From an uncultured Spirochaetaceae bacterium (GTDB lineage Bacteria > Spirochaetota > Spirochaetia > Sphaerochaetales > Sphaerochaetaceae), in assembly GCA_944389025.1 (NCBI GenBank), contig CALXKU010000001.1, positions 62,001-126,000 of the forward strand: a DNA stretch of 64,000 bases, given 5' to 3'. Of the stretch, positions 1 through 64,000 are shown one piece after another; within the stretch, counting starts at the first letter, position 1; every line of letters starts with the position of its first letter. The notes below the pieces were generated by a model. It saw only the letters and a list, made by a program, of their open reading frames with translations, was not told the DNA's origin and did no database searches. The position numbers and the translations under genes were made by a program.

Positions 1-143
1 AGACCTGTGAAAATCAGGTATCCACCGTTAAACGGATTTGTCCTGTAGAACATGTCGAATACTACGCGCGGGTTATGCTTTTTGAGAAAGTAGCCCTGCG
101 CCATTGCGAGCTCATAGAAATCGGTTGTAAGTGCGCTTGTCAT
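1..143 (-). CDS. pncB: Nicotinate phosphoribosyltransferase, N-terminal part (runs off left edge)
   Basis: Reading the minus strand from an ATG at 143 gives about 47 residues beginning MTSALTTDFYELAMAQGYF and including an FDMFYRTNPFNGGY stretch. This is the typical N-terminus of nicotinate phosphoribosyltransferase, which makes nicotinate mononucleotide from nicotinate and PRPP in NAD salvage. The start shares its A with the serS stop (TGATG), so it is probably translationally coupled as the fourth gene of the trmL-proC-serS-pncB operon. The catalytic part lies outside the window, so the assignment rests on the N-terminal signature only. Confidence 0.85.
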   Translation of the reverse strand, partial: MTSALTTDFYELAMAQGYFLKKHNPRVVFDMFYRTNPFNGGYLIFTG

Positions 144-1414
144 CAGTCTATCCTGTCAAAACCGCAATAGGGTACGAGAGATGAAGGAATGGATACCGAT
201 CCATCCTCATTCTGATAGTTCTCAAGGATTGCAACAATCGCCCTTGAAAGTGCGACCGCTGTTCCGTTGAGCATGTGTACGAACTTGATTTTTCCATCAT
301 CATCACGGAAGCGGATATTAAGGCTTCTCGCCTGATAATCGGTGCAGTTGCTGGTACTTGTGACCTCTCCGTACTCTCCTTCCTCTCCGCGTCCCGGCAT
401 CCATGCCTCGATATCGAATTTGCGGTATGCGGGAGCCCCGAGATCACCGGTTGCCGTATCCACGATCCTGTACGGAAGGCCAAGACCTGAGAATATCTCC
501 TCCTCGATTGCGAGAATCTCCTCGTGGTATTTCTCAGACTCCTCTGGAAGGCAGTAGATGAACATCTCAAGCTTTGAGAACTGGTGTACCCTGTATAATC
601 CTTTTGAGTACTGTCCGGCACCACCGGCTTCCCTTCTGAAACAGTGGGAGAGGCCTGTCATCTTTATCGGGAGATCCTTCTTGTCGAGAATCATGTTCGA
701 GTAGTATCCGCCGAGTGTGATTTCAGCTGTTCCGACAAGGCATGTCCCGGTTCCTTCGATAGTGTAGATATTGCTCTCTTCTCCTCTAGGGTTGAATCCG
801 ATACCGTTAAGAATCTCCTCCTTTGCGATATCCGGGGTGATGAAAGGTGTGAAACCATGCTTGAGAACGATGTCCATCGCATAGCGCTCAAGAGCCATCT
901 GGAGAATTACACCCTTGTTCTTGATGTAGTAGAACTTCTGTCCCGAAACCTTGGCACCGCTATCGAAATCGAGTATGTCAAGGCTCTCTCCGAGCTCAAC
1001 ATGGTCCTTTGCTTTGAAATTGAATTTCCTTGGCTCTCCGACGAACTTGATTGCAAGGCTGTCCTTGTCCTCCTTTCCAACAGGAGCTTTCGGACTTGCG
1101 TAGTTTGGAATCGTTCTTGCTTTCTCCATGAACGCCTCATCAAGCGCGCTGAGCCTCTCCTCCTTCTCCTGGAGCTCTGATTTTATCCTCTTTCCTTCTT
1201 CTATCAGTTCCGCTCTCAGGCTCTGCTCGATCTTTCCTTTCATTTTCGCAGCGTTCTCATTCCTTTTCGCCCTGAGAGTCTCGACCTCCTGAAGAACGGC
1301 GTATCTCTCATCCTGAAGTGAAAGGATTGCATCAAGATCGACATTCATGTAGCGGTCTGCTATGTTTTTTCTTATCTCATCGTATCTTGTTTTCAGTTCC
1401 TTGATATCTATCAT
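143..1414 (-). CDS. serS: Seryl-tRNA synthetase
   Basis: A 423-residue class II synthetase charging tRNA-Ser, a normal length for the family. Residues about 25-105 form the long charged antiparallel coiled-coil arm that grips the tRNA. Motif 2 is visible around residues 255-275 (FRREAGGAG), and motif 3 around 380-395 (HMLNGTAVALSRAI), with the TSTSNCTDYQ serine-adenylate region before it. The start overlaps the proC stop by four bases (ATGA) and the stop touches pncB. No T-box or other leader precedes it because it is internal to the operon. Confidence 0.97.
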   Translation of the reverse strand: MIDIKELKTRYDEIRKNIADRYMNVDLDAILSLQDERYAVLQEVETLRAKRNENAAKMKGKIEQSLRAELIEEGKRIKSELQEKEERLSALDEAFMEKARTIPNYASPKAPVGKEDKDSLAIKFVGEPRKFNFKAKDHVELGESLDILDFDSGAKVSGQKFYYIKNKGVILQMALERYAMDIVLKHGFTPFITPDIAKEEILNGIGFNPRGEESNIYTIEGTGTCLVGTAEITLGGYYSNMILDKKDLPIKMTGLSHCFRREAGGAGQYSKGLYRVHQFSKLEMFIYCLPEESEKYHEEILAIEEEIFSGLGLPYRIVDTATGDLGAPAYRKFDIEAWMPGRGEEGEYGEVTSTSNCTDYQARSLNIRFRDDDGKIKFVHMLNGTAVALSRAIVAILENYQNEDGSVSIPSSLVPYCGFDRID

Positions 1415-2196
1415 GCTAATCTCTCCTTGCTTTCTCTCTCTATCTCATCGGATCTCTCTGCCGATGCTTTTACTGCCTTATATAATGCATTTTCAAACCC
1501 GTTTTCTGCAAGCATTTCCATACCTTTTATCGTGGTTCCGGCTGCAGAGCATATTTCGGGTATTATCTCACCAGCGCTTCTTCCTGAACCAAGGAGTGTG
1601 ATTGCGGATTCTACGGTATCCTTCACTATGTTTTCCGCCATCTTGTATGGGATGCCCATGTTCACAGCACCCATGGCTGAGGCTCTTATGAATTCAAGTG
1701 CGAATGCGATGAGCGAGCCTGATGCTCCGATGAATGCGGAAAAGCTCTTCTCAGGAAGAATGAACGCACTTCCAAAAGAGCGGGCAATCTCCATCACATC
1801 GTCCTTGAAACCCTCCGTGGCTTTTTCTGAGAAGCAAACCGCTGTAACCGCCTTTCTCTCCCTTGCCGCTAAGTTTGGCATGAAGCGTGCTACGTTATTG
1901 ACCTCAAGATTGCTCTCAAGGGACGAGAGTGGTATTCCTGCTGCGATTGAGATGTATGATTTCCCATCTCTCTTGATACTTTTAAGAAAATCCTTGTCTA
2001 TGAACTGCGGCTTTATTGCGATGATGATGATATCCGACTCATTTATCGCATCACTTATGCTCTCCTCAGCTTTAAAGCCGAGTGAGCTTACTTTCTCACT
2101 GTCGATATCGTAAACGGAGAGGGTGAAGCAATCCTTTATGCTAAGTGCTATGGCTGAACCCATGTTTCCCATTCCGATTATTGCGACCTTCCTCAT
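1411..2196 (-). CDS. proC: Pyrroline-5-carboxylate reductase
   Basis: Final step of proline synthesis: reduces 1-pyrroline-5-carboxylate with NAD(P)H. The N-terminus carries a Rossmann motif (IIGMGNMGSA) and the C-terminal half the family signature around EICSAAGTTIKGMEML. I place the start at 2196 rather than the longer in-frame ATG at 2211: it begins directly with RKVAIIGMG, forms an ATGA overlap with the trmL stop, and has GGGAGG about 7 nt upstream. That gives 261 residues, typical for ProC. The stop overlaps serS by four bases. Confidence 0.94.
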   Translation of the reverse strand: MRKVAIIGMGNMGSAIALSIKDCFTLSVYDIDSEKVSSLGFKAEESISDAINESDIIIIAIKPQFIDKDFLKSIKRDGKSYISIAAGIPLSSLESNLEVNNVARFMPNLAARERKAVTAVCFSEKATEGFKDDVMEIARSFGSAFILPEKSFSAFIGASGSLIAFALEFIRASAMGAVNMGIPYKMAENIVKDTVESAITLLGSGRSAGEIIPEICSAAGTTIKGMEMLAENGFENALYKAVKASAERSDEIERESKERLA

Positions 2197-2708
2197 CTTG
2201 CATCCTCCCATGAGTATTTTCTGAGATTGCCATTCATCTTGAAAGAAGGAAATCCTTTCTGTCTGAGAACCTCGTATACGGCGATTGCGACACTGTTTGA
2301 AAGGTTGAGACTCCTCGTATCCCCGATCATCGGGATTCTTACTGTCTTCTCCCTGTTTCTGAAAAGAATGTCCTCTTCTATTCCTTTGCTTTCCTTGCCG
2401 AAAATGAGGTAGATATCGCCCTCAAGTGAGCCGTAATCGATATCCGTATAGCATTTCTCTGCCTTAGTCGAGAAGAAGAAAAGATTCTCATCATCCTTAT
2501 GTCTTAAGAAGAAATCATCAACGCTGTCATATTCTACGATATCGACATCCTTCCAGTAGTCGAGGCCGGCATGACGTACAGCTTTCTCCGATATGCTGAA
2601 TCCCAAGGGGTGCACAAGGTGAAGAGAAGCCCCTGTTGCCGCGCATGTTCTGGCGATGTTGCCAGTATTCTGAGGTATCTCAGGCTCGAAAAGACAGACG
2701 TTAAGCAT
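2193..2708 (-). CDS. trmL: tRNA (cytidine(34)-2'-O)-methyltransferase, SPOUT family
   Basis: A 171-residue SPOUT-fold methyltransferase. MLNVCLFEPEIPQNTGNIAR, the IFGKESKGI loop and the IPMIGDTRSLNLSNSVAI knot region are characteristic of TrmL, which 2'-O-methylates the wobble base of tRNA-Leu isoacceptors using SAM. It is first in the overlapping operon with proC, serS and pncB. No Shine-Dalgarno is visible; a TATAAC hexamer ends 7 nt before the ATG, so the mRNA may be leaderless. Closely related SPOUT enzymes acting on other tRNA positions are the only alternative. Confidence 0.93.
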   Translation of the reverse strand: MLNVCLFEPEIPQNTGNIARTCAATGASLHLVHPLGFSISEKAVRHAGLDYWKDVDIVEYDSVDDFFLRHKDDENLFFFSTKAEKCYTDIDYGSLEGDIYLIFGKESKGIEEDILFRNREKTVRIPMIGDTRSLNLSNSVAIAVYEVLRQKGFPSFKMNGNLRKYSWEDAR

Positions 2709-2715
2709 ATGCTAA

Positions 2716-2721
2716 GTTATA
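2716..2721 (-). promoter_or_regulatory. Candidate -10 of the trmL operon (leaderless type)
   Basis: TATAAC on the minus strand, with a 7-nt gap (TTAGCAT) to the trmL ATG and no Shine-Dalgarno between them. It fits the TANNNT-N6-8-ATG pattern seen at many other starts in this window. No good -35 is seen. Confidence 0.5.
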
Positions 2722-2782
2722 TACTTTTTCATCATATTACTCAATAAAGAGGTCCCTTTAGAGACAAAAGGAACGCTCCTAC

Positions 2783-2810
2783 TTGTCTCTTCTCTTTCTC
2801 TTTATATAAA
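2783..2810 (+). promoter_or_regulatory. Candidate promoter of uppP
   Basis: TTGTCT at 2783-2788, a 16-nt spacer and TATAAA at 2805-2810; the -10 ends 8 nt before the uppP ATG. There is no purine-rich ribosome binding site in the gap (CTCGTGGT), so initiation on a leaderless or near-leaderless transcript is implied. Confidence 0.55.
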
Positions 2811-2818
2811 CTCGTGGT

Positions 2819-3622
2819 ATGGAATTCATAAAGGTTGCACTCCTGGGTATTATCCAGGGCATTACTGAGTGGCTCCCGATAAGCAGCACGGGGCATCTCA
2901 TCCTTGCCGACGAGTTCATACATCTGACAGGAAGTGATGAGTTCAAATATCTTTTCAACGTTGTCGTACAGCTTGGTTCAATCCTCGCGGTAGTCGTTCT
3001 TTACTGGTCGACTTTAAATCCTTTCAAAAGGGATAAAAGCGAGAGGATGGTATGCTTAAGGCTTTGGGCAAAGGTGCTTGTGGCATCGATTCCTGCTGCA
3101 ATAGTCGGACTTATGCTGGATGATATCGTGGATGAGCATCTCTCCGTATGGTATGTCATAGCCGCGGCACTCTTCATCTATGGTGTTCTTTACATAATCA
3201 TAGAGAAGAAGCTGAAGATAAAGGTAAGAATCAGGGACACGGAGAGCGTCAGTTACATGGATGCCCTTAAGCTCGGGGTCTTTCAGATGCTTGCCCTGAT
3301 TCCAGGAACAAGCAGAAGCGGATCCACGATACTTGGAGGAATGCTTCTTGGTTTTGACAGGACCGTAGCCGCTCAGTTCTCGTTCTTCATGGCGATTCCT
3401 GTGATGGCTGGAGCATCCCTTTTAAGGCTGCTTAAGAGCGGGCTGGCACTTACAGGGCAGGAGTGGGCACTTCTTGTATTCGGCACCTTTGTTTCGTTCC
3501 TTGTCTCTCTTGTCGTTATAAGAAAGCTTGTTTCTTTCGTAAAAAGTCATGATTTCTCCCCATTTGGAGTCTACAGGATCATACTTAGCCTGCTCATAGT
3601 CATTTACTTCCTAGCTTTCTGA
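2819..3622 (+). CDS. uppP: Undecaprenyl-diphosphatase (BacA/UppP)
   Basis: A 267-residue polytopic membrane protein that dephosphorylates undecaprenyl pyrophosphate to recycle the lipid carrier of peptidoglycan and polysaccharide synthesis. The two diagnostic regions are present: GIIQGITEWLPISSTGH near the N-terminus (residues about 9-26, with catalytic Glu and Ser) and PGTSRSGSTILGGMLLG around residues 160-178. The length is normal. Its last 12 bases overlap the 3' end of the convergent dinB gene. Confidence 0.96.
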   Translation: MEFIKVALLGIIQGITEWLPISSTGHLILADEFIHLTGSDEFKYLFNVVVQLGSILAVVVLYWSTLNPFKRDKSERMVCLRLWAKVLVASIPAAIVGLMLDDIVDEHLSVWYVIAAALFIYGVLYIIIEKKLKIKVRIRDTESVSYMDALKLGVFQMLALIPGTSRSGSTILGGMLLGFDRTVAAQFSFFMAIPVMAGASLLRLLKSGLALTGQEWALLVFGTFVSFLVSLVVIRKLVSFVKSHDFSPFGVYRIILSLLIVIYFLAF

Positions 3623-4789
3623 TTTATCGGGCTTTGAGAGCGTTCCCGCTTTGACTATCCGGATGTTTTTGTTCCTGCTGTTCATATCAAGGATTGCTTT
3701 CTCTACCAGACGTTCCTTCTCGCTTTTCTCCCTGAAAAGCTCCTTCTGCTCGACATCCTCTCCCTCATAGACCTGGGAGAGGACGAGGCCTAAAAGTCTC
3801 ACTCCCTGATTGTTGTATGTCTTTCTTAATAGGGCTTCCGCATGCCTGTATATGTCTGATGAGGAATATATGGCTTCGCTCGGTGTGACCTGAGCGCTGA
3901 ATGTGGTGAAATCCCCGTATCTTATCTTTATTCCGATCGTCCTTGGTATGACTTTCTCCTCGAGAGCCCTGAAAGAAAGCTCCTGGGACATTTCGAGCAT
4001 CAGGCTTGATAGCGTCTCGATGCCATAGACATCGGGGTAGTAGGTGTTCTCTGTGGAGATCGAGTGGCTTTTAGCCTCTCCCTGGTATATGCCCGGATCG
4101 ATTCCTCTTGACGCCTTATATAGATAATCCGCAAGGGAGGAGCCGAAATAGCGCTCCAGACGGTCATGCGGGATCGCCCTTAAATCCGCAGTGCTCCTTA
4201 TCCCCTTTGCCTTGAGGCGATCATATGTCTTTTCCCCTATTCCCCAGAGCTTTCTGAGGCCGACTTTGTCTATGAACTCCTCGTTCCTTTCAGGAGGTAC
4301 GATGGTAAGCCCGTCCGGCTTATGATAGTCCGATGCGAGTTTTGCAAGAAATCTTGACTGGGCAACACCGATTGAGACGCTCAGTGCGGTCTCATCCTTT
4401 ATTTTCCTCTTTAAAAGCTTTGCCGCCTTGCCAGGCAGCCCATATATGTTCTCCATCCCGCTAAGATCCAGGAACGCCTCATCCACGCTTACCTGGAGAA
4501 ACCCTGGTGCGAAGGAGCGTATTATAGCCATGACTTGGCGGCTTTTCTCACTGTACCTTTTCATTCTGGGTTCCACGACCAGGGCATCAGGGCAGAGCCT
4601 CAGGGCTGTTACCATCGGCATTGCTGAGTGAACACCGTATTCTCTTGCTTCATATGAGCAGGTTGAGACGACGCTGCGTTCGCTTCTTGAGCCTATGATA
4701 AGAGGTTTTCCCGCATATTCCGGATGATCAAGAATCTCTACAGAGGCAAAGAAAGCATCAAGATCTATGTGGAAGAAAACGGTACCCAT
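3611..4789 (-). CDS. dinB: DNA polymerase IV (Y-family translesion polymerase)
   Basis: A 392-residue Y-family polymerase. Visible landmarks are FFHIDLDAFFASVE (first metal-binding Asp, residues about 5-18), the Tyr-rich steric region STCSYEARE, and VSVDEAFLDLSG (catalytic Asp-Glu, about 100-112), followed by helix-hairpin-helix thumb sequence LWGIGEKTYDRLKAKGI. Near the C-terminus QKELF is a good beta-clamp-binding pentapeptide. No Shine-Dalgarno is seen; an extended -10 (TGCTAGAAT) ends 6 nt before the ATG. It is convergent with uppP. I see no LexA box I would defend. Confidence 0.96.
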   Translation of the reverse strand: MGTVFFHIDLDAFFASVEILDHPEYAGKPLIIGSRSERSVVSTCSYEAREYGVHSAMPMVTALRLCPDALVVEPRMKRYSEKSRQVMAIIRSFAPGFLQVSVDEAFLDLSGMENIYGLPGKAAKLLKRKIKDETALSVSIGVAQSRFLAKLASDYHKPDGLTIVPPERNEEFIDKVGLRKLWGIGEKTYDRLKAKGIRSTADLRAIPHDRLERYFGSSLADYLYKASRGIDPGIYQGEAKSHSISTENTYYPDVYGIETLSSLMLEMSQELSFRALEEKVIPRTIGIKIRYGDFTTFSAQVTPSEAIYSSSDIYRHAEALLRKTYNNQGVRLLGLVLSQVYEGEDVEQKELFREKSEKERLVEKAILDMNSRNKNIRIVKAGTLSKPDKSES

Positions 4790-4795
4790 ACATGT

Positions 4796-4804
4796 ATTCT
4801 AGCA
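4796..4804 (-). promoter_or_regulatory. Extended -10 of dinB
   Basis: TGCTAGAAT on the minus strand, 6 nt before the dinB ATG, with no ribosome binding site between. It lies back to back with the promoter of the divergent gene at 4857. Confidence 0.55.
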
Positions 4805-4841
4805 TAAGGGCATTTGTTTTGTTTCCCTGTTTTCCTCTTTC

Positions 4842-4850
4842 TGCTATATT
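4842..4850 (+). promoter_or_regulatory. Extended -10 of the beta-barrel-like gene at 4857
   Basis: TGCTATATT ends 6 nt (TATGGT) before the ATG at 4857. There is no Shine-Dalgarno and the geometry matches the dinB promoter on the opposite strand. Confidence 0.55.
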
Positions 4851-4856
4851 TATGGT

Positions 4857-5894
4857 ATGTTCAGGAAAGCGGTTCTGCTCATTGCATCTCTCACTCTCAG
4901 CATCAGCCTGGTTTTCTCTTCTGTCCCAGAGGGTGCTTACGGCTATGATGATCTTTCTTTTTCCGCAATGGCGAGCCCGTCCTACTTAGATTCTTTTGCT
5001 AATGCCATGGTGAATGTCTCAGCACTTTCGAGGATTGAGAAAGGGGATCAGTTCTATTTCACATTCATCGCATCCGAGGCATGGGATACTTCACTTATGA
5101 AAAGAGGTGAAAAGCTTTCCGGGCTTCAGAATCTGAAGACGGAGATGCATTTCAGCTTCGTTGGCAATTTCCTCAGCTTATCTGGTATCGCGTCGACATG
5201 GTTTGCCGACCGTGCTTTGACAGAAGGGACACTCTCTTATGATATCTATAACAGGATCGGACTTCAGATCGACTGGGCAGGCAGATTCGATTTCTTCTCA
5301 TTCGGCCTCAGGATAAAGGGAGGAGGGGATATGAGAAGACGGGGAAGGGATATCAATGGCGTTCTTGATGCTGTTGAGAACGCGTATTTCGGCTCTTTTG
5401 ATAACGTTGACGGTTCTGAGTATTTCGATATCGGAGCCTCTGCAGCACTCGATTTCGACTGGTTCTTCATCAGCTACGGTATCGACAGCATTATAGGGTT
5501 CAGAGGAAACGAACTTTATATTGGATGGGAAGAGCTGCTTGAATCCTCCGTGTTCGGACTATCATTACGTTCTCCTAAGTTCACCTCCCGTGGCGATCTC
5601 ACGCTGCTGCGCCCACGTGTCGCACTCTCCGTGCATGGGAATATTTTCTCCCGCTACACGTTCACATGCAACGCAGGCCTTGAGATGCAGCTCCTTCCTT
5701 CCCTTTCTCTTCACCTTGCTGCCGCATATAGAGAATACGATCATGGTTTTTTCAACTTCAATTCGGATAACGGGGTTCTTATGTTCGCTTTCGCCGTTCA
5801 TAGCTCATCCTATTCCCTCGCCCTGATGTGCAATGTGGATACGGCTTCATTTACTCGTGTCTATCCATCCATCTCCTTCACTCTTTCAAGGTGA
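4857..5894 (+). CDS. Uncharacterised exported beta-barrel-like protein
   Basis: A 345-residue protein that I cannot assign to a named family. The first 25 residues form a Sec signal peptide (positive start, hydrophobic ISLTLSISLVF-type core, small residues before EGAYGYDD). The remainder is rich in alternating aromatic/hydrophobic strands ending with aromatic or Arg residues (for example SLALMCNVDTASFTRVYPSISFTLSR at the very end, here cited in part as FTRVYPSISFTLSR), as in spirochaetal outer-membrane barrels. Its stop TGA is embedded in the ribosome binding site of the following hemA-like gene, so the two are co-translated. Confidence 0.6.
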   Translation: MFRKAVLLIASLTLSISLVFSSVPEGAYGYDDLSFSAMASPSYLDSFANAMVNVSALSRIEKGDQFYFTFIASEAWDTSLMKRGEKLSGLQNLKTEMHFSFVGNFLSLSGIASTWFADRALTEGTLSYDIYNRIGLQIDWAGRFDFFSFGLRIKGGGDMRRRGRDINGVLDAVENAYFGSFDNVDGSEYFDIGASAALDFDWFFISYGIDSIIGFRGNELYIGWEELLESSVFGLSLRSPKFTSRGDLTLLRPRVALSVHGNIFSRYTFTCNAGLEMQLLPSLSLHLAAAYREYDHGFFNFNSDNGVLMFAFAVHSSSYSLALMCNVDTASFTRVYPSISFTLSR

Positions 5895-5898
5895 TACC

Positions 5899-6990
5899 AT
5901 GCTCTGTCTTAGTCTGCTTGATTTCAGAGATGATGCCGAGGTCCTCAGAAATGCTTATGAGATGAGCTTTGATGAGCGTCTAGAGAGGGAGAAAAGGATT
6001 ATCAGGGAGAACCGGAAGACGCCTCTGCTTGTTATCATCACATGTACCCGTATCGAGGTGTATTCAGAGGGGCATCCCATCTCTTTTGAAAGTATTGAGC
6101 GGGCATTTTCGCTCAATCATATTCTTTCAATGGATAAACGACATTCTTTTTTTGAAGATGATGCGTTAAGGCATTTCTATAGCCTCTCCCTAGGTCTTGA
6201 TTCTCCGCTATTCGGAGAGGATATGATTCTCTCCCAGATAAGTGAAGCCAGGGGCAGGGCAGTGGAGACAAAAGGCTCTTCGGCATACCTGATGAGACTA
6301 AGCCAGGATGTGATATCGTTTTCTAAAAAAATGCATACGGAGCATAAAATCAGAGTTTTCGATCGTGAGATAGGACTCTTCTTTTCCGCCAATGTAAGAA
6401 AAGAAGAAAGGGTACTAATCATAGGTAGCGGGGAGCTTGCTAGACTCGTTGCAGAAGAGCTGGTAAAGAAAGGATGCAGCGTCATGATGACTCTCCGCGA
6501 CACGGAAAAGACATTTCTCATTCCTCCAGGAGCTGTTGCTGTGCCGTATGATGAGAGGAGAAAGCTTTTAGCCGGAGCTGATATCATAATATCCGCATCA
6601 AGCGGGATCTATCATACCCTTGATGAAAGTGATAAGCCCTCTTTAATTGGCAAGGTAGTTTATGATCTTGCAGAGCCGCATGACATACCTGATGAGCTGG
6701 AACCTATTCGTCTTAAAGAGCTTGGTATCCGCACTCCGGTGCGTGACATGCTCATCGAGACCATGAAAGGTAGAATAGAAGAGAGAATAAAAGCTTTCAA
6801 GAGCGATATCGAGATGAGGGAAGAATCTCTCAGGGCTGAGGATTTCTCCATCTCCGTACTTCGCCGCCTCTCCCAGACTATCGAGTCGCTTGGACTTGGT
6901 TCGGAGAAAAGAAAAGACCTTGAGAGTGCGATAGGAGAGTGCACCCGCAAGGCCTACATCGAAAAGGAGAGGATGGCTAGAAGACGATGA
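5899..6990 (+). CDS. hemA: Glutamyl-tRNA reductase-like protein
   Basis: A 363-residue HemA homologue. GluTR reduces glutamyl-tRNA to glutamate-1-semialdehyde, the entry to tetrapyrrole synthesis. Cys49 sits in TCTRIEVY, matching the catalytic TCNRxE signature except Asn to Thr; His92 and GLDSPLFGEDMILSQ match the substrate-binding region; VLIIGSGELARLVAEEL is the NADPH-binding Rossmann turn. The usual N-terminal GxxHxxAP segment is replaced and the protein is shorter than the common 420 residues. The start follows AAGGTGA 4-5 nt upstream, inside the preceding stop. No other tetrapyrrole gene is in the window. Confidence 0.8.
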   Translation: MLCLSLLDFRDDAEVLRNAYEMSFDERLEREKRIIRENRKTPLLVIITCTRIEVYSEGHPISFESIERAFSLNHILSMDKRHSFFEDDALRHFYSLSLGLDSPLFGEDMILSQISEARGRAVETKGSSAYLMRLSQDVISFSKKMHTEHKIRVFDREIGLFFSANVRKEERVLIIGSGELARLVAEELVKKGCSVMMTLRDTEKTFLIPPGAVAVPYDERRKLLAGADIIISASSGIYHTLDESDKPSLIGKVVYDLAEPHDIPDELEPIRLKELGIRTPVRDMLIETMKGRIEERIKAFKSDIEMREESLRAEDFSISVLRRLSQTIESLGLGSEKRKDLESAIGECTRKAYIEKERMARRR

Positions 6991-7837
6991 ACTCGTTCGT
7001 GTAGTTCTCGCTCTCTCCTCTCTTGAGAAGTCTTGTCTCCTTCATCCTGCTTATATCGAACTCGCGCTTCGTGTCCCCGAATGAGAGCATAGGCTCAAGA
7101 CAGATGAACTGCGCCCACTTGTTAAGCGTGGTCCAGCATGTGAACGTATCCATCTTTCCCATCGTCACTGTCACACCATGCTCTCCAAGTGAGGATGTGA
7201 GGGTTACCTCTCCGCTCTTGATTCCATCCAGAGTTATGGGGCCCTTGTCAGTCTCCTCTCTTTTTAGTTCTATCTGGTCTCCGACAAGGAAATCCTTCTC
7301 ATAAACGAAAACACCGTCCTTAGCATACTTTCTGTCTACTTTTTCTTCTTTCTCAAATGAGATGGTATATGTCTCAAGGTCTGCACCTTTGCCATTTATG
7401 TCGAGACTGAATGCAGGGTGCCAGCCGAACGTGTAGTACAGATCATCCTTTGCTGTTATGTCGGCCATTGCACTGTAGCCGTTCTCAAGAAGGGTGTATG
7501 TGACCTTGAGAATGAAGCCGAACGGGTAGTTTTTCTCCCTTGTCTCCGCTGTATCCTCAAGGACGAATACCGCCTCGCTCTCACTCTGTCCAACGAGGGT
7601 GAATTCCATATCGCGTGCAAAGCCGTTGTTCGGCATGCTGTATTCCTTTCCTTCAAAGCCTATCTTGTCATCTTTTGTTGGTCCGATCATCGGAAAGAGC
7701 AGGGGAGCTCTTCTGAACCAGTACTCCTTATTTCCGTTCCACAGGTATTCACGGCCTTCGAAAACGAGGCTCTGAGGTTCCGCTCCGAGAGTGGAAATGA
7801 CCATGGTTATCTTATCGTTTTTAAGCTTTACAAGCAT
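6977..7837 (-). CDS. Aldose 1-epimerase family protein (LacX-like)
   Basis: A 286-residue galactose-mutarotase-fold protein. The N-terminus (TLGAEPQSLVFEGREYLW then FRRAPLLFPMIG) and the central FGWHPAFSLD with its conserved His match the LacX-like subgroup of hexose mutarotases. It probably interconverts sugar anomers or acts on phosphorylated or modified hexoses; the substrate cannot be read from sequence. It has a good GGAGG ribosome site, and an upstream TGCTATATT extended -10 far enough away to give a normal leader. It converges on hemA with a 14-bp overlap. Confidence 0.85.
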   Translation of the reverse strand: MLVKLKNDKITMVISTLGAEPQSLVFEGREYLWNGNKEYWFRRAPLLFPMIGPTKDDKIGFEGKEYSMPNNGFARDMEFTLVGQSESEAVFVLEDTAETREKNYPFGFILKVTYTLLENGYSAMADITAKDDLYYTFGWHPAFSLDINGKGADLETYTISFEKEEKVDRKYAKDGVFVYEKDFLVGDQIELKREETDKGPITLDGIKSGEVTLTSSLGEHGVTVTMGKMDTFTCWTTLNKWAQFICLEPMLSFGDTKREFDISRMKETRLLKRGESENYTNEFIVF

Positions 7838-7889
7838 TTTATGACCTCCGATATCAAATATAGCATAGAACAGGGGAAAAGAAAAAAGA

Positions 7890-7895
7890 TATTAT
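7890..7895 (+). promoter_or_regulatory. Candidate -10 of the THEP1-like gene
   Basis: TATTAT ends 6 nt before the ATG at 7902; a shifted TATATT overlaps it. No Shine-Dalgarno is present, consistent with a leaderless start. Confidence 0.4.
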
Positions 7896-7901
7896 ATTCC
7901 C

Positions 7902-8387
7902 ATGGCTCGGATAATGATTATCGAAGGTAGGAAAAACGGGGGCAAGACCACGGCAGCATTAGAGCTGAAAAAAGCTATGCCCTCTTTAAGGGGTTTTTTA
8001 AGTTTAAGTGAGGAGCCGAAAGACGAGATTACTCTTTTGGATCTTGATAACGGAAACCGCCTTCCTCTAATGTCCAGGTATTTTAAGAGAGATGATAGGA
8101 TAGGCTGTTATTTCCTCGTTAAAGAGAGCTTTCTATATGCATCCGGATTTGAGGCAAAAGAAAAGGACGTCGTCATAATCGATGAAGTTGGAAGGCTTGA
8201 ATGCTCTGATTCCGGATTCTCTTCTCTGCTATGCAATCTCCTCAAATGTGATATCACACTTATAATCACAGTCAGGAATGAGTATGTAAAAGATGTGCTT
8301 GAGCATTTTTGCATAGAAGCGGAAATATTCAGCGTTCACCAGATTGATAGTATTCTTGAAAAAATAAAAAAGCCCCAACTTCTCTGA
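7902..8387 (+). CDS. THEP1-like nucleoside-triphosphatase
   Basis: A 161-residue P-loop NTPase. GRKNGGKTT (residues 9-17) is the Walker A motif and VVIIDEVGRLE (about 88-98) is the Walker B motif in the form typical of the THEP1 (NTPase_1) family, which hydrolyses NTPs in vitro but has no settled cellular role. No additional domain is present. It starts without a Shine-Dalgarno, just after a TATTAT box. Its 3' end overlaps the tRNA-Arg terminator on the other strand. Other small KAP-like or kinase-like P-loop families are less likely given the DEVGR motif. Confidence 0.75.
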   Translation: MARIMIIEGRKNGGKTTAALELKKAMPSLRGFLSLSEEPKDEITLLDLDNGNRLPLMSRYFKRDDRIGCYFLVKESFLYASGFEAKEKDVVIIDEVGRLECSDSGFSSLLCNLLKCDITLIITVRNEYVKDVLEHFCIEAEIFSVHQIDSILEKIKKPQLL

Positions 8388-8396
8388 AGCTGAGGC
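8358..8396 (-). terminator. Rho-independent terminator of tRNA-Arg
   Basis: On the minus strand an 11-bp stem (8396-8386 with 8382-8372, AGA loop, two G-U pairs) is followed directly by a T-rich tract (complement of the A-run 8358-8371). It sits 4 nt beyond the tRNA. Confidence 0.85.
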
Positions 8397-8400
8397 CTTG

Positions 8401-8474
8401 TACGCCTGATTGGGATCGAACCAATCACCTACTGCTTAGAAGGCAGTTGCTCTATCCAAATGAGCTACAGGCGC
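8401..8474 (-). tRNA. tRNA-Arg (anticodon TCT)
   Basis: A 74-nt cloverleaf on the minus strand. The acceptor strands GCGCCTG and CAGGCGT pair (G-T closing pair), the anticodon stem is CTGCC/GGCAG-like around loop TTCTAAG with TCT at 34-36, and the T-arm carries GGTTCGATCC. CCA is not encoded. It reads AGA codons. A promoter lies immediately upstream and a strong terminator downstream, so it is a single-gene transcript. Confidence 0.95.
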
Positions 8475-8498
8475 AAGTGAATTTTTTAAACCTCATAC

Positions 8499-8527
8499 AA
8501 TATATTGATTTTATCCTACAAATTCAA
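8499..8527 (-). promoter_or_regulatory. Promoter of tRNA-Arg
   Basis: On the minus strand TTGAAT (8527-8522), a 17-nt spacer and TATATT (8504-8499), about 25 nt before the tRNA 5' end. Spacing is canonical. Confidence 0.65.
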
Positions 8528-8535
8528 CCCCCTTT

Positions 8536-8793
8536 TGTTCTTTTTCATTACAAATCTATCTTAAATCAGTTATCTGTCGAGAGCAACTCTGTGCGTGGGT
8601 AGGCCTATTCCTTCATGGCATAGAGGATTCTGCCCGGCAAGAGCAGTAAAGAGATAACCTTGCTCCACGTGAGAGCTGTGTGTTTTTGAATTATTGATTG
8701 AATCGGATTGGAACGGATTGTAGAACATTTATAAATATAAAGTTTTATTGACGGAACGTCATGAATCCAACAATCGTCTGCCGTTTTTTTAGT
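8536..8793 (+). ncRNA. Candidate structured non-coding RNA
   Basis: This 319-bp gene-free stretch (8475-8793) holds a promoter-like TTGTTC-N16-TATCTT (8536-8562) and ends in a T-run (8784-8790) after a weak ACGG/CCGT stem. Between them, from about 8568, are many complementary segments: CTCT..CGTGG (8587-8598) with CCACG..AGAG (8665-8675), GAGCAA (8581) with TTGCTC (8660), and GTTATC (8569) with GATAAC (8653). These cannot all form at once. I found no match to 6S, SRP, RNase P, tmRNA or a common riboswitch. There is no convincing ORF. Confidence 0.35.
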
Positions 8794-9603
8794 TCAGCCT
8801 TCCATCAGCTCGATTTCTCCGGTTCTCGGAACGCTGCTGCTTATGATATAGCGGTATTTTTCTTCCCTTATGTAACTTGCATAGGTGTGCCCAAGTGAGA
8901 TGTAGCCGACGACATTGGTAGTCGATTCATGGGAGTTCATATCAGGGTATATGTTCTGTATGAAAGAGAATTCGGATTCGCCTCTCTCCCCGTCCCTTGT
9001 CGTGAAGCTCTGAAACAGCTCGAAAAGTGGCCTGGTCACATATGCACCGATTCTGAGTGTTGTATGAACATCCGCCGTTATTCTGAAACCGAAATCTATA
9101 TCCGTTGATACCAGATACGAGAGCATCGTATCACGCAATGAGGCATCTGTAATGTATGTCAGCCAGTCGATTTCCGCCTTGAGTCCGACTCCCATGTACC
9201 ATGAGAGGTCTGGGGAGATTATTTTCCTGAATGCCGGCCCGATTGCTACTAGGAACTTGTATTCTCTTATCCCTCTATCAAGCTGGTTCTCATCGAAAAG
9301 CCCCTGTCCAGAATCTCCAAAGGAATCAGAATGGCTGTCGCCTGTATTTCCGACAAGATCATCAAGGGTATAGAGGAGTGTGGAATAAGGGGCCTGTATG
9401 CCAAGGCGCAGAAAAAGACCTGTTGTCATGTCCCCGAAATAGCCGTATCCGGTGTAATCGAATCCTATTCTCTCCGAATCTGATATCGCAATTGATTCCG
9501 CAACTGAGCTGAAGAAGGTAAAGTCATAACCTAAGAATAAGGCTGCGGCTAGGTTGAAGGAGAGAAGGGTGTTGAATATCAGGAGAGTAATAACCTTCTT
9601 CAT
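8794..9603 (-). CDS. Uncharacterised exported protein, beta-barrel-like
   Basis: A 269-residue protein with a clear signal peptide (MKKVITLLIFNTLLSFNLAA) and no recognised domain. The mature part alternates hydrophobic and polar residues in strand-like runs with frequent Gly, Tyr and Phe, as in spirochaetal outer-membrane proteins, similar in character to the protein at 4857 though not obviously its paralogue. It is monocistronic, followed by the candidate RNA on the opposite strand. Location in the outer membrane is an inference. Confidence 0.55.
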   Translation of the reverse strand: MKKVITLLIFNTLLSFNLAAALFLGYDFTFFSSVAESIAISDSERIGFDYTGYGYFGDMTTGLFLRLGIQAPYSTLLYTLDDLVGNTGDSHSDSFGDSGQGLFDENQLDRGIREYKFLVAIGPAFRKIISPDLSWYMGVGLKAEIDWLTYITDASLRDTMLSYLVSTDIDFGFRITADVHTTLRIGAYVTRPLFELFQSFTTRDGERGESEFSFIQNIYPDMNSHESTTNVVGYISLGHTYASYIREEKYRYIISSSVPRTGEIELMEG

Positions 9604-9652
9604 GATGGAAATTATAACAATTTTTCTACTTTTTTGACATATTGGAACGGAA

Positions 9653-9682
9653 ATAAAAAACTGGTACCATCAAGATACCAGT
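9653..9682 (-). terminator. Terminator of tRNA-Pro
   Basis: A perfect 7-bp stem on the minus strand, ACTGGTA (9682-9676) with TACCAGT (9666-9660), 9-nt loop, then TTTTTTA. It begins 5 nt after the tRNA. Confidence 0.85.
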
Positions 9683-9687
9683 AAAAG

Positions 9688-9760
9688 TCGGGATGAATGG
9701 ACTCGAACCATCGATATCCTGCTCCCAAAGCAGGCGCCATAGCCGCTAGGCGACATCCCG
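9688..9760 (-). tRNA. tRNA-Pro (anticodon TGG)
   Basis: A 73-nt minus-strand cloverleaf. CGGGATG and CATCCCG form the acceptor, CCTGC-TTTGGGA-GCAGG the anticodon arm with TGG, and GGTTCGAGTCC the T-arm. The initial C and G-rich acceptor are typical of tRNA-Pro. CCA is not encoded. Confidence 0.95.
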
Positions 9761-9787
9761 GACAACGAGAGAGATGATAAAACAAAA

Positions 9788-10411
9788 ATGGAAAAGAAGT
9801 CAATAGAGATTTTCAATAAACTGAACGAGGCGTATCCAGAAAAGATAGAGTTCATAACAGTGCGTGACCCTTTCCGCTTTCTTTGTGCGGTAATCCTCTC
9901 CGCATCTTCTACCGACCGGGAAGCAATGAGGGCAGAGGAGCGTCTTCATGAAAGATACCCTGATCCTGCTAGTATTGCAGAGGCATCCCTAGAGGAGATA
10001 GGCTCTCTCATAAGGAGTGCCGGACTATATAGGAATAAGGCGAGGAGCATAAAGTCTCTTGCAATGGTTGTAGTGGAGAAGGGATGCATTCCTGAGAGCA
10101 TTGAGGAGCTTACCAGGATTCCTGGAATCGGTGTTAAAACTGCAAATTGCTACCTTGTCGATATCCTGAGGCGTCCCGGGGTTATAGTGGATACCCATTT
10201 TGCAAGGGTGGTCTACCGTCTTGGACTTACAACTACAAATGACAGGGATAAGGTCTACGCTGAGATTAGGAAAAGTTTTGATGAGACGATGTGGTCAAGG
10301 CTTAGCATGACCGCAAATCTTCATGGACGGCTCATTTGCAAGGCACGCTCCCCTGAGTGCGATGCATGCCTACTTTCTTCTATCTGCCCGTCGAGAGCTT
10401 CTTTCTCTTGA
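9788..10411 (+). CDS. nth: Endonuclease III (base-excision DNA glycosylase/AP lyase)
   Basis: A 207-residue HhH-GPD glycosylase that removes oxidised pyrimidines. The helix-hairpin-helix LTRIPGIGVKTAN (about 108-120) contains the catalytic Lys, VDTHFARVV the catalytic Asp, and the C-terminus the [4Fe-4S] ligands with Cys-x6-Cys-x2-Cys-x5-Cys spacing. Length is normal. The start lies 28 nt from the tRNA-Pro 5' end on the other strand, without a clear Shine-Dalgarno. It converges with the gene at 10380 by a 32-bp overlap. Confidence 0.95.
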   Translation: MEKKSIEIFNKLNEAYPEKIEFITVRDPFRFLCAVILSASSTDREAMRAEERLHERYPDPASIAEASLEEIGSLIRSAGLYRNKARSIKSLAMVVVEKGCIPESIEELTRIPGIGVKTANCYLVDILRRPGVIVDTHFARVVYRLGLTTTNDRDKVYAEIRKSFDETMWSRLSMTANLHGRLICKARSPECDACLLSSICPSRASFS

Positions 10412-10814
10412 TTATCCTGAATGTGTGATCTGTGAATGAGGCGACTGCGATCGAATCAATCCTGATTCTCCCGATGTCAATCGGGTATGGTGATGCCTCA
10501 TCTTTCATATCGAGATGAAGTCCTGTCGGCATCTCTTCCAGCCCTAGAGCTCTCTGTATCGCGCTAAGTGCATCATTTTCGGCAAGAGAGAAATATGTGC
10601 CGTATCTGTTTACCCCTGTCTTCCCATCGGGATGGAAAGCCTCCGGCAGGATAATATGAGCTCTGATGTCGCTCTCTGGACCAAGGACAATGACCGGCTC
10701 GAAAAGATAGACGCTTTTCTCCCCTGTATCCCTGAAATAAGAGGTGTATAATTTCCTTGCTTTGAGCCGTTCATCCTCTTTCAAGCAAAGTACAGTTATT
10801 TTCTCGTTTTCCAT
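10380..10814 (-). CDS. Hypothetical protein, 144 residues
   Basis: No family recognised. A soluble, mixed alpha/beta-type sequence without signal peptide or membrane segment. Evidence for a real gene: GGAGG directly before the ATG, a TATAAT box 7 nt upstream of the ATG, and a protein composition unlike a shadow frame. Its 3' end overlaps nth by 32 bp in convergent orientation. It is divergent from vsr, sharing a 58-bp intergenic region. Confidence 0.65.
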   Translation of the reverse strand: MENEKITVLCLKEDERLKARKLYTSYFRDTGEKSVYLFEPVIVLGPESDIRAHIILPEAFHPDGKTGVNRYGTYFSLAENDALSAIQRALGLEEMPTGLHLDMKDEASPYPIDIGRIRIDSIAVASFTDHTFRIIKRKKLSTGR

Positions 10815-10821
10815 GCCTCCG

Positions 10822-10866
10822 ATTATAAAAAAACAGGGTGCGATGCCTCAATAGTGGGGGTATAAT
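10822..10866. promoter_or_regulatory. Divergent promoter region of the 10380 gene and vsr
   Basis: Minus strand: TATAAT (10827-10822) 7 nt before the 10814 start, the gap containing GGAGG. Plus strand: TATAAT (10861-10866) ending 6 nt before the vsr ATG with no Shine-Dalgarno. Confidence 0.6.
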
Positions 10867-10872
10867 TTCCTC

Positions 10873-11322
10873 ATGGATATTCTCTCTCAAGAGGACAGAA
10901 GCATCATAATGGGCCGCATTAGAGCACGTGATACTGGCATTGAGGTGTTTCTGCGTCATTATCTCTTCGCACTTGGCTATCGTTATAGGAAAAACGATAA
11001 GCGCTATCCGGGAAGGCCTGACATAGTGCTTCCCAGATACAGGGTCGCAATTTACGTGAACGGCTGTTTCTGGCATGGCCATGGCTGTGCTCTTGACAGT
11101 GAGGTAAAAAGCAATACGGAATTTTGGAGAGAGAAGATCAGACGTAACAAGGAAAGAGATGAGAGAAATCATCGGGATATGATGGCCCTTGGCTTTCGTG
11201 TCATTGTCGTGTGGGAATGCGCTTTTAGGGCAAACAAAGAAATACTGCCCATCCTTCTTTCCCTTGAGGAGGAGATCAGGAAGGGCAGTAACAGTTATGT
11301 GGAATTCCCTTTTCAGCTATAG
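10873..11322 (+). CDS. vsr: Very short patch repair (Vsr) endonuclease
   Basis: A 149-residue mismatch endonuclease that nicks 5' of T in T:G mismatches created by deamination of 5-methylcytosine. The family core is intact: MGRIRARDTGIE near residue 14, PGRPDIVLP with the catalytic Asp, and VNGCFWHGHGC with structural zinc ligands. Vsr genes normally sit beside a C5-cytosine methyltransferase; none is present within this window on either side. A perfect TATAAT ends 6 nt before the ATG. Its stop overlaps the 3' end of ppk. Confidence 0.95.
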   Translation: MDILSQEDRSIIMGRIRARDTGIEVFLRHYLFALGYRYRKNDKRYPGRPDIVLPRYRVAIYVNGCFWHGHGCALDSEVKSNTEFWREKIRRNKERDERNHRDMMALGFRVIVVWECAFRANKEILPILLSLEEEIRKGSNSYVEFPFQL

Positions 11323-13379
11323 CAGTTGTTGTTCTTGAGGCATTCCTCCTGACTGTCGATAGGGCTTGAAAGGGTTTCAATCTTGCTATAGCTTCCATCG
11401 CTATTAAGTCTTCTGCCTTTGACTGTATCGCTAAGGATAAGTGTGAGCAGTGACTTTATTTTCCTGTGGACAGTCCTGTCGAGGACAGGAGCTGCGATTT
11501 CAACCCTTTTGCTGATGTTCCTCGTCATCAGGTCCGCAGATCCTATGTAAAGCCTCTCATCCTTACCGCTACCGAACGAGTATATCCTTGAATGCTCTAA
11601 GAATCTTCCGACTATGCTTATTACGCTGATATTCTCAGTACTGCCTTTGACACCTGGAAGAAGACAGCATATTCCTCTCACGCAGAGATAAATCTTCACC
11701 CCTTTCTGGCTTGCCTCGACAAGTTTTTCTATCATGTCACGATCGGTAAGGCTGTTCATTTTCGCCATAATAAGGCCGTTTTCCCCTTTCTCTATCTCCC
11801 TGTCAATCTCTGCGATAAGGCCTTTCTTAAGCCCTGATGGAGCGACAAGAAGACGCTTGTACTCCCCGTCAAGATTCAGTATGGCAAGATTGCGGAAGAA
11901 TGCGACTCCGTCTTCTCCTATCTCCCTGTTGCTCGTGATGATGTTTAAGTCGGTATACTGCTTGCTCGTTCCCTCATTGTAGTTTCCGGTCCCGATATGT
12001 GTTATATATGATACCTTTCCGTCCTTTTCTCTCGTAATGCTTATGATCTTGCTATGCACCTTGTAATCGCCGAGACCGTAGAAGACCGTGCACCCCGCAT
12101 CCCTTAGCTGGTTCGCGTAATAAAGGTTGTTCTCCTCGTCGAATCTTGCACATAGCTCCATTACCGCTGTCACATCCTTTCCTTTCTCTGCAGCACGCAA
12201 AAGGGCGTTCGCTATTCTGGAATGATCCATCAGACGGTATATCGTTATCTTTATGTTCGTTACGTACGGATCTTCCCCAGCCTGCTCTAAAAGCGTTATG
12301 AGAGTGTCCATGCTATCATAAGGGTAGGAGAGGAATATGTCCTTTTTCTCAATGTAATTGAGTAGATTGACATTCTTCAGGTGAGGATCCATCTGTGGCT
12401 TGAAAGGTCTGTACTGAAGACTCTTGAGAACATCCGGGGTGAAATACTGACCGATCTTGAATAGGAACTTGTAATCAAAACATGATTTGCATTCGAAAAT
12501 GCGGTTCTTTCTGATTCCTACCTGCTTAGCTATGTAGTTCTTTATTTCCTCGGATGCGCAGTTGATCTCGATGCGAACCGGTGAGAGGTTCGTTCTTTCC
12601 TCGATTTTCATTTTTATCAGCTTGGAGAAATCGAAATTGTACTCGACATCAGCCTCTTCCATACTGGCTTCGAAATCCGCGTTCCTCGTAATTCTTATGA
12701 GGGCCTTCTCCTTGACGCTGTAACCGGGGAATGCAAGGTGTCCAAAAAGATAGAGAAGCTCCTCGGAGAGAATGATATGTATCTTCTTTCCCCCGTCTAT
12801 CCTGTATATCCTCTCCACATTCGGGGAGAGGGCTATGACACCGAACATCTGTCTTCCGTTTCGCTCCAGAAGGAGCACCATGTATGTTCTCAGGTTCTGG
12901 AAGCGAATCATCGGGTGTTTCTGGTCCAGAACAAGGGGGTTGATCCTTGGAAGAATGTACTCTGAGAAGTGTTCAAGACATTTCGTCTTCTGCTTCTGGC
13001 TCAGCTCATCAGATTTGAGTATGCTGAGCCCCTTGTTGTACAGGTCCGAGCGTAGGAAGTTGAATGTGTGATCGGCTCTCTTGTACAGCCTGGGGTATAT
13101 GGAGAGGATCGCTTCTATCTGTTCATCGGCTGTGAGTCCTGTCTTGTTCTCGGTCTCATCGGGTGCTGATAGCCTCTGGTTCTCAAGACTTCCAAGGCGC
13201 ACCATCGTGAATTCATCAAGATTGCTTTTGAATATTGAAAGGAACTTGCATCGTTCAAGCAGGGGGTTCGTCAGGTCCATGGCCTGATCGAGAACCCTGT
13301 CATTGAACTCAAGCCAGGAGTATTCCCTGTTTATTGTGTGTCCTTTTATCAGTTTTGAAAGGAATTTGTTCTGAGCCAT
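11313..13379 (-). CDS. ppk: Polyphosphate kinase 1
   Basis: A 688-residue PPK1 that reversibly transfers the gamma phosphate of ATP to polyphosphate. The N domain starts with the standard REYSWLEFNDRVL, and the catalytic phospholipase-D-like domains include DYKVHSKIISI (autophosphorylated His region) and LMTRNISKRVEIAAPV. Length is typical. It is the last gene of the run pfkA-ppx-ppk; ppx ends 4 nt upstream and contributes GAGG as ribosome site. The pairing with ppx makes a polyphosphate synthesis/degradation module. Confidence 0.97.
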   Translation of the reverse strand: MAQNKFLSKLIKGHTINREYSWLEFNDRVLDQAMDLTNPLLERCKFLSIFKSNLDEFTMVRLGSLENQRLSAPDETENKTGLTADEQIEAILSIYPRLYKRADHTFNFLRSDLYNKGLSILKSDELSQKQKTKCLEHFSEYILPRINPLVLDQKHPMIRFQNLRTYMVLLLERNGRQMFGVIALSPNVERIYRIDGGKKIHIILSEELLYLFGHLAFPGYSVKEKALIRITRNADFEASMEEADVEYNFDFSKLIKMKIEERTNLSPVRIEINCASEEIKNYIAKQVGIRKNRIFECKSCFDYKFLFKIGQYFTPDVLKSLQYRPFKPQMDPHLKNVNLLNYIEKKDIFLSYPYDSMDTLITLLEQAGEDPYVTNIKITIYRLMDHSRIANALLRAAEKGKDVTAVMELCARFDEENNLYYANQLRDAGCTVFYGLGDYKVHSKIISITREKDGKVSYITHIGTGNYNEGTSKQYTDLNIITSNREIGEDGVAFFRNLAILNLDGEYKRLLVAPSGLKKGLIAEIDREIEKGENGLIMAKMNSLTDRDMIEKLVEASQKGVKIYLCVRGICCLLPGVKGSTENISVISIVGRFLEHSRIYSFGSGKDERLYIGSADLMTRNISKRVEIAAPVLDRTVHRKIKSLLTLILSDTVKGRRLNSDGSYSKIETLSSPIDSQEECLKNNNCYS

Positions 13380-13382
13380 ATA

Positions 13383-14318
13383 TCAGCCTCTCTCTTCTCT
13401 CTTGAGGGGTGTCGCTTGAATCTCCCCTTTTCTTAACAGCTTGAGAAATCCCTCCTTGACGCCATAACTGGAAACGGTGATGTTACCTATGTTGAAGTAT
13501 TTCAGCATGACCTTCAGACATATCGCGCTTGGAACGATGAGATGGATTTTTTCCGGAACGTTCTTGATTATCAGTGCGTTCCTTCTCTTATCATCCATCA
13601 GCACCTTTATCAGTTTTTTAAGCTTCTTATACTGCATGAGCCGCTCATGCGCCTGAGGCACGTCATAATAATCCTGATAGATCTTATATAGGGCGTTCAT
13701 ATTGCTTCCTGAGAGGATGGCGTTCTCCATCTCCTGCTTCTCCACATGATCTCTGAGCATTCCTTTCACGAAGGCCTTGATCTCCGCCTCTTCCTCCTTT
13801 GTCGGGTAGACATCCTTCACGAAAGAACTCCTTATCGTGCTGCTTCCGAAATCAAGGCTGATCATATCGTTCTCATAAGGGTGGGAGAAATCGCAGATTT
13901 CAGTGCTTGTCCCACCTATGTCGAAGAGGACGGCCTTTTCCAGCATCTTGTAATTCTCATTTGCGTACAGTGCCGCATAGGCCTCCTCCTTGCCGCTTAA
14001 GGAGGTGATGGATAGTCCAGTTTTATCTTTAAGGATTTCCGTCACCTCATCAGCGTTCCGTATGTTCCTTAGCAGTGTCGTACTTATGCCATAGATCTCA
14101 TCAACTTCCATGTTCCTAGCGCTTTCGATGAGCTCAAGGGCTTCGGATACTATCTTGCTGATTCCCTTATCCGTAAGTTTTTCCTTCTTGTTGACCATGT
14201 CTCCGATAAGGATTGGACGGTATGTCTTGAAAACGATTTCAAGACGTCCCATCTGCTCATTTGCAACCAGAAGGGACAGACTGGTTCTTGAAAAGTCTAT
14301 AACAGCGTACTTTTTCAC
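13383..14318 (-). CDS. ppx: Ppx/GppA-family exopolyphosphatase
   Basis: A 311-residue ASKHA-fold phosphatase containing only the N-terminal catalytic module, without the HD-like C-terminal domain of long Ppx. AVIDFSRTSLSLLV is the phosphate-1 region and VLFDIGGTSTEICDF the phosphate-2 loop. It likely hydrolyses polyphosphate ends (ppk follows) or pppGpp. The start is GTG at 14318, sharing one base with the pfkA stop (TAGTG). Canonical Asp-Xaa-Gly-Ser-Asn/Thr at the start reads DFSRTS, slightly degenerate. Confidence 0.87.
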   Translation of the reverse strand: MKKYAVIDFSRTSLSLLVANEQMGRLEIVFKTYRPILIGDMVNKKEKLTDKGISKIVSEALELIESARNMEVDEIYGISTTLLRNIRNADEVTEILKDKTGLSITSLSGKEEAYAALYANENYKMLEKAVLFDIGGTSTEICDFSHPYENDMISLDFGSSTIRSSFVKDVYPTKEEEAEIKAFVKGMLRDHVEKQEMENAILSGSNMNALYKIYQDYYDVPQAHERLMQYKKLKKLIKVLMDDKRRNALIIKNVPEKIHLIVPSAICLKVMLKYFNIGNITVSSYGVKEGFLKLLRKGEIQATPLKREERG

Positions 14319-15406
14319 TACCTGATCTCCTTGAATTTCTTTCCGTCCCCGAAGGATATTCCAATGGAGCGTGCAACATCAACCATCTGATGGTCTGCTG
14401 GCACGAACTTTGTCTTTCCTGCGATGGATGAAAGCCTGTTGTATGTTATCTGGTTGTTCTCCATTGCGACAGTTGTTCCGTAGATTCCGTCTTTCGCGAG
14501 TTTGCCCGCAAATGATCCAAGCTCTGTTGAGAGCAGCCTGTCATACGGGCTCGGATTTCCACCTCTCTGAAGATGTCCAGGGACAACAACCCTTGTTTCA
14601 ACGTTCGCATGCTCCCCGATATACTCGGCAAGAGCGTTCGTTATCGTCGCATCCCCACCGCGCTTTTCAAGTCTCTCCTGCTTCTTCATCTTGCTCTCAT
14701 CATGGGTCATCGCACCTTCTGCGATAGCAATGATGTTGAAAGTCTTTCCGCTGTCGAGACGGTGTTTGACGGTCTTGACGACTTCCTCCGGTTCGAACGG
14801 AATTTCCGGAATCAGAATAATATCCGCACCACCCGCGATCCCAGAATAGAGCGTAAGCCAGCCAACCTTGTTACCCATTATTTCGATAAGCATCGTTCGC
14901 CCGTGGCTTGCTGCGGTCGTATGGATCCTGTCTATGCATTCGGTGGCGATGTCCACTGCGGTATGGAAGCCGAAAGTGACATCTGTACCATAGATATCAT
15001 TATCAATAGTCTTTGGAATACCTATGACATTCAATCCGTTCTCGGAAAGAAGTCCCGCTGTTTTATGCGTTCCTGCTCCCCCGAGGGTAACAAGAAGGTC
15101 AAGCCCCATCTTCTTATAATTCTTCTTCATCAGATCCAGCCTGCTCTGTCCGTTCTGGTCTTCAACAGTCATCTGTTTGAAAGGCTGCCTGCTGGTTCCG
15201 AGTATCGTTCCTCCCACGTTAAGGATACCGGAGAAATCTGATTCTTTGAGATTCTTAGCTTCCCCTGTGATAAGACCGCCATAACCGTCTGATATACCGA
15301 TGATCTCAACCTTCGGTATATTGTTGTACACATACTTTGCAAAGCCTCTGATAACAGCATTGAGACCGGGGCAGTCGCCACCGCTTGTCAGGATACCAAT
15401 TTTCAT
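14318..15406 (-). CDS. pfkA: 6-phosphofructokinase
   Basis: A 362-residue PFK that phosphorylates fructose 6-phosphate in glycolysis. Landmarks are GILTSGGDCPGLN at the N-terminus, LGTSRQPF, TLGGAGTHKTA, PKTIDNDIYGTD and MGNKVGWLTL. At the donor-determining positions it has Gly (position 104 by Escherichia coli numbering) together with Lys at position 124, a combination found in some actinomycete ATP enzymes, so ATP versus pyrophosphate is not settled. I chose the start at 15406 because GAGGTG precedes it by 6 nt and the protein begins MKIGILTSGG; upstream residues in frame are not conserved. Confidence 0.93.
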   Translation of the reverse strand: MKIGILTSGGDCPGLNAVIRGFAKYVYNNIPKVEIIGISDGYGGLITGEAKNLKESDFSGILNVGGTILGTSRQPFKQMTVEDQNGQSRLDLMKKNYKKMGLDLLVTLGGAGTHKTAGLLSENGLNVIGIPKTIDNDIYGTDVTFGFHTAVDIATECIDRIHTTAASHGRTMLIEIMGNKVGWLTLYSGIAGGADIILIPEIPFEPEEVVKTVKHRLDSGKTFNIIAIAEGAMTHDESKMKKQERLEKRGGDATITNALAEYIGEHANVETRVVVPGHLQRGGNPSPYDRLLSTELGSFAGKLAKDGIYGTTVAMENNQITYNRLSSIAGKTKFVPADHQMVDVARSIGISFGDGKKFKEIR

Positions 15407-15487
15407 AATTACACCTCGTTTTGTTTTGAACTTTAAAATAGTATACAACGCAAATTAAGAGTTTGTGAAAAATACTTTGACTCTCTG

Positions 15488-16258
15488 TTAAATCAGGTTG
15501 AAATGCGTAAGGGCATTGTAAATGCCGTCATCATCTATGTCCGTTGTGACATAAGACGCGCTATTTTTAACATCCTCCTCCGCATTTCCCATTGCAACAG
15601 AGTAGGGGGAAAGGCGGAGCATCGGTATGTCATTCATCCCGTCTCCGAAAGTTATTATCTCATCTCTTGAGATATTGAGCCTCTCAAGCAGGGCCTCTAT
15701 GCCCTTGTCCTTACCGCCGTATTCGGGAATCACATCAACGCTTTTCAAGTTCCACCATACAGCTTTCGCATTAAGCCTTTCAGTAACGCTCTCAATTTCT
15801 TCCTTGCTCCCATAGCAGATGAGTTGGTAAAGGGGTTTGCCCTTAAGAGTATCAACGCGAGGCAGTGGTATCGAGACTGCAGCGTTAGCCGATATCGCAG
15901 CCTCGGTTATGGTGTTCAGGTAGATATCATCCTCTTCGATTGCCATGATGGCAATTTTCTTTTGCTTAAACAAATCTTCGATTGCAGCTATGTCATCGCT
16001 TTTGAAAGGAAAAGCCTTTACAAGGCGACCTTCACTGTCCCTGATCATCTGTCCGTTTAACGTAATGGTATAATCGAATTGCAGTGAGGCCAAATTCACC
16101 CTTCGCACTTCCTGGTCATGACGACCTGTGCAGATTGCGGTTATTATTCCATTTTCCCTGAGCAGGGCGATTGCTTTTTCCGTTGAAGGTGGCACATGAC
16201 CGCTCTTATGTGAAAAGAGGGTCCCATCGATGTCGAAGAATGCGGCTTTTATTGTCAT
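15488..16258 (-). CDS. Cof/YidA-type HAD-superfamily phosphatase
   Basis: A 256-residue HAD hydrolase: AAFFDIDGTLFS (nucleophile Asp) at the start, AICTGR motif II, and GDGMNDIPML motif IV, with a type IIB cap between. Members dephosphorylate sugar phosphates, FMN or PLP; the substrate is unknown. Its ATG overlaps the stop of the xre gene by four bases, so the two are cotranslated. Confidence 0.88.
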   Translation of the reverse strand: MTIKAAFFDIDGTLFSHKSGHVPPSTEKAIALLRENGIITAICTGRHDQEVRRVNLASLQFDYTITLNGQMIRDSEGRLVKAFPFKSDDIAAIEDLFKQKKIAIMAIEEDDIYLNTITEAAISANAAVSIPLPRVDTLKGKPLYQLICYGSKEEIESVTERLNAKAVWWNLKSVDVIPEYGGKDKGIEALLERLNISRDEIITFGDGMNDIPMLRLSPYSVAMGNAEEDVKNSASYVTTDIDDDGIYNALTHFNLI

Positions 16259-16572
16259 AACTTCTTAATATATTCGCTTATTTGCTTCAGTTTTTCCATA
16301 TCAAGCATGTCAAGATCTTTCAGAATGCTTTTCAAAAGACTATCCCTGTTACGCTTTTCTCCCTCACCGCTTAATATCCATGTGTTTGAATATCCGTATA
16401 TGTGCTCGATAAGGATAGCTAGTGTCGGGGATATGAGTTCCTTTTTACCATGGATAATCATGGAGATGTAGTTTGGCGTCACACCTAAGGATTTTGCGAA
16501 AGTAGCCTGTTTCAGGCCGCATTCCTCTATGATCGTTTCCATCCGTTCAGCAAGGGTAGTTTCATTTAGCAT
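16255..16572 (-). CDS. XRE-family helix-turn-helix regulator
   Basis: A 105-residue DNA-binding protein. Residues about 20-55 (GLKQATFAKSLGVTPNYISMIIHG) form a standard XRE HTH, followed by a helical region typical of the short Cro/C1-like regulators. An extended -10 (TGCTATATT) ends 6 nt before the ATG without a Shine-Dalgarno, implying leaderless translation. It is coupled to the HAD phosphatase gene. Targets are unknown. Confidence 0.85.
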   Translation of the reverse strand: MLNETTLAERMETIIEECGLKQATFAKSLGVTPNYISMIIHGKKELISPTLAILIEHIYGYSNTWILSGEGEKRNRDSLLKSILKDLDMLDMEKLKQISEYIKKL

Positions 16573-16578
16573 AATATA

Positions 16579-16587
16579 AATATAGCA
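16579..16587 (-). promoter_or_regulatory. Extended -10 of the xre-HAD operon
   Basis: TGCTATATT on the minus strand, 6 nt before the xre start codon, same sequence and spacing as at 4842-4850. Confidence 0.55.
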
Positions 16588-16625
16588 TGCTTAGTCATAG
16601 CAGATAGCATTTTCTTCCGTGTTCA

Positions 16626-16653
16626 TTGAAAAAACATCTTTGCTGGATATAAT
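16626..16653 (+). promoter_or_regulatory. Promoter of the M18 aminopeptidase gene
   Basis: TTGAAA (16626-16631), 16-nt spacer, TATAAT (16648-16653), ending 8 nt before the ATG. No ribosome binding site in the gap. Confidence 0.65.
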
Positions 16654-16661
16654 GACATGAT

Positions 16662-17930
16662 ATGGAAGAGATGGAAAAAATCAGAGAGATGCTGGATTTC
16701 ATTAAAAAAAGTCCGACGCAGTATCATGCGGTTGCGAATTTCAAAGAGCTATGCCTGAAAAACGGCTTCATAGAGCTGGATGAGAGGAAAAGATTCTCCA
16801 TTGAGCGTGGAAAGAGTTATTTTGTAAGCCGAGGTTCTGGCAGTATTATCGCATTCAGGGTGCCTGATTGTGATTTCGAGTGCTTTTCCATCATAGAGGC
16901 TCACACCGACAGTCCGACATTCAGATTAAAGAGAAATGCCGAAGTGAATTCGACCCCTTATTATACAACACTGAATGTTGAGTCCTACGGGGGTGCAATA
17001 ATATCGACATGGTTTGATCGACCCCTTTCCGTCGCCGGTCGCATCTTTGTTGACAATGGTGAAGAACTGCGTGAGGTGTTAGTTGATGCCGAGACTGACC
17101 TGGTTCTGATTCCAAACCTTGCAATCCATCTTAACAGGGAGATTAACAGTGGTTATCACTACCATGTGCAGAAAGATGTCCAGCCGCTCTTTTCGATGGG
17201 AAAGGGGAGTATTCTGGACTTTTTTGCAAAAAAGTACGGCATCAATTCTGATGAGATAAGCGACTATGATCTCTTCTTATATAACAGGAGTCAATATTCT
17301 GTCTGGGGTGCGGATGGAGAATTCATATCATCTCCACGCCTTGATGATATGGAGTGCGCCTATCTTGCAATGCAGGGACTCTTTGATGCAGAGAGTGGTT
17401 CAAGCTTCCCCCTTGTTGCTCTCTTTGACAACGAGGAGGTTGGCTCATCATCTCAGCGCGGTGCTCTTTCGGATTTTCTTTCAAATACCCTTTCCCGTAT
17501 TTCCATCTCACTTTCAGTAGACCGGGAGATGGAGATGATGGCTTACGCATCTTCTTTAGTCTTGAGTGCGGATAACGGACATGCAGTCCATCCGAACTAT
17601 CCTGAGAAATCGGATATCTCTAACAAGACGGTTCTGAACGGGGGTGTCGTAATCAAGTACTCTGCAAATCAGAAATACACCAGCGATGCATCCACTTCAA
17701 GCGTAATTCGTAGTCTCATGAAAAGAAATGGAATAAAATGCCAGGATTACTTCAATCATTCGGACATTGTGGGAGGTTCAACTCTTGGAAATCTCAGCAT
17801 ACAGAAGGTAAGTATTCCAACCGTTGATGTAGGGCTGGCAGAGCTTGCGATGCATTCAAGTTATGAGAGTGGGGGAAGATATGATGTAAAGGAGCTTTTC
17901 GCACTTTTCAAGGCTTTCCTTTCAAGGTAA
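16662..17930 (+). CDS. M18-family (aspartyl) aminopeptidase
   Basis: A 422-residue zinc metallopeptidase removing N-terminal residues, preferentially acidic ones in the characterised family members. SPTQYHAVANFK at residues 13-24, IEAHTDSPTFRLK (zinc His and Asp), LFDNEEVGSSSQRGA (catalytic Glu pair) and SADNGHAVHPNY are all M18 signatures. Length is normal and no signal peptide is present, so it is cytosolic. It is divergent from the xre operon and ends before a terminator. Confidence 0.94.
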   Translation: MEEMEKIREMLDFIKKSPTQYHAVANFKELCLKNGFIELDERKRFSIERGKSYFVSRGSGSIIAFRVPDCDFECFSIIEAHTDSPTFRLKRNAEVNSTPYYTTLNVESYGGAIISTWFDRPLSVAGRIFVDNGEELREVLVDAETDLVLIPNLAIHLNREINSGYHYHVQKDVQPLFSMGKGSILDFFAKKYGINSDEISDYDLFLYNRSQYSVWGADGEFISSPRLDDMECAYLAMQGLFDAESGSSFPLVALFDNEEVGSSSQRGALSDFLSNTLSRISISLSVDREMEMMAYASSLVLSADNGHAVHPNYPEKSDISNKTVLNGGVVIKYSANQKYTSDASTSSVIRSLMKRNGIKCQDYFNHSDIVGGSTLGNLSIQKVSIPTVDVGLAELAMHSSYESGGRYDVKELFALFKAFLSR

Positions 17931-17997
17931 CAAGCCTTTCGGAAGTGGATGAGATTATAGACCGCATAAAATATCTATTAGTGTAATTAATTTACTT

Positions 17998-18026
17998 GGC
18001 AGGAATTGGCATCCTGTCTTTATTTT
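17998..18026 (+). terminator. Terminator after the M18 aminopeptidase gene
   Basis: GGCAGGA (17998-18004) pairs with TCCTGTC (18012-18018) around a 7-nt loop, followed by TTTATTTT. Confidence 0.65.
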
Positions 18027-18331
18027 ACCATAATGCATATTGAACGCATAAATATGCAGTATCGAATAAAAAAGAAATAGAAATTTTCCTTATATTTCTT
18101 GCTTTTTCAAAATTCTACAAATTAATTTTTGTTTCAAAGATATAATTAATTATAATTTAATGAATTAACATAGAAATTTCTATTCTATTTAATGTCGGTA
18201 AAGTGAAACTTTGTTCCAATAATGTACAAAAATCTACACCAAGTGAACAAAATTCCCTTGCAGATTGTTCTTAGATGTTTTACGATTTCTGATGTATTTT
18301 AATATTCCTAATATTATAAAAGGAGAATTAA
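18027..18331. promoter_or_regulatory. AT-rich leader/promoter region of the TRAP operon
   Basis: No gene. The sequence is much more AT-rich than its surroundings, with several TATAAT-like hexamers, so a single promoter cannot be chosen. AGGAGA at 18320-18325 is the ribosome binding site of dctP. An AAAGTGAAACTTT inverted repeat near 18198 could be an operator; I recognise no riboswitch. Confidence 0.35.
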
Positions 18332-19342
18332 ATGAAAAAACTTTTTGTTTTAGTTCTGGCAATCATGATGGTTGCAGTTCCAGTATTCGCCGGTGGCTCT
18401 TCAGAGTCTGCGAGTGGGGAAAAGACTATCAATCTTGTTCTTTCCGAAGTTCATGCTGAAGGATATCCTACGACTCTCGCTGACTACGAGTTTGCTCGCC
18501 TTGTTAACGAGAAGAGTGGTGGAAGAATCAACATCCAGGTTTATTCCGGTGGTACACTCTATGGTGAAGAGACAGGTTCAATCGAAGCTCTCCAGATTGG
18601 AGACCTCGCATTTGCACGTGTTTCCGCTTCCCCGGTTGCTTCCTACGTTCCAGCACTCAACGTAATCCAGCTCCCTTACCTTTATAGAGATGCTGACCAC
18701 ATGTGGGCTGTTCTCAATGGTGAGATCGGACAGCAGATGCTTGCAGATATCGAGACATCTGGCTCAGGACTCGTAGGTCTTGCATACTATGATGCAGGTG
18801 CTAGAAGCTTCTATACAAGCACACCTGTAAGAAGCCTTGAGGATATGGCAGGACTTAGAATCCGCATGCAGAACAATGCGATGATGGTTGAGATGGTAGG
18901 TCTTCTCGGAGCTAACGGTGTAACAGGTATCGGACCTAACGACGTATATTCTGCTATCCAGCAGGGAACAATTGACGGTGCTGAGAACAACTGGCCTACA
19001 TACGAGTCAATGGGCGACTATGAGGCAGCTCCTTACTATACACTCGATGCACACACAAGAGTTCCTGAGATTCTTCTCGCTTCAAAGGCTGTCATGGACA
19101 CACTGAGCGAAGAGGATCAGCAGCTCATCAAAGAATGTGCAAAGGAGACTCAGGAGTACGAGATCGAGCAGTGGAATCTCCGTGAGCAGCATTCGGAAGA
19201 GGTTGTTACAGCAGCTGGCGTAGAGGTTATCGAACTCTCTGCTGACGAGCTTGCTAAGTTCCAGGAAAAGATGGCTCCTCTCTATGCAACATACGGTGCA
19301 GGATATGAGGATATCATCGCTTCTATCCAGAACGATTATTGA
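18332..19342 (+). CDS. dctP: TRAP transporter solute-binding protein
   Basis: A 336-residue DctP-family periplasmic receptor. Signal peptide ends VFA before GGSSES; no lipobox Cys. The fold is recognised by TLADYEFARLVNEKSGGRI, the GLAYYDAGARSFYTS region and LRIRMQNNAMMVEMVGLLGA, where the Arg of the RxQ segment normally clamps the substrate carboxylate; NNWPTYESM follows. The ligand is probably an organic or sugar acid. It is followed by an intercistronic hairpin and then dctQM, giving a complete TRAP system. Confidence 0.95.
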   Translation: MKKLFVLVLAIMMVAVPVFAGGSSESASGEKTINLVLSEVHAEGYPTTLADYEFARLVNEKSGGRINIQVYSGGTLYGEETGSIEALQIGDLAFARVSASPVASYVPALNVIQLPYLYRDADHMWAVLNGEIGQQMLADIETSGSGLVGLAYYDAGARSFYTSTPVRSLEDMAGLRIRMQNNAMMVEMVGLLGANGVTGIGPNDVYSAIQQGTIDGAENNWPTYESMGDYEAAPYYTLDAHTRVPEILLASKAVMDTLSEEDQQLIKECAKETQEYEIEQWNLREQHSEEVVTAAGVEVIELSADELAKFQEKMAPLYATYGAGYEDIIASIQNDY

Positions 19343-19362
19343 TTAATAAACTTTCCTAATAG

Positions 19363-19393
19363 ATGGGGAGGGTACACTCTCCCCATTTTATAT
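19363..19393 (+). terminator. Intercistronic hairpin (attenuator) between dctP and dctQ
   Basis: A 10-bp stem with a TACA loop (19363-19386), followed by TTTTATATATTTT. It lies inside the operon and probably lowers dctQM expression or stabilises dctP mRNA. Confidence 0.7.
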
Positions 19394-19409
19394 ATTTTGG
19401 GAGGCTTAA

Positions 19410-20057
19410 GTGGCTAAATCTTCATTTCACAGCTGGGCAGTGAAAAATAAGCTTGTGCTGGATAAGAAGAAGTGTACATCAACAGGGGCGACGATTAAGC
19501 AGGGCATTATCCTCGTCAATCACTGGTGTCATCGCATTCTTCTCTCCATTGCGCAGATTTCGCTTATTATCATGCTCTTGACAGTATTCATGAACGTAGT
19601 TCTCAGATACTGTTTCAACTCAGGTATTACATGGGCCGAGGAAATTCCCCGTCTCCTTGTAACGCTCTTTACTTTCCTTGCATGTGCGATCGGATGCCGC
19701 GACCATATGCATATCTCGGTCGGCATACTTTACAACCGCTTTAAGGAAGGCGGTAAGGTAAGGAAGTTCTTGGACATCCTTTCTGACGTTGCGGTCCTTC
19801 TTTGCGGTATTGCGATGCTTTATTATGGAATGCTTTACATAATAAGACTTCGCCCGGGTACGTTACCTATGACAGGATGGCCGACATGGCTGCAGTATAT
19901 TCCTGCTCCGATTGCCGGATTCCTAATGACATTTGACCAGATTCTTTTCCTTTGCGGTATCGTTGATCCTAAGGATCTTCTTTACAGTGAAGAGGAGATA
20001 GATTACGCGAAGCTTGTAAAAGAGAACGAGGCTGAAGCGAAGGAAGGTGCAAAATGA
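19410..20057 (+). CDS. dctQ: TRAP transporter small membrane subunit
   Basis: A 215-residue DctQ with four hydrophobic segments (about 40-60, 75-95, 115-135, 160-180) and family features WAEEIPRLLVTLFTFLACAIGCRDHMHI. The start is GTG at 19410, chosen because GGGAGG lies 7 nt upstream. Both termini are longer and more charged than average. The stop overlaps dctM by four bases (ATGA). Confidence 0.9.
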   Translation: MAKSSFHSWAVKNKLVLDKKKCTSTGATIKQGIILVNHWCHRILLSIAQISLIIMLLTVFMNVVLRYCFNSGITWAEEIPRLLVTLFTFLACAIGCRDHMHISVGILYNRFKEGGKVRKFLDILSDVAVLLCGIAMLYYGMLYIIRLRPGTLPMTGWPTWLQYIPAPIAGFLMTFDQILFLCGIVDPKDLLYSEEEIDYAKLVKENEAEAKEGAK

Positions 20058-21466
20058 TTACTAACGTTACAGCTGCTGTTGTTCTTCTGGCTGGCTTCAT
20101 CGGCCTTATGCTTTTGAAGGTTCCTGTAACCTTCTCAATGCTTATCGCGTCATTCGCATCCGCACTTTTCGTTCCTGGTACGAATCCAACAACCATGATC
20201 CGTATGATGCTTGACGGTGTTAACAACTTCACAATGCTTGCAATACCGTTCTTCATCGTAATGGGTGAGATCATGGCGGTTGGTGAGATATCAGATAAGA
20301 TCGTAGATCTGGCTAACCTCATAGTCGGACGCTTCCGCGGTGGTCTTGCGTATGTTAACTGTATCGACTCCATGTTCTTTGGTGGAATCTCAGGCTCAGC
20401 TGTTGCTGACGTATCTTCCCTCGGTTCCGTTGTTATCCCGATGATGGAGAAGCAGGGTTATGACAGGGAGTTCGCAGTTGGTCTTACCGTAACCACAGCC
20501 TGTCAGGGAGTTCTTATCCCACCATCACACAACATGGTTATCTATGCTCTTGCCGCTGGTGGCGGAGTATCGATCGGAGATCTCTTCATTGCAGGATTTG
20601 CACCTGGAATCGCTCTTGGTCTTTCATTCATGCTTCTCTGTTTCTTCCTTGGTAAGAAGTACAACTTCCCTAAGGGAAGCAAGCTCTTTGTTGGAGACAG
20701 TGCAAGATGGCTCAAGTTCTCAAAGCATGAGGGTGGCAAGGCATTCAGTGCTCACAAGATAGAAACAAGCTGGCTCAAGATTCAGACTCCGCTCTTCGAT
20801 CTTGAGATGGGTAAGTGTATCCAGGTTATCTGCAACGCTATCCTTCCTATGATGACTCTTGTAATCATCATGGTCGGAACCGGAATCGGTATCTTCACCG
20901 CAACCGAAAGCTCCGCTGTTGCATGTTTCTATACCTTCATTCTTACTTATTTCATCTTCCGTAAGGCGAAGCTCAGAGACTTTGGAACGGTTCTCAAGAA
21001 CTCTCTCAAGACTCTTGCTGTCGTTCTTACCCTTATCGCTACAGCTAAGGCATTCGCATATATGATGACACTCTTAAGAATTCCTACAGCCGTTACTAAC
21101 GGTCTTATCGGAATTTCAGACAATCCTGTTATCATCCTCCTTATCATCAACCTTCTGCTGATGGTTCTTGGATGCTTCATGGATATGGCACCGCTGATCA
21201 TCATCATGACTCCGATTCTCCTTCCTGTAGTCGAGAGTATCGGTATGAGCAGGATTCACTTCGGTATCATGCTTATCTTCAACCTTGCAATCGGACTCTG
21301 CACACCTCCTGTAGGAAGTGCACTCTTCGTTGGATGTGCTGTTGGTAAGACCGGACTGGAGTCGACATCAAAGAAGATGCTTCCGCTATTTGCGTGTATG
21401 ATCATCGTTCTTTTGGTTGTCACATATCTGCCGTTTTACGTTCATATCCCACTTTTCGGATATTAA
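20054..21466 (+). CDS. dctM: TRAP transporter large permease
   Basis: A 470-residue DctM with about 12-13 transmembrane segments driving sodium-coupled uptake. Conserved regions include GGISGSAVADVSSLGSVVIP, PPSHNMVIYALAAGG and NLAIGLCTPPVGSALFVG. An extended hydrophilic cytoplasmic segment at about residues 200-255 is longer than in many relatives. It ends at a strong terminator. Confidence 0.95.
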   Translation: MITNVTAAVVLLAGFIGLMLLKVPVTFSMLIASFASALFVPGTNPTTMIRMMLDGVNNFTMLAIPFFIVMGEIMAVGEISDKIVDLANLIVGRFRGGLAYVNCIDSMFFGGISGSAVADVSSLGSVVIPMMEKQGYDREFAVGLTVTTACQGVLIPPSHNMVIYALAAGGGVSIGDLFIAGFAPGIALGLSFMLLCFFLGKKYNFPKGSKLFVGDSARWLKFSKHEGGKAFSAHKIETSWLKIQTPLFDLEMGKCIQVICNAILPMMTLVIIMVGTGIGIFTATESSAVACFYTFILTYFIFRKAKLRDFGTVLKNSLKTLAVVLTLIATAKAFAYMMTLLRIPTAVTNGLIGISDNPVIILLIINLLLMVLGCFMDMAPLIIIMTPILLPVVESIGMSRIHFGIMLIFNLAIGLCTPPVGSALFVGCAVGKTGLESTSKKMLPLFACMIIVLLVVTYLPFYVHIPLFGY

Positions 21467-21472
21467 CCTACT

Positions 21473-21502
21473 GGGCCGGGAAACCGGCCCTTAACTTTTT
21501 TT
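21473..21502 (+). terminator. Terminator of the TRAP operon
   Basis: Perfect GGGCCGG-GAAA-CCGGCCC hairpin (21473-21490) followed by TTAACTTTTTTT. It overlaps the 3' end of the convergent gene. Confidence 0.9.
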
Positions 21503-22054
21503 CTTAAGAAGAAGTACTGCAAGTCCATCAAGTTCAAACGGTTCTGAGGAATCGAATTCGATTTCCACAGTAATTAGATCTCCTGTTTTGATATCGAATT
21601 CCCTGATTTTGAGATATTCCTCATAGCCCTCGAATCTCCGGCTTACCATCCCGTTTAGATTAAGTGTCATGCTGTTAAGTACCCTGATATCTGGAAATGA
21701 GTTGAAAACAAAAGCTGCAATCCTGTCACAGTCCTGTTCGATCTTGAGGTATCCGAGACTCTTTTTTCTGAGCCCGTTTCCACTCTTAGCCTTGAAAGTC
21801 GGAATTTGATATTCCCTTACCTCGTACCCGCTTTCAAGTGCTGAAATGAAATCCATCTTATCATTTTTCAGTTTAGCATCTAGTTCTTTTATATCATCAT
21901 CCGTAAGCTTTCTAAGAGACACTCTCCTCTCTTCCCATCTTTTTTTTCTCTCGTTTTCAGACTTTTCATCATCTTTTCTTATCTTTTTCTTTTCAAAGAA
22001 AATAAGTATTGCGATAAAAGAAAGCAGGGGAAGCGATAAAATGAATTCTTTCAT
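21491..22054 (-). CDS. Uncharacterised membrane-anchored protein
   Basis: No family recognised. 187 residues from the ATG at 22054, which I prefer because TATCAT ends 7 nt before it (leaderless pattern); a longer form from 22090 is possible. An N-terminal hydrophobic helix (ILSLPLLSFIAILIFF) is followed by a strongly charged linker (about residues 20-60, Lys/Arg/Glu-rich) and a beta-rich C-terminal domain of about 120 residues that may be a ligand-binding or carbohydrate-binding-like sandwich. The C-terminus would be cytosolic if the helix is a plain anchor. Confidence 0.6.
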   Translation of the reverse strand: MKEFILSLPLLSFIAILIFFEKKKIRKDDEKSENERKKRWEERRVSLRKLTDDDIKELDAKLKNDKMDFISALESGYEVREYQIPTFKAKSGNGLRKKSLGYLKIEQDCDRIAAFVFNSFPDIRVLNSMTLNLNGMVSRRFEGYEEYLKIREFDIKTGDLITVEIEFDSSEPFELDGLAVLLLKKKS

Positions 22055-22137
22055 AAAGAGAATGATAAGATCTATTGTTCTTTTTTGCACGTGAATTTCG
22101 TATGAACAAATTTTCTGGAAATGAGTGTGCTAAATGG

Positions 22138-22143
22138 TATAAG
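22138..22143 (+). promoter_or_regulatory. Extended -10 of the 22152 gene
   Basis: TGGTATAAG (22135-22143) ends 8 nt before the ATG at 22152; no Shine-Dalgarno. Confidence 0.45.
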
Positions 22144-22151
22144 ATATCTCT

Positions 22152-22661
22152 ATGGCTGATAAATACGGTGCTAAAGAATATTCGGATGCTATCGCCTCTG
22201 AAATCGATGAGGCGGCAAAGGCCTCTCTTGAGGCGACGAGGTCCATAATTGAAATCATTCAGAACGCCATCGCAGAGAGTTCTGAGTATGAAGACGGGGA
22301 AGAGAAAACTTTTCCCCTGATCAACGCTGTCATGCAGCTTGTTCCATCCGCTGTATCGCTTGAACTTGCTACTAACAATATTGAGAGGATGCTCAACATA
22401 ATGAACATGACCGCATGCCTTAAAGGACTCGATGAGAGGGAGGCTCTTGTGATAGACAAGACGGGATTCTCACTCTTCAATTACTACACCCCGTTTGTAG
22501 ATGATTCGTACATTCTCCTCGACTATTATGAGGAAAACATAGCCCCAGAGAAGCTTTCAGAGAATTTCGAAGGGATTTTAGATACTCTCAGAACAATTGC
22601 TGAGAAAAACATGGTAAAATACGGAAATATCGTTGTTAGGAGGAAAGGCCGTGAAAAATAA
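22152..22661 (+). CDS. Hypothetical acidic helical protein (169 residues)
   Basis: Unrecognised. Predominantly helical and acidic, with no signal peptide. It overlaps the next gene by 11 bp, and that gene's AGGAGG ribosome site lies inside it. The two are probably expressed together and may interact; both have similar length, acidity and helical pattern, and could be distant paralogues. Confidence 0.65.
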   Translation: MADKYGAKEYSDAIASEIDEAAKASLEATRSIIEIIQNAIAESSEYEDGEEKTFPLINAVMQLVPSAVSLELATNNIERMLNIMNMTACLKGLDEREALVIDKTGFSLFNYYTPFVDDSYILLDYYEENIAPEKLSENFEGILDTLRTIAEKNMVKYGNIVVRRKGREK

Positions 22662-23232
22662 GGGATTGAGTTTATTCGATATTGCACAGATGGAGGAGGA
22701 ATACGTCAAGGATTCTGTCACGGATGCGTTTGAGACCCTGTTTTCCATCATAGATGAGCTTGATGGAACTCTGCCGCTCTATGAGAGCGTTGAATTCGAT
22801 GATTCGGCTTTCATCCCGCTTTATTCGTCGTATTCTTTCATAGAGACTGCACTTATTCATCTTGATGATCTCATGGATGACATCCTCGATTCTGCTAACA
22901 GGATCTATCCGCTTTCAAAGGTCGATGGAATAGACAAGAAGGAAAAGAAGAGGATCCGCGATCTCTCTGATTCGACCGTTTCCGCCATTGATGATTTCGT
23001 ATCTGCAAATGACGAGGTCCTCGATTATTTTGCAGAGCGTAATCCTGAGCAGATCCGTAGCAGTTCCCTTGCTCCACATTTCACAGAAACTCTAGAGAAC
23101 ATCCTTCCAAAGTGTGAGGAGATAGTTGAAAGCTATTTCGACACTGCAATCTGGGCAAATCCAGCTTTTGAGGATTATTACGTAGAGGATGATAACGGCT
23201 CAGATGAAATTGAAGATGAAATAGAGCAGTGA
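22651..23232 (+). CDS. Hypothetical acidic helical protein (193 residues)
   Basis: Unrecognised. I start it at GTG 22651, 7 nt after AGGAGG (22638-22643), rather than at the upstream in-frame codon 22633 that precedes the ribosome site. Strongly acidic, mostly helical, with an Asp/Glu-rich tail (YYVEDDNGSDEIEDEIEQ). Its TGA directly abuts the TGA of the convergent gene at 23233. Confidence 0.65.
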   Translation: MKNKGLSLFDIAQMEEEYVKDSVTDAFETLFSIIDELDGTLPLYESVEFDDSAFIPLYSSYSFIETALIHLDDLMDDILDSANRIYPLSKVDGIDKKEKKRIRDLSDSTVSAIDDFVSANDEVLDYFAERNPEQIRSSSLAPHFTETLENILPKCEEIVESYFDTAIWANPAFEDYYVEDDNGSDEIEDEIEQ

Positions 23233-23514
23233 TCAGATACTGTCTCTAATGTTCTCCATAGCTTTTTTTATTGCTGCAATTGAGTCTAGTAGATCCTGGA
23301 GACTGTCATGGAGCCCTTCCAGCTCCTGATAGTCTTCATTGTTTTCGCTCTCCTCATCCTCATCCTTCATAGCATCCATTTCCCCCTCAACTTCTTCCCT
23401 GAGGTTTTCAATCTCATCTTCAAAGTCATTAACAGCATCTTCCGTATCTATCAGGAACTGAGCGCATAGCTCTTCAGCTCTTTCTTCTATAGCCTGGATA
23501 ATGTCTTCTGTCAC
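23233..23514 (-). CDS. Hypothetical very acidic coiled-coil protein (93 residues)
   Basis: Unrecognised. Starts at GTG 23514, chosen for the AAGGAGGAG ribosome site 7-8 nt upstream; a TTG at 23550 is possible but precedes that site. Heptad-like helical sequence with extreme acidity (EGEMDAMKDEDEESENNED). Convergent with, and touching, the preceding acidic protein pair. Confidence 0.6.
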   Translation of the reverse strand: MTEDIIQAIEERAEELCAQFLIDTEDAVNDFEDEIENLREEVEGEMDAMKDEDEESENNEDYQELEGLHDSLQDLLDSIAAIKKAMENIRDSI

Positions 23515-23565
23515 TTTATTCTCCTCCTTTTTATCAATATTAACCAGCAATAGAGGAAAATGATA

Positions 23566-23599
23566 TAAAAAAATCCACCGTGCCGTATGACACGATGGA
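23566..23599 (-). terminator. Terminator of the enolase-superfamily gene
   Basis: On the minus strand TCCATCGTG (23599-23591) pairs with CACGGTGGA (23582-23574) with one G-U pair, 8-nt loop, followed by TTTTTTTA. Confidence 0.85.
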
Positions 23600-23617
23600 A
23601 AAGGGGAGGCTTGATCC

Positions 23618-24814
23618 TTATTCGTTTATCGTATAGATGTTTACCGCTTCCTGCATTGCCTTGTCTGAGAGCTCCTGTCCGATACCAGGGAGATCCGGGA
23701 CATCGAAGTACCCGTTCTTCGGCAGGTAGTCATACTTACCAAGCTCTCTCATAGCCTTCTTGATAGCACCTTCATGAACCTCATGGATGAGGAAGTTCGG
23801 GATTACGCACTCAACCTGGAGTGTTGCAGCTGTCGCGATAGGACCGCCGCATACGTGTACCTGTACCGCTGCATCATAGATGTTAGCCATATCGCAGATC
23901 TTCTTCGTCTCTGAGATACCTCCGCAGAGTGTGAGATCCGGCTGGATGACCTGAAGAACATGCTTTTCAAGGAATTCCCTGAATCCCCAGCGTGTGTAAA
24001 TCCTCTCTCCGGATGCGAGTGCTACGTTTGGAAGGGCCCTGTGAATCTCAAGCATGTTATCAACGTTCAGCGGGTTGCATGGCTCCTCGTAGTAGTATAT
24101 ATTCAGCGGCTCAAGGCACTTTCCAAGCTGGATGCCTGTATTCATATCTGGGTAGGAGTGCGTTTCAATGATGATGTCCAGGTTGTCTCCGCCCTCCTTC
24201 CTCATTGCTTCAGTTCTCTTATATACGGTATCAAGCATCTTTGCACTGAGCTTTCCTCTCATCTTCCAGTTCGGATTTGATGCTTCTCTTGCCCATTTTC
24301 CTTCGTCTGTAACACCCATCGGGTCAACTTTGATGGCATCATAGCCGTCATTGAGGGCATCCCTTGTGGCCTTTGCATAGTCCTTCGGATCTGTGAGGAA
24401 GAGATGCTCTGGTCCCCATCCGAACTGAAGCTGGCTTGCATATGCCCTGATCTTATCTGTGGTCTTTCCGCCAAGTAGCTCGTAAACAGGAACTCCAAGC
24501 GCCTTTCCCTTGATATCCCAGAGTGCGGTATCGATGGCGCTTATTCCAGCGTTGATTACAGTTCCTCCTCCGAGGCCCCAGAAAGTGGTGCGGAAGATCA
24601 TTTCCCAGATGGATTCGATCTTCATAGGATCCTTTCCTACGATAAGTGCACCGAAATCTCTGGCAATTCCAACTCCGGCGTAGTGCGCCTTACCATATGA
24701 GAGTCCGACCTCTCCGAATCCAGAGATTCCCTTGTCGGTATTGATTTTCACACAGATGACTGATCCCATCACATTCGGCTTACATTCGATTACATCGACG
24801 CTAGTAATTTTCAT
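23618..24814 (-). CDS. Enolase-superfamily (mandelate racemase/sugar-acid dehydratase) enzyme
   Basis: A 398-residue member with the N-terminal capping domain and C-terminal barrel. Candidate metal ligands on the barrel strands are in IIETHSYPD (Glu), YYYEEPCNP (Glu) and ASGERIY (Glu), with QVHVCGG near the end; this resembles the galactonate/mannonate dehydratase branch. It probably abstracts the proton alpha to a carboxylate and dehydrates a sugar acid, substrate unknown. It is separated from its likely GntR regulator by a 187-bp region and shares an operator-like motif with the CitMHS operon. Confidence 0.85.
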   Translation of the reverse strand: MKITSVDVIECKPNVMGSVICVKINTDKGISGFGEVGLSYGKAHYAGVGIARDFGALIVGKDPMKIESIWEMIFRTTFWGLGGGTVINAGISAIDTALWDIKGKALGVPVYELLGGKTTDKIRAYASQLQFGWGPEHLFLTDPKDYAKATRDALNDGYDAIKVDPMGVTDEGKWAREASNPNWKMRGKLSAKMLDTVYKRTEAMRKEGGDNLDIIIETHSYPDMNTGIQLGKCLEPLNIYYYEEPCNPLNVDNMLEIHRALPNVALASGERIYTRWGFREFLEKHVLQVIQPDLTLCGGISETKKICDMANIYDAAVQVHVCGGPIATAATLQVECVIPNFLIHEVHEGAIKKAMRELGKYDYLPKNGYFDVPDLPGIGQELSDKAMQEAVNIYTINE

Positions 24815-24851
24815 TTCAAATCTCCTTTATGCTAAAATGCTTTCATTTCAT

Positions 24852-24908
24852 TTGGAATATCATGAGTCTGTTAGCCCTTTAGCTTGTTATACAAGTAGAT
24901 TGTAATAC
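24852..24908. promoter_or_regulatory. Candidate GntR operators upstream of the enolase-superfamily gene
   Basis: TTGGAATATCATG (24852-24864) recurs at 25834-25846 upstream of the CitMHS gene. Nearby CTTGTTATACAAG (24891-24903) is a perfect interrupted palindrome. The first resembles the TTGGTATACCAA operators of UxuR-like FadR-family proteins. Confidence 0.45.
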
Positions 24909-25001
24909 TTGTATTTAAATTTTGTCAAATTATTTTTCAATATTTTTCTCAAAGAAAGAATTCAATATGAAACGCAGATTTATTTTCTTATAAAATAAGA
25001 A

Positions 25002-25706
25002 TTAATATCTGTTGTAGTAGCTATGACTTCTGATTATCGACGCGTCATAAGCGGCAGTCAGCTTGCTTATATCCTTGTTCTTGATAGCATCAAAAACATC
25101 CCTGTGGTGGGAGAGAATGAGGTCGAAACCCCCGTTTATCTCGATACTACGTCTGACATTTTCTTTTATTCTCTCATTGATAAGGGATTCGATCGCACCG
25201 AAAATCATCATAAGCATCTCGTTTTCCGCAAGGGAGCACACCTCACGGTGAAATGAGAGGTCAGCATCATGAAATCTTTCCAGATCGGAGGAGCCTGCAG
25301 CTTCAACCATCTTTTCAAGTTCCCCCTCCAGTTTTGATACATGCTTCTCCGAAAGCCCATTGATTATGGAAATTCTCGCACTTCCGATCTGAAAAATCGT
25401 AAAGAGGTCATTGAGATCGTTAGCGTTCCAGGAAAGGATATTTGTGTCATAGAGCTCTTTGAAATAGGATCCCATGCTGAATTTCTTCACGAATGTTCCC
25501 TCTCCTGTTCTTGTCTCTGTAAGTCCGAGAACGTTTGCTTTCTTTATTCCGCTTCTTAGGCTCATGCGGCTTACACCGAGATCTTTTGCAAGCTCGTTTT
25601 CTGATGGAATCTTCTCTCCGGGTTTCCAGACCCCGCTGTCTATCTGTCTCTTAATATAGTCAAAAATCTGGTCCGATAGGCTAGCACGTTTGAATTCTTC
25701 CATCAT
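25002..25706 (-). CDS. GntR-family (FadR subfamily) transcriptional regulator
   Basis: 234 residues from ATG 25706, chosen because GGAGGG lies 5 nt upstream; the longer reading frame adds an unconserved leader. Residues about 8-70 form the winged helix (PSENELAKDLGVSRMSLRSGIKKANVLGL), and the remainder is an all-helical FCD-type effector domain with the usual D-x3-H (DADLSFHREV) and later His residues that bind a metal and an organic acid. It probably senses the acid metabolised by the flanking enolase and CitMHS operons. Confidence 0.9.
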   Translation of the reverse strand: MMEEFKRASLSDQIFDYIKRQIDSGVWKPGEKIPSENELAKDLGVSRMSLRSGIKKANVLGLTETRTGEGTFVKKFSMGSYFKELYDTNILSWNANDLNDLFTIFQIGSARISIINGLSEKHVSKLEGELEKMVEAAGSSDLERFHDADLSFHREVCSLAENEMLMMIFGAIESLINERIKENVRRSIEINGGFDLILSHHRDVFDAIKNKDISKLTAAYDASIIRSHSYYNRY

Positions 25707-25833
25707 GAACCCTCCTTTTCCTGTCTTTAACATGTCTATTATATATGCATGACTAAATTTTAGACAGTATGACATGATGATTTTTTTACATCTTATATTT
25801 GACAAATGGAAGAAAAGAGTATCATAATTGCAC

Positions 25834-25846
25834 TTGGAATATCATG
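25834..25846. promoter_or_regulatory. Candidate operator upstream of the CitMHS operon
   Basis: TTGGAATATCATG, identical for 13 bases to 24852-24864. It lies 63-75 nt before the CitMHS start, in a position compatible with repression or activation by the adjacent GntR protein. Confidence 0.45.
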
Positions 25847-25878
25847 GATCAGAGGTCTGGAAGCTTGACTCTTAATCT

Positions 25879-25908
25879 GGAGGAAGCTCTCTAAGAGCTG
25901 ATTTTACT
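25879..25908 (+). promoter_or_regulatory. Ribosome binding site separated from its start by a hairpin
   Basis: GGAGG (25879-25883) is 25 nt from the ATG at 25909, but AGCTCT-CTA-AGAGCT (25885-25899) can fold and shorten the effective spacing to about 10 nt. No alternative in-frame start codon lies closer to GGAGG. Confidence 0.5.
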
Positions 25909-27219
25909 ATGTTAACAACTATTCTGGGCTTTGCGATCATAATCGCTCTTGTTGTCCTGATTATGAAGGAAAAAGCCTGTGCTCCCGTAATATTTGCAGT
26001 TCTACCTGTCGTCGCGGCTCTTATTCTCGGTTATTCCGTGAATGAGATCATACCGATGTACGTGAACGGATTCAGCAAGAATGCCAGAAACGCTGTTCTG
26101 GCGATGTTCTCGGTTTCTTATTTCTTCATGATGAACGAGGTCGGTGCTTTCGATCCGATCGTGAATGCGATTGTAAAGAAGTGCAGCGGCAACGTTATCC
26201 TCGCTTTCGTCGCAGCTACGATCATAAGTATGCTCACAACCCTTGATGGGCAGAGCGCATCAACCATCGTGGTTACAGCACCTGTCATGTATCCGATTTT
26301 CAGAAAGATGAAGATAAGGCCAGAGAATCTCGCTTTCATCATCACTGTCACTGTTGGTGTTTTCATGTATCTGCCGTATACGAGTGCTATGATGGCGGTA
26401 TCAACCGCACTTGAAATTCCTGTTGAGCAGGTCTGGGCTCAGATCCTTCCATCGTTTGGAATCGGAATCGTGGCCTGTTTCGTACTTGCAGTCATCATGG
26501 CTATCAACGAGAAGAAGAGGATTGATGCTGGCAAGAACGATTATCTACTAGAGGAGATGGTAGAGGATAACACAAGTGGAACAAAGGAGCTTACAGAGCG
26601 GCAGAAGAAACTCCTTCCGTTCAACTGGGCCATGACTGTAATCCTGATGATATGTCTTTTCACAAGCATTGTTGACAGCGCGGTTCTTTTCGTGTTCATG
26701 TTCTCCCTTGGTGTATTCGTCAACTTCCCGAATTCAAAGCAGCAGGTTGGCATGGTGAGAAAGAGCGCACCAATGGCTATGTTCGTAGCTGTCATATTCC
26801 TTATCGCAGGCGGATACAGCAATGTCATGTCCGAAACAGGTATGATGGATGCGATGGTCGGAGCAATGCTCGGAATCGCACCTGATTTCATGATGCGCTT
26901 TCTGCATGATGTCATCGGCATCGTCTCCGTTCCTCTCAACTTCTTCCTTGGAGCGGACACGTTCTACTTCGGTCTTGTCCCGCTTGCAGGAAACATCGCG
27001 ACATCGTTCGGCGTTCCTGTCATCGGTTACTGCATAACTGTCATGATTGGAAAGGGAATCGGAATGCTCTGCTCTCCGACAACCCCGAACCTCTATCTTC
27101 TCACCGATATGTGTCACGTATCGACAAAGAGCTATTTCAAGTTCACATTCCTCAAGCTCTGGCTTTTCTCGATTGTAATCCTCATTCTCAGCTGGATTAT
27201 CGGCGTGGCGGCATTCTAG
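25909..27219 (+). CDS. CitMHS-family carboxylate transporter
   Basis: A 436-residue membrane protein with about 11-12 hydrophobic segments, matching the CitMHS (citrate-metal:proton symporter) branch of the ion-transporter superfamily. LTTLDGQSASTIVVTAPVM and IGMLCSPTTPNLYLLTDMCH are typical re-entrant and substrate-site regions. Cargo may be a tricarboxylate or another acid; the neighbouring enzymes argue for an acid fed into a reductive or dehydrative pathway. First gene of a three-gene operon. Confidence 0.85.
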   Translation: MLTTILGFAIIIALVVLIMKEKACAPVIFAVLPVVAALILGYSVNEIIPMYVNGFSKNARNAVLAMFSVSYFFMMNEVGAFDPIVNAIVKKCSGNVILAFVAATIISMLTTLDGQSASTIVVTAPVMYPIFRKMKIRPENLAFIITVTVGVFMYLPYTSAMMAVSTALEIPVEQVWAQILPSFGIGIVACFVLAVIMAINEKKRIDAGKNDYLLEEMVEDNTSGTKELTERQKKLLPFNWAMTVILMICLFTSIVDSAVLFVFMFSLGVFVNFPNSKQQVGMVRKSAPMAMFVAVIFLIAGGYSNVMSETGMMDAMVGAMLGIAPDFMMRFLHDVIGIVSVPLNFFLGADTFYFGLVPLAGNIATSFGVPVIGYCITVMIGKGIGMLCSPTTPNLYLLTDMCHVSTKSYFKFTFLKLWLFSIVILILSWIIGVAAF

Positions 27220-27228
27220 GGGGCTCTT

Positions 27229-28002
27229 ATGATAAGCAGGGAAAACAAGGACTTACTCAAGGCTCTGAACATGCCATACCCGGCCGTGGCACTGAAATAC
27301 CATGTCGTAAAGCCCGAGGGAGTAAAGCACTACGAGGGGGATAAGCTCGCATTCTGCCAGTATGTCTCAGTTGCGCAGAAGCAGGGTGGGACGTTCTATA
27401 CGGACATGAATGATGATGCATGCTATGGAAAGGTTCCACTCGGTATGGAGGAAAAGCCAGCGGTCACTGCAAGCGGGCAGGCGGGATACGATTTCGACCT
27501 TTATAAAAGTCCTGCAGGTTGCAGGAAACTCTATCAGGAGATGCCAGTGCTGGTGAAAGGTACTGTCAACTACGTTCAGTTTGCAAGAGTAGAGGATGCC
27601 GATTTCGATCCTGATCTGATTCTCTGCGTCTGCGATCAGGATTCAGCAGATATCCTTTTGAGGGCGACAAGCTACATTACGGGTGATTTCTGGGAATCGA
27701 AATCCTCTCCGGTCATAAGTTGTGCATGGATGTATGCATACCCTATAATCTCAGGTAGGGTGAACCATATAACAACCGGGCACTATCATGGGCTTAGAAG
27801 GAGGGGTACATATCCGGCAGGACTCATTATGATCTCAATACCGTTTCAGAAGATTGATGAGGTGTTCCTCGCTCTTAAAGAGATGCCATGGACACCGATT
27901 GCCTTCAGAAAGGACGAGCAGAGCGTGAAAGAGCTGAGACGAAGGATGGACCACTGGCAGGAAATGGCTGCTGAGGCAGGGTGTACGGTCGACCTAAAAT
28001 AG
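27229..28002 (+). CDS. DUF169 family protein
   Basis: A 257-residue member of the uncharacterised DUF169 family: the N-terminal YPAVALKYHVVKP-type opening, CQYVSVAQKQG, a conserved Cys in DDACYGKVPLGM and the CAWMYAYPIISGRVN region are family-like. No catalytic function is established. It sits 9 nt after the CitMHS gene and 8 nt before the flavoenzyme gene, so it is part of that pathway. The conserved Cys residues could bind a metal or Fe-S centre, which is only a guess. Confidence 0.75.
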   Translation: MISRENKDLLKALNMPYPAVALKYHVVKPEGVKHYEGDKLAFCQYVSVAQKQGGTFYTDMNDDACYGKVPLGMEEKPAVTASGQAGYDFDLYKSPAGCRKLYQEMPVLVKGTVNYVQFARVEDADFDPDLILCVCDQDSADILLRATSYITGDFWESKSSPVISCAWMYAYPIISGRVNHITTGHYHGLRRRGTYPAGLIMISIPFQKIDEVFLALKEMPWTPIAFRKDEQSVKELRRRMDHWQEMAAEAGCTVDLK

Positions 28003-28010
28003 GAGGGAAG

Positions 28011-29996
28011 ATGGAATACGATGTTTTATTTGAGCCGGTGAGAATCGGAAAGCTTGAGATAAAGAACCGTTTCGCAATGGCTCCCATGGGGCCTCTCGGA
28101 CTTTCAGACAGCGAAGGTGGATGGAATCAGAGGGGAATAGACTACTATGTTCGAAGAGCCCAAGGTGGAACAGGGCTTATCATCACAGGTGTCACCTTCT
28201 CAGACTGCAAGGTTGAGAAGCAGAGCATGCCTAACTGCCCCAACTCTACTTACAATCCAGTGCATTTCGTACGTACCAGCCGTGAGATGACTGAGAGGAT
28301 TCATGCTTATGATGCACGCATATTCCTTATGATGAGTGCAGGCTTCGGAAGGGTTACGATACCGACGAATCTCGGTGAGTTCCCTCCTGTGGCCCCATCC
28401 CGCATCCCTCATCGCTGGCTTGACAAGATGTGCCGACCGTTGGAGAAGGATGAGATACTGAGCATTGTGAAGTCCTTCGGGGACGGTGCATTCAACGCGA
28501 AGCGTGCAGGCTTTGACGGTATCGAAATCCATGCCGTGCATGAGGGCTATCTTCTCGATCAGTTCGCAATTTCCATGTTCAATCAGAGAAGTGACGAGTA
28601 TGGCGGCTCTCTCGAGAACCGTCTGCGCTTCGCACGCGAGGTTGTAGAGGAGGTAAAATCACGCTGTGGTGCGGATTATCCCGTCTCTCTACGTTTCTCC
28701 CTTAAGAGCATGATCAAGGACTGGAGAGTCGGTGCTCTTCCAGGAGAGGAATTCGAGGAGAAGGGTAGGGACATCGAAGAGGGACTTGAGGCTGCGAAGC
28801 TTCTAGTCTCTTACGGCTATGATGCACTGGATGCCGATGTCGGAACCTATGATGCATGGTGGTGGAACCATCCGCCAATGTATCAGAAGAAGGGGCTTTA
28901 CAGGGAATATTGCAACATGATCAAAAAGGTCGTGGATGTTCCTGTCCTCTGCGCTGGAAGGATGGATAATCCTGAAATGGCACTCTCCTCCGTGAAGAAC
29001 GGTGATTGCGATATCGTAAGCCTGGGGCGTCCTCTTCTTGCAGACCCCGATTACGTGAAGAAACTCTGGACTGGAAAGAAAACGGAGATCAGGCCTTGCA
29101 TCTCATGCCAGGAAGGCTGCATGGGAAGGGTTCAGGAATTCAGTGCAATAAACTGCGCTGTAAATCCTCAGACTGCAAGGGAAAGGGAGTTTGCTTACGC
29201 ACCTCTATTAAATAAGAAGAGAGTTCTTGTCATCGGAGGCGGAGTTGCCGGATGTGAAGCGGCCAGGGTACTCAGGACCAGAGGACACGAGGTCGTACTT
29301 TACGAGAAGTCATCTAGGCTTGGAGGCAACCTCATTCCGGGAGGTGCTCCCTCATTCAAGGAGGACGACCTGGCTCTTGCCGCATGGTATGAGGAGGAAC
29401 TTAAGAGGCTTGGTGTTGAAATCAGGATGAATACGGCGTTATCAGAGAATGATGATGTTTCGTCCTACGATACCGTGATCTTCGCAACCGGCTCAAGACC
29501 GAAGAAGTTCTCTCTCGGCTCTGATGAGAAAGTCTTCCTTGCAGAGGACGTCCTTCTTGATAAGAAAAACCCTGGAAAGAGTACTGTCATAATCGGTGCG
29601 GGGCTTGTCGGATGCGAGCTGGCTCTTCATCTCAGAGAGCGAGGGGTCGAGGTAACCCTTCTGGAAGGTCTTGATAAGATTCTGACTAACGGACCGCTCT
29701 GTCATGCCAACAAGGATATGCTTGAGGCTCTTATCCCATTCAACGGGATAAGGACTATATGTTCTGCAAAAGCAAAGGGCTATGATGGAAAGAAGCTCGA
29801 GTATGAGAAGGATGGGAAGAGGGAAAGCATTGATGCAGACAGTGTGATTCTCTCAGTTGGCTACAGCGAGGAGAACTCCCTTTATAAGAAGCTTAAGGCA
29901 ACCATCTCTGAGTCATATGTGGTGGGGGATGCGAGAAAAGTGTCCAATATCATGTATGCGATCTGGGATGCCTTCGAAGTTGCCAACAGCATCTGA
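28011..29996 (+). CDS. Ene-reductase-type flavoenzyme (OYE barrel + [4Fe-4S] + FAD/NAD domain)
   Basis: 661 residues from ATG 28011 (GGAGGG 4-5 nt upstream; the longer frame is unconserved). Domain order: old-yellow-enzyme FMN barrel (FEPVRIGKLEIKNRFAMAPM at the start, HAVHEGYLLDQF with catalytic-type His, about 1-350), four Cys with C-x2-C-x3-C-x11-C spacing in CISCQEGC and after (about 363-380), then FAD- and NAD-binding folds (VIGGGVAGCEAARVL; VIIGAGLVGCELALHL). This matches 2,4-dienoyl-CoA reductase/2-enoate reductase/BaiCD relatives, which reduce C=C bonds conjugated to carbonyls. Substrate unknown. Confidence 0.9.
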   Translation: MEYDVLFEPVRIGKLEIKNRFAMAPMGPLGLSDSEGGWNQRGIDYYVRRAQGGTGLIITGVTFSDCKVEKQSMPNCPNSTYNPVHFVRTSREMTERIHAYDARIFLMMSAGFGRVTIPTNLGEFPPVAPSRIPHRWLDKMCRPLEKDEILSIVKSFGDGAFNAKRAGFDGIEIHAVHEGYLLDQFAISMFNQRSDEYGGSLENRLRFAREVVEEVKSRCGADYPVSLRFSLKSMIKDWRVGALPGEEFEEKGRDIEEGLEAAKLLVSYGYDALDADVGTYDAWWWNHPPMYQKKGLYREYCNMIKKVVDVPVLCAGRMDNPEMALSSVKNGDCDIVSLGRPLLADPDYVKKLWTGKKTEIRPCISCQEGCMGRVQEFSAINCAVNPQTAREREFAYAPLLNKKRVLVIGGGVAGCEAARVLRTRGHEVVLYEKSSRLGGNLIPGGAPSFKEDDLALAAWYEEELKRLGVEIRMNTALSENDDVSSYDTVIFATGSRPKKFSLGSDEKVFLAEDVLLDKKNPGKSTVIIGAGLVGCELALHLRERGVEVTLLEGLDKILTNGPLCHANKDMLEALIPFNGIRTICSAKAKGYDGKKLEYEKDGKRESIDADSVILSVGYSEENSLYKKLKATISESYVVGDARKVSNIMYAIWDAFEVANSI

Positions 29997-30008
29997 AAGT
30001 GATTTAAC

Positions 30009-30046
30009 AGGCTGGGAATGAGTGTTTTCTTTTCCCAGCCTTTTCT
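30009..30046 (+). terminator. Terminator of the CitMHS operon
   Basis: AGGCTGGGAA (30009-30018) pairs with TTCCCAGCCT (30032-30041), followed by TTTCT. Confidence 0.8.
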
Positions 30047-30057
30047 AATATGCGGGT

Positions 30058-30082
30058 GAAAAAAGAGGGCTCCATGGCCCTC
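30058..30082 (-). terminator. Terminator of the pit operon
   Basis: Minus strand GAGGGC-CATGGA-GCCCTC (30082-30065) followed by TTTTTT, 4 nt beyond the DUF47 stop. Confidence 0.85.
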
Positions 30083-30086
30083 ATTA

Positions 30087-30707
30087 TCATGTGTTTGTGA
30101 GAATGACGCGCTCGCAGATATCCGCTACGTGTTCGGTTGCGTCCGTGCATTTCTCAAGATAGATGAGAATCTCTCTCCAGGTAATGACCTTTAGAGGATC
30201 CTTTTCCTTTGTATGGAGCTCCCTGAGTCCTTCGATGAAGAGTTTGTCCCCATCCTCCTCAAGGGTGTTTATCTTTATTATAATCTCCTTCAGGCTCTTA
30301 GATTTCTTGAAGCTTTTGAATTCCTCCATCATCTTGAGCATCTCTTCGCAGCTGTCGATCACGACCTTGACCATCTTTTTTGCCGGCTCGAAAATGTCCT
30401 CGATATCGTTGCAGTACATCCTGAGCGCAACGTCCTCTATCTTGTCTGTCACTTCATCAAGGCACGATGAGAGTAGGAGTATGTCATCCCTTTCTATCGG
30501 TGTCATGAACGCCTTGAGAAGGACCTCGAGCATCTCATGTTTCTTCTTATCCCCTGAATGCTCTATCTCATGCATCTTGTCAACGTATGACTTGATAGTG
30601 GAACGGCTGTAGTTTTCCATGATCTCATCAAGTAGTCTTGCAGCTTTGAGAGAGTACTCTGCGCACGCCTTGAAATTATCGAAATAAAAGGTATCCTGTT
30701 TTTTCAT
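30087..30707 (-). CDS. DUF47 (PhoU-like) Pit accessory protein
   Basis: A 206-residue all-helical protein of the DUF47/YkaA family, related to PhoU, usually encoded with Pit phosphate transporters. The acidic E/D-rich helical repeats (HEIEHSGDKKKHEMLE and NTLEEDGDKLFIEGL, with paired E-x2-x-D motifs) match the metal-binding bundles of the family. It follows pit with a 15-nt gap and its own GGAGG. It probably modulates transport through Pit. Confidence 0.9.
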   Translation of the reverse strand: MKKQDTFYFDNFKACAEYSLKAARLLDEIMENYSRSTIKSYVDKMHEIEHSGDKKKHEMLEVLLKAFMTPIERDDILLLSSCLDEVTDKIEDVALRMYCNDIEDIFEPAKKMVKVVIDSCEEMLKMMEEFKSFKKSKSLKEIIIKINTLEEDGDKLFIEGLRELHTKEKDPLKVITWREILIYLEKCTDATEHVADICERVILTNT

Positions 30708-30722
30708 TATTATCCTCCATTA

Positions 30723-31775
30723 TCAGAAAAGAAGCATGAATAGCTTCGCCATTAAGAAACTGATTAATCCGCACCCTGGGAAGGTGAATATCCAGGTAAG
30801 GACCATATCACGGACAACCGAGAAGTTAATAGCCAAAAGCCTTCTTGCGGCCCCGACGCCCATGATCGCGCTGGTCTTGGTATGGGTTGTCGAGACAGGG
30901 ATTCCGAAGACAGATGAGATGAGAAGGCACACAGATGCCGAGATATCAGCACTGAATCCCTGATATTTCTCAAGCTTCACCATATCCATTCCGACACTCT
31001 TTATGATCTTTTCTCCTCCAACGCTCGTACCGATTCCCATTACAATTGAGCAGAGAAGCATCAGCCATACGGGGATGAGAACACCTTCAACCCCTGTGAC
31101 ACCGTTGGAAAAAGCGATGGCAAGGAAAAGAACTCCTATGAATTTCTGCCCATCCTGTGCTCCATGCATGAAACTCATGGATGCCGCACCCGCAATCTGA
31201 GCATAGGTGAAGAATGTGTTTGCCTTTCTTCTTTCAACCTTCCTGAAACAGAACGCGACAGCACGCGATATGACGAAGCCGATGAAGAAGCCTAAGAAGA
31301 GGGATGCGAAAAGGCCGTATATGACCTTTATCCATTCGCTTCCATTGACTCCTTCCAATCCGTTCTGTGTGGCTATCGCGGCTCCCGTAAGACCTGCAAT
31401 CAATGAGTGGCTCTCACTGGTAGGTATTCCAAGTCGTGATGCTGCGGTGGAGTAGACCACTATGGAAAAGAGGGATGCGGAGAGAGCGACAAGAGCCGTC
31501 TGAGTATCCGTACCGAAATCCACCATGTTGGATATGGTGGATGCGACGCTAGCGTTTATATGCGTCATTATCAGTACTCCGAAGAAATTGAACACGGCGC
31601 TCATCATTATCGCCTTACGGGTTGAAAGGCAGCGTGTGGTTATGCATGTTGCGATTGCATTGGGTGCATCCGTCCATCCGTTGACGAATATGACCGCGAG
31701 TGTGAGGAACGCCGAGATCATCAGCATCGGAGATGAAAAGATCTCGTTGATAAAATAAGAAAATGTTACGTTCAC
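30723..31775 (-). CDS. pit: PiT-family inorganic phosphate transporter
   Basis: A 350-residue membrane transporter with the duplicated PiT signature: VNGWTDAPNAIAT near residue 32 and FMHGAQDGQKFIGV near residue 200, plus GIPVSTTHTKTSAIMG. It couples phosphate entry to protons or sodium. Start is GTG at 31775 with GGGAG 5 nt upstream. Together with ppk and ppx at 11-14 kb, the window is rich in phosphate-handling genes. Confidence 0.93.
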   Translation of the reverse strand: MNVTFSYFINEIFSSPMLMISAFLTLAVIFVNGWTDAPNAIATCITTRCLSTRKAIMMSAVFNFFGVLIMTHINASVASTISNMVDFGTDTQTALVALSASLFSIVVYSTAASRLGIPTSESHSLIAGLTGAAIATQNGLEGVNGSEWIKVIYGLFASLFLGFFIGFVISRAVAFCFRKVERRKANTFFTYAQIAGAASMSFMHGAQDGQKFIGVLFLAIAFSNGVTGVEGVLIPVWLMLLCSIVMGIGTSVGGEKIIKSVGMDMVKLEKYQGFSADISASVCLLISSVFGIPVSTTHTKTSAIMGVGAARRLLAINFSVVRDMVLTWIFTFPGCGLISFLMAKLFMLLF

Positions 31776-32080
31776 GGTAACTCCCTATGTGAATTATCGG
31801 TTAATTCCATGTTAACAGATTATCACAAGAAGCAAGAAGTGAAGTAGGGCTTTCAAGGGGCAAAAACATGGATTTTAAGGATTTTTCTAAAAATAGTGGG
31901 AAATTTTATCTTTCAAACCGTTATTAATTGAAAAAGAATTCAGTTAATCGCTTCGATATGACTATATTTAAGAGTACCTAAAAATGAAAAACTGATACTT
32001 TCATGTCATAATAATTCAAATTCATGTGTGTAAAATTGTTGATAATCCATCCTTGTATTGAAACGTATTATAATGTTATC
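31776..32080. promoter_or_regulatory. AT-rich divergent region between pit and the PHP gene
   Basis: No gene seen. It should contain the pit promoter on the minus strand and, at 32069-32074, a TATAAT for the PHP gene. A short GTTAAT..GTTAAC repeat near 31800 is the only pit-proximal motif I noticed; I cannot identify a Pho box. Confidence 0.35.
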
Positions 32081-32098
32081 ATGAAGTTAATATGGTAG
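32081..32098 (+). CDS. Five-codon leaderless micro-ORF overlapping the PHP gene start
   Basis: TATAAT (32069-32074) is followed after 6 nt by ATG AAG TTA ATA TGG TAG, encoding MKLIW. The stop lies 2 nt beyond the PHP start codon (ATG 32092-32094), an arrangement suited to termination-reinitiation because the PHP gene has no Shine-Dalgarno. Too short for homology evidence; may be fortuitous. Confidence 0.35.
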   Translation: MKLIW

Positions 32099-32907
32099 AT
32101 GCGGATTTACACGTTCATAGCAATATGAGTCCAGACAGCAGAGAGACTCTTGATGATATCTGCTTGAAAGCTATAAAGTTAGGACTTAAAACGATTGCGA
32201 TTTCCGATCATTATGAGTTCTATTGGCCTGAACGCAGGCATCCTGTTTTCAATTTCAAACACGTTGAAGAGGGACAGGAAATCATTGAAAAGGCGAGAAT
32301 TCGTTATAATGGAGAATTAAATATCCTTTTCGCCATAGAAATCGGACAGCCGCATTTTGACTTTCATACGGCAAAGAAGCTTGTTTCCTCTTTCGATTTT
32401 GATTTCATCCTCGCATCATTCCATAAGGTCGGCGGTACCGATCTCATGAGCCATGACTACATGAACGAGGATGAAAGAAAAAGAGCTCTCTATGAGTACC
32501 TGGATGGACTGCTGATCATCTCCGAGCTCTTTGATTTCGATTCCTTGGCTCATTTAGACCTGATAAAAAGATATTCTCTCAAAGCTGGAAGAATCGAGCG
32601 CATCGAGACTGAGGAGGAAAGAGTCAGGGAGATATTAAGAGCACTGGCTATCCGTGGTAAAGCACTTGAAATCAATACAAGCCTTTTAAGGGATTATGAT
32701 GAGACGATGCCATCTGCTGAAATCCTGCGCTGGTTCAGAGAGGAAGGGGGTGAGAGAATCACCATCGGTTCCGATGCCCATAAGAGGGAGCATGTCGCAT
32801 ATGCTTTTGATTGTGCGGAGAGGATAATCAGAGACTGCGGATTCAAAGGATATACAATATATGAGAAAAGGAAGGCTAGGATCATCTGTCCTGGCAGGGA
32901 GGAGTGA
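32092..32907 (+). CDS. PHP-domain phosphoesterase (histidinol-phosphatase-like)
   Basis: A 271-residue PHP protein: DLHVHSNMSPDS (first two His ligands), AISDHYEF, IEIGQPH, SFHKVGG, a further LAHLDLIKRY and GSDAHKREHV supply the trinuclear metal-site residues of the HisJ-like subgroup. It hydrolyses a phosphate monoester; with no his genes nearby, the true substrate may relate to the following frl operon. Its TGA overlaps the frlR start (TGATG). Confidence 0.85.
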   Translation: MVDADLHVHSNMSPDSRETLDDICLKAIKLGLKTIAISDHYEFYWPERRHPVFNFKHVEEGQEIIEKARIRYNGELNILFAIEIGQPHFDFHTAKKLVSSFDFDFILASFHKVGGTDLMSHDYMNEDERKRALYEYLDGLLIISELFDFDSLAHLDLIKRYSLKAGRIERIETEEERVREILRALAIRGKALEINTSLLRDYDETMPSAEILRWFREEGGERITIGSDAHKREHVAYAFDCAERIIRDCGFKGYTIYEKRKARIICPGREE

Positions 32908-33668
32908 TGCTTGAACTCAATTCATCCGTACCCCTTTATGAGCAGCTAATGAATGCGATAAGGGCCGATATAGACCAGGGGATATTCAAGGCGGGAGAGA
33001 AGCTTCCGACAGAGGCGGAGCTTGAAGAGAAATATGCCGTGAGCCGCATCACGGTCCGTCGTGCGATAAAGGAGCTGTGTGATGACGATATCCTTATCAA
33101 GAAGCAGGGCAAGGGGACGTTCGTACAGCAGAATGTATCGGTCATTGCACTGGCTGGAAACGTTGGTTTCCATGACTTCTTCGAATCAAGGGGAGTAAAG
33201 GTGCGCTCCGAGCTTAAGGAGAAGAGGATCATAAAGGCAAAGAAAAGCATAGTCGAGGATCTTGGAATAGAGGCGGATGATGACGTGCTCTTTTTAAAAA
33301 GGGTTCTATATGCAAACGATGTTGCCAAGATGATAGATCTTAACTATCTGCCTATGAAACTATACCCGGGAATCTACGAGAGGATAGGACAGGAATTTTC
33401 CCTCTTCAGGATTCTGAAGGAGGCCTATGGGGTCGAATCATACCAGCAGTACAAGGTCCTGAAAGTATGCGTCGCCGATGACGACAAGGCAAAGGCTCTC
33501 AGCGTCAAGGAGGGGTCGGCTCTCTTTGACATGTACAAGGTCTCTTACATGGCAAGCGGAGCCCCAATCCATGTCTCGATAAGTTACATCAGCGGCGAGT
33601 CCGCAAACTATGTCATCTCAGGAGAGGAAAACCGGCAGTTCTACAGCGGTTTCAATTGGAAAACCTGA
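32907..33668 (+). CDS. frlR: GntR/HutC-family regulator, probable FrlR
   Basis: 253 residues from ATG 32907; a GTG at 32904 is too close to the GGGAGGAG ribosome site. N-terminal winged helix (KLPTEAELEEKYAVSRITVRRAIKEL, about residues 25-50) and C-terminal UTRA effector domain ending LFDMYKVSYMASGAPIHVSISY. Its position before frlB and an inverted repeat in the frlB promoter suggest it represses the frl operon and is released by a glycated amino-acid phosphate, as described for Bacillus FrlR. The ligand is inferred. Confidence 0.85.
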   Translation: MLELNSSVPLYEQLMNAIRADIDQGIFKAGEKLPTEAELEEKYAVSRITVRRAIKELCDDDILIKKQGKGTFVQQNVSVIALAGNVGFHDFFESRGVKVRSELKEKRIIKAKKSIVEDLGIEADDDVLFLKRVLYANDVAKMIDLNYLPMKLYPGIYERIGQEFSLFRILKEAYGVESYQQYKVLKVCVADDDKAKALSVKEGSALFDMYKVSYMASGAPIHVSISYISGESANYVISGEENRQFYSGFNWKT

Positions 33669-33740
33669 GAATCTGTTGTTTTCATTTTCATTCCGTCCTT
33701 AACGGGCGGTAATTTTTTTTCGATGGAAAAAGATTTTTTG

Positions 33741-33769
33741 TTGACAGGTAATATGTTATCATTCATTAT
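33741..33769 (+). promoter_or_regulatory. Promoter of the frl operon
   Basis: TTGACA (33741-33746), 17-nt spacer, CATTAT (33764-33769). The -35 is perfect and the -10 weak, with overlapping TTATAT options. Confidence 0.55.
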
Positions 33770-33773
33770 ATAA

Positions 33774-33795
33774 CCATATATAACGTCTTATATGG
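33774..33795. promoter_or_regulatory. Inverted repeat, candidate FrlR operator
   Basis: CCATATA-N8-TATATGG, a perfect 7-bp inverted repeat placed at the predicted transcription start and 15 nt before the frlB ATG. Location is right for repression by the HutC-type regulator encoded upstream. Confidence 0.5.
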
Positions 33796-33810
33796 GTTTT
33801 GGAGGTAACA

Positions 33811-34788
33811 ATGAAAACCGAACACCTTAATGCCATTGAAAATGCGGTGAAGGCCGTATTAGGGAAGAAGAAAATCAATCATTTCTACTTCGTCGCCTGC
33901 GGAGGATCTCTTGCATTCATGATGCCAGCATCTTTTATTTTCACAAGAGAGATTGACATCCCTGCAAGTTATCATCCTGCGAACGAGTTCGTACACATGC
34001 AGCCGAAATCGCTTGGTCCGGATTCCGTTGTTATCACATGTTCGCATTCTGGCACTACCCCAGAGACAGTCAAGGCCACTGAGTATGCGAGAAGCCTTGG
34101 AGCAACTACGATAGCTTTGACGCATCTTGAGGATTCCCCGCTCTGGAAGGCAGCAGAGTATCCTCTCCATTATGACTGGGGAAAGGAAGCTGACTCCAGT
34201 GATCTTAATAAGGGAATACTTTACAGCCTCATATTCCACATTCTGGATGGCATCAGTCCTTCTGAAAAGTATAAGAAGGGGATCAAGAGCATCGATGGTC
34301 TTGATACTGCGATGAAGAAGGTCAGGGAGCAGTTTAAGGATGTCACAGCTCAGTGGGGGAAGAAATACAAGAGGGAGAGCCTCATCTACACGATGGGAAG
34401 CGGAGCCGATCTTGGAGAGACGTACTCGTTCTCAATCTGCCTGCTGATGGAAATGCAGTGGATTAATTCAAGCTGCATTCATTCCGGCGAATATTTCCAT
34501 GGCCCGTTCGAGGTCACCGATTTCGACGTCCCGTTCATTATCGTAAAAGGACTTGGATGCACGAGGCCTCTGGATGAGAGGGCGTACAATTTCTGTTCTA
34601 AGTACAGCGAGAAAATAATGCTGATCGATGAGGCTGAATTCGATATGTCGGACATCGAAGAAGAGGTGAGGGAGTACTATTCCCCGCTTTTGACCGGTGC
34701 GGTGCTTAGGAGCCTTGCGGATGCACTTGCATACGAAAGGGGACATGACCTCGGCGTAAGACGCTACATGTGGAAGATGGAATACTGA
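33811..34788 (+). CDS. frlB: SIS-domain deglycase, FrlB-like
   Basis: 325 residues from ATG 33811 (GGAGG 7 nt upstream). Tandem SIS folds: YFVACGGSLAFMMPASFIF at the start, then TCSHSGTTPETVKATEYARSLGA (about 75-97) is the phosphosugar-binding loop, and YTMGSGADLGETYSFS the second SIS. It fits fructoselysine-6-phosphate/glycated amino-acid deglycase, splitting the phosphorylated Amadori product into glucose 6-phosphate and amino acid. The neighbouring FrlD-type kinase and gene order support this over generic glucosamine-type SIS enzymes. Confidence 0.85.
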   Translation: MKTEHLNAIENAVKAVLGKKKINHFYFVACGGSLAFMMPASFIFTREIDIPASYHPANEFVHMQPKSLGPDSVVITCSHSGTTPETVKATEYARSLGATTIALTHLEDSPLWKAAEYPLHYDWGKEADSSDLNKGILYSLIFHILDGISPSEKYKKGIKSIDGLDTAMKKVREQFKDVTAQWGKKYKRESLIYTMGSGADLGETYSFSICLLMEMQWINSSCIHSGEYFHGPFEVTDFDVPFIIVKGLGCTRPLDERAYNFCSKYSEKIMLIDEAEFDMSDIEEEVREYYSPLLTGAVLRSLADALAYERGHDLGVRRYMWKMEY

Positions 34789-34813
34789 TTCAAATCAAAA
34801 AGGAGGAAATAAT

Positions 34814-36088
34814 ATGAAGAGAATTTTTACAATACTGATGATTCTTCTTGCTCTATTCCCGCTTTTTGCAGGTGGGGCATCAGAAGGGCCCGAGGAAGGG
34901 CAGACTGAGATTTTCTTCTTCCATCGCTGGCCGAATGATCCGAAGAATTCGATGTTCAACGATCTCTTGGCCCAGTACATGGAGGAGAATCCCGACATCT
35001 ACATCAGCATGGACTGCATTCTAAACGACCAGTACAAGGAGAGAATTCGCATGATTGTTCCGACGGAAGACGTCCCAGATGTTTTCTCTTCCTGGTCAGG
35101 CACGTTCGCAGAGGAGATGGTTGCATCCGGTAATGTCCTGCCTCTTAATGATATCTATGAAGCGGATCCTGAGTGGTCTGGAAAGCTCGCAGCAGCAAGT
35201 GTGGCTGGTTTCACATTCAATGGAACAATCTACGGCATCCCATGGAGCCAGGATGGAAAGGTGTTCTTCTATAATAAGAAGATATTTGATGAGCTCGGAC
35301 TTGAGGAGCCTGAGACATGGGGCGAATTCATAGCGCTTCTTGATACCCTCAGAGCCGCTGGCTATGAGAATCCTGTTGCCGAGGGACTTGTTGACCAGTG
35401 GGCGGTTCTTCATTACCTTGGCACGATCAATCAGAGGATGATTGACGAGGAAACGCTCAGCAAGGATTATGATGCATCTACTGGAGAATTTACGGATCCC
35501 GGTTATGTAAGAGCACTCGAGTACTGGCAGCAGCTCACGTCTTACATGGGAGAGGTAGCTTCAGCCATCGACCATGAAACTGCGAGAAATACGCTCTTTG
35601 CAACAGGAGAAGCTCCGATAATGTACCTTCAGTTTGCAGAGATTCCGCAACTTGAGCAGGTGATTCCCGAGGATTTTGAGTACGGCTTCTTCAACTTCCC
35701 GGCATTCGAGGATGGAGAGGGGGATCCTAACGCTTTAACAGGTGCTCCTGAGGGCTTCATGATCAGTAGCAAGGCTGAGAACATCAATGCCTGCGTCGAC
35801 TTCCTCAAGTGGCTCGTAAGCCCGGAGAGGGGATACATCCTTTCAACGGTCGGCGGGGATATGTCATGTGTCGCCGGAGCTCTTGATGGGGATGGTGTGA
35901 TTGATGCACAGAGAGAGGCCCTTGAGATGATTCAGAACGCCTCATATCTTGCTGCATGGTTCGATAACGCATGTGATCCTTCTGTATATGTAGTCTACGG
36001 ACAGGGGGGACAGGCGATTGCAACGGGAGATGCTACACCGGAAAGCGTGATGGAGCAGGTAAGGACTGCCGCGGCATCTCTCCACTAA
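34814..36088 (+). CDS. frlO: ABC transporter solute-binding protein, FrlO-like
   Basis: A 424-residue family-1 extracellular binding protein. Signal peptide MKRIFTILMILLALFPLFA, cleaved before GGASEG; no lipobox. The core FFHRWPNDPKNSMFNDLLAQ, GIPWSQDGKVFFYNKKIFDELG and TGAPEGFMISSKAENI regions are typical of sugar-type receptors. In this operon it should capture glycated amino acids. A GC-rich hairpin separates it from the permease genes. Confidence 0.85.
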   Translation: MKRIFTILMILLALFPLFAGGASEGPEEGQTEIFFFHRWPNDPKNSMFNDLLAQYMEENPDIYISMDCILNDQYKERIRMIVPTEDVPDVFSSWSGTFAEEMVASGNVLPLNDIYEADPEWSGKLAAASVAGFTFNGTIYGIPWSQDGKVFFYNKKIFDELGLEEPETWGEFIALLDTLRAAGYENPVAEGLVDQWAVLHYLGTINQRMIDEETLSKDYDASTGEFTDPGYVRALEYWQQLTSYMGEVASAIDHETARNTLFATGEAPIMYLQFAEIPQLEQVIPEDFEYGFFNFPAFEDGEGDPNALTGAPEGFMISSKAENINACVDFLKWLVSPERGYILSTVGGDMSCVAGALDGDGVIDAQREALEMIQNASYLAAWFDNACDPSVYVVYGQGGQAIATGDATPESVMEQVRTAAASLH

Positions 36089-36104
36089 GGTATTTTTCCT
36101 TATT

Positions 36105-36127
36105 GGCTGGCGGTACTGCCGCCGGCC
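36105..36127 (+). terminator. Intercistronic hairpin after frlO
   Basis: A 9-bp stem, 36105-36113 with 36119-36127, loop TACTG. It lacks a long T-run, so mRNA stabilisation or partial attenuation is more likely than full termination. Confidence 0.65.
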
Positions 36128-36149
36128 TATTTCAAAAAAGGAGGGATGA

Positions 36150-37040
36150 ATGAATACGAGAAAAAAGAACCTGGGTGCTTTCTTTTTCTGCATTCCAGGG
36201 TTGCTGATGCTGGCGATATTCGTCTACTTCCCGCTGATTGAGAACATAATTTACAGTTTTCAGTCTTTCTCACTTTCTTCAACGAGCAGGGAGTTCGTTG
36301 GCCTTAACAACTATAGGGAGCTTTTTTCTGATCCGATAATCTGGCAGTCGATAAAGAACAATCTGCTTTATGCCGTTATCTCAATTCTTTTCCAGGTTGT
36401 ATTCGGACTTGTGGTAGCCGCGATTTTAGAGGATAAGGTTTTCAGGAAGAGCGAGTCGTTCTTCCAGACAATTTTCTTTATACCGACACTGCTTTCTCTC
36501 ACAGTAGTATGTCTTCTTTTTGAGTTCGTATACAACCCGCAGATGGGACTATTGAACAGCTTCTTTGAGGCTGTAGGTCTTGATTCTCTCACTCGCATAT
36601 GGCTTGGAAACAAGGATACTGCGATGCTTTCAATCATCGCGGTCTCTCAGTGGCAGAGCTTTGGATACATAACGATGCTTTTCATCGTGGCTATTCAGAA
36701 AATTCCAGCAGATCTTTATGAGGCGGCGATTGTAGATGGTGCAGGGAAGATAAGAAGGTTCTTCACAATCACATGCCCGATGGTAAGACAGATGTTCTTC
36801 GTCACGATGGTTCTCACCGTCTCCGGGGCGTTCACGGTATTCAACGAGCCTTATATCCTCACCGGCGGAGGACCTGGAACTGCGACCATGGTTCTCTCTC
36901 TGCACATGTACCAGACGGGATTCGTTAAGAACAGAATGGGATATGCGTCGGCAATAGCGATGCTGATTTTCGTTATTACCGCCATACTCTCATCGGTGCA
37001 GTTCTTCTCGTTCGGCACGGGAAAGGAGGAAAGGGAATGA
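36150..37040 (+). CDS. frlN: ABC transporter permease, FrlN-like
   Basis: A 296-residue MalF-type permease with six transmembrane segments. The cytoplasmic EAA loop reads YEAAIVDGAGKIRRFFTITCP (about residues 190-210). It overlaps the next permease by four bases. No ATPase gene is present in the operon, so a shared MsmK/UgpC-type ATPase encoded elsewhere is expected. Confidence 0.88.
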   Translation: MNTRKKNLGAFFFCIPGLLMLAIFVYFPLIENIIYSFQSFSLSSTSREFVGLNNYRELFSDPIIWQSIKNNLLYAVISILFQVVFGLVVAAILEDKVFRKSESFFQTIFFIPTLLSLTVVCLLFEFVYNPQMGLLNSFFEAVGLDSLTRIWLGNKDTAMLSIIAVSQWQSFGYITMLFIVAIQKIPADLYEAAIVDGAGKIRRFFTITCPMVRQMFFVTMVLTVSGAFTVFNEPYILTGGGPGTATMVLSLHMYQTGFVKNRMGYASAIAMLIFVITAILSSVQFFSFGTGKEERE

Positions 37041-37879
37041 AAAAGAAAGAAACCGTTATTCCAAGATCCATATCCGGAAAAATAATTTTCCTTTTCTGCA
37101 TACTGCTTTCCGTGATAATCATATACCCGCTCACCTGGATTATCATGTCGTCATTCAAGGACTACATGAGCATATATCAGGATGTATGGGGACTGCCAGG
37201 TGAATGGCATTTCGAGAATTACGTGAGGGCTTGGACTAGGGGAATATCGCAGTACTTCGTTAATAGCATCATAGTGACGGTGGCAACGCTTGTCGGAGAG
37301 CTTTTCATGGCCTCAACACTTGCTTTTGGAATAACCCAGCTGCGTGGTAAGATCGGTTATGTTGCATTCCTTCTCGTGATGGTCTGCCTGCTTCTTTCCC
37401 CGCAGGTCTGTGTTCTTCCTCTGTTTATGCTTCTCAGAAGTGTAGGACTTAATAAGACATATCTTGCCATGATACTACCATACATAGCATTCCGCCTTCC
37501 GATGTCCGTGATGCTAATACGCTCTTTCTTCGTGGGGATATCGAAGGAGATGGAGGAGGCTGCGATAATAGATGGTGCATCGCTCTGGCAGATATTTAGC
37601 AAGATATATGTGCCATTGTCGAAACCGATTCTTTCTACCGTGACCATTATGACGATATACTATGCATGGAATGAATTCCTTTTTGCGACTATTTTAGTAG
37701 ACAGCTCGTCATTGAGGACGATCCCCGTAGGTCTGATGGTATTCCGTGATGGCCTGATGACGGAGTGGGGAGTCGTAATGGCGGGAATGGTGATATCGTG
37801 TATCCCGCTGATAATCGTATATCTCTCAATGTCCAGGAATTTCATACGTGGCCTTACCGCGGGAGCAGTGAAGGGGTGA
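37037..37879 (+). CDS. frlM: ABC transporter permease, FrlM-like
   Basis: A 280-residue MalG-type permease, six transmembrane segments, EAA loop EEAAIIDGASLWQIFSKIYV (about residues 173-192), and the conserved YAWNEFLFA after it. It overlaps frlN (ATGA) and ends 4 nt before frlD. Confidence 0.88.
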   Translation: MKKKETVIPRSISGKIIFLFCILLSVIIIYPLTWIIMSSFKDYMSIYQDVWGLPGEWHFENYVRAWTRGISQYFVNSIIVTVATLVGELFMASTLAFGITQLRGKIGYVAFLLVMVCLLLSPQVCVLPLFMLLRSVGLNKTYLAMILPYIAFRLPMSVMLIRSFFVGISKEMEEAAIIDGASLWQIFSKIYVPLSKPILSTVTIMTIYYAWNEFLFATILVDSSSLRTIPVGLMVFRDGLMTEWGVVMAGMVISCIPLIIVYLSMSRNFIRGLTAGAVKG

Positions 37880-37883
37880 TTAT

Positions 37884-38699
37884 ATGAAGCTTATATGCAT
37901 AGGGGACAATGTTGCTGACTGCTATCTCGATGAGGGGATATATTACCCTGGAGGGAATGCTGTCAATGTTGCTGTAAACGCGAAGAGGGATGGAGCTGAG
38001 AGGGTAGGCTACATCGGTGTTTTCGGAAATGATAGCGAGGCTGAGAATATTGAGAAAGATATCCTCTCAGAAGGAGTTGAGACTGTGCGCTCAAGAAAGG
38101 TCTACGCACCGTCGGCACATCCTGGTGTGCGTCTTGAGGACGGGGACAGGGTGTTTGTACGCGGTAAAAGGGACACATGTCAGCATCTGTTTTCAATCAG
38201 GATCGTTGATGAGGATATTGAGCTTATCAGGGAGTATGATCTGATACACACGAGCTGTTTCTCAAATCTCGAGTATGAGCTTGAGGATCTCTGCAAGCTT
38301 TTAGACGTGTCGTTCGATTACTCAGAAAGAATGGATGATGAGTACCTTGCACGGACGATAAGACATGTGAAATATGCCTTCTTTTCCGCCTCAGATTTCT
38401 CTGATGATGAGGCTAAGGCTTTTCTCCGCCATGCCCATGAGCTCGGAGGGAGAATCATCGGCCTTACTCGTGGAAGCCGTGGAGCTCTTTTCTATGACGG
38501 CGAAAACTATTATTCCCAGCCCGTGAAATTCGTTGAGCCTGTGGATACGATGGGGGCTGGAGACAGCTTCATTGCAGGCTTTCTTGTAAGCATTGCCGAT
38601 GGCTTCAGTATCTCTGAGGCCCTGGACTATGCGGCAGAGGTCAGTGCGAAAACCTGCCTTGTAAACGGAGGATGGGGACATCCACATAAAATGCCTTAA
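37884..38699 (+). CDS. frlD: PfkB-family kinase, fructoselysine 6-kinase-like (FrlD)
   Basis: A 271-residue ribokinase-family enzyme. The start CIGDNVADCYLDEGIYYPGGN followed by AVNVAVNAKR closely follows FrlD, and VDTMGAGDSFIAGFL near residue 225 has the catalytic Asp and anion hole of the PfkB family. It should phosphorylate the imported Amadori compound at C6 before FrlB cleaves it. Last gene of the operon, in the same B-O-N-M-D order as Bacillus subtilis frl. Confidence 0.87.
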   Translation: MKLICIGDNVADCYLDEGIYYPGGNAVNVAVNAKRDGAERVGYIGVFGNDSEAENIEKDILSEGVETVRSRKVYAPSAHPGVRLEDGDRVFVRGKRDTCQHLFSIRIVDEDIELIREYDLIHTSCFSNLEYELEDLCKLLDVSFDYSERMDDEYLARTIRHVKYAFFSASDFSDDEAKAFLRHAHELGGRIIGLTRGSRGALFYDGENYYSQPVKFVEPVDTMGAGDSFIAGFLVSIADGFSISEALDYAAEVSAKTCLVNGGWGHPHKMP

Positions 38700-38717
38700 T
38701 TGGAATCATATTTTGCA

Positions 38718-38757
38718 GGGCTGTCTTCATTCCTCCTTTTAGAAATGGAGGCAGCCC
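38718..38757. terminator. Possible bidirectional terminator between frlD and the lyase gene
   Basis: GGGCTG (38718-38723) pairs with CAGCCC (38752-38757), with inner CCTCC/GGAGG (38732-38736 with 38747-38751). T-runs are weak on both strands, so confidence is limited. Confidence 0.45.
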
Positions 38758-38764
38758 ATTCTTC

Positions 38765-40561
38765 CTATTTGATAAATATTGTCCATTTTACGCTTCCATC
38801 AAGATGCAAAAGGCTTCTATAGAGCCTACTCGGCCATGCTTTTAAAAGGCGCGCATCTTTAATGTCCATCTCTTCAAGGGTGAAAGAGAGGGTGCTATCG
38901 AACTCAATTGAGAATGAGTCGAACTCGAGAATGTGTCCTTTCTGTTCAGGCTTTTCAACACTTATAAGTGAGAGCACAGGAACAATTGTTGCCTCGATAT
39001 CCTCATAGACGATAATTTGCCTCTTCGATCTCTCAAAGTGGATTCTTCTTACGTATTTTCTAAGCCCTTCCGTTTCAGGGTATGCGCCGGTGAGGTCGAA
39101 GTAGGCGTCACTATCGTTTATGGTGACATCTTTCGCTCTGAATAAGGGCCCATCTTTCTGCATTACAGGTGGAAAATTCACGAGATTGTGGTATGCGCTC
39201 TGCATCGGAGCGAGTGTGTACCTGTCTTTTGAGAATGTCGTCTTTGTATATGTCTCGACACCTATGTCAATCAGGAGGGGCTTTGAGCCTGCATAAAGTA
39301 TAATGGATCCGACATCATTGTGATTATGGCTCTCCCCGTTGTTCCCCCCTTTGATTGCGAATGTGATATCTCCTTCCCGGTAAATCGCAAGCTCGCTTTC
39401 TTTAAAGACCTTGAGAGATGGTTTTTTTATACTTACTTTCCTCTCCGCTTCCTTTTTGATATCGGAAAAAGAGTGGAGTGCTATGAGCTTATAATAGAGG
39501 TTGTAGCTGTTGTCATCCTCCTCAAAGCCGTATCTCATGTAATCTAGGGCGGCATGATGCATCATAGCCTCATTCCCTGTCGCCTTTGCGAAAAGGAACT
39601 CCCTTGCCCCGAGATTCCCTGCCTTTGGGGAGCAGTCGGCATAATTGAGATAGTTGTCTTTTGCTATATGAACATCCTCGATATAGGCGGCCATCGCCCT
39701 TATCTTCTCATTCCTGTAAAACTCATCGAATGACCTCCCCGTCGCTTTCTCTATGAGAAGGAGGGCGGAAAAGAGGGTAAGGGCGGCGGCATGATAGTAA
39801 CTCGCACCTTCAGCGCAGGCCCCGTCACTCTCATAGGAGTCGATAAATCTATCAAGAGTGTCCGTAGCCTGCCTTATGATTTTGAAACGGGTCTTATCAT
39901 CAAGGCTTTCAAGAGAGAGGGATGATATGAGCACGTTCTGCGTGCACCATGTGCTCCAGTTATTCAGTTTTCCATCCCCTCCCATCCACCAGAATGAATC
40001 ACTTGTATACGCATTCACTATGCGCTCTCTCAGAACATATTCGATATCATCGGTTATGATAGGGCTCAGCCTGCTTTTGAGTACGGCACGCACGAGTGCG
40101 AGGATCTCTGCACTCTCGCATGAGAAAAGATCGAGCACGGGACGGGCAAGGAGCGGGGTATCAAGCTGCTCTGTGTCTCTTATGTATGAGTTATGGGCGG
40201 GGAGAACCCATGAGGGTTCGGAAAGAAGGGACCATATTCCTTCCTCGATAAGTGGAATGAAACGATCCTTGTTTTCCACACATTCTGCTACCGTAAGCAA
40301 TGAAAGTTTTTTTCTTTTCTCGAAATAGACATTCTCGAAATTTTTTCTCTCTCCAGTCTTTTTGAAGTCCCTGTAGAGGGCAAGGCTGATATAGTCCTTT
40401 TCTGAGAAGGAGATATGCTCTGCTTTACAGATTATTTCCTTCTTCAAATCAAGGTCCAAGGAATCCCAGAGTTTCCTGTTATCTATGCTGAAATTTGAGA
40501 AATCCAGACTCTTTACTTCTCTAATACCCCTTAATACGCTCTCAATAAGCCTTTCTGCCAT
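38765..40561 (-). CDS. Heparinase II/III-family polysaccharide lyase-like protein, cytosolic
   Basis: 598 residues from ATG 40561 (AAGGAGA 6-7 nt upstream; a TTG at 40564 is less well placed). An N-terminal alpha/alpha toroid (about 90-370) with an NNWSTWCTQN segment and a C-terminal beta domain with GESHNHNDVGSIILY (about 408-422), the heparinase II/III hallmark. No signal peptide, so it acts on imported oligosaccharides, probably uronate-containing, by beta-elimination. It is 11 nt downstream of yesN, in the operon that senses the ABC-transported sugar. Confidence 0.82.
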   Translation of the reverse strand: MAERLIESVLRGIREVKSLDFSNFSIDNRKLWDSLDLDLKKEIICKAEHISFSEKDYISLALYRDFKKTGERKNFENVYFEKRKKLSLLTVAECVENKDRFIPLIEEGIWSLLSEPSWVLPAHNSYIRDTEQLDTPLLARPVLDLFSCESAEILALVRAVLKSRLSPIITDDIEYVLRERIVNAYTSDSFWWMGGDGKLNNWSTWCTQNVLISSLSLESLDDKTRFKIIRQATDTLDRFIDSYESDGACAEGASYYHAAALTLFSALLLIEKATGRSFDEFYRNEKIRAMAAYIEDVHIAKDNYLNYADCSPKAGNLGAREFLFAKATGNEAMMHHAALDYMRYGFEEDDNSYNLYYKLIALHSFSDIKKEAERKVSIKKPSLKVFKESELAIYREGDITFAIKGGNNGESHNHNDVGSIILYAGSKPLLIDIGVETYTKTTFSKDRYTLAPMQSAYHNLVNFPPVMQKDGPLFRAKDVTINDSDAYFDLTGAYPETEGLRKYVRRIHFERSKRQIIVYEDIEATIVPVLSLISVEKPEQKGHILEFDSFSIEFDSTLSFTLEEMDIKDARLLKAWPSRLYRSLLHLDGSVKWTIFIK

Positions 40562-40571
40562 CAAGTTCTCC

Positions 40572-42173
40572 TTATTCGCTCTTTTCCCTGATTCTGTTCT
40601 GGTATGCAGTCGGACTCATTCCCGTGACTTTCTTGAATACTTTAGAAAAATAGAACGGTGAGTCATACCCGAGGGCGGTAGCAACCTCGTATACGAGCGC
40701 ATTAGGGTCCGCAAGCATCTTTTTCGCCCTCTCCATCCTTGCGCTGTTCACATAGTCGACAAAACTTGTTGAAGCATATTTCGTGAAAAGAGAGGAAAGA
40801 TAGTTCCTGCTGTACCCGAAAACGGATGAGACGGAACCGAGATCGAGATTCCCCGTTATGTTCTCATTTATGTATGCCTGGATTCTCTGTACTGTTTTTA
40901 ACCTGTAGTCCTGGTTGCGCTCTCTGAAGAGTTTTTCAAGGCCATCAGTGAATCTTTCAATCCATGCTATCACCTCATCGGTGTTCCTCGCCTGGTAAAT
41001 TGCGCGATAGGAGAACATGTTCTCACTTGATGGGAATATCTCCTCAAGCACAGAAGATGCATCAGGCAGTGAGTTCATGGCCATGTAAAGCACACTGCTA
41101 GCCGCATCGATCGCATAGACCCTGCTTGTGCTTTCATTCTTCATTGAGAGTATGAGCTTTTGCATGCAATCTCTCAGCAGTGTGGGATTGAGCTCGCTGA
41201 ACGCTCTTGATATCCCCTTGCTGTCAATCACGATTCCCTCAGCCTTTACATTCCTGTTCTGGCTATGGTCGAAGAAGACTATCTTTTCGTTGCCGTCATC
41301 GCCACGGGCTGCAAGCAGTTTCGCTTTGAAAAACGAGTCGGAAAGAAGGGAAGGGTGGTTTACAAGAGGACCTACCGCAACATGTGAATCTAGGGAAAAG
41401 TAATTTCTCAGACTCTCCAATGCCGTTTTGAATGCCGAATACACATAGCTGCGGTATCCGCTCTTAGCCTTCTCACTGAATGGGAAGATCGCCGCAAGAT
41501 GTCCTGAGTCAAGCTGCATTACGAAACATTCAGTATATCTGTTAACAGTTTCATCGATAAGGCGTGATGCGCTGTAAGATAGACTTACGGATCTGTCACT
41601 GTTCTTTTCCTCGAGTATGTTGGGTATGGTGATGTAGGCTACTGTGAATGCGGGGTAGGAGAGATTCAGTCCGATTTCCGCCGGTTCGCTCTCCCCTGTG
41701 TCTATGTTGAAAAGCTGTCGGATGAAGAAATGTTCCTGCAGTACGCGCTTGCCACTTATCTCACTGCTTTCAGAATCTCTTCCATTTATTTCTGCGATCC
41801 TGCTCTTTGCTTTTCTGATCGCCTCCGTGAGCTGCTCTTTCTCAAGTTCAAGCTTGACTATGTAATCGACAGCTCCGAGGGAGATGGCTTTCTTGGCAAG
41901 TTCGAACTCCTCAAAGCTTGTAAGGAATATGAAGAGCGGTAGCCTCTTGTTTCTGTTTCTTTCCTCTTCAAGCACCTCTATGCCGCTTTTGACCGGCATC
42001 TTGATATCAGTGAGAACCAGATCAGGCTTTAAGGTCTCAATCTTCTCTCTAAGCTCCTTGCCGTTTCTCGCCTGAGCCACGATCTCGAAACCCTCTTCCT
42101 GCCAGTTGACCATGTCCTGAAGGCCAATGAGTACGAGAGGCTCATCATCCGCGATTATGACGCTATAACTCAT
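40572..42173 (-). CDS. YesN-type response regulator with AraC output domain
   Basis: A 533-residue regulator. Receiver domain at residues 1-120 with phospho-acceptor Asp in DLVLTDIKMPVKSG and Lys in VDYIVKLE; a long unconserved middle region of about 300 residues; two AraC helix-turn-helix motifs at the end (LDLGSVSSVFGYSRNYLSSLF and VYEVATALGYDSPFYFSKVF). It overlaps yesM by four bases. Repeated ATTTTACATG motifs before both adjacent binding-protein genes are plausible binding sites. Confidence 0.93.
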   Translation of the reverse strand: MSYSVIIADDEPLVLIGLQDMVNWQEEGFEIVAQARNGKELREKIETLKPDLVLTDIKMPVKSGIEVLEEERNRNKRLPLFIFLTSFEEFELAKKAISLGAVDYIVKLELEKEQLTEAIRKAKSRIAEINGRDSESSEISGKRVLQEHFFIRQLFNIDTGESEPAEIGLNLSYPAFTVAYITIPNILEEKNSDRSVSLSYSASRLIDETVNRYTECFVMQLDSGHLAAIFPFSEKAKSGYRSYVYSAFKTALESLRNYFSLDSHVAVGPLVNHPSLLSDSFFKAKLLAARGDDGNEKIVFFDHSQNRNVKAEGIVIDSKGISRAFSELNPTLLRDCMQKLILSMKNESTSRVYAIDAASSVLYMAMNSLPDASSVLEEIFPSSENMFSYRAIYQARNTDEVIAWIERFTDGLEKLFRERNQDYRLKTVQRIQAYINENITGNLDLGSVSSVFGYSRNYLSSLFTKYASTSFVDYVNSARMERAKKMLADPNALVYEVATALGYDSPFYFSKVFKKVTGMSPTAYQNRIREKSE

Positions 42174-43894
42174 TCAGCCTCCTTATCCCTTATCCGGATT
42201 ACGCACTCTGTGCCGCATCCGATCTTACTTGAAATACTGAAGCTCACGCTATCACCCCAAGTGTGCTCAAGGCGTTGCCTGATATTATCCAATCCTATGT
42301 GCTTGAACATCCCTTCCCCTTTGCTCTCTTTTTTCTGAGTATCGAAACCGACACCGTTATCTGCAACCATTATAACGGTATTTTCTCCGAATTTCCTCGC
42401 AATTATCGCAACCGCTCCCGTTCCCCTTGGTTCTATGCCATGGAATATCGCATTCTCGACAAGGGGTTGCAGACAGAAACGTGGCAGAGCGATATCCATG
42501 CACTCATCATCCATGCTCCTGTAGTAGCTTATCGTATTGCCATAACGGTATTTCATTATAACAAGGTAGTCATCAATGAAGCTCATCTCTTCCGAAAGAG
42601 TTACTATGTTCGCATCCCTTTTAGATATGTTCTTCATGAGACGCGAGAGGGAGGTGATCATCTCACTGATTCCATCCGCCTTCTGTATCTTGGCCATCCA
42701 TTTGATGGCATTGAACGTGTTGTATAGGAAATGGGGGTCTATCTGGCTCGAGAGCATCCTGTATTCGAGTTCAAGCTTTTTCCTCTCATCTTCCAGTCTT
42801 TTTTCCATCAGATCCGTCACTTCGGAAGAGAGGCTGTTTATTCCCCGTCCGATCAGGCCGAACTCGTCATCGGTGTTTATCGTCTCATCGGTTGAGAAAT
42901 CGATCTCCTGTATCTTCTCTATCCTTTTTGCGAGCCTCTTAACTGGAGCGTAAAGCACTCTGTTAAGATATATTGCAAGGGTTAGGGTTATTATGAGTAT
43001 TGCGCCTCCTATGAGAACTGCAAGCATTACCAGAGGCATCGTACTCTCGCTTCCAATCAGGCTGGGTGTATCAAAGTAGAGGTAAATTGAGAAAGAATTG
43101 CTTTCATCCGTGCAAAAGAGTAGGTAAAGCCCATCATCCTCTTTATATATGCTTCCGCTCCCGCCTTCAAATATAAGCTCTGAGCTATCTCGTGTCAGGC
43201 CAGGGGTAGGGATGAGACTGCCATTATCAACCTTGTATGCCATATCAGAGAATCGCACGTAAAGCTTTGCTTCATTCATCCTCTGATATGTATATATGTT
43301 TTTAAGAAGGGCATCGATGCTCACTGATGCGTAGACATGTCCGATCGTGAGGGCGTTATTGTAATCTATGATCGGGCGTACGGTCGCTATTACCTGGTAA
43401 TTCCTGTGCGCAAGATCGGAGAAGAAGACGCCGCTGAAAGCATTCTCCTCGTCAATGTGTCCGAGTTCTGTTATAAAATAATCTTTTCTCAGCGGAAGAC
43501 CTGCTGTTATGTTAGGTCCTCCAGCTTGCAGGAAATTTGAATATGCACTGTCAGATACGATGAAGCGGTCAATCACATTGTAGGCGGGGTTTGACTGTAC
43601 CATGTTTTTAAAGCTGTCGTAATATGAGTTCAAATCAGAATCAAAATAGCTTAAGTGATATTTCAGCTCATTATCTATTGCCATCCTCGTTACAAGGGCT
43701 TTCACATCATCAAGATTGCCGCTCACCTCATTTAGAAGAAGGGAGAGGGAGAATGAATTGTTCTGGGCTGTGTTCATCAGGGCATAGCTGTTCGCAACCG
43801 TCCATACTGTAAGAGTATAGACGATGAGGAAGAACAGGAGGAGAATCGTACTTAGAAGAATGATTCTGGCTCTGACGGAGTGAAATATCTTCAT
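42170..43894 (-). CDS. YesM-type sensor histidine kinase
   Basis: A 574-residue membrane kinase: transmembrane segment at about 10-32, periplasmic Cache-like sensor to about 285, second transmembrane segment (MLAVLIGGAILIITLTLAIYL in part, about 283-303), HAMP, then the LytS/YesM-type phosphoacceptor block SQIDPHFLYNTFNAIKWM with His near residue 395, and an ATPase domain with DNGVGFD. It should detect a carbohydrate or its binding protein and phosphorylate the YesN regulator. A GATAAT ends 7 nt before its ATG; no Shine-Dalgarno. Confidence 0.93.
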   Translation of the reverse strand: MKIFHSVRARIILLSTILLLFFLIVYTLTVWTVANSYALMNTAQNNSFSLSLLLNEVSGNLDDVKALVTRMAIDNELKYHLSYFDSDLNSYYDSFKNMVQSNPAYNVIDRFIVSDSAYSNFLQAGGPNITAGLPLRKDYFITELGHIDEENAFSGVFFSDLAHRNYQVIATVRPIIDYNNALTIGHVYASVSIDALLKNIYTYQRMNEAKLYVRFSDMAYKVDNGSLIPTPGLTRDSSELIFEGGSGSIYKEDDGLYLLFCTDESNSFSIYLYFDTPSLIGSESTMPLVMLAVLIGGAILIITLTLAIYLNRVLYAPVKRLAKRIEKIQEIDFSTDETINTDDEFGLIGRGINSLSSEVTDLMEKRLEDERKKLELEYRMLSSQIDPHFLYNTFNAIKWMAKIQKADGISEMITSLSRLMKNISKRDANIVTLSEEMSFIDDYLVIMKYRYGNTISYYRSMDDECMDIALPRFCLQPLVENAIFHGIEPRGTGAVAIIARKFGENTVIMVADNGVGFDTQKKESKGEGMFKHIGLDNIRQRLEHTWGDSVSFSISSKIGCGTECVIRIRDKEAE

Positions 43895-43958
43895 AAAAGA
43901 AATTATCTCGCAAATCAGCTCTTAACTCAATAATGAAAATATTACATATCATCGTATT

Positions 43959-44020
43959 ATTTTACATGCCATATCAACCGAAGTGTAAGAAAATCGATAT
44001 TCCTTCAAATATTTTACATG
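43959..44020. promoter_or_regulatory. Two direct repeats ATTTTACATG upstream of the first binding-protein gene
   Basis: Identical 10-mers at 43959-43968 and 44011-44020. The same 10-mer occurs at 47361-47370 upstream of the second binding-protein gene, at nearly the same distance from the start (72 and 69 nt). Candidate AraC/YesN-type sites. Confidence 0.45.
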
Positions 44021-44082
44021 TTGCTACTTAAAAAAGGGCTTTAGGGTTAACATATAACATTCTGTTAACAATAGGAGGAAAT

Positions 44083-45363
44083 ATGAAAAAGGCATTAGCT
44101 TTACTTCTTGTTGCACTTATTTCTCTCTCAGCAGTGTTTGCTGGAGGTTCATCCGAAAGCGCGGATGATGGAAAGACTACTCTTACATGGGCTATCTGGG
44201 ATTACGCTACGACACCTTATTATGATGCCCTTATCGATGCTTACGAGGCATCGCATCCGGATGTGAATGTCGAGGTCATCGACCTTGGTTCTGCCGACTA
44301 CCAGACAGCTCTCCAGATCCAGCTCTCAGGTGGCGGCTCAGAGTTCGATGTTGTCGCAGTAAAGGATATTCCTGGTTACAATAACCTCGTCAAGGCAGGA
44401 CTTCTGGCTGACCTCACACCTCTTGCAGAGCGCGATGGAATCGATACATCCCTCTATGGCGGAATCGTTGAGCAGGTAACAGTCGATGGAAAGTTCTATG
44501 AGCTTCCTTTCAGAAGCGATTTCTGGGTTCTCTTCTACAACAAGGACCTCTTCGATGCAGCCGGAGTTCCATATCCGACTAACGACATGACATTCGAGGA
44601 GTATGATGCGCTTGCACGTCAGATGACAAGCGGAAGCGGAGCATCCAAGGTCTATGGTGCGCACTACCACACATGGAGGAGCGCTATCCAGCTCTTCGGC
44701 ATCCTTGATGGAAAGCATCAGATTACAGACGGAGGGGATTACAGCTACCTCAAGCCGTATTATGAGATGGCGCTTGCCCAGCAGGCAGACGGAATCGTGC
44801 AGGACTATGCAACACTCAAGACGAGCAACATCCACTACTCGGGAGTATTCTACAACGAGTCCGTTGCCATGATGAACATGGGATCATGGTATATCGCTAC
44901 CCTGATTGCAGCTAACAATGACGGAACATCCGATGCTGAGAACTGGGGAATCGTGAAGTATCCTCACGCAGAAGGTGTCGAGCCAGGTACGACGCTTGGA
45001 ACTATCACAGCTCTCGCAATTCCTTCCGGAACAGATCAGAGCGAGGAAGCTTGGGATTTCGTTAAGTTCGTCTGCGGAGAAGAGGGTGCCAAGGCTCTTG
45101 CAGGAACTGGAAACTTCCCAGCACTTACAAACGACGATATCAACAATATCATCGCAGCAACTCCTGGATTCCCTACCGATGAGGCTTCAAAGGAAGCTCT
45201 TAACGTTGCACAGCTCTATCTTGAGATGCCGCTGCACGACAAGAGTGCCGAGATCGAGGTCGTACTCAACGAGTTCCATGACCAGATCATGACAGGCAAC
45301 ATGTCTGTTGATGAGGGGCTTGCTGAGATGGGCAGAAGGGTTGACGAGGTTCTCGCCAACTGA
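44083..45363 (+). CDS. ABC transporter solute-binding protein, copy 1
   Basis: A 426-residue family-1 sugar-binding protein. Signal peptide MKKALALLLVALISLSAVFA, then GGSSES; no lipobox Cys. LTWAIWDYATTPYYDALIDA is the typical start of the mature fold, and residues 164-271 match copy 2 exactly. It has a good AGGAGG site. A hairpin separates it from two permease genes; the YesMN pair and cytosolic lyase are divergent. Likely cargo is an oligosaccharide, identity unknown. Confidence 0.92.
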   Translation: MKKALALLLVALISLSAVFAGGSSESADDGKTTLTWAIWDYATTPYYDALIDAYEASHPDVNVEVIDLGSADYQTALQIQLSGGGSEFDVVAVKDIPGYNNLVKAGLLADLTPLAERDGIDTSLYGGIVEQVTVDGKFYELPFRSDFWVLFYNKDLFDAAGVPYPTNDMTFEEYDALARQMTSGSGASKVYGAHYHTWRSAIQLFGILDGKHQITDGGDYSYLKPYYEMALAQQADGIVQDYATLKTSNIHYSGVFYNESVAMMNMGSWYIATLIAANNDGTSDAENWGIVKYPHAEGVEPGTTLGTITALAIPSGTDQSEEAWDFVKFVCGEEGAKALAGTGNFPALTNDDINNIIAATPGFPTDEASKEALNVAQLYLEMPLHDKSAEIEVVLNEFHDQIMTGNMSVDEGLAEMGRRVDEVLAN

Positions 45364-45382
45364 TCGCTTTCCGATTGAATGG

Positions 45383-45409
45383 TTCAGCCGCAGAACTTTT
45401 GCGGCTGAA
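45383..45409 (+). terminator. Intercistronic hairpin after binding protein 1
   Basis: TTCAGCCGCA (45383-45392) pairs perfectly with TGCGGCTGAA (45400-45409), followed by TCTGTTTTAAA. Likely partial terminator or mRNA-stabilising structure inside the operon. Confidence 0.7.
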
Positions 45410-45429
45410 TCTGTTTTAAAGGGTTTGCT

Positions 45430-46395
45430 ATGTTGAAAAAGAAGGAAAGTGAAGCTCCTGCTTTCACAGCAAACGGGCTTCCAATAGATAGAAGTATCAA
45501 GATTGTGAAATCGAAAGCAGCAAAGAGGGAAGAGGTGAAGAGGAATCTTGTCGCCTATTCCTTCATTGCCCCGAATTTCATCGGTTTCGCCATTTTCACA
45601 CTTGTTCCGATCGTATTCGCCTTCGCACTTGCCTTCCTCAACTGGAACGGTAATACGGAGATGACATGGGCAGGTCTTGATAACTTCAAGTACATATTCA
45701 CGAATGAGATGTTCCTCGCATCACTGAAGAACACCTTCGTTTACACGATAGGAACTGTGCCTCTTACACTTGTTGTGGCTCTTTTCCTTGCTATCGTGCT
45801 TAATCAGAAGATCAGAGGACGTAACTTCTTCAGAACCGTATCGTTCTTCCCGTATGTTGGTTCTCTCGTTGCAATCACGGCAGTATGGAACATGCTCTTC
45901 AATCCGTCGATGGGACCTATTAACGAGATTCTCATACGTCTCGGAGTCGAGGATCCTCCCCGCTGGATTGCCGATAACGACTGGGCGATGTTCACCATCG
46001 TGCTCTTTTCAGTCTGGAAGTACATGGGCTATTACATGGTCATCTATCTGGCAGGACTTCAGGGAATCAACACCGAGCTTTATGAGGCGGCATCAATTGA
46101 TGGCGTGAATACCTGGCAGAAATTCTGGTATGTGACACTCCCTCAGCTGAGGAACACGACGTTCTTCATCCTGATCATGCTCACAATCCAGTGCTTCAAG
46201 GTATATGATATCGTATACATGCTCGCTGGAGCGGGTTCCGGAGCCCTCAGTCAGGCGACAACGGTTCTCGTATATGAGATTTACAACAGCGCGTTCCGTT
46301 ACTGGAGACTCGGAGTTGCTTCTGCGGAGGCTCTCGTTCTCTTTGCAATCGTGCTTGTTGTCACGATCGTGCAGTTCAAGCTCGATAAGGAGTAG
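45430..46395 (+). CDS. ABC transporter permease (MalF type)
   Basis: A 321-residue permease with a 45-residue charged N-terminal extension (KIVKSKAAKREEVKRN) before six transmembrane segments. EAA loop YEAASIDGVNTWQKFWYVTLP at about residues 220-240. Works with the 46408 permease; the ATPase is not encoded here. Confidence 0.93.
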   Translation: MLKKKESEAPAFTANGLPIDRSIKIVKSKAAKREEVKRNLVAYSFIAPNFIGFAIFTLVPIVFAFALAFLNWNGNTEMTWAGLDNFKYIFTNEMFLASLKNTFVYTIGTVPLTLVVALFLAIVLNQKIRGRNFFRTVSFFPYVGSLVAITAVWNMLFNPSMGPINEILIRLGVEDPPRWIADNDWAMFTIVLFSVWKYMGYYMVIYLAGLQGINTELYEAASIDGVNTWQKFWYVTLPQLRNTTFFILIMLTIQCFKVYDIVYMLAGAGSGALSQATTVLVYEIYNSAFRYWRLGVASAEALVLFAIVLVVTIVQFKLDKE

Positions 46396-46407
46396 GAGGG
46401 TAGATAT

Positions 46408-47244
46408 ATGATGATTGAATCTAGTGGACAGAAAGTACTCAAGGTACTCTTATACGTATTCCTTATCATAATGGCTGCAATCATGCTCCTGCCTTTCCTA
46501 TGGATGCTTTCAGCTTCGCTAAAGCAGGACAGGGATGTTTTTACATTCCCGATCCAGTGGATCCCGGCAGAGCCTGAATGGGGAAACTACAGCAGGATAT
46601 GGACTCAGATTCCGCTTCTGACATATATCCTCAATACTGTTAAGCTTACAATCATAGTAACGCTTTTACAGCTCTTCACATCATCCTTTGCCGCATACGC
46701 ATTCGCAAAGCTGAGATTCAAGGGGCGCAATGCACTCTTTCTCGGCTATATAGCTACGATAGCGGTTCCATGGCAGGCATACATGGTACCTCAGTTCATG
46801 ATGCTCAGAGGCATGGGGCTTAACAATACCCACCTTGCAATCATAATCCTTCAGGCGTTCAGCGCTTTCGGAGTGTTCATGATGAAGCAGTTCTACGAGG
46901 GAATCCCGACGGAACTCTGTGAGGCGGCAAGAATCGATGGAATGACAGAGTATGGAATTTATGCGAAGATCATGCTTCCGCTTGCAAAGCCGTCACTCTC
47001 GACACTGACGATCTTCACGTTCGTAAACACATGGAACGACTTCCTTGGTCCTTACATTTACCTCACAAGGGACAACCTGAAGACGATACAGCTTGGACTG
47101 AGAAGCTTCATAGGTCAGTATTCTTCAGAATACGGGCTTATCATGGCAGGTTCCGTCGTTACGATGATTCCTGTCATAGCGGTCTTCCTGGCGCTTCAGA
47201 AATACTTCGTTGAAGGTGTTGCTTCCAGCGGACTTAAAGGTTGA
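46408..47244 (+). CDS. ABC transporter permease (MalG type)
   Basis: A 278-residue permease, six transmembrane segments, EAA loop CEAARIDGMTEYGIYAKIMLP (about 170-190) and TWNDFLGPYIYL. It has AGGAGGG upstream and two adjacent ATG codons at the start. It is followed by a terminator, after which a second binding-protein gene has its own leader. Confidence 0.93.
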   Translation: MMIESSGQKVLKVLLYVFLIIMAAIMLLPFLWMLSASLKQDRDVFTFPIQWIPAEPEWGNYSRIWTQIPLLTYILNTVKLTIIVTLLQLFTSSFAAYAFAKLRFKGRNALFLGYIATIAVPWQAYMVPQFMMLRGMGLNNTHLAIIILQAFSAFGVFMMKQFYEGIPTELCEAARIDGMTEYGIYAKIMLPLAKPSLSTLTIFTFVNTWNDFLGPYIYLTRDNLKTIQLGLRSFIGQYSSEYGLIMAGSVVTMIPVIAVFLALQKYFVEGVASSGLKG

Positions 47245-47263
47245 TGCGTATATTATATCTTTT

Positions 47264-47294
47264 ACAGGCCGGTATCTGCCGGCCTGTGATTTTT
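47264..47294 (+). terminator. Terminator after the permease genes
   Basis: ACAGGCCGG-TATCTG-CCGGCCTGT (47264-47287) followed by GATTTTT. Confidence 0.85.
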
Positions 47295-47360
47295 ACATTG
47301 TATAGTAAGATTTTATATCCTGTTTTATCCCTACGATAAATAGTTAATATTTTTCGGTAA

Positions 47361-47370
47361 ATTTTACATG
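47361..47370. promoter_or_regulatory. ATTTTACATG element upstream of binding protein 2
   Basis: Third copy of the 10-mer found twice before binding protein 1, located 69 nt before the start of copy 2. Confidence 0.4.
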
Positions 47371-47429
47371 TCGAATCTCTTGATGCGGCGATAAGGTTTT
47401 ATCATAAGGTAAAAATCAAAGGAGGAAAC

Positions 47430-48710
47430 ATGAAAAAAGCATTAGCTTTACTTCTTATTGCACTTATTTCTCTCTCAGCAGTGTTTGCTGGAGGTTCATC
47501 CGAAAGCGCAGCTGATGGAAAGACGACCCTCACTTGGGCCGTGTGGGATTATGCTACGACATCTTATTATGATGCCCTTATCGATGCTTACGAGGCATCG
47601 CACCCGGATGTGAATGTCGAGGTCATCGACCTTGGTTCTGCTGACTATCAGACAGCTCTCCAGATTCAGCTCTCAGGTGGTGGCTCAGAGTTCGATGTTG
47701 TTGCAATCAAAGATATTCCTGGCTATAACAACCTCTATAAGGCGGGACTCCTGGCCGATCTTGCTCCTCTTGCAGAGCGCGATGGTCTCGACCTCTCACT
47801 TTATGGTGGTATCATAGAGCAGATTTCAATAGGGGACAGCTTCTATGAGCTTCCATTCAAGAGTGATTTCTGGGTTCTCTTCTATAACAAGGACCTCTTC
47901 GATGCAGCCGGCGTTCCGTATCCGACTAACGACATGACATTCGAGGAGTATGATGCGCTTGCACGTCAGATGACAAGCGGAAGCGGAGCATCCAAGGTCT
48001 ATGGTGCGCACTACCACACATGGAGGAGCGCTATCCAGCTCTTCGGCATCCTTGATGGAAAGCATCAGATTACAGACGGAGGGGATTACAGCTACCTCAA
48101 GCCGTATTATGAGATGGCGCTTGCCCAGCAGGCAGACGGAATCGTGCAGGACTATGCAACACTCAAGACGAGCAACATCCACTACTCGGGAGTATTCTAC
48201 AACGAGTCCGTTGCCATGATGAACATGGGATCATGGTATATCGCCACCCTTATCACAGCGAATCAGACGGGACAGTCCGATGCCCAGAACTGGGGAATCG
48301 TTAAGTATCCTCACGCTGAAGGCATAGAGCCGGGAACAACACTCGGAACCATCGGAGCCCTTGCAATCCCTTCAAGCTCCAAGCAGCAGGAAGCGGCCTG
48401 GGATTTCGTTAAGTTCGTCTGCGGAGAAGAGGGTGGAAAGGCACTTGCCGGAACCGGTAACTTCCCTGCATATCAGATTCCTGAGGTCAAGGACATAGTC
48501 GCTTCTCTTGAAGGTTTCCCACAGGACCAGAATTCCAAGGACGCTCTTTCTGTGACACAGCTCTATCTTGAGATGCCGTTGCACGACAAGAGTGCTGAGA
48601 TAGAGGTCGTACTCAACGAGTTCCATGATCAGATCATGACAGGCAACATGTCTGTTGATGACGGACTTGCTGAGATGGGCAAAAGGGTTGACGCAGTTCT
48701 TGCAAACTAA
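47430..48710 (+). CDS. ABC transporter solute-binding protein, copy 2
   Basis: A 426-residue near-duplicate of the protein at 44083: same length, same signal peptide apart from Val15 to Ile, and GGSSES after cleavage. A central 326-bp segment (47919-48244) is identical to 44572-44897 at every base, whereas the flanks differ at many synonymous and some coding positions, including residues about 106-135 and 275-405. It has its own leader and a terminator on each side, so it can be expressed independently and may broaden ligand range. Confidence 0.92.
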   Translation: MKKALALLLIALISLSAVFAGGSSESAADGKTTLTWAVWDYATTSYYDALIDAYEASHPDVNVEVIDLGSADYQTALQIQLSGGGSEFDVVAIKDIPGYNNLYKAGLLADLAPLAERDGLDLSLYGGIIEQISIGDSFYELPFKSDFWVLFYNKDLFDAAGVPYPTNDMTFEEYDALARQMTSGSGASKVYGAHYHTWRSAIQLFGILDGKHQITDGGDYSYLKPYYEMALAQQADGIVQDYATLKTSNIHYSGVFYNESVAMMNMGSWYIATLITANQTGQSDAQNWGIVKYPHAEGIEPGTTLGTIGALAIPSSSKQQEAAWDFVKFVCGEEGGKALAGTGNFPAYQIPEVKDIVASLEGFPQDQNSKDALSVTQLYLEMPLHDKSAEIEVVLNEFHDQIMTGNMSVDDGLAEMGKRVDAVLAN

Positions 48711-48731
48711 GAGTTTTTATCTGATTTTCTG

Positions 48732-48762
48732 ACAGGTCGGGAATTTCTCGACCTGTTTTTTT
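48732..48762 (+). terminator. Terminator of binding protein 2
   Basis: ACAGGTCG (48732-48739) pairs with CGACCTGT (48749-48756), 9-nt loop, then TTTTTTT. Confidence 0.9.
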
Positions 48763-48939
48763 AGGCGCTTCTCATTCATTAATTCTTCCATCCATTTATT
48801 CCTATATTCACTTCTTCTTCAATATGTAAAATATTCGTATATAAGATAATTTCTTTTACTTAATTTAATATGTTTTGCCTTTTTTTTATATTTTATCTTA
48901 TAATTTTATAAAGAAAATATATTTTTATGGAGATTCACG

Positions 48940-49722
48940 ATGGATGATAATGAAAAATATAATATAAAAGTAGTGGAGCGCTGTTTCAAGATTCTTGATC
49001 TCGCATGTCGCAAGCATATTCCAATCTCTATACAGGACGTATGCGATGAGCTTGATGTCAACAGCAATATGGCGTTCAGATTGCTTACCAGCATACAGAG
49101 AGCGGGCTATCTTGATAAGAACCCCGTAACCGGTCTTTTCTCCCTTTCCCTCAAGTGTCTGGGGCTGTCGAGGACTGCTCTTCAGTCCATGGAGATAAGA
49201 AAGCTTACCATGCCTTATCTTGAACTCTTATGGACGAATTTCCAGAAGGCAAATGTGAATATGGGGGTTAGAAACGGGCCGGAGATTCTCATAATTGACA
49301 GGATAGACGGGCAGTCCCTTCCTCGCACTTATTTCACCCCAGGACGCGTCATCCCATTCCATTGTACAGGGCTTGGAAAGGTTCTCTGCTCGCAGATGAG
49401 TGAGAGTGAAGTTGATGAGATGATTGAGGCCGGCGGCGGGCTCAAGGCATTCACACCCGAAACCATTACGGAGAAGAAGGCCCTCATGAAGGAACTTGAG
49501 AGCGTCAGGATTGAAGGGGTAGGACGAGACAGGAACGAGTATATAAGCGGGGATAACTGCAGTGCTGTTCCTATAATGAACGGAGATGGTAAAATCGTGG
49601 CAGCGATTTCCGTAAGCGCTCTTGAGCCAAACATGTCAAAGGATGAGATAGAGGGGGCAATCCCGAAACTCAAGGAGATGGCCAACAGGATATCCAGCAT
49701 GCTAGGCTACTACGCCGTATGA
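48940..49722 (+). CDS. IclR-family transcriptional regulator
   Basis: A 260-residue regulator. N-terminal winged helix (PISIQDVCDELDVNSNMAFRLL, about 25-47) and C-terminal effector domain (FHCTGLGKVLCSQMSESEVDE, GVGRDRNEYISGDNCSAVPI with the usual Cys/Ala pocket, then AAISVSALEPN). Family members commonly bind sugar-acid catabolites. It probably controls the galactarate/glucarate genes that follow. GGAG precedes the ATG by about 7 nt and a terminator follows the gene. Confidence 0.92.
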   Translation: MDDNEKYNIKVVERCFKILDLACRKHIPISIQDVCDELDVNSNMAFRLLTSIQRAGYLDKNPVTGLFSLSLKCLGLSRTALQSMEIRKLTMPYLELLWTNFQKANVNMGVRNGPEILIIDRIDGQSLPRTYFTPGRVIPFHCTGLGKVLCSQMSESEVDEMIEAGGGLKAFTPETITEKKALMKELESVRIEGVGRDRNEYISGDNCSAVPIMNGDGKIVAAISVSALEPNMSKDEIEGAIPKLKEMANRISSMLGYYAV

Positions 49723-49727
49723 GAAAA

Positions 49728-49754
49728 CCTCTCCGAAAGGAGAGGCTTTGTTTT
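49728..49754 (+). terminator. Terminator of the iclR gene
   Basis: Perfect CCTCTCC-GAAA-GGAGAGG hairpin (49728-49745) followed by CTTTGTTTT. Confidence 0.85.
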
Positions 49755-49769
49755 GCGTAAAAATACGAA

Positions 49770-50491
49770 TCACGTGATTGGTGCGGGATTGAAGATGCAC
49801 ATGTCGTTATGGAAGTCATATATGTCGCTGTATGGCTTTTTTATTCCGCTTGCGACATCGAGTATGAAGTTGAATATCTCACATCCGACCTCGCTTATCG
49901 TCTTCTCTCCTGTTGCGACGTCTCCAGCGGAGATGTCAATCAGGTCGAACCAGTGCTCCTTGAGCTCATTTCTGCTTGATACCTTTATAACAGGTGCTAC
50001 CTCAAGGCCGTAAGGGGTTCCTCTTCCTGTCATGAAAACCTGGAGTCCTATGCCGCTTGCAACCTGTGATGGGCCGCATACGATATCGCTTGCAGGGGTT
50101 GCTGCGAATATCAAGCCCTTCTTTGTCGGCTTCTCAGCTGGTGAGAGCACTTCGACAATAGGGCTTGTGCCGCTCTTGGCAATCGATCCCATGGCCTTTT
50201 CGACTATGTTTGCAAGTCCTCCTTTCTTGTTTCCCGGAGTAGGGTTGGCATCCCTGTCCACACCTCCATCGGCAAGGTAGTCATCATACCATTTCATCTC
50301 AGAGGCGAGCTTATCGCAAACTTCCTTTGAAACGCAGCGCTCGGCAAGCAGGTTGACTCCATCCCTTACTTCCGTGACTTCTGAGAAGAGGACAGTGGCC
50401 CCACCTTTTACAAGCATGTCCGCAGCAGGTTTGCCGTGATGCCAGAGAAAGCGTCAGAGCCTCCACACTGCATTCCGATAAGGAGATCGGA
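49770..50491 (-). pseudogene. garD: Galactarate dehydratase remnant (C-terminal half, frameshifted)
   Basis: The minus strand reads [21 protein letters not shown] in one frame (about 50491-50432) and continues as [20 protein letters not shown] in another, exactly as in GarD, so one C is missing at about 50429-50431. The rest follows GarD closely to the C-terminus ([41 protein letters not shown]). The N-terminal half, roughly 270 residues by comparison with Escherichia coli GarD, is absent: at 50491 the sequence passes directly into plus-strand gudD. The remaining ORF from 50417 is only 215 codons. It cannot encode active enzyme. Confidence 0.85.
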
Positions 50492-51240
50492 AAGAAGTAC
50501 GGAGTTTCCAATTTCAAGCTCAAGGGGGAGTCCTTAGCGGGGATGAGGAGGTGAGAACGCTGAAAGCGCTGAGAAAGGCATTCCCAGATGCAAGGCTGAA
50601 CATCGATCCGAACGGGGCATGGTCGCTATCTGAGGCGATAAGGCTTTCCCGCGAGATGAGCTCTCTTATCACATATGTTGAGGATCCATGCGGTCCTGAA
50701 GACGGTTTCTCCGGGCGTGAAATCATGAGGGAGTTCAAGAACGCGACGAATCTTCCTGTTGCTACTAACATGATTGCCACAAATTGGAGGCAGTTCTATC
50801 ATACGCTACTGGAGTCGGCATGCGACATTATCCTTGCAAATCCGCATTTCTGGGGTTTTGAGGGGACGATCAGGATATCACAGCTTCTTGAGCAGTTTGG
50901 TCTCACATGGGGCATACATTCGAACAACCATTTCGATATAACCCTTGCCGCGTTCGCACACGTTGGTGCGGCCGCAGTCGGGAATATCGCACCTGTTGAT
51001 ACCCACTGGATCTGGCAGGACGGGCAGAACCTGCTTCTTGACACCCCTGAGATCAGGAACGGAAAACTTATCCTGCCATCCTCTCCGGGCCTTGGTGTGC
51101 ATATCAACAGGAAGAGAGTGGAGGAAGCAAGAAGGCTTTATGAGAGTCTTGAGAAGCACGAGAGGGATGATGCGGAGTACATGCAGTACCTCATTCCAGG
51201 TTGGAAGTATGACTCCAAGAGGCCTTGTCTATGCAGATAA
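50492..51240 (+). pseudogene. gudD: Glucarate dehydratase remnant (C-terminal part, frameshifted)
   Basis: From 50492 the plus strand reads [13 protein letters not shown], the GudD strand bearing the catalytic KxK lysines, but one G is missing in the G-run at 50524-50528, shifting the frame; translation resumes as [19 protein letters not shown]. The rest is well conserved: NIDPNGAWSLSEA and YVEDPCGPE (metal ligands), TNMIATNWRQ, HSNNHFDITLA and DTHWIWQ. About 190 N-terminal residues, the capping domain and first barrel strands, are missing. The longest intact frame starts at GTG 50551 (229 codons). Confidence 0.85.
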
Positions 51241-51291
51241 TATAATAGTTTTATAAAATTTATAAAATTATTATGGAATTTCAAAAAGTAT

Positions 51292-51318
51292 TTGACAGAT
51301 TTGCTGGCGAGGTATAGT
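51292..51318 (+). promoter_or_regulatory. Promoter of the DapA-like/garR operon
   Basis: TTGACA (51292-51297), 15-nt spacer, TATAGT (51313-51318), 28 nt before the ATG, with AGGAGGG ribosome site after it. Spacing is short but both hexamers are good. The preceding 50 bp are AT-rich with partial palindromes that could bind the IclR protein. Confidence 0.5.
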
Positions 51319-51346
51319 CTTTATATTAGTTTAGGAGGGAAATCGA

Positions 51347-52258
51347 ATGGATGCATCTTTTTTCAAAGGAATCATCCCACCTATCGCAACTCCGATAGAT
51401 GAAAATGAGAATGTTAACGAGAATAAGCTCAGGGAGCATATAGATTTCATGATTGACCGCGGTGTAAGCGGAATACTTGCCTTTGGCTCAAACAGCGAGT
51501 TCTACATGATGGACAAGGCTGAGCAGAAAGAGGTTCTTTCAATCATTTTGGACCAGGTGAATGGCAGAGTACCTGTTTACATGGGTGTCGGAATGATAAG
51601 GACAAAGGCGTGTATAGATTTAGCTCTCATGGGAAAGGAGATGGGAGTCAGCGCCGTATCGGTACTTCAGCCCATGTTCCTCAAACCGACGGAGGACGAG
51701 CTTTATACGCACTTTTCTTCGATTGCATCCGCACTTGGAGATACTCCCATGCTGCTTTACAACAATCCGGGAAGAACTGGCTACCCGATTTCCCAGAACC
51801 TTGTCGAGCGTCTTGCTCATGAGAATGAGAACCTCATAGGAATGAAAGACAGCTCAGGGGACATTACGCAGACGGAGGAGTTCATAAGACGAAACAGGGA
51901 TGTTGGTTTCCGTGTAATGTGCGGAAAGGATACTGTGATATTCCCAGGTCTGGCTGTCGGATGTGTAGGTGCGGTGTGCTGTACCGCGAATTTCATTCCT
52001 GAGCTTGTATGCTCCATCTATGATAAATTCATGGCTGGAGATCTGAAGGGCGCTCTTGAGGCACAGTTCCGTCTCAACCCGATCAGGATCCAGATGGACA
52101 GCTCCTCATTCCCTGTAGCAATGAAGGATCTGGGCAATATCCTTGGCCGGGAGCTTGGAAAGCCGTTCCTTCCGAACAAGCCTTCAACGGAAGCTCAGGT
52201 AAAGGGACTTATCAAAGTATTGAATGAAAACGGATATAAAGTAACGGAGGAAAAATAA
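51347..52258 (+). CDS. DapA-family aldolase/dehydratase, probable 5-dehydro-4-deoxyglucarate enzyme
   Basis: A 303-residue class I aldolase-fold protein. ATPIDENENVNENKLREHID opening, FGSNSEFYMM in place of the GTTGE loop, catalytic Tyr in MLLYNNPGRTGY and Schiff-base Lys in LIGMKDSSGD. Family members include 5-dehydro-4-deoxyglucarate dehydratase and keto-deoxy sugar-acid aldolases. Because garR and garK follow, I infer cleavage of 5-dehydro-4-deoxyglucarate to pyruvate and tartronate semialdehyde, replacing GarL. Its stop directly abuts the garR start. Confidence 0.8.
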   Translation: MDASFFKGIIPPIATPIDENENVNENKLREHIDFMIDRGVSGILAFGSNSEFYMMDKAEQKEVLSIILDQVNGRVPVYMGVGMIRTKACIDLALMGKEMGVSAVSVLQPMFLKPTEDELYTHFSSIASALGDTPMLLYNNPGRTGYPISQNLVERLAHENENLIGMKDSSGDITQTEEFIRRNRDVGFRVMCGKDTVIFPGLAVGCVGAVCCTANFIPELVCSIYDKFMAGDLKGALEAQFRLNPIRIQMDSSSFPVAMKDLGNILGRELGKPFLPNKPSTEAQVKGLIKVLNENGYKVTEEK

Positions 52259-53143
52259 ATGAAGATTGGATTCATTGGACTTGGTATCATGGGGCGCCCG
52301 ATGGCTAAGAACCTTATCAAGGCTGGCCACGAGCTCGTCGTATGCGATTTCAACAAGGATCATGTTGCTGACCTCGTATCCTGCGGTGCAAAAAGTGCTG
52401 CAAACGGTGCAGAGATGGCGAAAGAGGCCGATGTCATCATCACTATGGTCCAGAACAGCCCTCAGGTAAGAGCTGCCGTTCTTGGAGAAAATGGTGTTGC
52501 GGAGACTGCTAAACCAGGTTTCACTCTCATAGATATGTCATCAATCGATCCGGTTGAGAGCAAGAAGATCGGAGAAGAGCTTGCTAAGAAGGGCTGCAAG
52601 ATGCTTGATGCACCTGTATCCGGTGGAGAGCCTAAGGCTATCGATGGAACACTTTCCGTGATGGTCGGAGGAGCGAAGGAGGATTTCGACAAGTTCCTTC
52701 CTGTTCTCAAGGCTATGGCCGGTTCTGTAACATATGTTGGAGAGCTTGGTGCTGGAAACATCGCAAAGCTTGCAAACCAGATCGTCGTAGCATGCAACAT
52801 CGCAGCTGTTGCGGAGGCTCTTACATTCAGTAAGAAGGTCGGAGCGGATCCTGAGCTGGTTTATCAGGCAATCCGTGGCGGTCTTGCAGGTTCAACGGTT
52901 ATGGATGCGAAGGCTCCGATGATGATGGCTGGCAACTACAAGCCAGGCTTCAGGATTGAGCTTCATATCAAGGACCTGACGAACGCTCTCAATGCCGCAC
53001 ATGCTGTTAATGTACCTGTTCCTCTCACTGGCGAGGTTATGGAGATGATGCAGTCTCTCAAGGCGTATGGATTCGAAAAGGATGACCATAGCGCTCTTGC
53101 ACGCTACTATGAGAAGATCAGCGATACATCAATCGTAAAATAA
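52259..53143 (+). CDS. garR: 2-hydroxy-3-oxopropionate (tartronate semialdehyde) reductase
   Basis: A 294-residue beta-hydroxyacid dehydrogenase: GFIGLGIMGRPMAKNLIKAG (NAD(P) site, residues 4-23), MLDAPVSGGEPKA (substrate loop, about 118-130) and GAGNIAKLANQIVVACN with the catalytic Lys (about 162-180). It reduces tartronate semialdehyde to D-glycerate. A GGAGG site lies in the end of the preceding gene. It is followed by a strong hairpin and garK. Confidence 0.93.
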   Translation: MKIGFIGLGIMGRPMAKNLIKAGHELVVCDFNKDHVADLVSCGAKSAANGAEMAKEADVIITMVQNSPQVRAAVLGENGVAETAKPGFTLIDMSSIDPVESKKIGEELAKKGCKMLDAPVSGGEPKAIDGTLSVMVGGAKEDFDKFLPVLKAMAGSVTYVGELGAGNIAKLANQIVVACNIAAVAEALTFSKKVGADPELVYQAIRGGLAGSTVMDAKAPMMMAGNYKPGFRIELHIKDLTNALNAAHAVNVPVPLTGEVMEMMQSLKAYGFEKDDHSALARYYEKISDTSIVK

Positions 53144-53177
53144 GGCTTAGCCGCTGATAGTCATTGTTTGTTTTCTT

Positions 53178-53201
53178 CGAGGGGAGGTTATGCTCCCCTC
53201 G
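53178..53201 (+). terminator. Hairpin between garR and garK
   Basis: Perfect CGAGGGGAG-GTTATG-CTCCCCTCG stem-loop; the following TTCTGTAATTTTC is only moderately T-rich, so it may be a terminator or attenuator. Confidence 0.7.
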
Positions 53202-53270
53202 TTCTGTAATTTTCAATTTTGTTTTTATTTTTTTTATAATTTCAGTTAATATATTAGAAAGGAGGATAGC

Positions 53271-54407
53271 ATGAAAAAGGTAATTCTTATCCCTGATTCT
53301 TTCAAGGGAACGATGTCGTCAGGTGAGATATGTCAGATTCTGAAATCCGTGATAGTCGAGCATTATCCTGATTGTGAGGTTGTCAGCATCCCTGTGGCCG
53401 ATGGAGGAGAGGGAAGCGTGGACGCGTTCCTTGATGCCGTAGGAGGGGAGAAGATATATAAGGAGGTTACAGGTCCATACCCTGAAGAGAAGGTTCAAGG
53501 GTATTATGGAATACTTCCTGGAAACATTGCAGTCATAGAGATGGCCGCCGCTGCCGCCCTTCCAATGGTAGGAGACAGGAAGGATCCGTCGAAGACGACG
53601 ACATACGGGGTAGGAGAGCTCATGCTTGATGCCGCAAGAAAAGGTGTTTCAAAGATAATACTCGGCCTTGGGGGATCTGCAACAAATGATGCTGCTTGCG
53701 GTCTTGCTTCTGCCTGCGGAATAAGTTTCTATAACGCGAAAGGTGAGCGTTTCATACCTCTTGGCGAGAGCATGGATGAGGTTGTAAGAATAGATACTTC
53801 CACAATGGATGAATCTCTGAAGAAGATTGAGATTGTCACGATGTGCGATATCGATAACCCGTTCTACGGCCCTGAGGGAGCTCCTGCGATCTATGGCCCT
53901 CAGAAGGGAGCTGACGAGGCGATGGTCAAGATGCTCGATGATAAGATGAGAGTGCTTGCTGAGGTCATGAAGAGGGACTGTGGCGTAGATGTCCAGTCAA
54001 TACCGGGCTCCGGAGCTGCTGGTGGAATGGGAGGTGGAATGGCCGCCTATTTCAAGTCAAGGCTTCAGATGGGAATAGAGACTGTTCTTGAGACGGTGCA
54101 TTTTGATGAGCTTCTTGATGGAACTGACTTCGTATATACCGGAGAGGGGAAGATCGATGGGCAGAGCCTCAGGGGAAAGGTCGTCATCGGAGTTGCCAGG
54201 AAGGCCAAGAAGAAGGGGGTCAAGGTAATAGCCATAGTCGGCGATATCGGGGATGATATCGAGAACGCTTACTCTGAGGGTGTTACAGGAATATTCTCAA
54301 TCAACAGGGTAGCTGTTCCTTATAAGGAGGCAAAGGTAAGGGCTAAGAGCGATCTGAGGCTTACTCTTGACAATCTTTTAAGGTATCAGAAGGCAATAAC
54401 AGGTTGA
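53271..54407 (+). CDS. garK: Glycerate 2-kinase (GarK/GlxK family)
   Basis: A 378-residue type-1 glycerate kinase. VADGGEGSVDAFLDA (about 44-58), GLGGSATNDAACGLASACG (about 130-148) and GSGAAGGMGGGMAAYF (about 244-259) are the Gly-rich family motifs, with TGEGKIDGQSLRGK near residue 290. It phosphorylates D-glycerate, completing the galactarate/glucarate route into lower glycolysis. GGAGG precedes the start by 6 nt; an AT-rich stretch with its own possible promoter lies between it and garR. Confidence 0.94.
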   Translation: MKKVILIPDSFKGTMSSGEICQILKSVIVEHYPDCEVVSIPVADGGEGSVDAFLDAVGGEKIYKEVTGPYPEEKVQGYYGILPGNIAVIEMAAAAALPMVGDRKDPSKTTTYGVGELMLDAARKGVSKIILGLGGSATNDAACGLASACGISFYNAKGERFIPLGESMDEVVRIDTSTMDESLKKIEIVTMCDIDNPFYGPEGAPAIYGPQKGADEAMVKMLDDKMRVLAEVMKRDCGVDVQSIPGSGAAGGMGGGMAAYFKSRLQMGIETVLETVHFDELLDGTDFVYTGEGKIDGQSLRGKVVIGVARKAKKKGVKVIAIVGDIGDDIENAYSEGVTGIFSINRVAVPYKEAKVRAKSDLRLTLDNLLRYQKAITG

Positions 54408-54474
54408 TTGCAAATTGCTAAGGGGGCTGTGATTCTGCAGTCCTCTTCCACTTTAATCGTCCCATTATTGAATG

Positions 54475-54480
54475 TAATAT
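54475..54480 (+). promoter_or_regulatory. Candidate -10 of trmD
   Basis: TAATAT ending 6 nt (GATCAT) before the trmD ATG; no Shine-Dalgarno. A TATGAT overlaps it with a 3-nt gap. Confidence 0.4.
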
Positions 54481-54486
54481 GATCAT

Positions 54487-55731
54487 ATGAGGATTACCTT
54501 TCTTTCGATATTCCCTGAATCTTTTTCCAGTTTTCTTGATTATCCTGTAATCAGGAGGGCGATAAAAAATGGCATTGTCAGTTTTGAGATCATCGATATC
54601 AGGGACTATGCCGATGGCTGTTTCCGTGCTGTGGATGACTCCCCGTATGGCGGAGGTGCAGGGCTGCTTCTTAGAGTGGATACTCTGACGAATGCTCTTA
54701 ACTCTGCAAAGACTGACAGGGCAAGAACCATACTCATGGGGCCAAAAGGAAAGAAGTTCTCTCAGGGGATTGCCCACGAGCTTGCAAAAGAGGAGCATAT
54801 TATTCTTGTCGCTGGGCATTATGAAGGTGTCGATGAGAGAGCCAGAGCTTATGTTGATGATGAGCTTTCAATCGGGGATTATGTTCTAACCGGAGGGGAA
54901 AGTGCTGCGATGATAGTCGCTGAGGCTGTTACCCGTCTTCTTGACGGGGCTCTCAGGGGTTCAGCTGCAAAAGAGGAAAGTTTTGAGAACGGAATCCTTG
55001 AGCACCCACAATACACCCATCCCGCATTATTTGATGGAAAAAGAGTTCCCGATGTACTTCTCAGCGGAGACAGAAAGAAAATTGAATGTTTCAATGAGAT
55101 AGAGGCATTGAAAGAGACAATACGTCTCCGACCCGATCTGCTTACTTGCGACAGGGAATTTAATTATTGTTCGCTCCATAAGAGCTATGGCAATGAGGCC
55201 AAGATTATAAGGTGGATGAAGAAAAGGCTGCCAGTGCCTGAAATCCTTTATGATGATGAGAGCTATCTGCTACTTTCAAAAGAGAGGGGAAGGGCCCTGA
55301 AAGACTCCACAAAGAACAGGATTCTTAAAACCTCAGCGATGATACTCAAAGCATTCTGGGCTATGGATATATCTGATTGTCCATGTTCTGAGAACATCGA
55401 GATGACAATCAGGAAATTGAAAAAGAAAAGACTCTCATATTCTGAATGGACGGCACTGAGCGAAATAGAGAAAACAAATTTTAATGAAGACTATGTGTTT
55501 TCCCATGGTAATCTCACGCTCAGCAATATCATCATAAATGGAAACGGACTTGTGATGCTTACTGGAATGCAGAAAGCTGGAGTCGCCGACTGCTACAGGG
55601 ATATTGCCACCCTCCTCCCTTCTCTCGAGGAGGCAGGATTTACGAGGGAAGAGTTCTTCGTTCTTCTTGGTCTAAAGATTGATGAAAATAAAATCCAATT
55701 CTTTCAGCGACTGAATTCCCTGACATATTGA
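54487..55731 (+). CDS. trmD: tRNA (guanine-N1)-methyltransferase TrmD fused to an APH-like pseudokinase domain
   Basis: A 414-residue protein where TrmD alone is about 240. Residues 1-220 are TrmD, which methylates G37 of tRNAs: SPYGGGAGLLL, AGHYEGVDERAR, LSIGDYVLTGGES, LEHPQYTHPALFDGKRVPDV and SGDRKKIE. The usual catalytic Asp of the EDSF segment appears as Glu164. Residues about 222-414 resemble aminoglycoside phosphotransferases: Lys232 and Glu237 in a short N-lobe, LPVPEILYDDESYLLLSKE, and HGNLTLSN (340-347) where the family has HGDxxxxN; the metal-binding Asp position reads TGM. The kinase is therefore probably inactive. No rpsP, rimM or rplS is adjacent. Confidence 0.85.
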   Translation: MRITFLSIFPESFSSFLDYPVIRRAIKNGIVSFEIIDIRDYADGCFRAVDDSPYGGGAGLLLRVDTLTNALNSAKTDRARTILMGPKGKKFSQGIAHELAKEEHIILVAGHYEGVDERARAYVDDELSIGDYVLTGGESAAMIVAEAVTRLLDGALRGSAAKEESFENGILEHPQYTHPALFDGKRVPDVLLSGDRKKIECFNEIEALKETIRLRPDLLTCDREFNYCSLHKSYGNEAKIIRWMKKRLPVPEILYDDESYLLLSKERGRALKDSTKNRILKTSAMILKAFWAMDISDCPCSENIEMTIRKLKKKRLSYSEWTALSEIEKTNFNEDYVFSHGNLTLSNIIINGNGLVMLTGMQKAGVADCYRDIATLLPSLEEAGFTREEFFVLLGLKIDENKIQFFQRLNSLTY

Positions 55732-56190
55732 GTATGCTGAAGTATAGCTTATTCCTAAAGTAAGGGGCTTATTTAAAAAATTATATCCTAGTGCTCTTAT
55801 TCTATTAGGTATGAATTGCAATTGCCAGAAGGGGGTTGGGATTCATCTCAGAATATAAAGTATAACCACATCGAATTTTCGCCTCCGTACTTTATGATAT
55901 AGGTTTTCCCTGTCTGGTGTACTTTGGTAATGAGGAGAGGTTTGCCTCTCTCTTCACTTTTCCCTTTTCTCTGTATTTCTCTATCTTTCTATCTATGCAT
56001 AAAAACTACTAATCTCGCTTTAAAATGACTTTTATGTTCAGAAAAATCATTTAGTAGATGACTTTTTGGGGGATAACTGTCATTTATCTGAAGAGTTTTC
56101 TTTTCTCTGGATTCAAAAACAGAAATACTTAAATTTTTTCGAATAGAGAAAACAAGTGTCGATTCTAGTGTTAATGGCTTTTTTGCTCTG
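55732..56190. other. Gene-free region after trmD
   Basis: About 460 bp without a convincing ORF. GGAGAGG-TTTG-CCTCTCT at 55934-55951 followed by a pyrimidine-rich tract may terminate trmD. AAATGAC (near 56022) and GTCATTT (near 56088) form a distant inverted repeat. I see no riboswitch or mobile-element boundary. This and the next TnpB remnant suggest a decayed insertion region. Confidence 0.35.
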
Positions 56191-56239
56191 AAAATAAAAA
56201 ATGCGTAAGCCATTCACTTGTTAGCAAACAGCTTACGCA
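56191..56239 (-). terminator. Terminator of tRNA-Val
   Basis: Minus strand: TGCGTAAGC (56239-56231) pairs perfectly with GCTTACGCA (56210-56202), 20-nt loop, then TTTTTTATTTT. Confidence 0.85.
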
Positions 56240-56240
56240 A

Positions 56241-56312
56241 TGGGCGGTACAGGGTTTGAACCTGTGACTTCCACCACGTCAAGGTGGCACTCTCCCGCTG
56301 AGTTAACCGCCC
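56241..56312 (-). tRNA. tRNA-Val (anticodon GAC)
   Basis: A 72-nt minus-strand cloverleaf: acceptor GGGCGGT with ACCGCCC, anticodon arm CCACC-TTGACGT-GGTGG with GAC, T-arm GGTTCAAACC. CCA is not encoded. Confidence 0.95.
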
Positions 56313-56580
56313 AAGCATGATGAAGATACCACCTTTTAACAGATGATGTCAAGCATATGATATAAATAAGTTTCTGATGGATAAACATATCGAAACACTG
56401 TTGAAATGAATGGTCAAATCAGATATTTGTATTCCGAATACTTTTCCTTTTTGTAAGAAATGCCGCCAGAAAACCTGCCAGGCTTGTCCCAATGTCATTA
56501 AGTTAAGGTCAAGTAGGGGAAGAAAATCATAATATGAGATAGAGGTGCGGTATGCTGAAGAGAACATGTACTTGAATCAT

Positions 56581-57003
56581 ATGCATGCAGACAACAAGAA
56601 ACACAGGACAGTCCATAAGCCTGTCCCAAACCACAGAAAAGGATTACAGTATAAAAGTCAGGCTGCCCTATAGATGAACGGCACAAGGGTGGAATTCGTG
56701 GATGGGCGCTATACGAGCCAGAAATGCTCGGTGTGCAAAATGATAGACAAGGCTTCGAGGAATGGGAACAGATACACATGCAGGCATTGCGGCAGCAGAA
56801 TGCATGCCGACACGAATGCTGCCATCAACATCTGCGACAACTACATCACCCGGGCCCAGAAGTCCGGGCAGGCTGCAGTCAATCAGCCTGGGGAGCCATC
56901 GGGTCACCCCGTAAGTGGATGGAGTGCCATAGGTAAACCGGAAACGGAGCCTGTGGACAAAACGCTCACGTCCAAGCCTTCAGGCTTGCCTAAAGGTCGT
57001 TGA
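56581..57003 (+). pseudogene. IS200/IS605-family TnpB remnant (C-terminal zinc ribbon)
   Basis: Frame starting at 56581 reads a degenerate segment ending GLQYKSQAAL, then an in-frame TAG at 56671, then NGTRVEFVDGRYTSQKCSVC and, after a spacer, CRHCGSRMHADTNAAINI. The Cys-x2-Cys..Cys-x2-Cys ribbon and the RuvC-terminal HADTNAAINI are diagnostic of TnpB. The N-terminal two thirds, including the first RuvC motifs, is missing; sequence from 56340 to 56580 contains another Cys-rich fragment (CKKCRQKTCQACPN) of unclear origin. It runs into an IS-type right end. Confidence 0.85.
56973..57002 (+). mobile_element. IS605-type right end with hairpin
   Basis: CAAGCC-TTCA-GGCTTG (56973-56988) followed by CCTAAAGGTCGTTGA. 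A subterminal palindrome just before the element boundary is typical of IS200/IS605 right ends, which also form the 3' scaffold of TnpB guide RNAs. The left end is not identifiable. Confidence 0.5.
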
Positions 57004-57446
57004 CGAGAATATATGAGGTAACAGACAGAACTCCTGATTTGATAGCCGCTCTCCTCTCCGTTTGGGAATCATCGGTCAGGGTCACGCATCTTTTTCTTGC
57101 CGAAACTGAAATATTGAATATAAAAAAGTATGTGCCTGAGGCTCTTTCCGCTGTTGCCCATTTGATTGTTGCCGAGGATGATTCCGGTACTCCTGTTGCT
57201 TTCATGGGCGTAGATGATGGCTCTCTTGAGATGCTCTTCATAAGCTCTGATGAACGAGGAAAAGGGTTGGGAAGAAAGCTTATGGAGAAAGCGATAGATG
57301 AATATTCGGTAAATCGTCTTGCAGTCAATGAACAGAATCCTCAGGCTAAGGGCTTTTATGAGCATATGGGCTTCAGGGTATATAAGAGGTCAGAGATGGA
57401 TGAGCAGGGAGGCCCATATCCTCTTCTTTACATGAAGTTGGAGTGA
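57000..57446 (+). CDS. GNAT-family N-acetyltransferase
   Basis: A 148-residue acetyltransferase: LLSVWESSVRVTHLF near the start, the acetyl-CoA loop ISSDERGKGLGRKLME (about 80-95) and NEQNPQAKGFYEHMGFRVYKR at the end, as in YjaB-like GNATs. The only usable start is TTG at 57000 (in-frame TAA three codons upstream), and this codon lies in the right end of the TnpB remnant. Insertion may have removed the native start and promoter. Confidence 0.85.
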   Translation: MTRIYEVTDRTPDLIAALLSVWESSVRVTHLFLAETEILNIKKYVPEALSAVAHLIVAEDDSGTPVAFMGVDDGSLEMLFISSDERGKGLGRKLMEKAIDEYSVNRLAVNEQNPQAKGFYEHMGFRVYKRSEMDEQGGPYPLLYMKLE

Positions 57447-57491
57447 ATTATTTTCATTCCTGACTCTTATCCAATATGGCATGCGATACGG

Positions 57492-57520
57492 TTGTACAAT
57501 GAATTTTGAAATGATATAAT
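57492..57520 (+). promoter_or_regulatory. Promoter of pyrG
   Basis: TTGTAC (57492-57497), 17-nt spacer, TATAAT (57515-57520) with upstream TGA giving an extended -10. Predicted start near 57527-57529, immediately at the leader-peptide ATG. Confidence 0.75.
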
Positions 57521-57528
57521 CCTCTGCT

Positions 57529-57561
57529 ATGGACAAGGACGTCTATCTTTTACAGGGATAG
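57529..57561 (+). CDS. pyrG leader peptide (MDKDVYLLQG)
   Basis: Ten codons and a TAG, starting 8 nt after the -10, so leaderless. Codons 3-10 run through the 5' arm and loop of the pyrG terminator and the stop codon lies in its 3' arm. A ribosome reaching the stop would cover the hairpin. No homology support is possible at this length; the positional logic is the evidence. Confidence 0.5.
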   Translation: MDKDVYLLQG

Positions 57562-57579
57562 ATGTCCTTTTTTCTTTTT
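57535..57579 (+). terminator. Attenuator terminator in the pyrG leader
   Basis: A 13-bp stem, 57535-57547 with 57557-57569 (one G-U pair), 9-nt loop, followed by TTTTTTCTTTTT overlapping the 3' arm end. It lies between the pyrG promoter and the GGAGG ribosome site, so most transcripts would stop here unless the hairpin is prevented. Confidence 0.85.
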
Positions 57580-57589
57580 GGAGGTGGTC

Positions 57590-59188
57590 ATGAATCGCAA
57601 ATACGTATTTGTCACTGGCGGTGTTGTATCAGGGCTAGGCAAGGGAGTGAGTGCCGCAAGTCTCGGGCTTCTTTTAAAAGAGAGAGGGCTCAAGATTGCC
57701 GCACAGAAACTGGATCCATACTTGAATGTCGATCCGGGGACGATGAGTCCCTACCAGCACGGGGAGGTATTTGTGACCGAGGACGGTGCTGAGACCGACC
57801 TCGATCTGGGGCATTATGAGAGATTCATTGATGAGAATTTAAATAAGATGTCAAACCTCACAAGCGGCAGGGTGTTCTGGAATATCCTGACAAGGGAGAG
57901 AAGGGGAGAATACCTCGGAAAGACTGTCCAGATAATCCCTCATGTGACAGATGAAATAAAAAGATCCATATATTCCCTTGGAGAGATTACTGGCGCTGAT
58001 GTTGTGATAACAGAGATTGGCGGAACGATAGGGGATATAGAGAGCCAGCCATTTTTAGAGGCTGCGAGACAGCTACGTACCGAAATCGGAAGTCAAAACT
58101 GTATGTTCATACATGTTGTCCTTGTCCCATATCTGAATTGCAGCGGGGAGTATAAGACTAAACCAAGTCAGCACTCGGTCCGTGAACTTCAGGGAATGGG
58201 CATAATGCCCGATTGCATCATCGCACGTTCTGAAAAGAGGTTGGATGATGAGATCCTTTCAAAAATCGCGATGTTCTGCAATGTCGAACGTCGCGCCGTA
58301 ATAGGTAATGAGAACATATCTCCAATCTACGCTCTTCCCATTCTTCTTCATGAGAGGGGATTTGATGATTATGTCGTCTCACGTCTTGCTCTTGAATGTG
58401 GCAAGTGCAATCTGGATGCATGGAGTGCTGCGGTAGCCCGCATGTGTGGGAAAAAGAAGAGGAAAGTCAGAATCGCAATATGCGGAAAGTATGTGAAACT
58501 TCATGATGCCTACCTCTCGATAAACGAGTCGCTTTATCATGCATCAAGCTTCAATGATGCAGAGCTTGAGCTCTTATTCATTGACTCAGAGGAGGTTGAG
58601 AAGAAAGGAGCTGAGGCCCTGCTTAGTGGTGCAGACGGGATTCTTGTCCCAGGCGGTTTCGGCTCCCGTGGAATCGAGGGCATGATAGATGCCGCACGCT
58701 ATGCGAGGGAAAAAGACATCCCTTATCTTGGAATATGCCTTGGAATGCAGGTTGCTGTAATCGAGGCATCGCGCTCTCTTGCAGGGCTTTGCAAGGCTAA
58801 TTCAAGGGAATTCGATGAGAATGGTAGCGAGTGCGTGATAGACCTGATGGATGAGCAGAGAAATATCACTTCAAAAGGAGGTACGATGCGCCTCGGCTCA
58901 TATCCATGCCTGGTTAAGAATGGCACCGTGCTTCATGAGATTTATCGCTCTGATATTGTCAGCGAAAGGCATCGTCACCGCTATGAGGTCTCCCCAGTTT
59001 TCCGAGAGAGGATAGAGAAAAGCGGAATTGTCTTCAGCGGTACGAGCCCGGATGGAAAACTGGTCGAGGCGATGGAGAATCCGCACTGTCGATTCTTTGT
59101 TGCCGTGCAGGCCCATCCTGAGTTCAAAAGCAGGCCGAACAGGGTTCATCCCCTTTTTGACAGTTTCATAAAAGCTTCTCTGAGCTGA
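57590..59188 (+). CDS. pyrG: CTP synthase
   Basis: 532 residues from ATG 57590 (GGAGG at 57580-57584). Synthetase domain with FVTGGVVSGLGKGVSAASLG (P-loop, residues 5-24) and QKLDPYLNVDPGTMSP; C-terminal class I glutaminase with LGICLGMQ (nucleophile Cys, about 382) and the His-x-Glu of AQAHPEFKSRP. It converts UTP to CTP with glutamine nitrogen. Expression is probably attenuated by the leader described above. Followed by convergent asnB. Confidence 0.97.
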   Translation: MNRKYVFVTGGVVSGLGKGVSAASLGLLLKERGLKIAAQKLDPYLNVDPGTMSPYQHGEVFVTEDGAETDLDLGHYERFIDENLNKMSNLTSGRVFWNILTRERRGEYLGKTVQIIPHVTDEIKRSIYSLGEITGADVVITEIGGTIGDIESQPFLEAARQLRTEIGSQNCMFIHVVLVPYLNCSGEYKTKPSQHSVRELQGMGIMPDCIIARSEKRLDDEILSKIAMFCNVERRAVIGNENISPIYALPILLHERGFDDYVVSRLALECGKCNLDAWSAAVARMCGKKKRKVRIAICGKYVKLHDAYLSINESLYHASSFNDAELELLFIDSEEVEKKGAEALLSGADGILVPGGFGSRGIEGMIDAARYAREKDIPYLGICLGMQVAVIEASRSLAGLCKANSREFDENGSECVIDLMDEQRNITSKGGTMRLGSYPCLVKNGTVLHEIYRSDIVSERHRHRYEVSPVFRERIEKSGIVFSGTSPDGKLVEAMENPHCRFFVAVQAHPEFKSRPNRVHPLFDSFIKASLS

Positions 59189-59219
59189 AAAAAAAATGGC
59201 ATGGTTCATCGCCATGCCA
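59188..59219 (-). terminator. Terminator of the gltS-asnB operon
   Basis: Minus strand TGGCATGG (59219-59212) pairs with CCATGCCA (59204-59197), 7-nt loop, then TTTTTTTTT. It sits between convergent pyrG and asnB. Confidence 0.9.
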
Positions 59220-59224
59220 GAGCT

Positions 59225-60811
59225 TCATTCACCACTTTTCCCGTAGTTTGAAAGCACTCTTGCCGAAGGATCTTTGACTTTGCATCCTGGCCAAGTGCTG
59301 TTTGGCATCCAGAAGCCAGGAATCATGCTGTGCTGTCCAGGATAGTAGTGCTCGAATATCTCCCTGTATAGGAGGGACTCGGGGGTGAACGGTCTTCCCT
59401 CTTCAGGATATTTGAGATACTCCTTCTCAAGGTCCTTTCCTTCATAATAAGTTGCCGCGTATTCTTTAAGCTCATCAACCATGCTGTGTCCCACAGCATC
59501 GCTGAACGCTGCTTTCTCCCTCCATAAGATATCGTCGGGAAGATACGAGCCATCATCGAACGCTTTTCTTAAAAGATACTTGCCATGCCCCGTGCGGTTC
59601 ATTTTCATCTCAGGGTCGATCGAGAGTACGTAAGATGCGAATTCAAGATCTCCAAACGGAACTCTAGCCTCAATGGAGTTGTCTGCGATACACCTGTCCG
59701 CACGTAGCACATCGTACGCATAGAGCTCTCTCACCCTTTTCTGGCTCTCTTTCTCGAACTCTTCTGCACTCGGTGCGAAATCGGTGTATTTATAGCCGAA
59801 AAGCTCATCGGAAACCTCACCAGTGAGAAGGACCCGCACATCTGTGTTTTCGTGGATGTATCTGCATAGGAGATACATGCCCATGCTTGCCCTGATTGTA
59901 GTTATATCATAGGTTGCAAGAGTGTTGATGACCTCAGGAAGAGCTTTGATAACATCGCTTTTATTCATGCTCACGTTCGTATGCTCTGAACCAAGATACT
60001 CTGCAGTTCGCTCGGCATATTTCGAATCGATTGGGTCCTTGTCCATCCCGATGGAGAACGTCCTTATCTTTTTGCCAAGCAGTTTCGTTGCAATCGAGCA
60101 TACAAGTGAGCTGTCCAGTCCTCCAGAGAGAAGGAAAGCAAGTGGAGTATCGGAGTCGAGGCGCTTTCTTACAGCCTCTATGAGTCTATCCCTTATTCCA
60201 GCTGTAATCTCCTCAATGCTTCCATATCTGTACGATCTTACATCGGCTATGTCACGGTATGAAATGAATTTCCCTTCCTTATAGTAGCTTCCGGGAGGGA
60301 AGGGGAGAGTGGAGGAGCAAAAAGGCGTAAGAAGACAAGCTTCGCTTGCGAATGCGATCTTACCATCGCTGTCATAGCCGTAGAAGAGGGGACGGATGCC
60401 GATCGGGTCCCTGGCTGCTATGAAACCTTCTTTCTCATCATAGATTACGGTTGCGAATTCTGCATCGAGAAGAGAGAACATATTTTCTCTGTACTTATCG
60501 TAAAGGTATAGTACAGTCTCGCAGTCAGAGTTGGAATGAAAACTATAGCCTTCACGCTCCAGAGTTCTCCTGATATCTCTGAATCCATATATCTCGCCGT
60601 TGGTTATGCTGTACATCCCATGGTAAAGGAACGGTTGCATCCCGCTTTCATCTACCCCCATTATCGAAAGGCGTTGAAAAGCGAGGAAAACACCATCTTT
60701 TGGACTAACTATCCTCTCATCATCAGGTCCTCTCCTTCTTGTTCTTTTCAATATCGCTCTGAGCTTTGGAATGCTCAGCGCTTTTCCCTCATACGCAAAC
60801 ACAGTACACAT
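59225..60811 (-). CDS. asnB: Asparagine synthetase (glutamine-hydrolysing)
   Basis: 528 residues. I start it at ATG 60811 so that Cys2 (MCTVFAYEG) becomes the N-terminal nucleophile after Met removal; GAGGTG lies 4 nt upstream. Class II glutaminase domain with RRGPDDER and ITNGEIYGFRDI, then the synthetase domain with LLSGGLDSSLVCSIA (ATP-pyrophosphatase loop, about 225-239) and LLTGEVSDELFGYKYTDF. Length and motifs match AsnB. Last gene of the glutamate synthase operon. Confidence 0.95.
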   Translation of the reverse strand: MCTVFAYEGKALSIPKLRAILKRTRRRGPDDERIVSPKDGVFLAFQRLSIMGVDESGMQPFLYHGMYSITNGEIYGFRDIRRTLEREGYSFHSNSDCETVLYLYDKYRENMFSLLDAEFATVIYDEKEGFIAARDPIGIRPLFYGYDSDGKIAFASEACLLTPFCSSTLPFPPGSYYKEGKFISYRDIADVRSYRYGSIEEITAGIRDRLIEAVRKRLDSDTPLAFLLSGGLDSSLVCSIATKLLGKKIRTFSIGMDKDPIDSKYAERTAEYLGSEHTNVSMNKSDVIKALPEVINTLATYDITTIRASMGMYLLCRYIHENTDVRVLLTGEVSDELFGYKYTDFAPSAEEFEKESQKRVRELYAYDVLRADRCIADNSIEARVPFGDLEFASYVLSIDPEMKMNRTGHGKYLLRKAFDDGSYLPDDILWREKAAFSDAVGHSMVDELKEYAATYYEGKDLEKEYLKYPEEGRPFTPESLLYREIFEHYYPGQHSMIPGFWMPNSTWPGCKVKDPSARVLSNYGKSGE

Positions 60812-60819
60812 AACACACC

Positions 60820-61503
60820 TCACACCGCAGCATATAGCTGACTATAAGTTTTGGATTTATCAGCTTCAATTGCTAAGAAGCTTCCGTTTAGGCATTCCTC
60901 TTCTGATATGGAGAATGTCCTTGCAAAATCTCTTATAAGAGGAGAGAGCACTTCCTCTTTCTCCTCGTTTCCCACGACTCTGGTTATAAGCTTGTCCGAG
61001 AGATTTACAGGACGCTTATCACATCTGAGGTAAATCGTTCCCGCATACATCCCGTTTCCACAGAAATAGCCGGTAATCTCCTCTTTTTCATGTCCAAGTC
61101 CAAGAACGATGATTATCCCTCCTGCAAGATACTCCCCAAGAAAGGAACCTGTGCGACCGCCTATTATGAGCAGACTCTTTTTATTTCCGTAGGCTTTCAT
61201 GTGGACTCCTGCCCTGTAGCCTGCATCATTGAGGATGTAAACCCTGCCACCTCGCATACCGTATGCAAGCGCATCTCCTGCAGAGCCTCTGACTGCGATC
61301 AGACCGTCATTCATAGTATCTGCAGCGGCATCCTGAACATTGCCATCAACGAATATGCTACCACCGTCAAGGTATGCACCAAGCGCATTTCCCGGCGTTC
61401 CTTCAAGGTGGAGTGTACCGCTATTCAAGCCGCATCCAAGGTAGCGCTCTCCAATGCAGCCATGTACTGTTTTCTTATCTTTTTCTTCTGAATCCATTCT
61501 CAT
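60820..61503 (-). CDS. Glutamate synthase GXGXG-domain subunit (split type)
   Basis: A 227-residue beta-helix protein matching the C-terminal GXGXG domain of the glutamate synthase large subunit, here a separate gene. Repeats such as GCGLNSGTLHLEGTPGNALG, GGSIFVDGNVQDAAAD, RGSAGDALAYGMRGG and GGRTGSFLGEYLAGG are visible. GGGAGAG lies upstream of ATG 61503. In split GltS systems (also called GlxC) it completes the ammonia-channel scaffold. Confidence 0.88.
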   Translation of the reverse strand: MRMDSEEKDKKTVHGCIGERYLGCGLNSGTLHLEGTPGNALGAYLDGGSIFVDGNVQDAAADTMNDGLIAVRGSAGDALAYGMRGGRVYILNDAGYRAGVHMKAYGNKKSLLIIGGRTGSFLGEYLAGGIIIVLGLGHEKEEITGYFCGNGMYAGTIYLRCDKRPVNLSDKLITRVVGNEEKEEVLSPLIRDFARTFSISEEECLNGSFLAIEADKSKTYSQLYAAV

Positions 61504-61506
61504 CTA

Positions 61507-62994
61507 TCACTCTCCCGCATACCCGATTCCGAGTATCTTAAGCTCCTTCTGATTAAGGTCTACACCCCTTAGAGCCAGTCTGTTCCCTCTCAGGGCCTCG
61601 ATGCTGTTTATACCCATTCCTCCCATGAATTCCTTTATCTCTTGCGTCCAAGCCTGGACAAGATTCACAAGTCTCTCTGCTCCTTTTTCCGGATCAAGTC
61701 TTTTCCTTAAAGACTCATCCTGTGTTGCTATTCCCCATGCACATTTTCCGCTATGACATGATGCGCATATGTGGCAACCGAGGGCGCAGAGTGCGGCTGT
61801 TCCTATTGAGACAGCATCGGCTCCAAGAGCGATCGCTTTCACCACATCGGCAGAATTTCTTATTCCACCTGAGGCTATGATGCTGATTCTGTCGCGTATT
61901 TTCTCTTCCCTGAGCCTCTGGTCGACAGAAGCTATCGCTAGCTCTATCGGAAGTCCGACATTATCACGGATTCTCTTGGGAGCTGCTCCTGTTCCACCTC
62001 TGTAGCCGTCTATCGATATGATATCTGCACCGCTTCTTGCGATTCCCGAGGCTATCGGTGCGATATTGTGAACCGCAGCGACTTTTACTATCACGGGTTT
62101 CTTATATTCCGTGACCTCCTTTATCGACATGACAAGCTGAGCAAGGTCCTCAATAGAGTAGATGTCATGGTGAGGGGCGGGGCTTATCGCATCAAGTCCT
62201 TCGGGAACCATTCTTGTCCTGGAAACATCCCCGACAATCTTGGCCCCGGTAAGATGCCCTCCGATACCGGGTTTTGCCCCTTGTCCGATTTTTATCTCGA
62301 TTGCAGCCGCGGTATTTAGATATCTCTGATGAACTCCGAAACGGCCTGATGCCACCTGTACTATCGTATTGTCCTTATACCGGTAAAGGCTCTCATGAAG
62401 GCCTCCTTCCCCTGTGTTCCAGTAAGTGTGAAGTTCTTCTGCGGCAATGGAAAGTGCCTTATGCACGTTAAGACTAATCGCTCCGTAACTCATTGCCGAG
62501 AACATAATCGGTGTTGATAGCTCAAGGTGGGGAGGAAGGTTATCCCTCAGTTTTCCATTCTCATCCCTTTCCACAGTGCTTGGTCTCTCCCCGAGAAAGG
62601 TCGCTGTCTCCATCGGCTCTCTCAGCGGATCGATCGATGGATTTGTCACCTGACTTGCATTGAGCAGCATCTTGTCAAAATAGATCGGCACGTTCTTGCC
62701 TGAAGCTCCCATTGAGGAGAGAAGTACCCCTCCCGTCTCTGCCTGCAGAAGTATCTCTTTTAAATCATCCTTACGGAATACTGAGTTATGTCTGAATCTG
62801 TTCTCCTCCTCTGTTATGTATAGCGCCCCCTGAGGGCAGAGAGAGACGCAACGCTGGCAGTCTACACATTTATCATGATGGAAGACGAGATCTTTCCCTT
62901 CTTTTTCACTGATAGCCCCAAAAGAACATTCTTTTACACATCTCATGCACGCTATGCAGCATGAATCCCTTCTTATCCTGTACCTGGCCATCAT
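61507..62994 (-). CDS. Glutamate synthase FMN-domain subunit with N-terminal ferredoxin domain
   Basis: A 495-residue protein. Residues 10-60 hold two [4Fe-4S] motifs (CCIACMRCVKEC and CVDCQRCVSLCP); the rest is the FMN barrel of glutamate synthase: MSYGAISLNVHKALSIAAEE, GQGAKPGIGGHL, ISPAPHHDIYSIEDLAQL, DGYRGGTGAAP and the [3Fe-4S] region CALGCHICASCHSGKC. This is the archaeal-type (GlxD) arrangement. Start at 62994 (ATGA overlap with the upstream gene) or the adjacent ATG 62991, both after AGGAGG. Confidence 0.92.
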   Translation of the reverse strand: MMARYRIRRDSCCIACMRCVKECSFGAISEKEGKDLVFHHDKCVDCQRCVSLCPQGALYITEEENRFRHNSVFRKDDLKEILLQAETGGVLLSSMGASGKNVPIYFDKMLLNASQVTNPSIDPLREPMETATFLGERPSTVERDENGKLRDNLPPHLELSTPIMFSAMSYGAISLNVHKALSIAAEELHTYWNTGEGGLHESLYRYKDNTIVQVASGRFGVHQRYLNTAAAIEIKIGQGAKPGIGGHLTGAKIVGDVSRTRMVPEGLDAISPAPHHDIYSIEDLAQLVMSIKEVTEYKKPVIVKVAAVHNIAPIASGIARSGADIISIDGYRGGTGAAPKRIRDNVGLPIELAIASVDQRLREEKIRDRISIIASGGIRNSADVVKAIALGADAVSIGTAALCALGCHICASCHSGKCAWGIATQDESLRKRLDPEKGAERLVNLVQAWTQEIKEFMGGMGINSIEALRGNRLALRGVDLNQKELKILGIGYAGE

Positions 62995-64000
62995 CCCACC
63001 TCCTTTGAAAGGGTTACTATCACAGCCTCCCCGCCTCGAGGGGCCCAGATTCTCTCCACATTGGGCTCTACGACCCTTATCGCAGCCTCTTCCGAGCTGA
63101 AATATGTCGTATTGCCTTTCTCCGCCGCAACGAGGCTTCTGAGCTTTAGCCTGTCATTGAGAGCCATCATGCCACCGTGAAAACCGACAAGAATTGAAAA
63201 TGGACCTGTTATCAGAAATGATGAGAACATCTTCCTCAGGTATGAGAGTCTTTTCCTCTCATCCTCATTCTTTGTTGCTATTGTCGACCAGAAAGGGGAG
63301 GCTATCACCTCAGAGCATTCCTTGAGTGTGAGTCCCTGTTTCCTCGTCAGATAGTCGAGGATGTATGTGATAACCTCTGTATCGGTAAGAAGGTTGCAAG
63401 AGTAGCCGTACATCTCAACAGCTCTTCGATTTGCATCGTATGACGATATCTCCCCGTTATGTACGACGCTCAGGTCCAAAAGGGAGAATGGATGCGAGCC
63501 AGCCCACCATCCTGGAGTGTTCGTCGGATAGCGTCCATGCGCGGTCCATGAATAGCCTTCGTACTCCTCGATGCGATAGAAATCGGCCACATCCTCAGGG
63601 TATCCCACAGCTTTGAAGACACCCATGTCCTTTCCGCAGGATACGACATAGGCACCACTTATTGTGTCGTTAATCCTTATCATCGCACGTGATGTGTACT
63701 CATCCTCATCCAGCTGACTGTCTTGGATGAGGTGAGGAAGCGGGGTTATGAAATAACGCCAGATAAGAGGTGCTTCGGAAATCTTTGAGTTCTGTCTTAC
63801 GGGAATCTTTGACAGGTTGATTATGTCAAAGCGTTTTTCAAGGAATCTTTCTGCCTCTTCCCTGTCCTTCTGCGAGTCGTAGAAGATATGAAGTGCGTAA
63901 TAGTCCTTATACTGGGGATAGATTCCATAGCCGGCAAATCCCCCTCCAAGTCCGTTCGACCTGCTATGCATGACTGCAATGCTCTTTTTAATAGCTTCTC
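62991..64000 (-). CDS. Glutamate synthase class II amidotransferase subunit (5' end outside window)
   Basis: The reading frame stays open to the right edge, so the gene is cut and the N-terminal Cys nucleophile is not visible. EAIKKSIAVMHSRSNGLGGG then FAGYGIYPQYKDYYALHIF, TAHGRYPTNTPGWWAGSHPF and VVHNGEISSYDANRR are class II glutaminase signatures as in the split glutamate synthase (GlxB type), which releases ammonia for the FMN subunit. It overlaps the next subunit by four bases. Confidence 0.9.
   Translation of the reverse strand, partial: EAIKKSIAVMHSRSNGLGGGFAGYGIYPQYKDYYALHIFYDSQKDREEAERFLEKRFDIINLSKIPVRQNSKISEAPLIWRYFITPLPHLIQDSQLDEDEYTSRAMIRINDTISGAYVVSCGKDMGVFKAVGYPEDVADFYRIEEYEGYSWTAHGRYPTNTPGWWAGSHPFSLLDLSVVHNGEISSYDANRRAVEMYGYSCNLLTDTEVITYILDYLTRKQGLTLKECSEVIASPFWSTIATKNEDERKRLSYLRKMFSSFLITGPFSILVGFHGGMMALNDRLKLRSLVAAEKGNTTYFSSEEAAIRVVEPNVERIWAPRGGEAVIVTLSKEVG

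Follow-up and report, generated by a model that had tools for sequence, protein, structure and literature searches.

We found that the window, a 64,000-nucleotide stretch of DNA from an uncultured Spirochaetaceae bacterium, encodes an accessory TrmD paralogue, TrmD2, fused in frame to a tail that we classify from its sequence as a catalytically dead pseudokinase derived from the APH(3') aminoglycoside phosphotransferases. In the account that we prefer, and to which we give an even chance, the protein would be an active accessory m1G37-type methyltransferase whose tail, gained by fusion to an APH(3'), has a non-catalytic structural or docking role.

The gene (54487-55731, +) is a single unbroken frame of 414 codons closed by a stop codon at 55729-55731 (+). 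As the original prediction had stated, the trmD frame runs on past residue 220 without a stop: a TrmD domain (residues 1-220; 54487..55146, +) is followed by an in-frame tail of about 195 residues (residues 221-414; 55147..55728, +). The TrmD part exceeds the curated cut-offs of both NCBIfam NF000648 (260.3 bits, E 9.5e-78; cut-off 220) and TIGR00088 (252.8 bits, E 2.4e-75; cut-off 195), and Pfam tRNA_m1G_MT (PF01746) matches residues 1-220 (E 2.6e-46). That the tail resembles an APH was likewise borne out. When the tail was searched alone, residues ~231-410 matched NCBIfam APH_3p (NF033068; E 2.7e-29) with 102.5 bits, below that model's curated cut-off of 205, and the nearest PDB match by phmmer was APH(3')-IIIa (E 3.7e-14); these values lie well outside chance expectation. 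Because the general Pfam APH model alone gives a weak match (E 0.0004), the kinship is specific to the 3' family. The tail begins at profile position 48 of NF033068, with ~50 N-terminal APH residues missing.

TrmD, an essential enzyme that serves as a target for antibacterials, is normally encoded by a single gene. A Pfam TrmD search showed that the window genome (G000) holds two. The other lies on contig C6 in the standard ribosomal operon, in the order rpsP-KH-rimM-trmD-rplS; the window copy, which lies outside the trmD operon, is an accessory paralogue. A canonical copy is also present in all genomes with a dead-tail fusion (interrupted by a contig end in G365). Since there is a separate canonical trmD in a normal operon, the dead tail is not borne by the essential TrmD. 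The original proposal of a pseudokinase attached to the essential methyltransferase thus holds for the kinase-like, catalytically dead tail but not for the enzyme that carries it.

Comparison with canonical TrmDs revealed that every dead-tail fusion retains D50, R154, the acidic residue at 169 (D/E) and S170-F171; the roles of D50, R154 and D169 in TrmD are described (PMC5372735, PMC9508554). Asp50 (54634..54636, +), which reads tRNA G36 in the TrmDs that have been studied (PMC9508554), is conserved in 63/63 canonical TrmDs and in all TrmD2s, and Arg150 (54934..54936, +) corresponds to the catalytic Arg154 (PMC5372735). At the site of the catalytic Asp169 of E. coli, the window protein has Glu164 (54976..54978, +) in place of the Asp that the original prediction had expected. 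However, Glu is standard at position 169 in Spirochaetota, occurs there in 57 of the 63 canonical TrmDs sampled and is likewise found in the solved Bartonella TrmD 3ief; because Glu is the norm at this position, Glu164 is not a defect. We conclude that the window protein is a predicted TrmD-family methyltransferase with its catalytic residues intact.

The C-terminal part of the TrmD half has changed. R183, H201, W207 and R208, each of which is shared by 88% or more of canonical TrmDs, are all replaced in the 11 dead-tail fusions (R183 by His, H201 by Arg, Lys or Ser, W207 by Phe, and R208 by Asn or Cys). In the window protein, His178 (55018..55020, +) stands in place of Arg183 of the canonical YTRP motif, and His occurs at this site in 17/17 fused TrmD2s. 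In addition, the last canonical TrmD helix is missing from the dead-tail fusions, and the kinase-derived region takes its place. From these replacements and the loss of the helix, we infer that recognition and docking of tRNA by TrmD2 are altered. The NF000648 and TIGR00088 models do not require this C-terminal module, so its loss weakens only a claim of canonical tRNA recognition. The TrmD2-APH of G497 (L087:1432-3015, +) has a cysteine-containing insertion, RRSGCGVGSCTS, directly after the catalytic ESF of TrmD.

Relative to the APH(3') family, of which APH(3')-IIIa is the nearest solved member, the window tail has the C-lobe core, the hinge LPVPEIL, the DISDCP motif, the HG loop and the alpha-C Glu, but lacks beta-1/beta-2, the Gly-rich loop, the beta-3 Lys, the catalytic and metal Asp residues and the LLDELF-type C-terminal end. 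The motif readings of the original prediction were correct, and both motifs lie at the expected APH sites: the degenerate catalytic loop HGNLTLSN (residues 340-347; 55504..55527, +) stands where APH has HGDxxxxN, and TGM, within LTGM (residues 358-361; 55558..55569, +), where APH has the metal-binding IDLG. Across the dead tails, the His-Gly of the loop is invariant and the catalytic Asp is replaced in 11/11, by N, S, A, R or K. Glu237 (55195..55197, +), proposed as the N-lobe Glu, does fall on the alpha-C Glu of APH in the alignment and is present in 11/11 dead-tail fusions. Its proposed partner Lys232 is K or R in 11/11, but the alignment does not put it on the beta-3 Lys of APH, as it lies 5 rather than 16 residues from Glu237. 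SHG, NGNG and the AG.AD.RD stretch vary little or not at all among the 11 dead tails; the NGNG turn (55537..55548, +), which is no APH motif, is invariant across the clade.

The dead tail is maintained by purifying selection. Its omega was 0.19-0.23 in close pairs (dS 0.2-0.3) and 0.13-0.34 in more distant pairs, for which dS is near saturation; that of the TrmD2 half was 0.08-0.19. We also assessed charge and structure. The dead tails have a mean net charge of about -3 per 195 residues, compared with -7 to -22 in almost every stand-alone or plasmid APH(3'). This loss of strong acidity fits a loss of aminoglycoside binding, and the charge, near-neutral and not basic, gives no positive sign of an RNA-binding surface. 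Any RNA or nucleotide binding, as originally proposed, would have to do without the Gly-loop and the catalytic and metal Asp residues. A full-length model, built from an alignment of the window protein and one relative, had a mean pLDDT of 42. A low-confidence model of the tail reached a pLDDT of 58 with APH(3')-IIIa in its input alignment, an inclusion that favours an APH(3') answer in structure searches: all top Foldseek matches were APH(3') (6.1e-5), and VIA-align placed APH(3') chains first (Z up to 7.0 over 93-110 C-lobe residues).

Among the 139 genomes searched, TrmD2 forms a single clade inside one spirochaete family and occurs in four forms. Two species carry it joined to an APH(3') whose motifs are intact; in 3 full and 2 partial cases, the attached APH is shortened but retains HGD; in 11 species, including that of the window and all with the same architecture, the APH is dead and has neither the Gly-loop nor the HGD Asp; and a further 13 are unfused. 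Full-length TrmD2-APH fusions are present in 16 genomes. In the window genus, 5 of 48 genomes have the dead-tail fusion and 4 have unfused TrmD2, plus a fragment in G031; the sister genus g29 has six dead-tail fusions and four unfused TrmD2s. Unfused copies, known from g1, g29, g34 and g189, retain the normal TrmD C-terminus. Because this distribution is patchy, TrmD2 is likely dispensable. The APH domains of the g193 fusions keep HGD and DLG/DWG. The G503 fusion has all APH(3') motifs and exceeds both curated cut-offs (TrmD, 270.7 against 220; APH(3'), 216.8 against 205), and on these grounds it is a putative bifunctional methyltransferase-kinase.

We found no fusion outside this family in a phylum sample of 393 genomes and none on viral contigs, phages or plasmids; a defence-system library gave no match, and in one scan of genome contigs the G017 locus was the sole relative found. 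The long TrmD frame of G081 was rejected as a fusion, as it is merely upstream read-through. A second unusual APH fusion occurs in a different family of the same class, where an intact APH(3') follows a P-loop nucleotide-kinase-like domain with a GASHTGKT motif (L053:1501-2865, -; L055:823-2136, +; L062:838-2151, +). Some members of the window genus have chromosomal stand-alone APH(3')s with intact motifs (L008-L011), and an M20-type peptidase adjoins three of these four loci (L008, L010 and L011).

In an IQ-TREE phylogeny of 93 TrmDs, the TrmD2s grouped together (100/100), separately from the TrmD1s of the family (99/88), and among them the 11 dead-tail fusions were also a clade (100/99). In the APH tree, the fused domains stood apart from the reference APHs and the stand-alone ones of spirochaetes (97/94), a separation that is consistent with a single fusion event. 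In the free tree, the dead-tail fusions were basal and the unfused TrmD2s were nested within the fused kinases, with an uncertain root inside TrmD2; a topology uniting all 17 fused TrmD2s in one clade was not rejected (p-AU 0.29 and 0.11). Given the shared His183, the loss of His201 and the normal C-terminus of the unfused copies, we set aside the basal dead-tail topology and favour one fusion, with unfused TrmD2 as its sister. The idea that the stand-alone APHs of G005, G013, G022 and G031 are fission products was not supported, as the APH tree did not place them with the fused domains. In four genomes with unfused TrmD2, the stand-alone APH(3')s belong to another lineage.

Transfer of the fusion between genera is probable. 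The window fusion is 74.6% identical to that of its congener G017 and 74.2% identical to that of G435, from g29; the G000/G435 pair has a dN of 0.131 for TrmD2 as against 0.331 for TrmD1; and the two group together in the TrmD2 tree (100/94). No conserved operon partner of TrmD2 was found across genera, and its neighbours differ between genera. From inspection of the sequences, the g193 fusions adjoin two conserved genes, one of them encoding an ACT-domain-like protein, and those of three g29 species adjoin a GNAT and an apparent nucleosidase; the window GNAT was the one tested against Pfam. This GNAT acetyltransferase (57000-57446, +) lies near the window fusion and has g29 counterparts of 58-63% identity in L162, L163 and L164, where the apparent nucleosidase gene sits between the fusion and the GNAT. 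The GNATs of the G000 and g29 loci are possibly part of one transferred stretch with the fusion. Closely downstream of the window fusion lies a TnpB/Cas12f-like fragment (56674-57003, +) that consists of the TNB domain alone (Pfam 9.1e-16) and is probably what is left of an IS200/IS605-type element.

These findings suggest that the ancestor was a bifunctional TrmD-APH(3') methyltransferase-kinase. In the 11-species clade, the Gly-loop and catalytic Asp of the kinase half are gone, while the frame, the C-lobe core and purifying selection have been retained. TrmD2 would still methylate G37-type sites, with changed tRNA recognition. The pseudokinase would most likely have a non-catalytic role as a structural or docking module: standing in for the C-terminal helix that was lost, it would position the substrate or stabilise the dimer. 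It is possible that it also regulates the methyltransferase. The gene itself, accessory and non-essential, would spread between genera by lateral transfer.

One alternative, somewhat unlikely in our judgement, is that the tail is a structural leftover: a decaying kinase that could not be dispensed with because it caps and solubilises the end of TrmD2 in lieu of the last helix, with no docking or regulatory role. Decay would account for a tail that evolves faster than the TrmD half (dN of 0.219 versus 0.116 for G000/G017, and 0.416 versus 0.162 for G004/G028), for catalytic positions that vary freely, and for the survival of unfused TrmD2s with a normal C-terminus. It would also suit the loss of different parts in different lineages: in G498, G504 and G505, which retain HGD, the helical subdomain and the C-terminal end are gone, whereas the 11-species clade lost parts of the N-lobe. 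Against a mere leftover stand an omega well under 1 and the non-catalytic SHG, NGNG and RD residues that are invariant over 11 species in two genera.

Improbable is a reading in which the tail binds a small molecule (an aminoglycoside, a nucleotide or another metabolite) without phosphorylating it, and so switches TrmD2. Descent from a small-molecule kinase and the retained kinase-core residues agree with such a sensor, but the Gly-loop, the metal Asp and the LLDELF-type end are gone and the acidic surface is neutralised. Slightly further from our expectation, and quite improbable, is that the fusion arose as a mobile translation-protection element in which the kinase would inactivate an aminoglycoside-like compound and TrmD2 would take over from a TrmD under attack by a SAM mimic, with the dead-tail forms retaining the replacement role alone. 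The intact APH(3') domain of G503, above its family cut-off, the patchy distribution and the G000/G435 transfer point in this direction; against it, the loci share no surrounding mobile element or resistance cassette, their neighbours vary by genus, and the searches of plasmids and phages found no fusion. Finally, a frameshift or assembly error joining two genes is so improbable that we reject it: we found nothing in its favour, the identical joint recurs with the same architecture in 11 independent genomes, without stops and under purifying selection, and g193 has the fusion with an intact kinase.

The active methyltransferase with a non-catalytic tail that we favour can be set against several known systems. 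It resembles canonical bacterial TrmD, a tRNA (guanosine37-N1)-methyltransferase of the SPOUT superfamily, in its domain and catalytic residues, but differs in its location outside the trmD operon, its replaced C-terminal recognition residues and its kinase-derived domain in place of the last helix. The bifunctional resistance enzyme AAC(6')-Ie/APH(2'')-Ia likewise arose in nature by joining an APH domain to a second enzyme; there both halves act on the drug, whereas in the window protein a dead APH is paired with a tRNA methyltransferase. In the Kae1-Bud32 fusion of archaeal KEOPS (M. jannaschii mj1130), a kinase fold is fused to an enzyme of tRNA position 37 (PMC7718258). The likeness to TrmD2-APH is one of functional analogy, with no kinship: the enzyme families are different, the modification is t6A, and Bud32 is an active ATPase. 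The window protein has no significant Bud32 match (NCBIfam TIGR03724, 13.6 bits against a cut-off of 125). By this analogy, a captured resistance-type kinase would have passed through a bifunctional enzyme to become a pseudokinase that chooses the tRNAs of TrmD2, an independent bacterial counterpart of Kae1-Bud32; we consider this extended account rather unlikely.

The literature searched, which was short of many subscription papers, yielded no description of a TrmD-APH(3') fusion; what would be new is the architecture, as both component families are already known. Among living relatives, the kinase half is found intact, shortened, dead or absent, which provides an unusually complete record of an antibiotic-kinase domain becoming a pseudokinase, and the repurposing is directly testable by comparing proteins of the G503, G504 and window types. 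In this spirochaete family, a resistance-type enzyme was seemingly built into a translation enzyme and then made a non-catalytic part of it.
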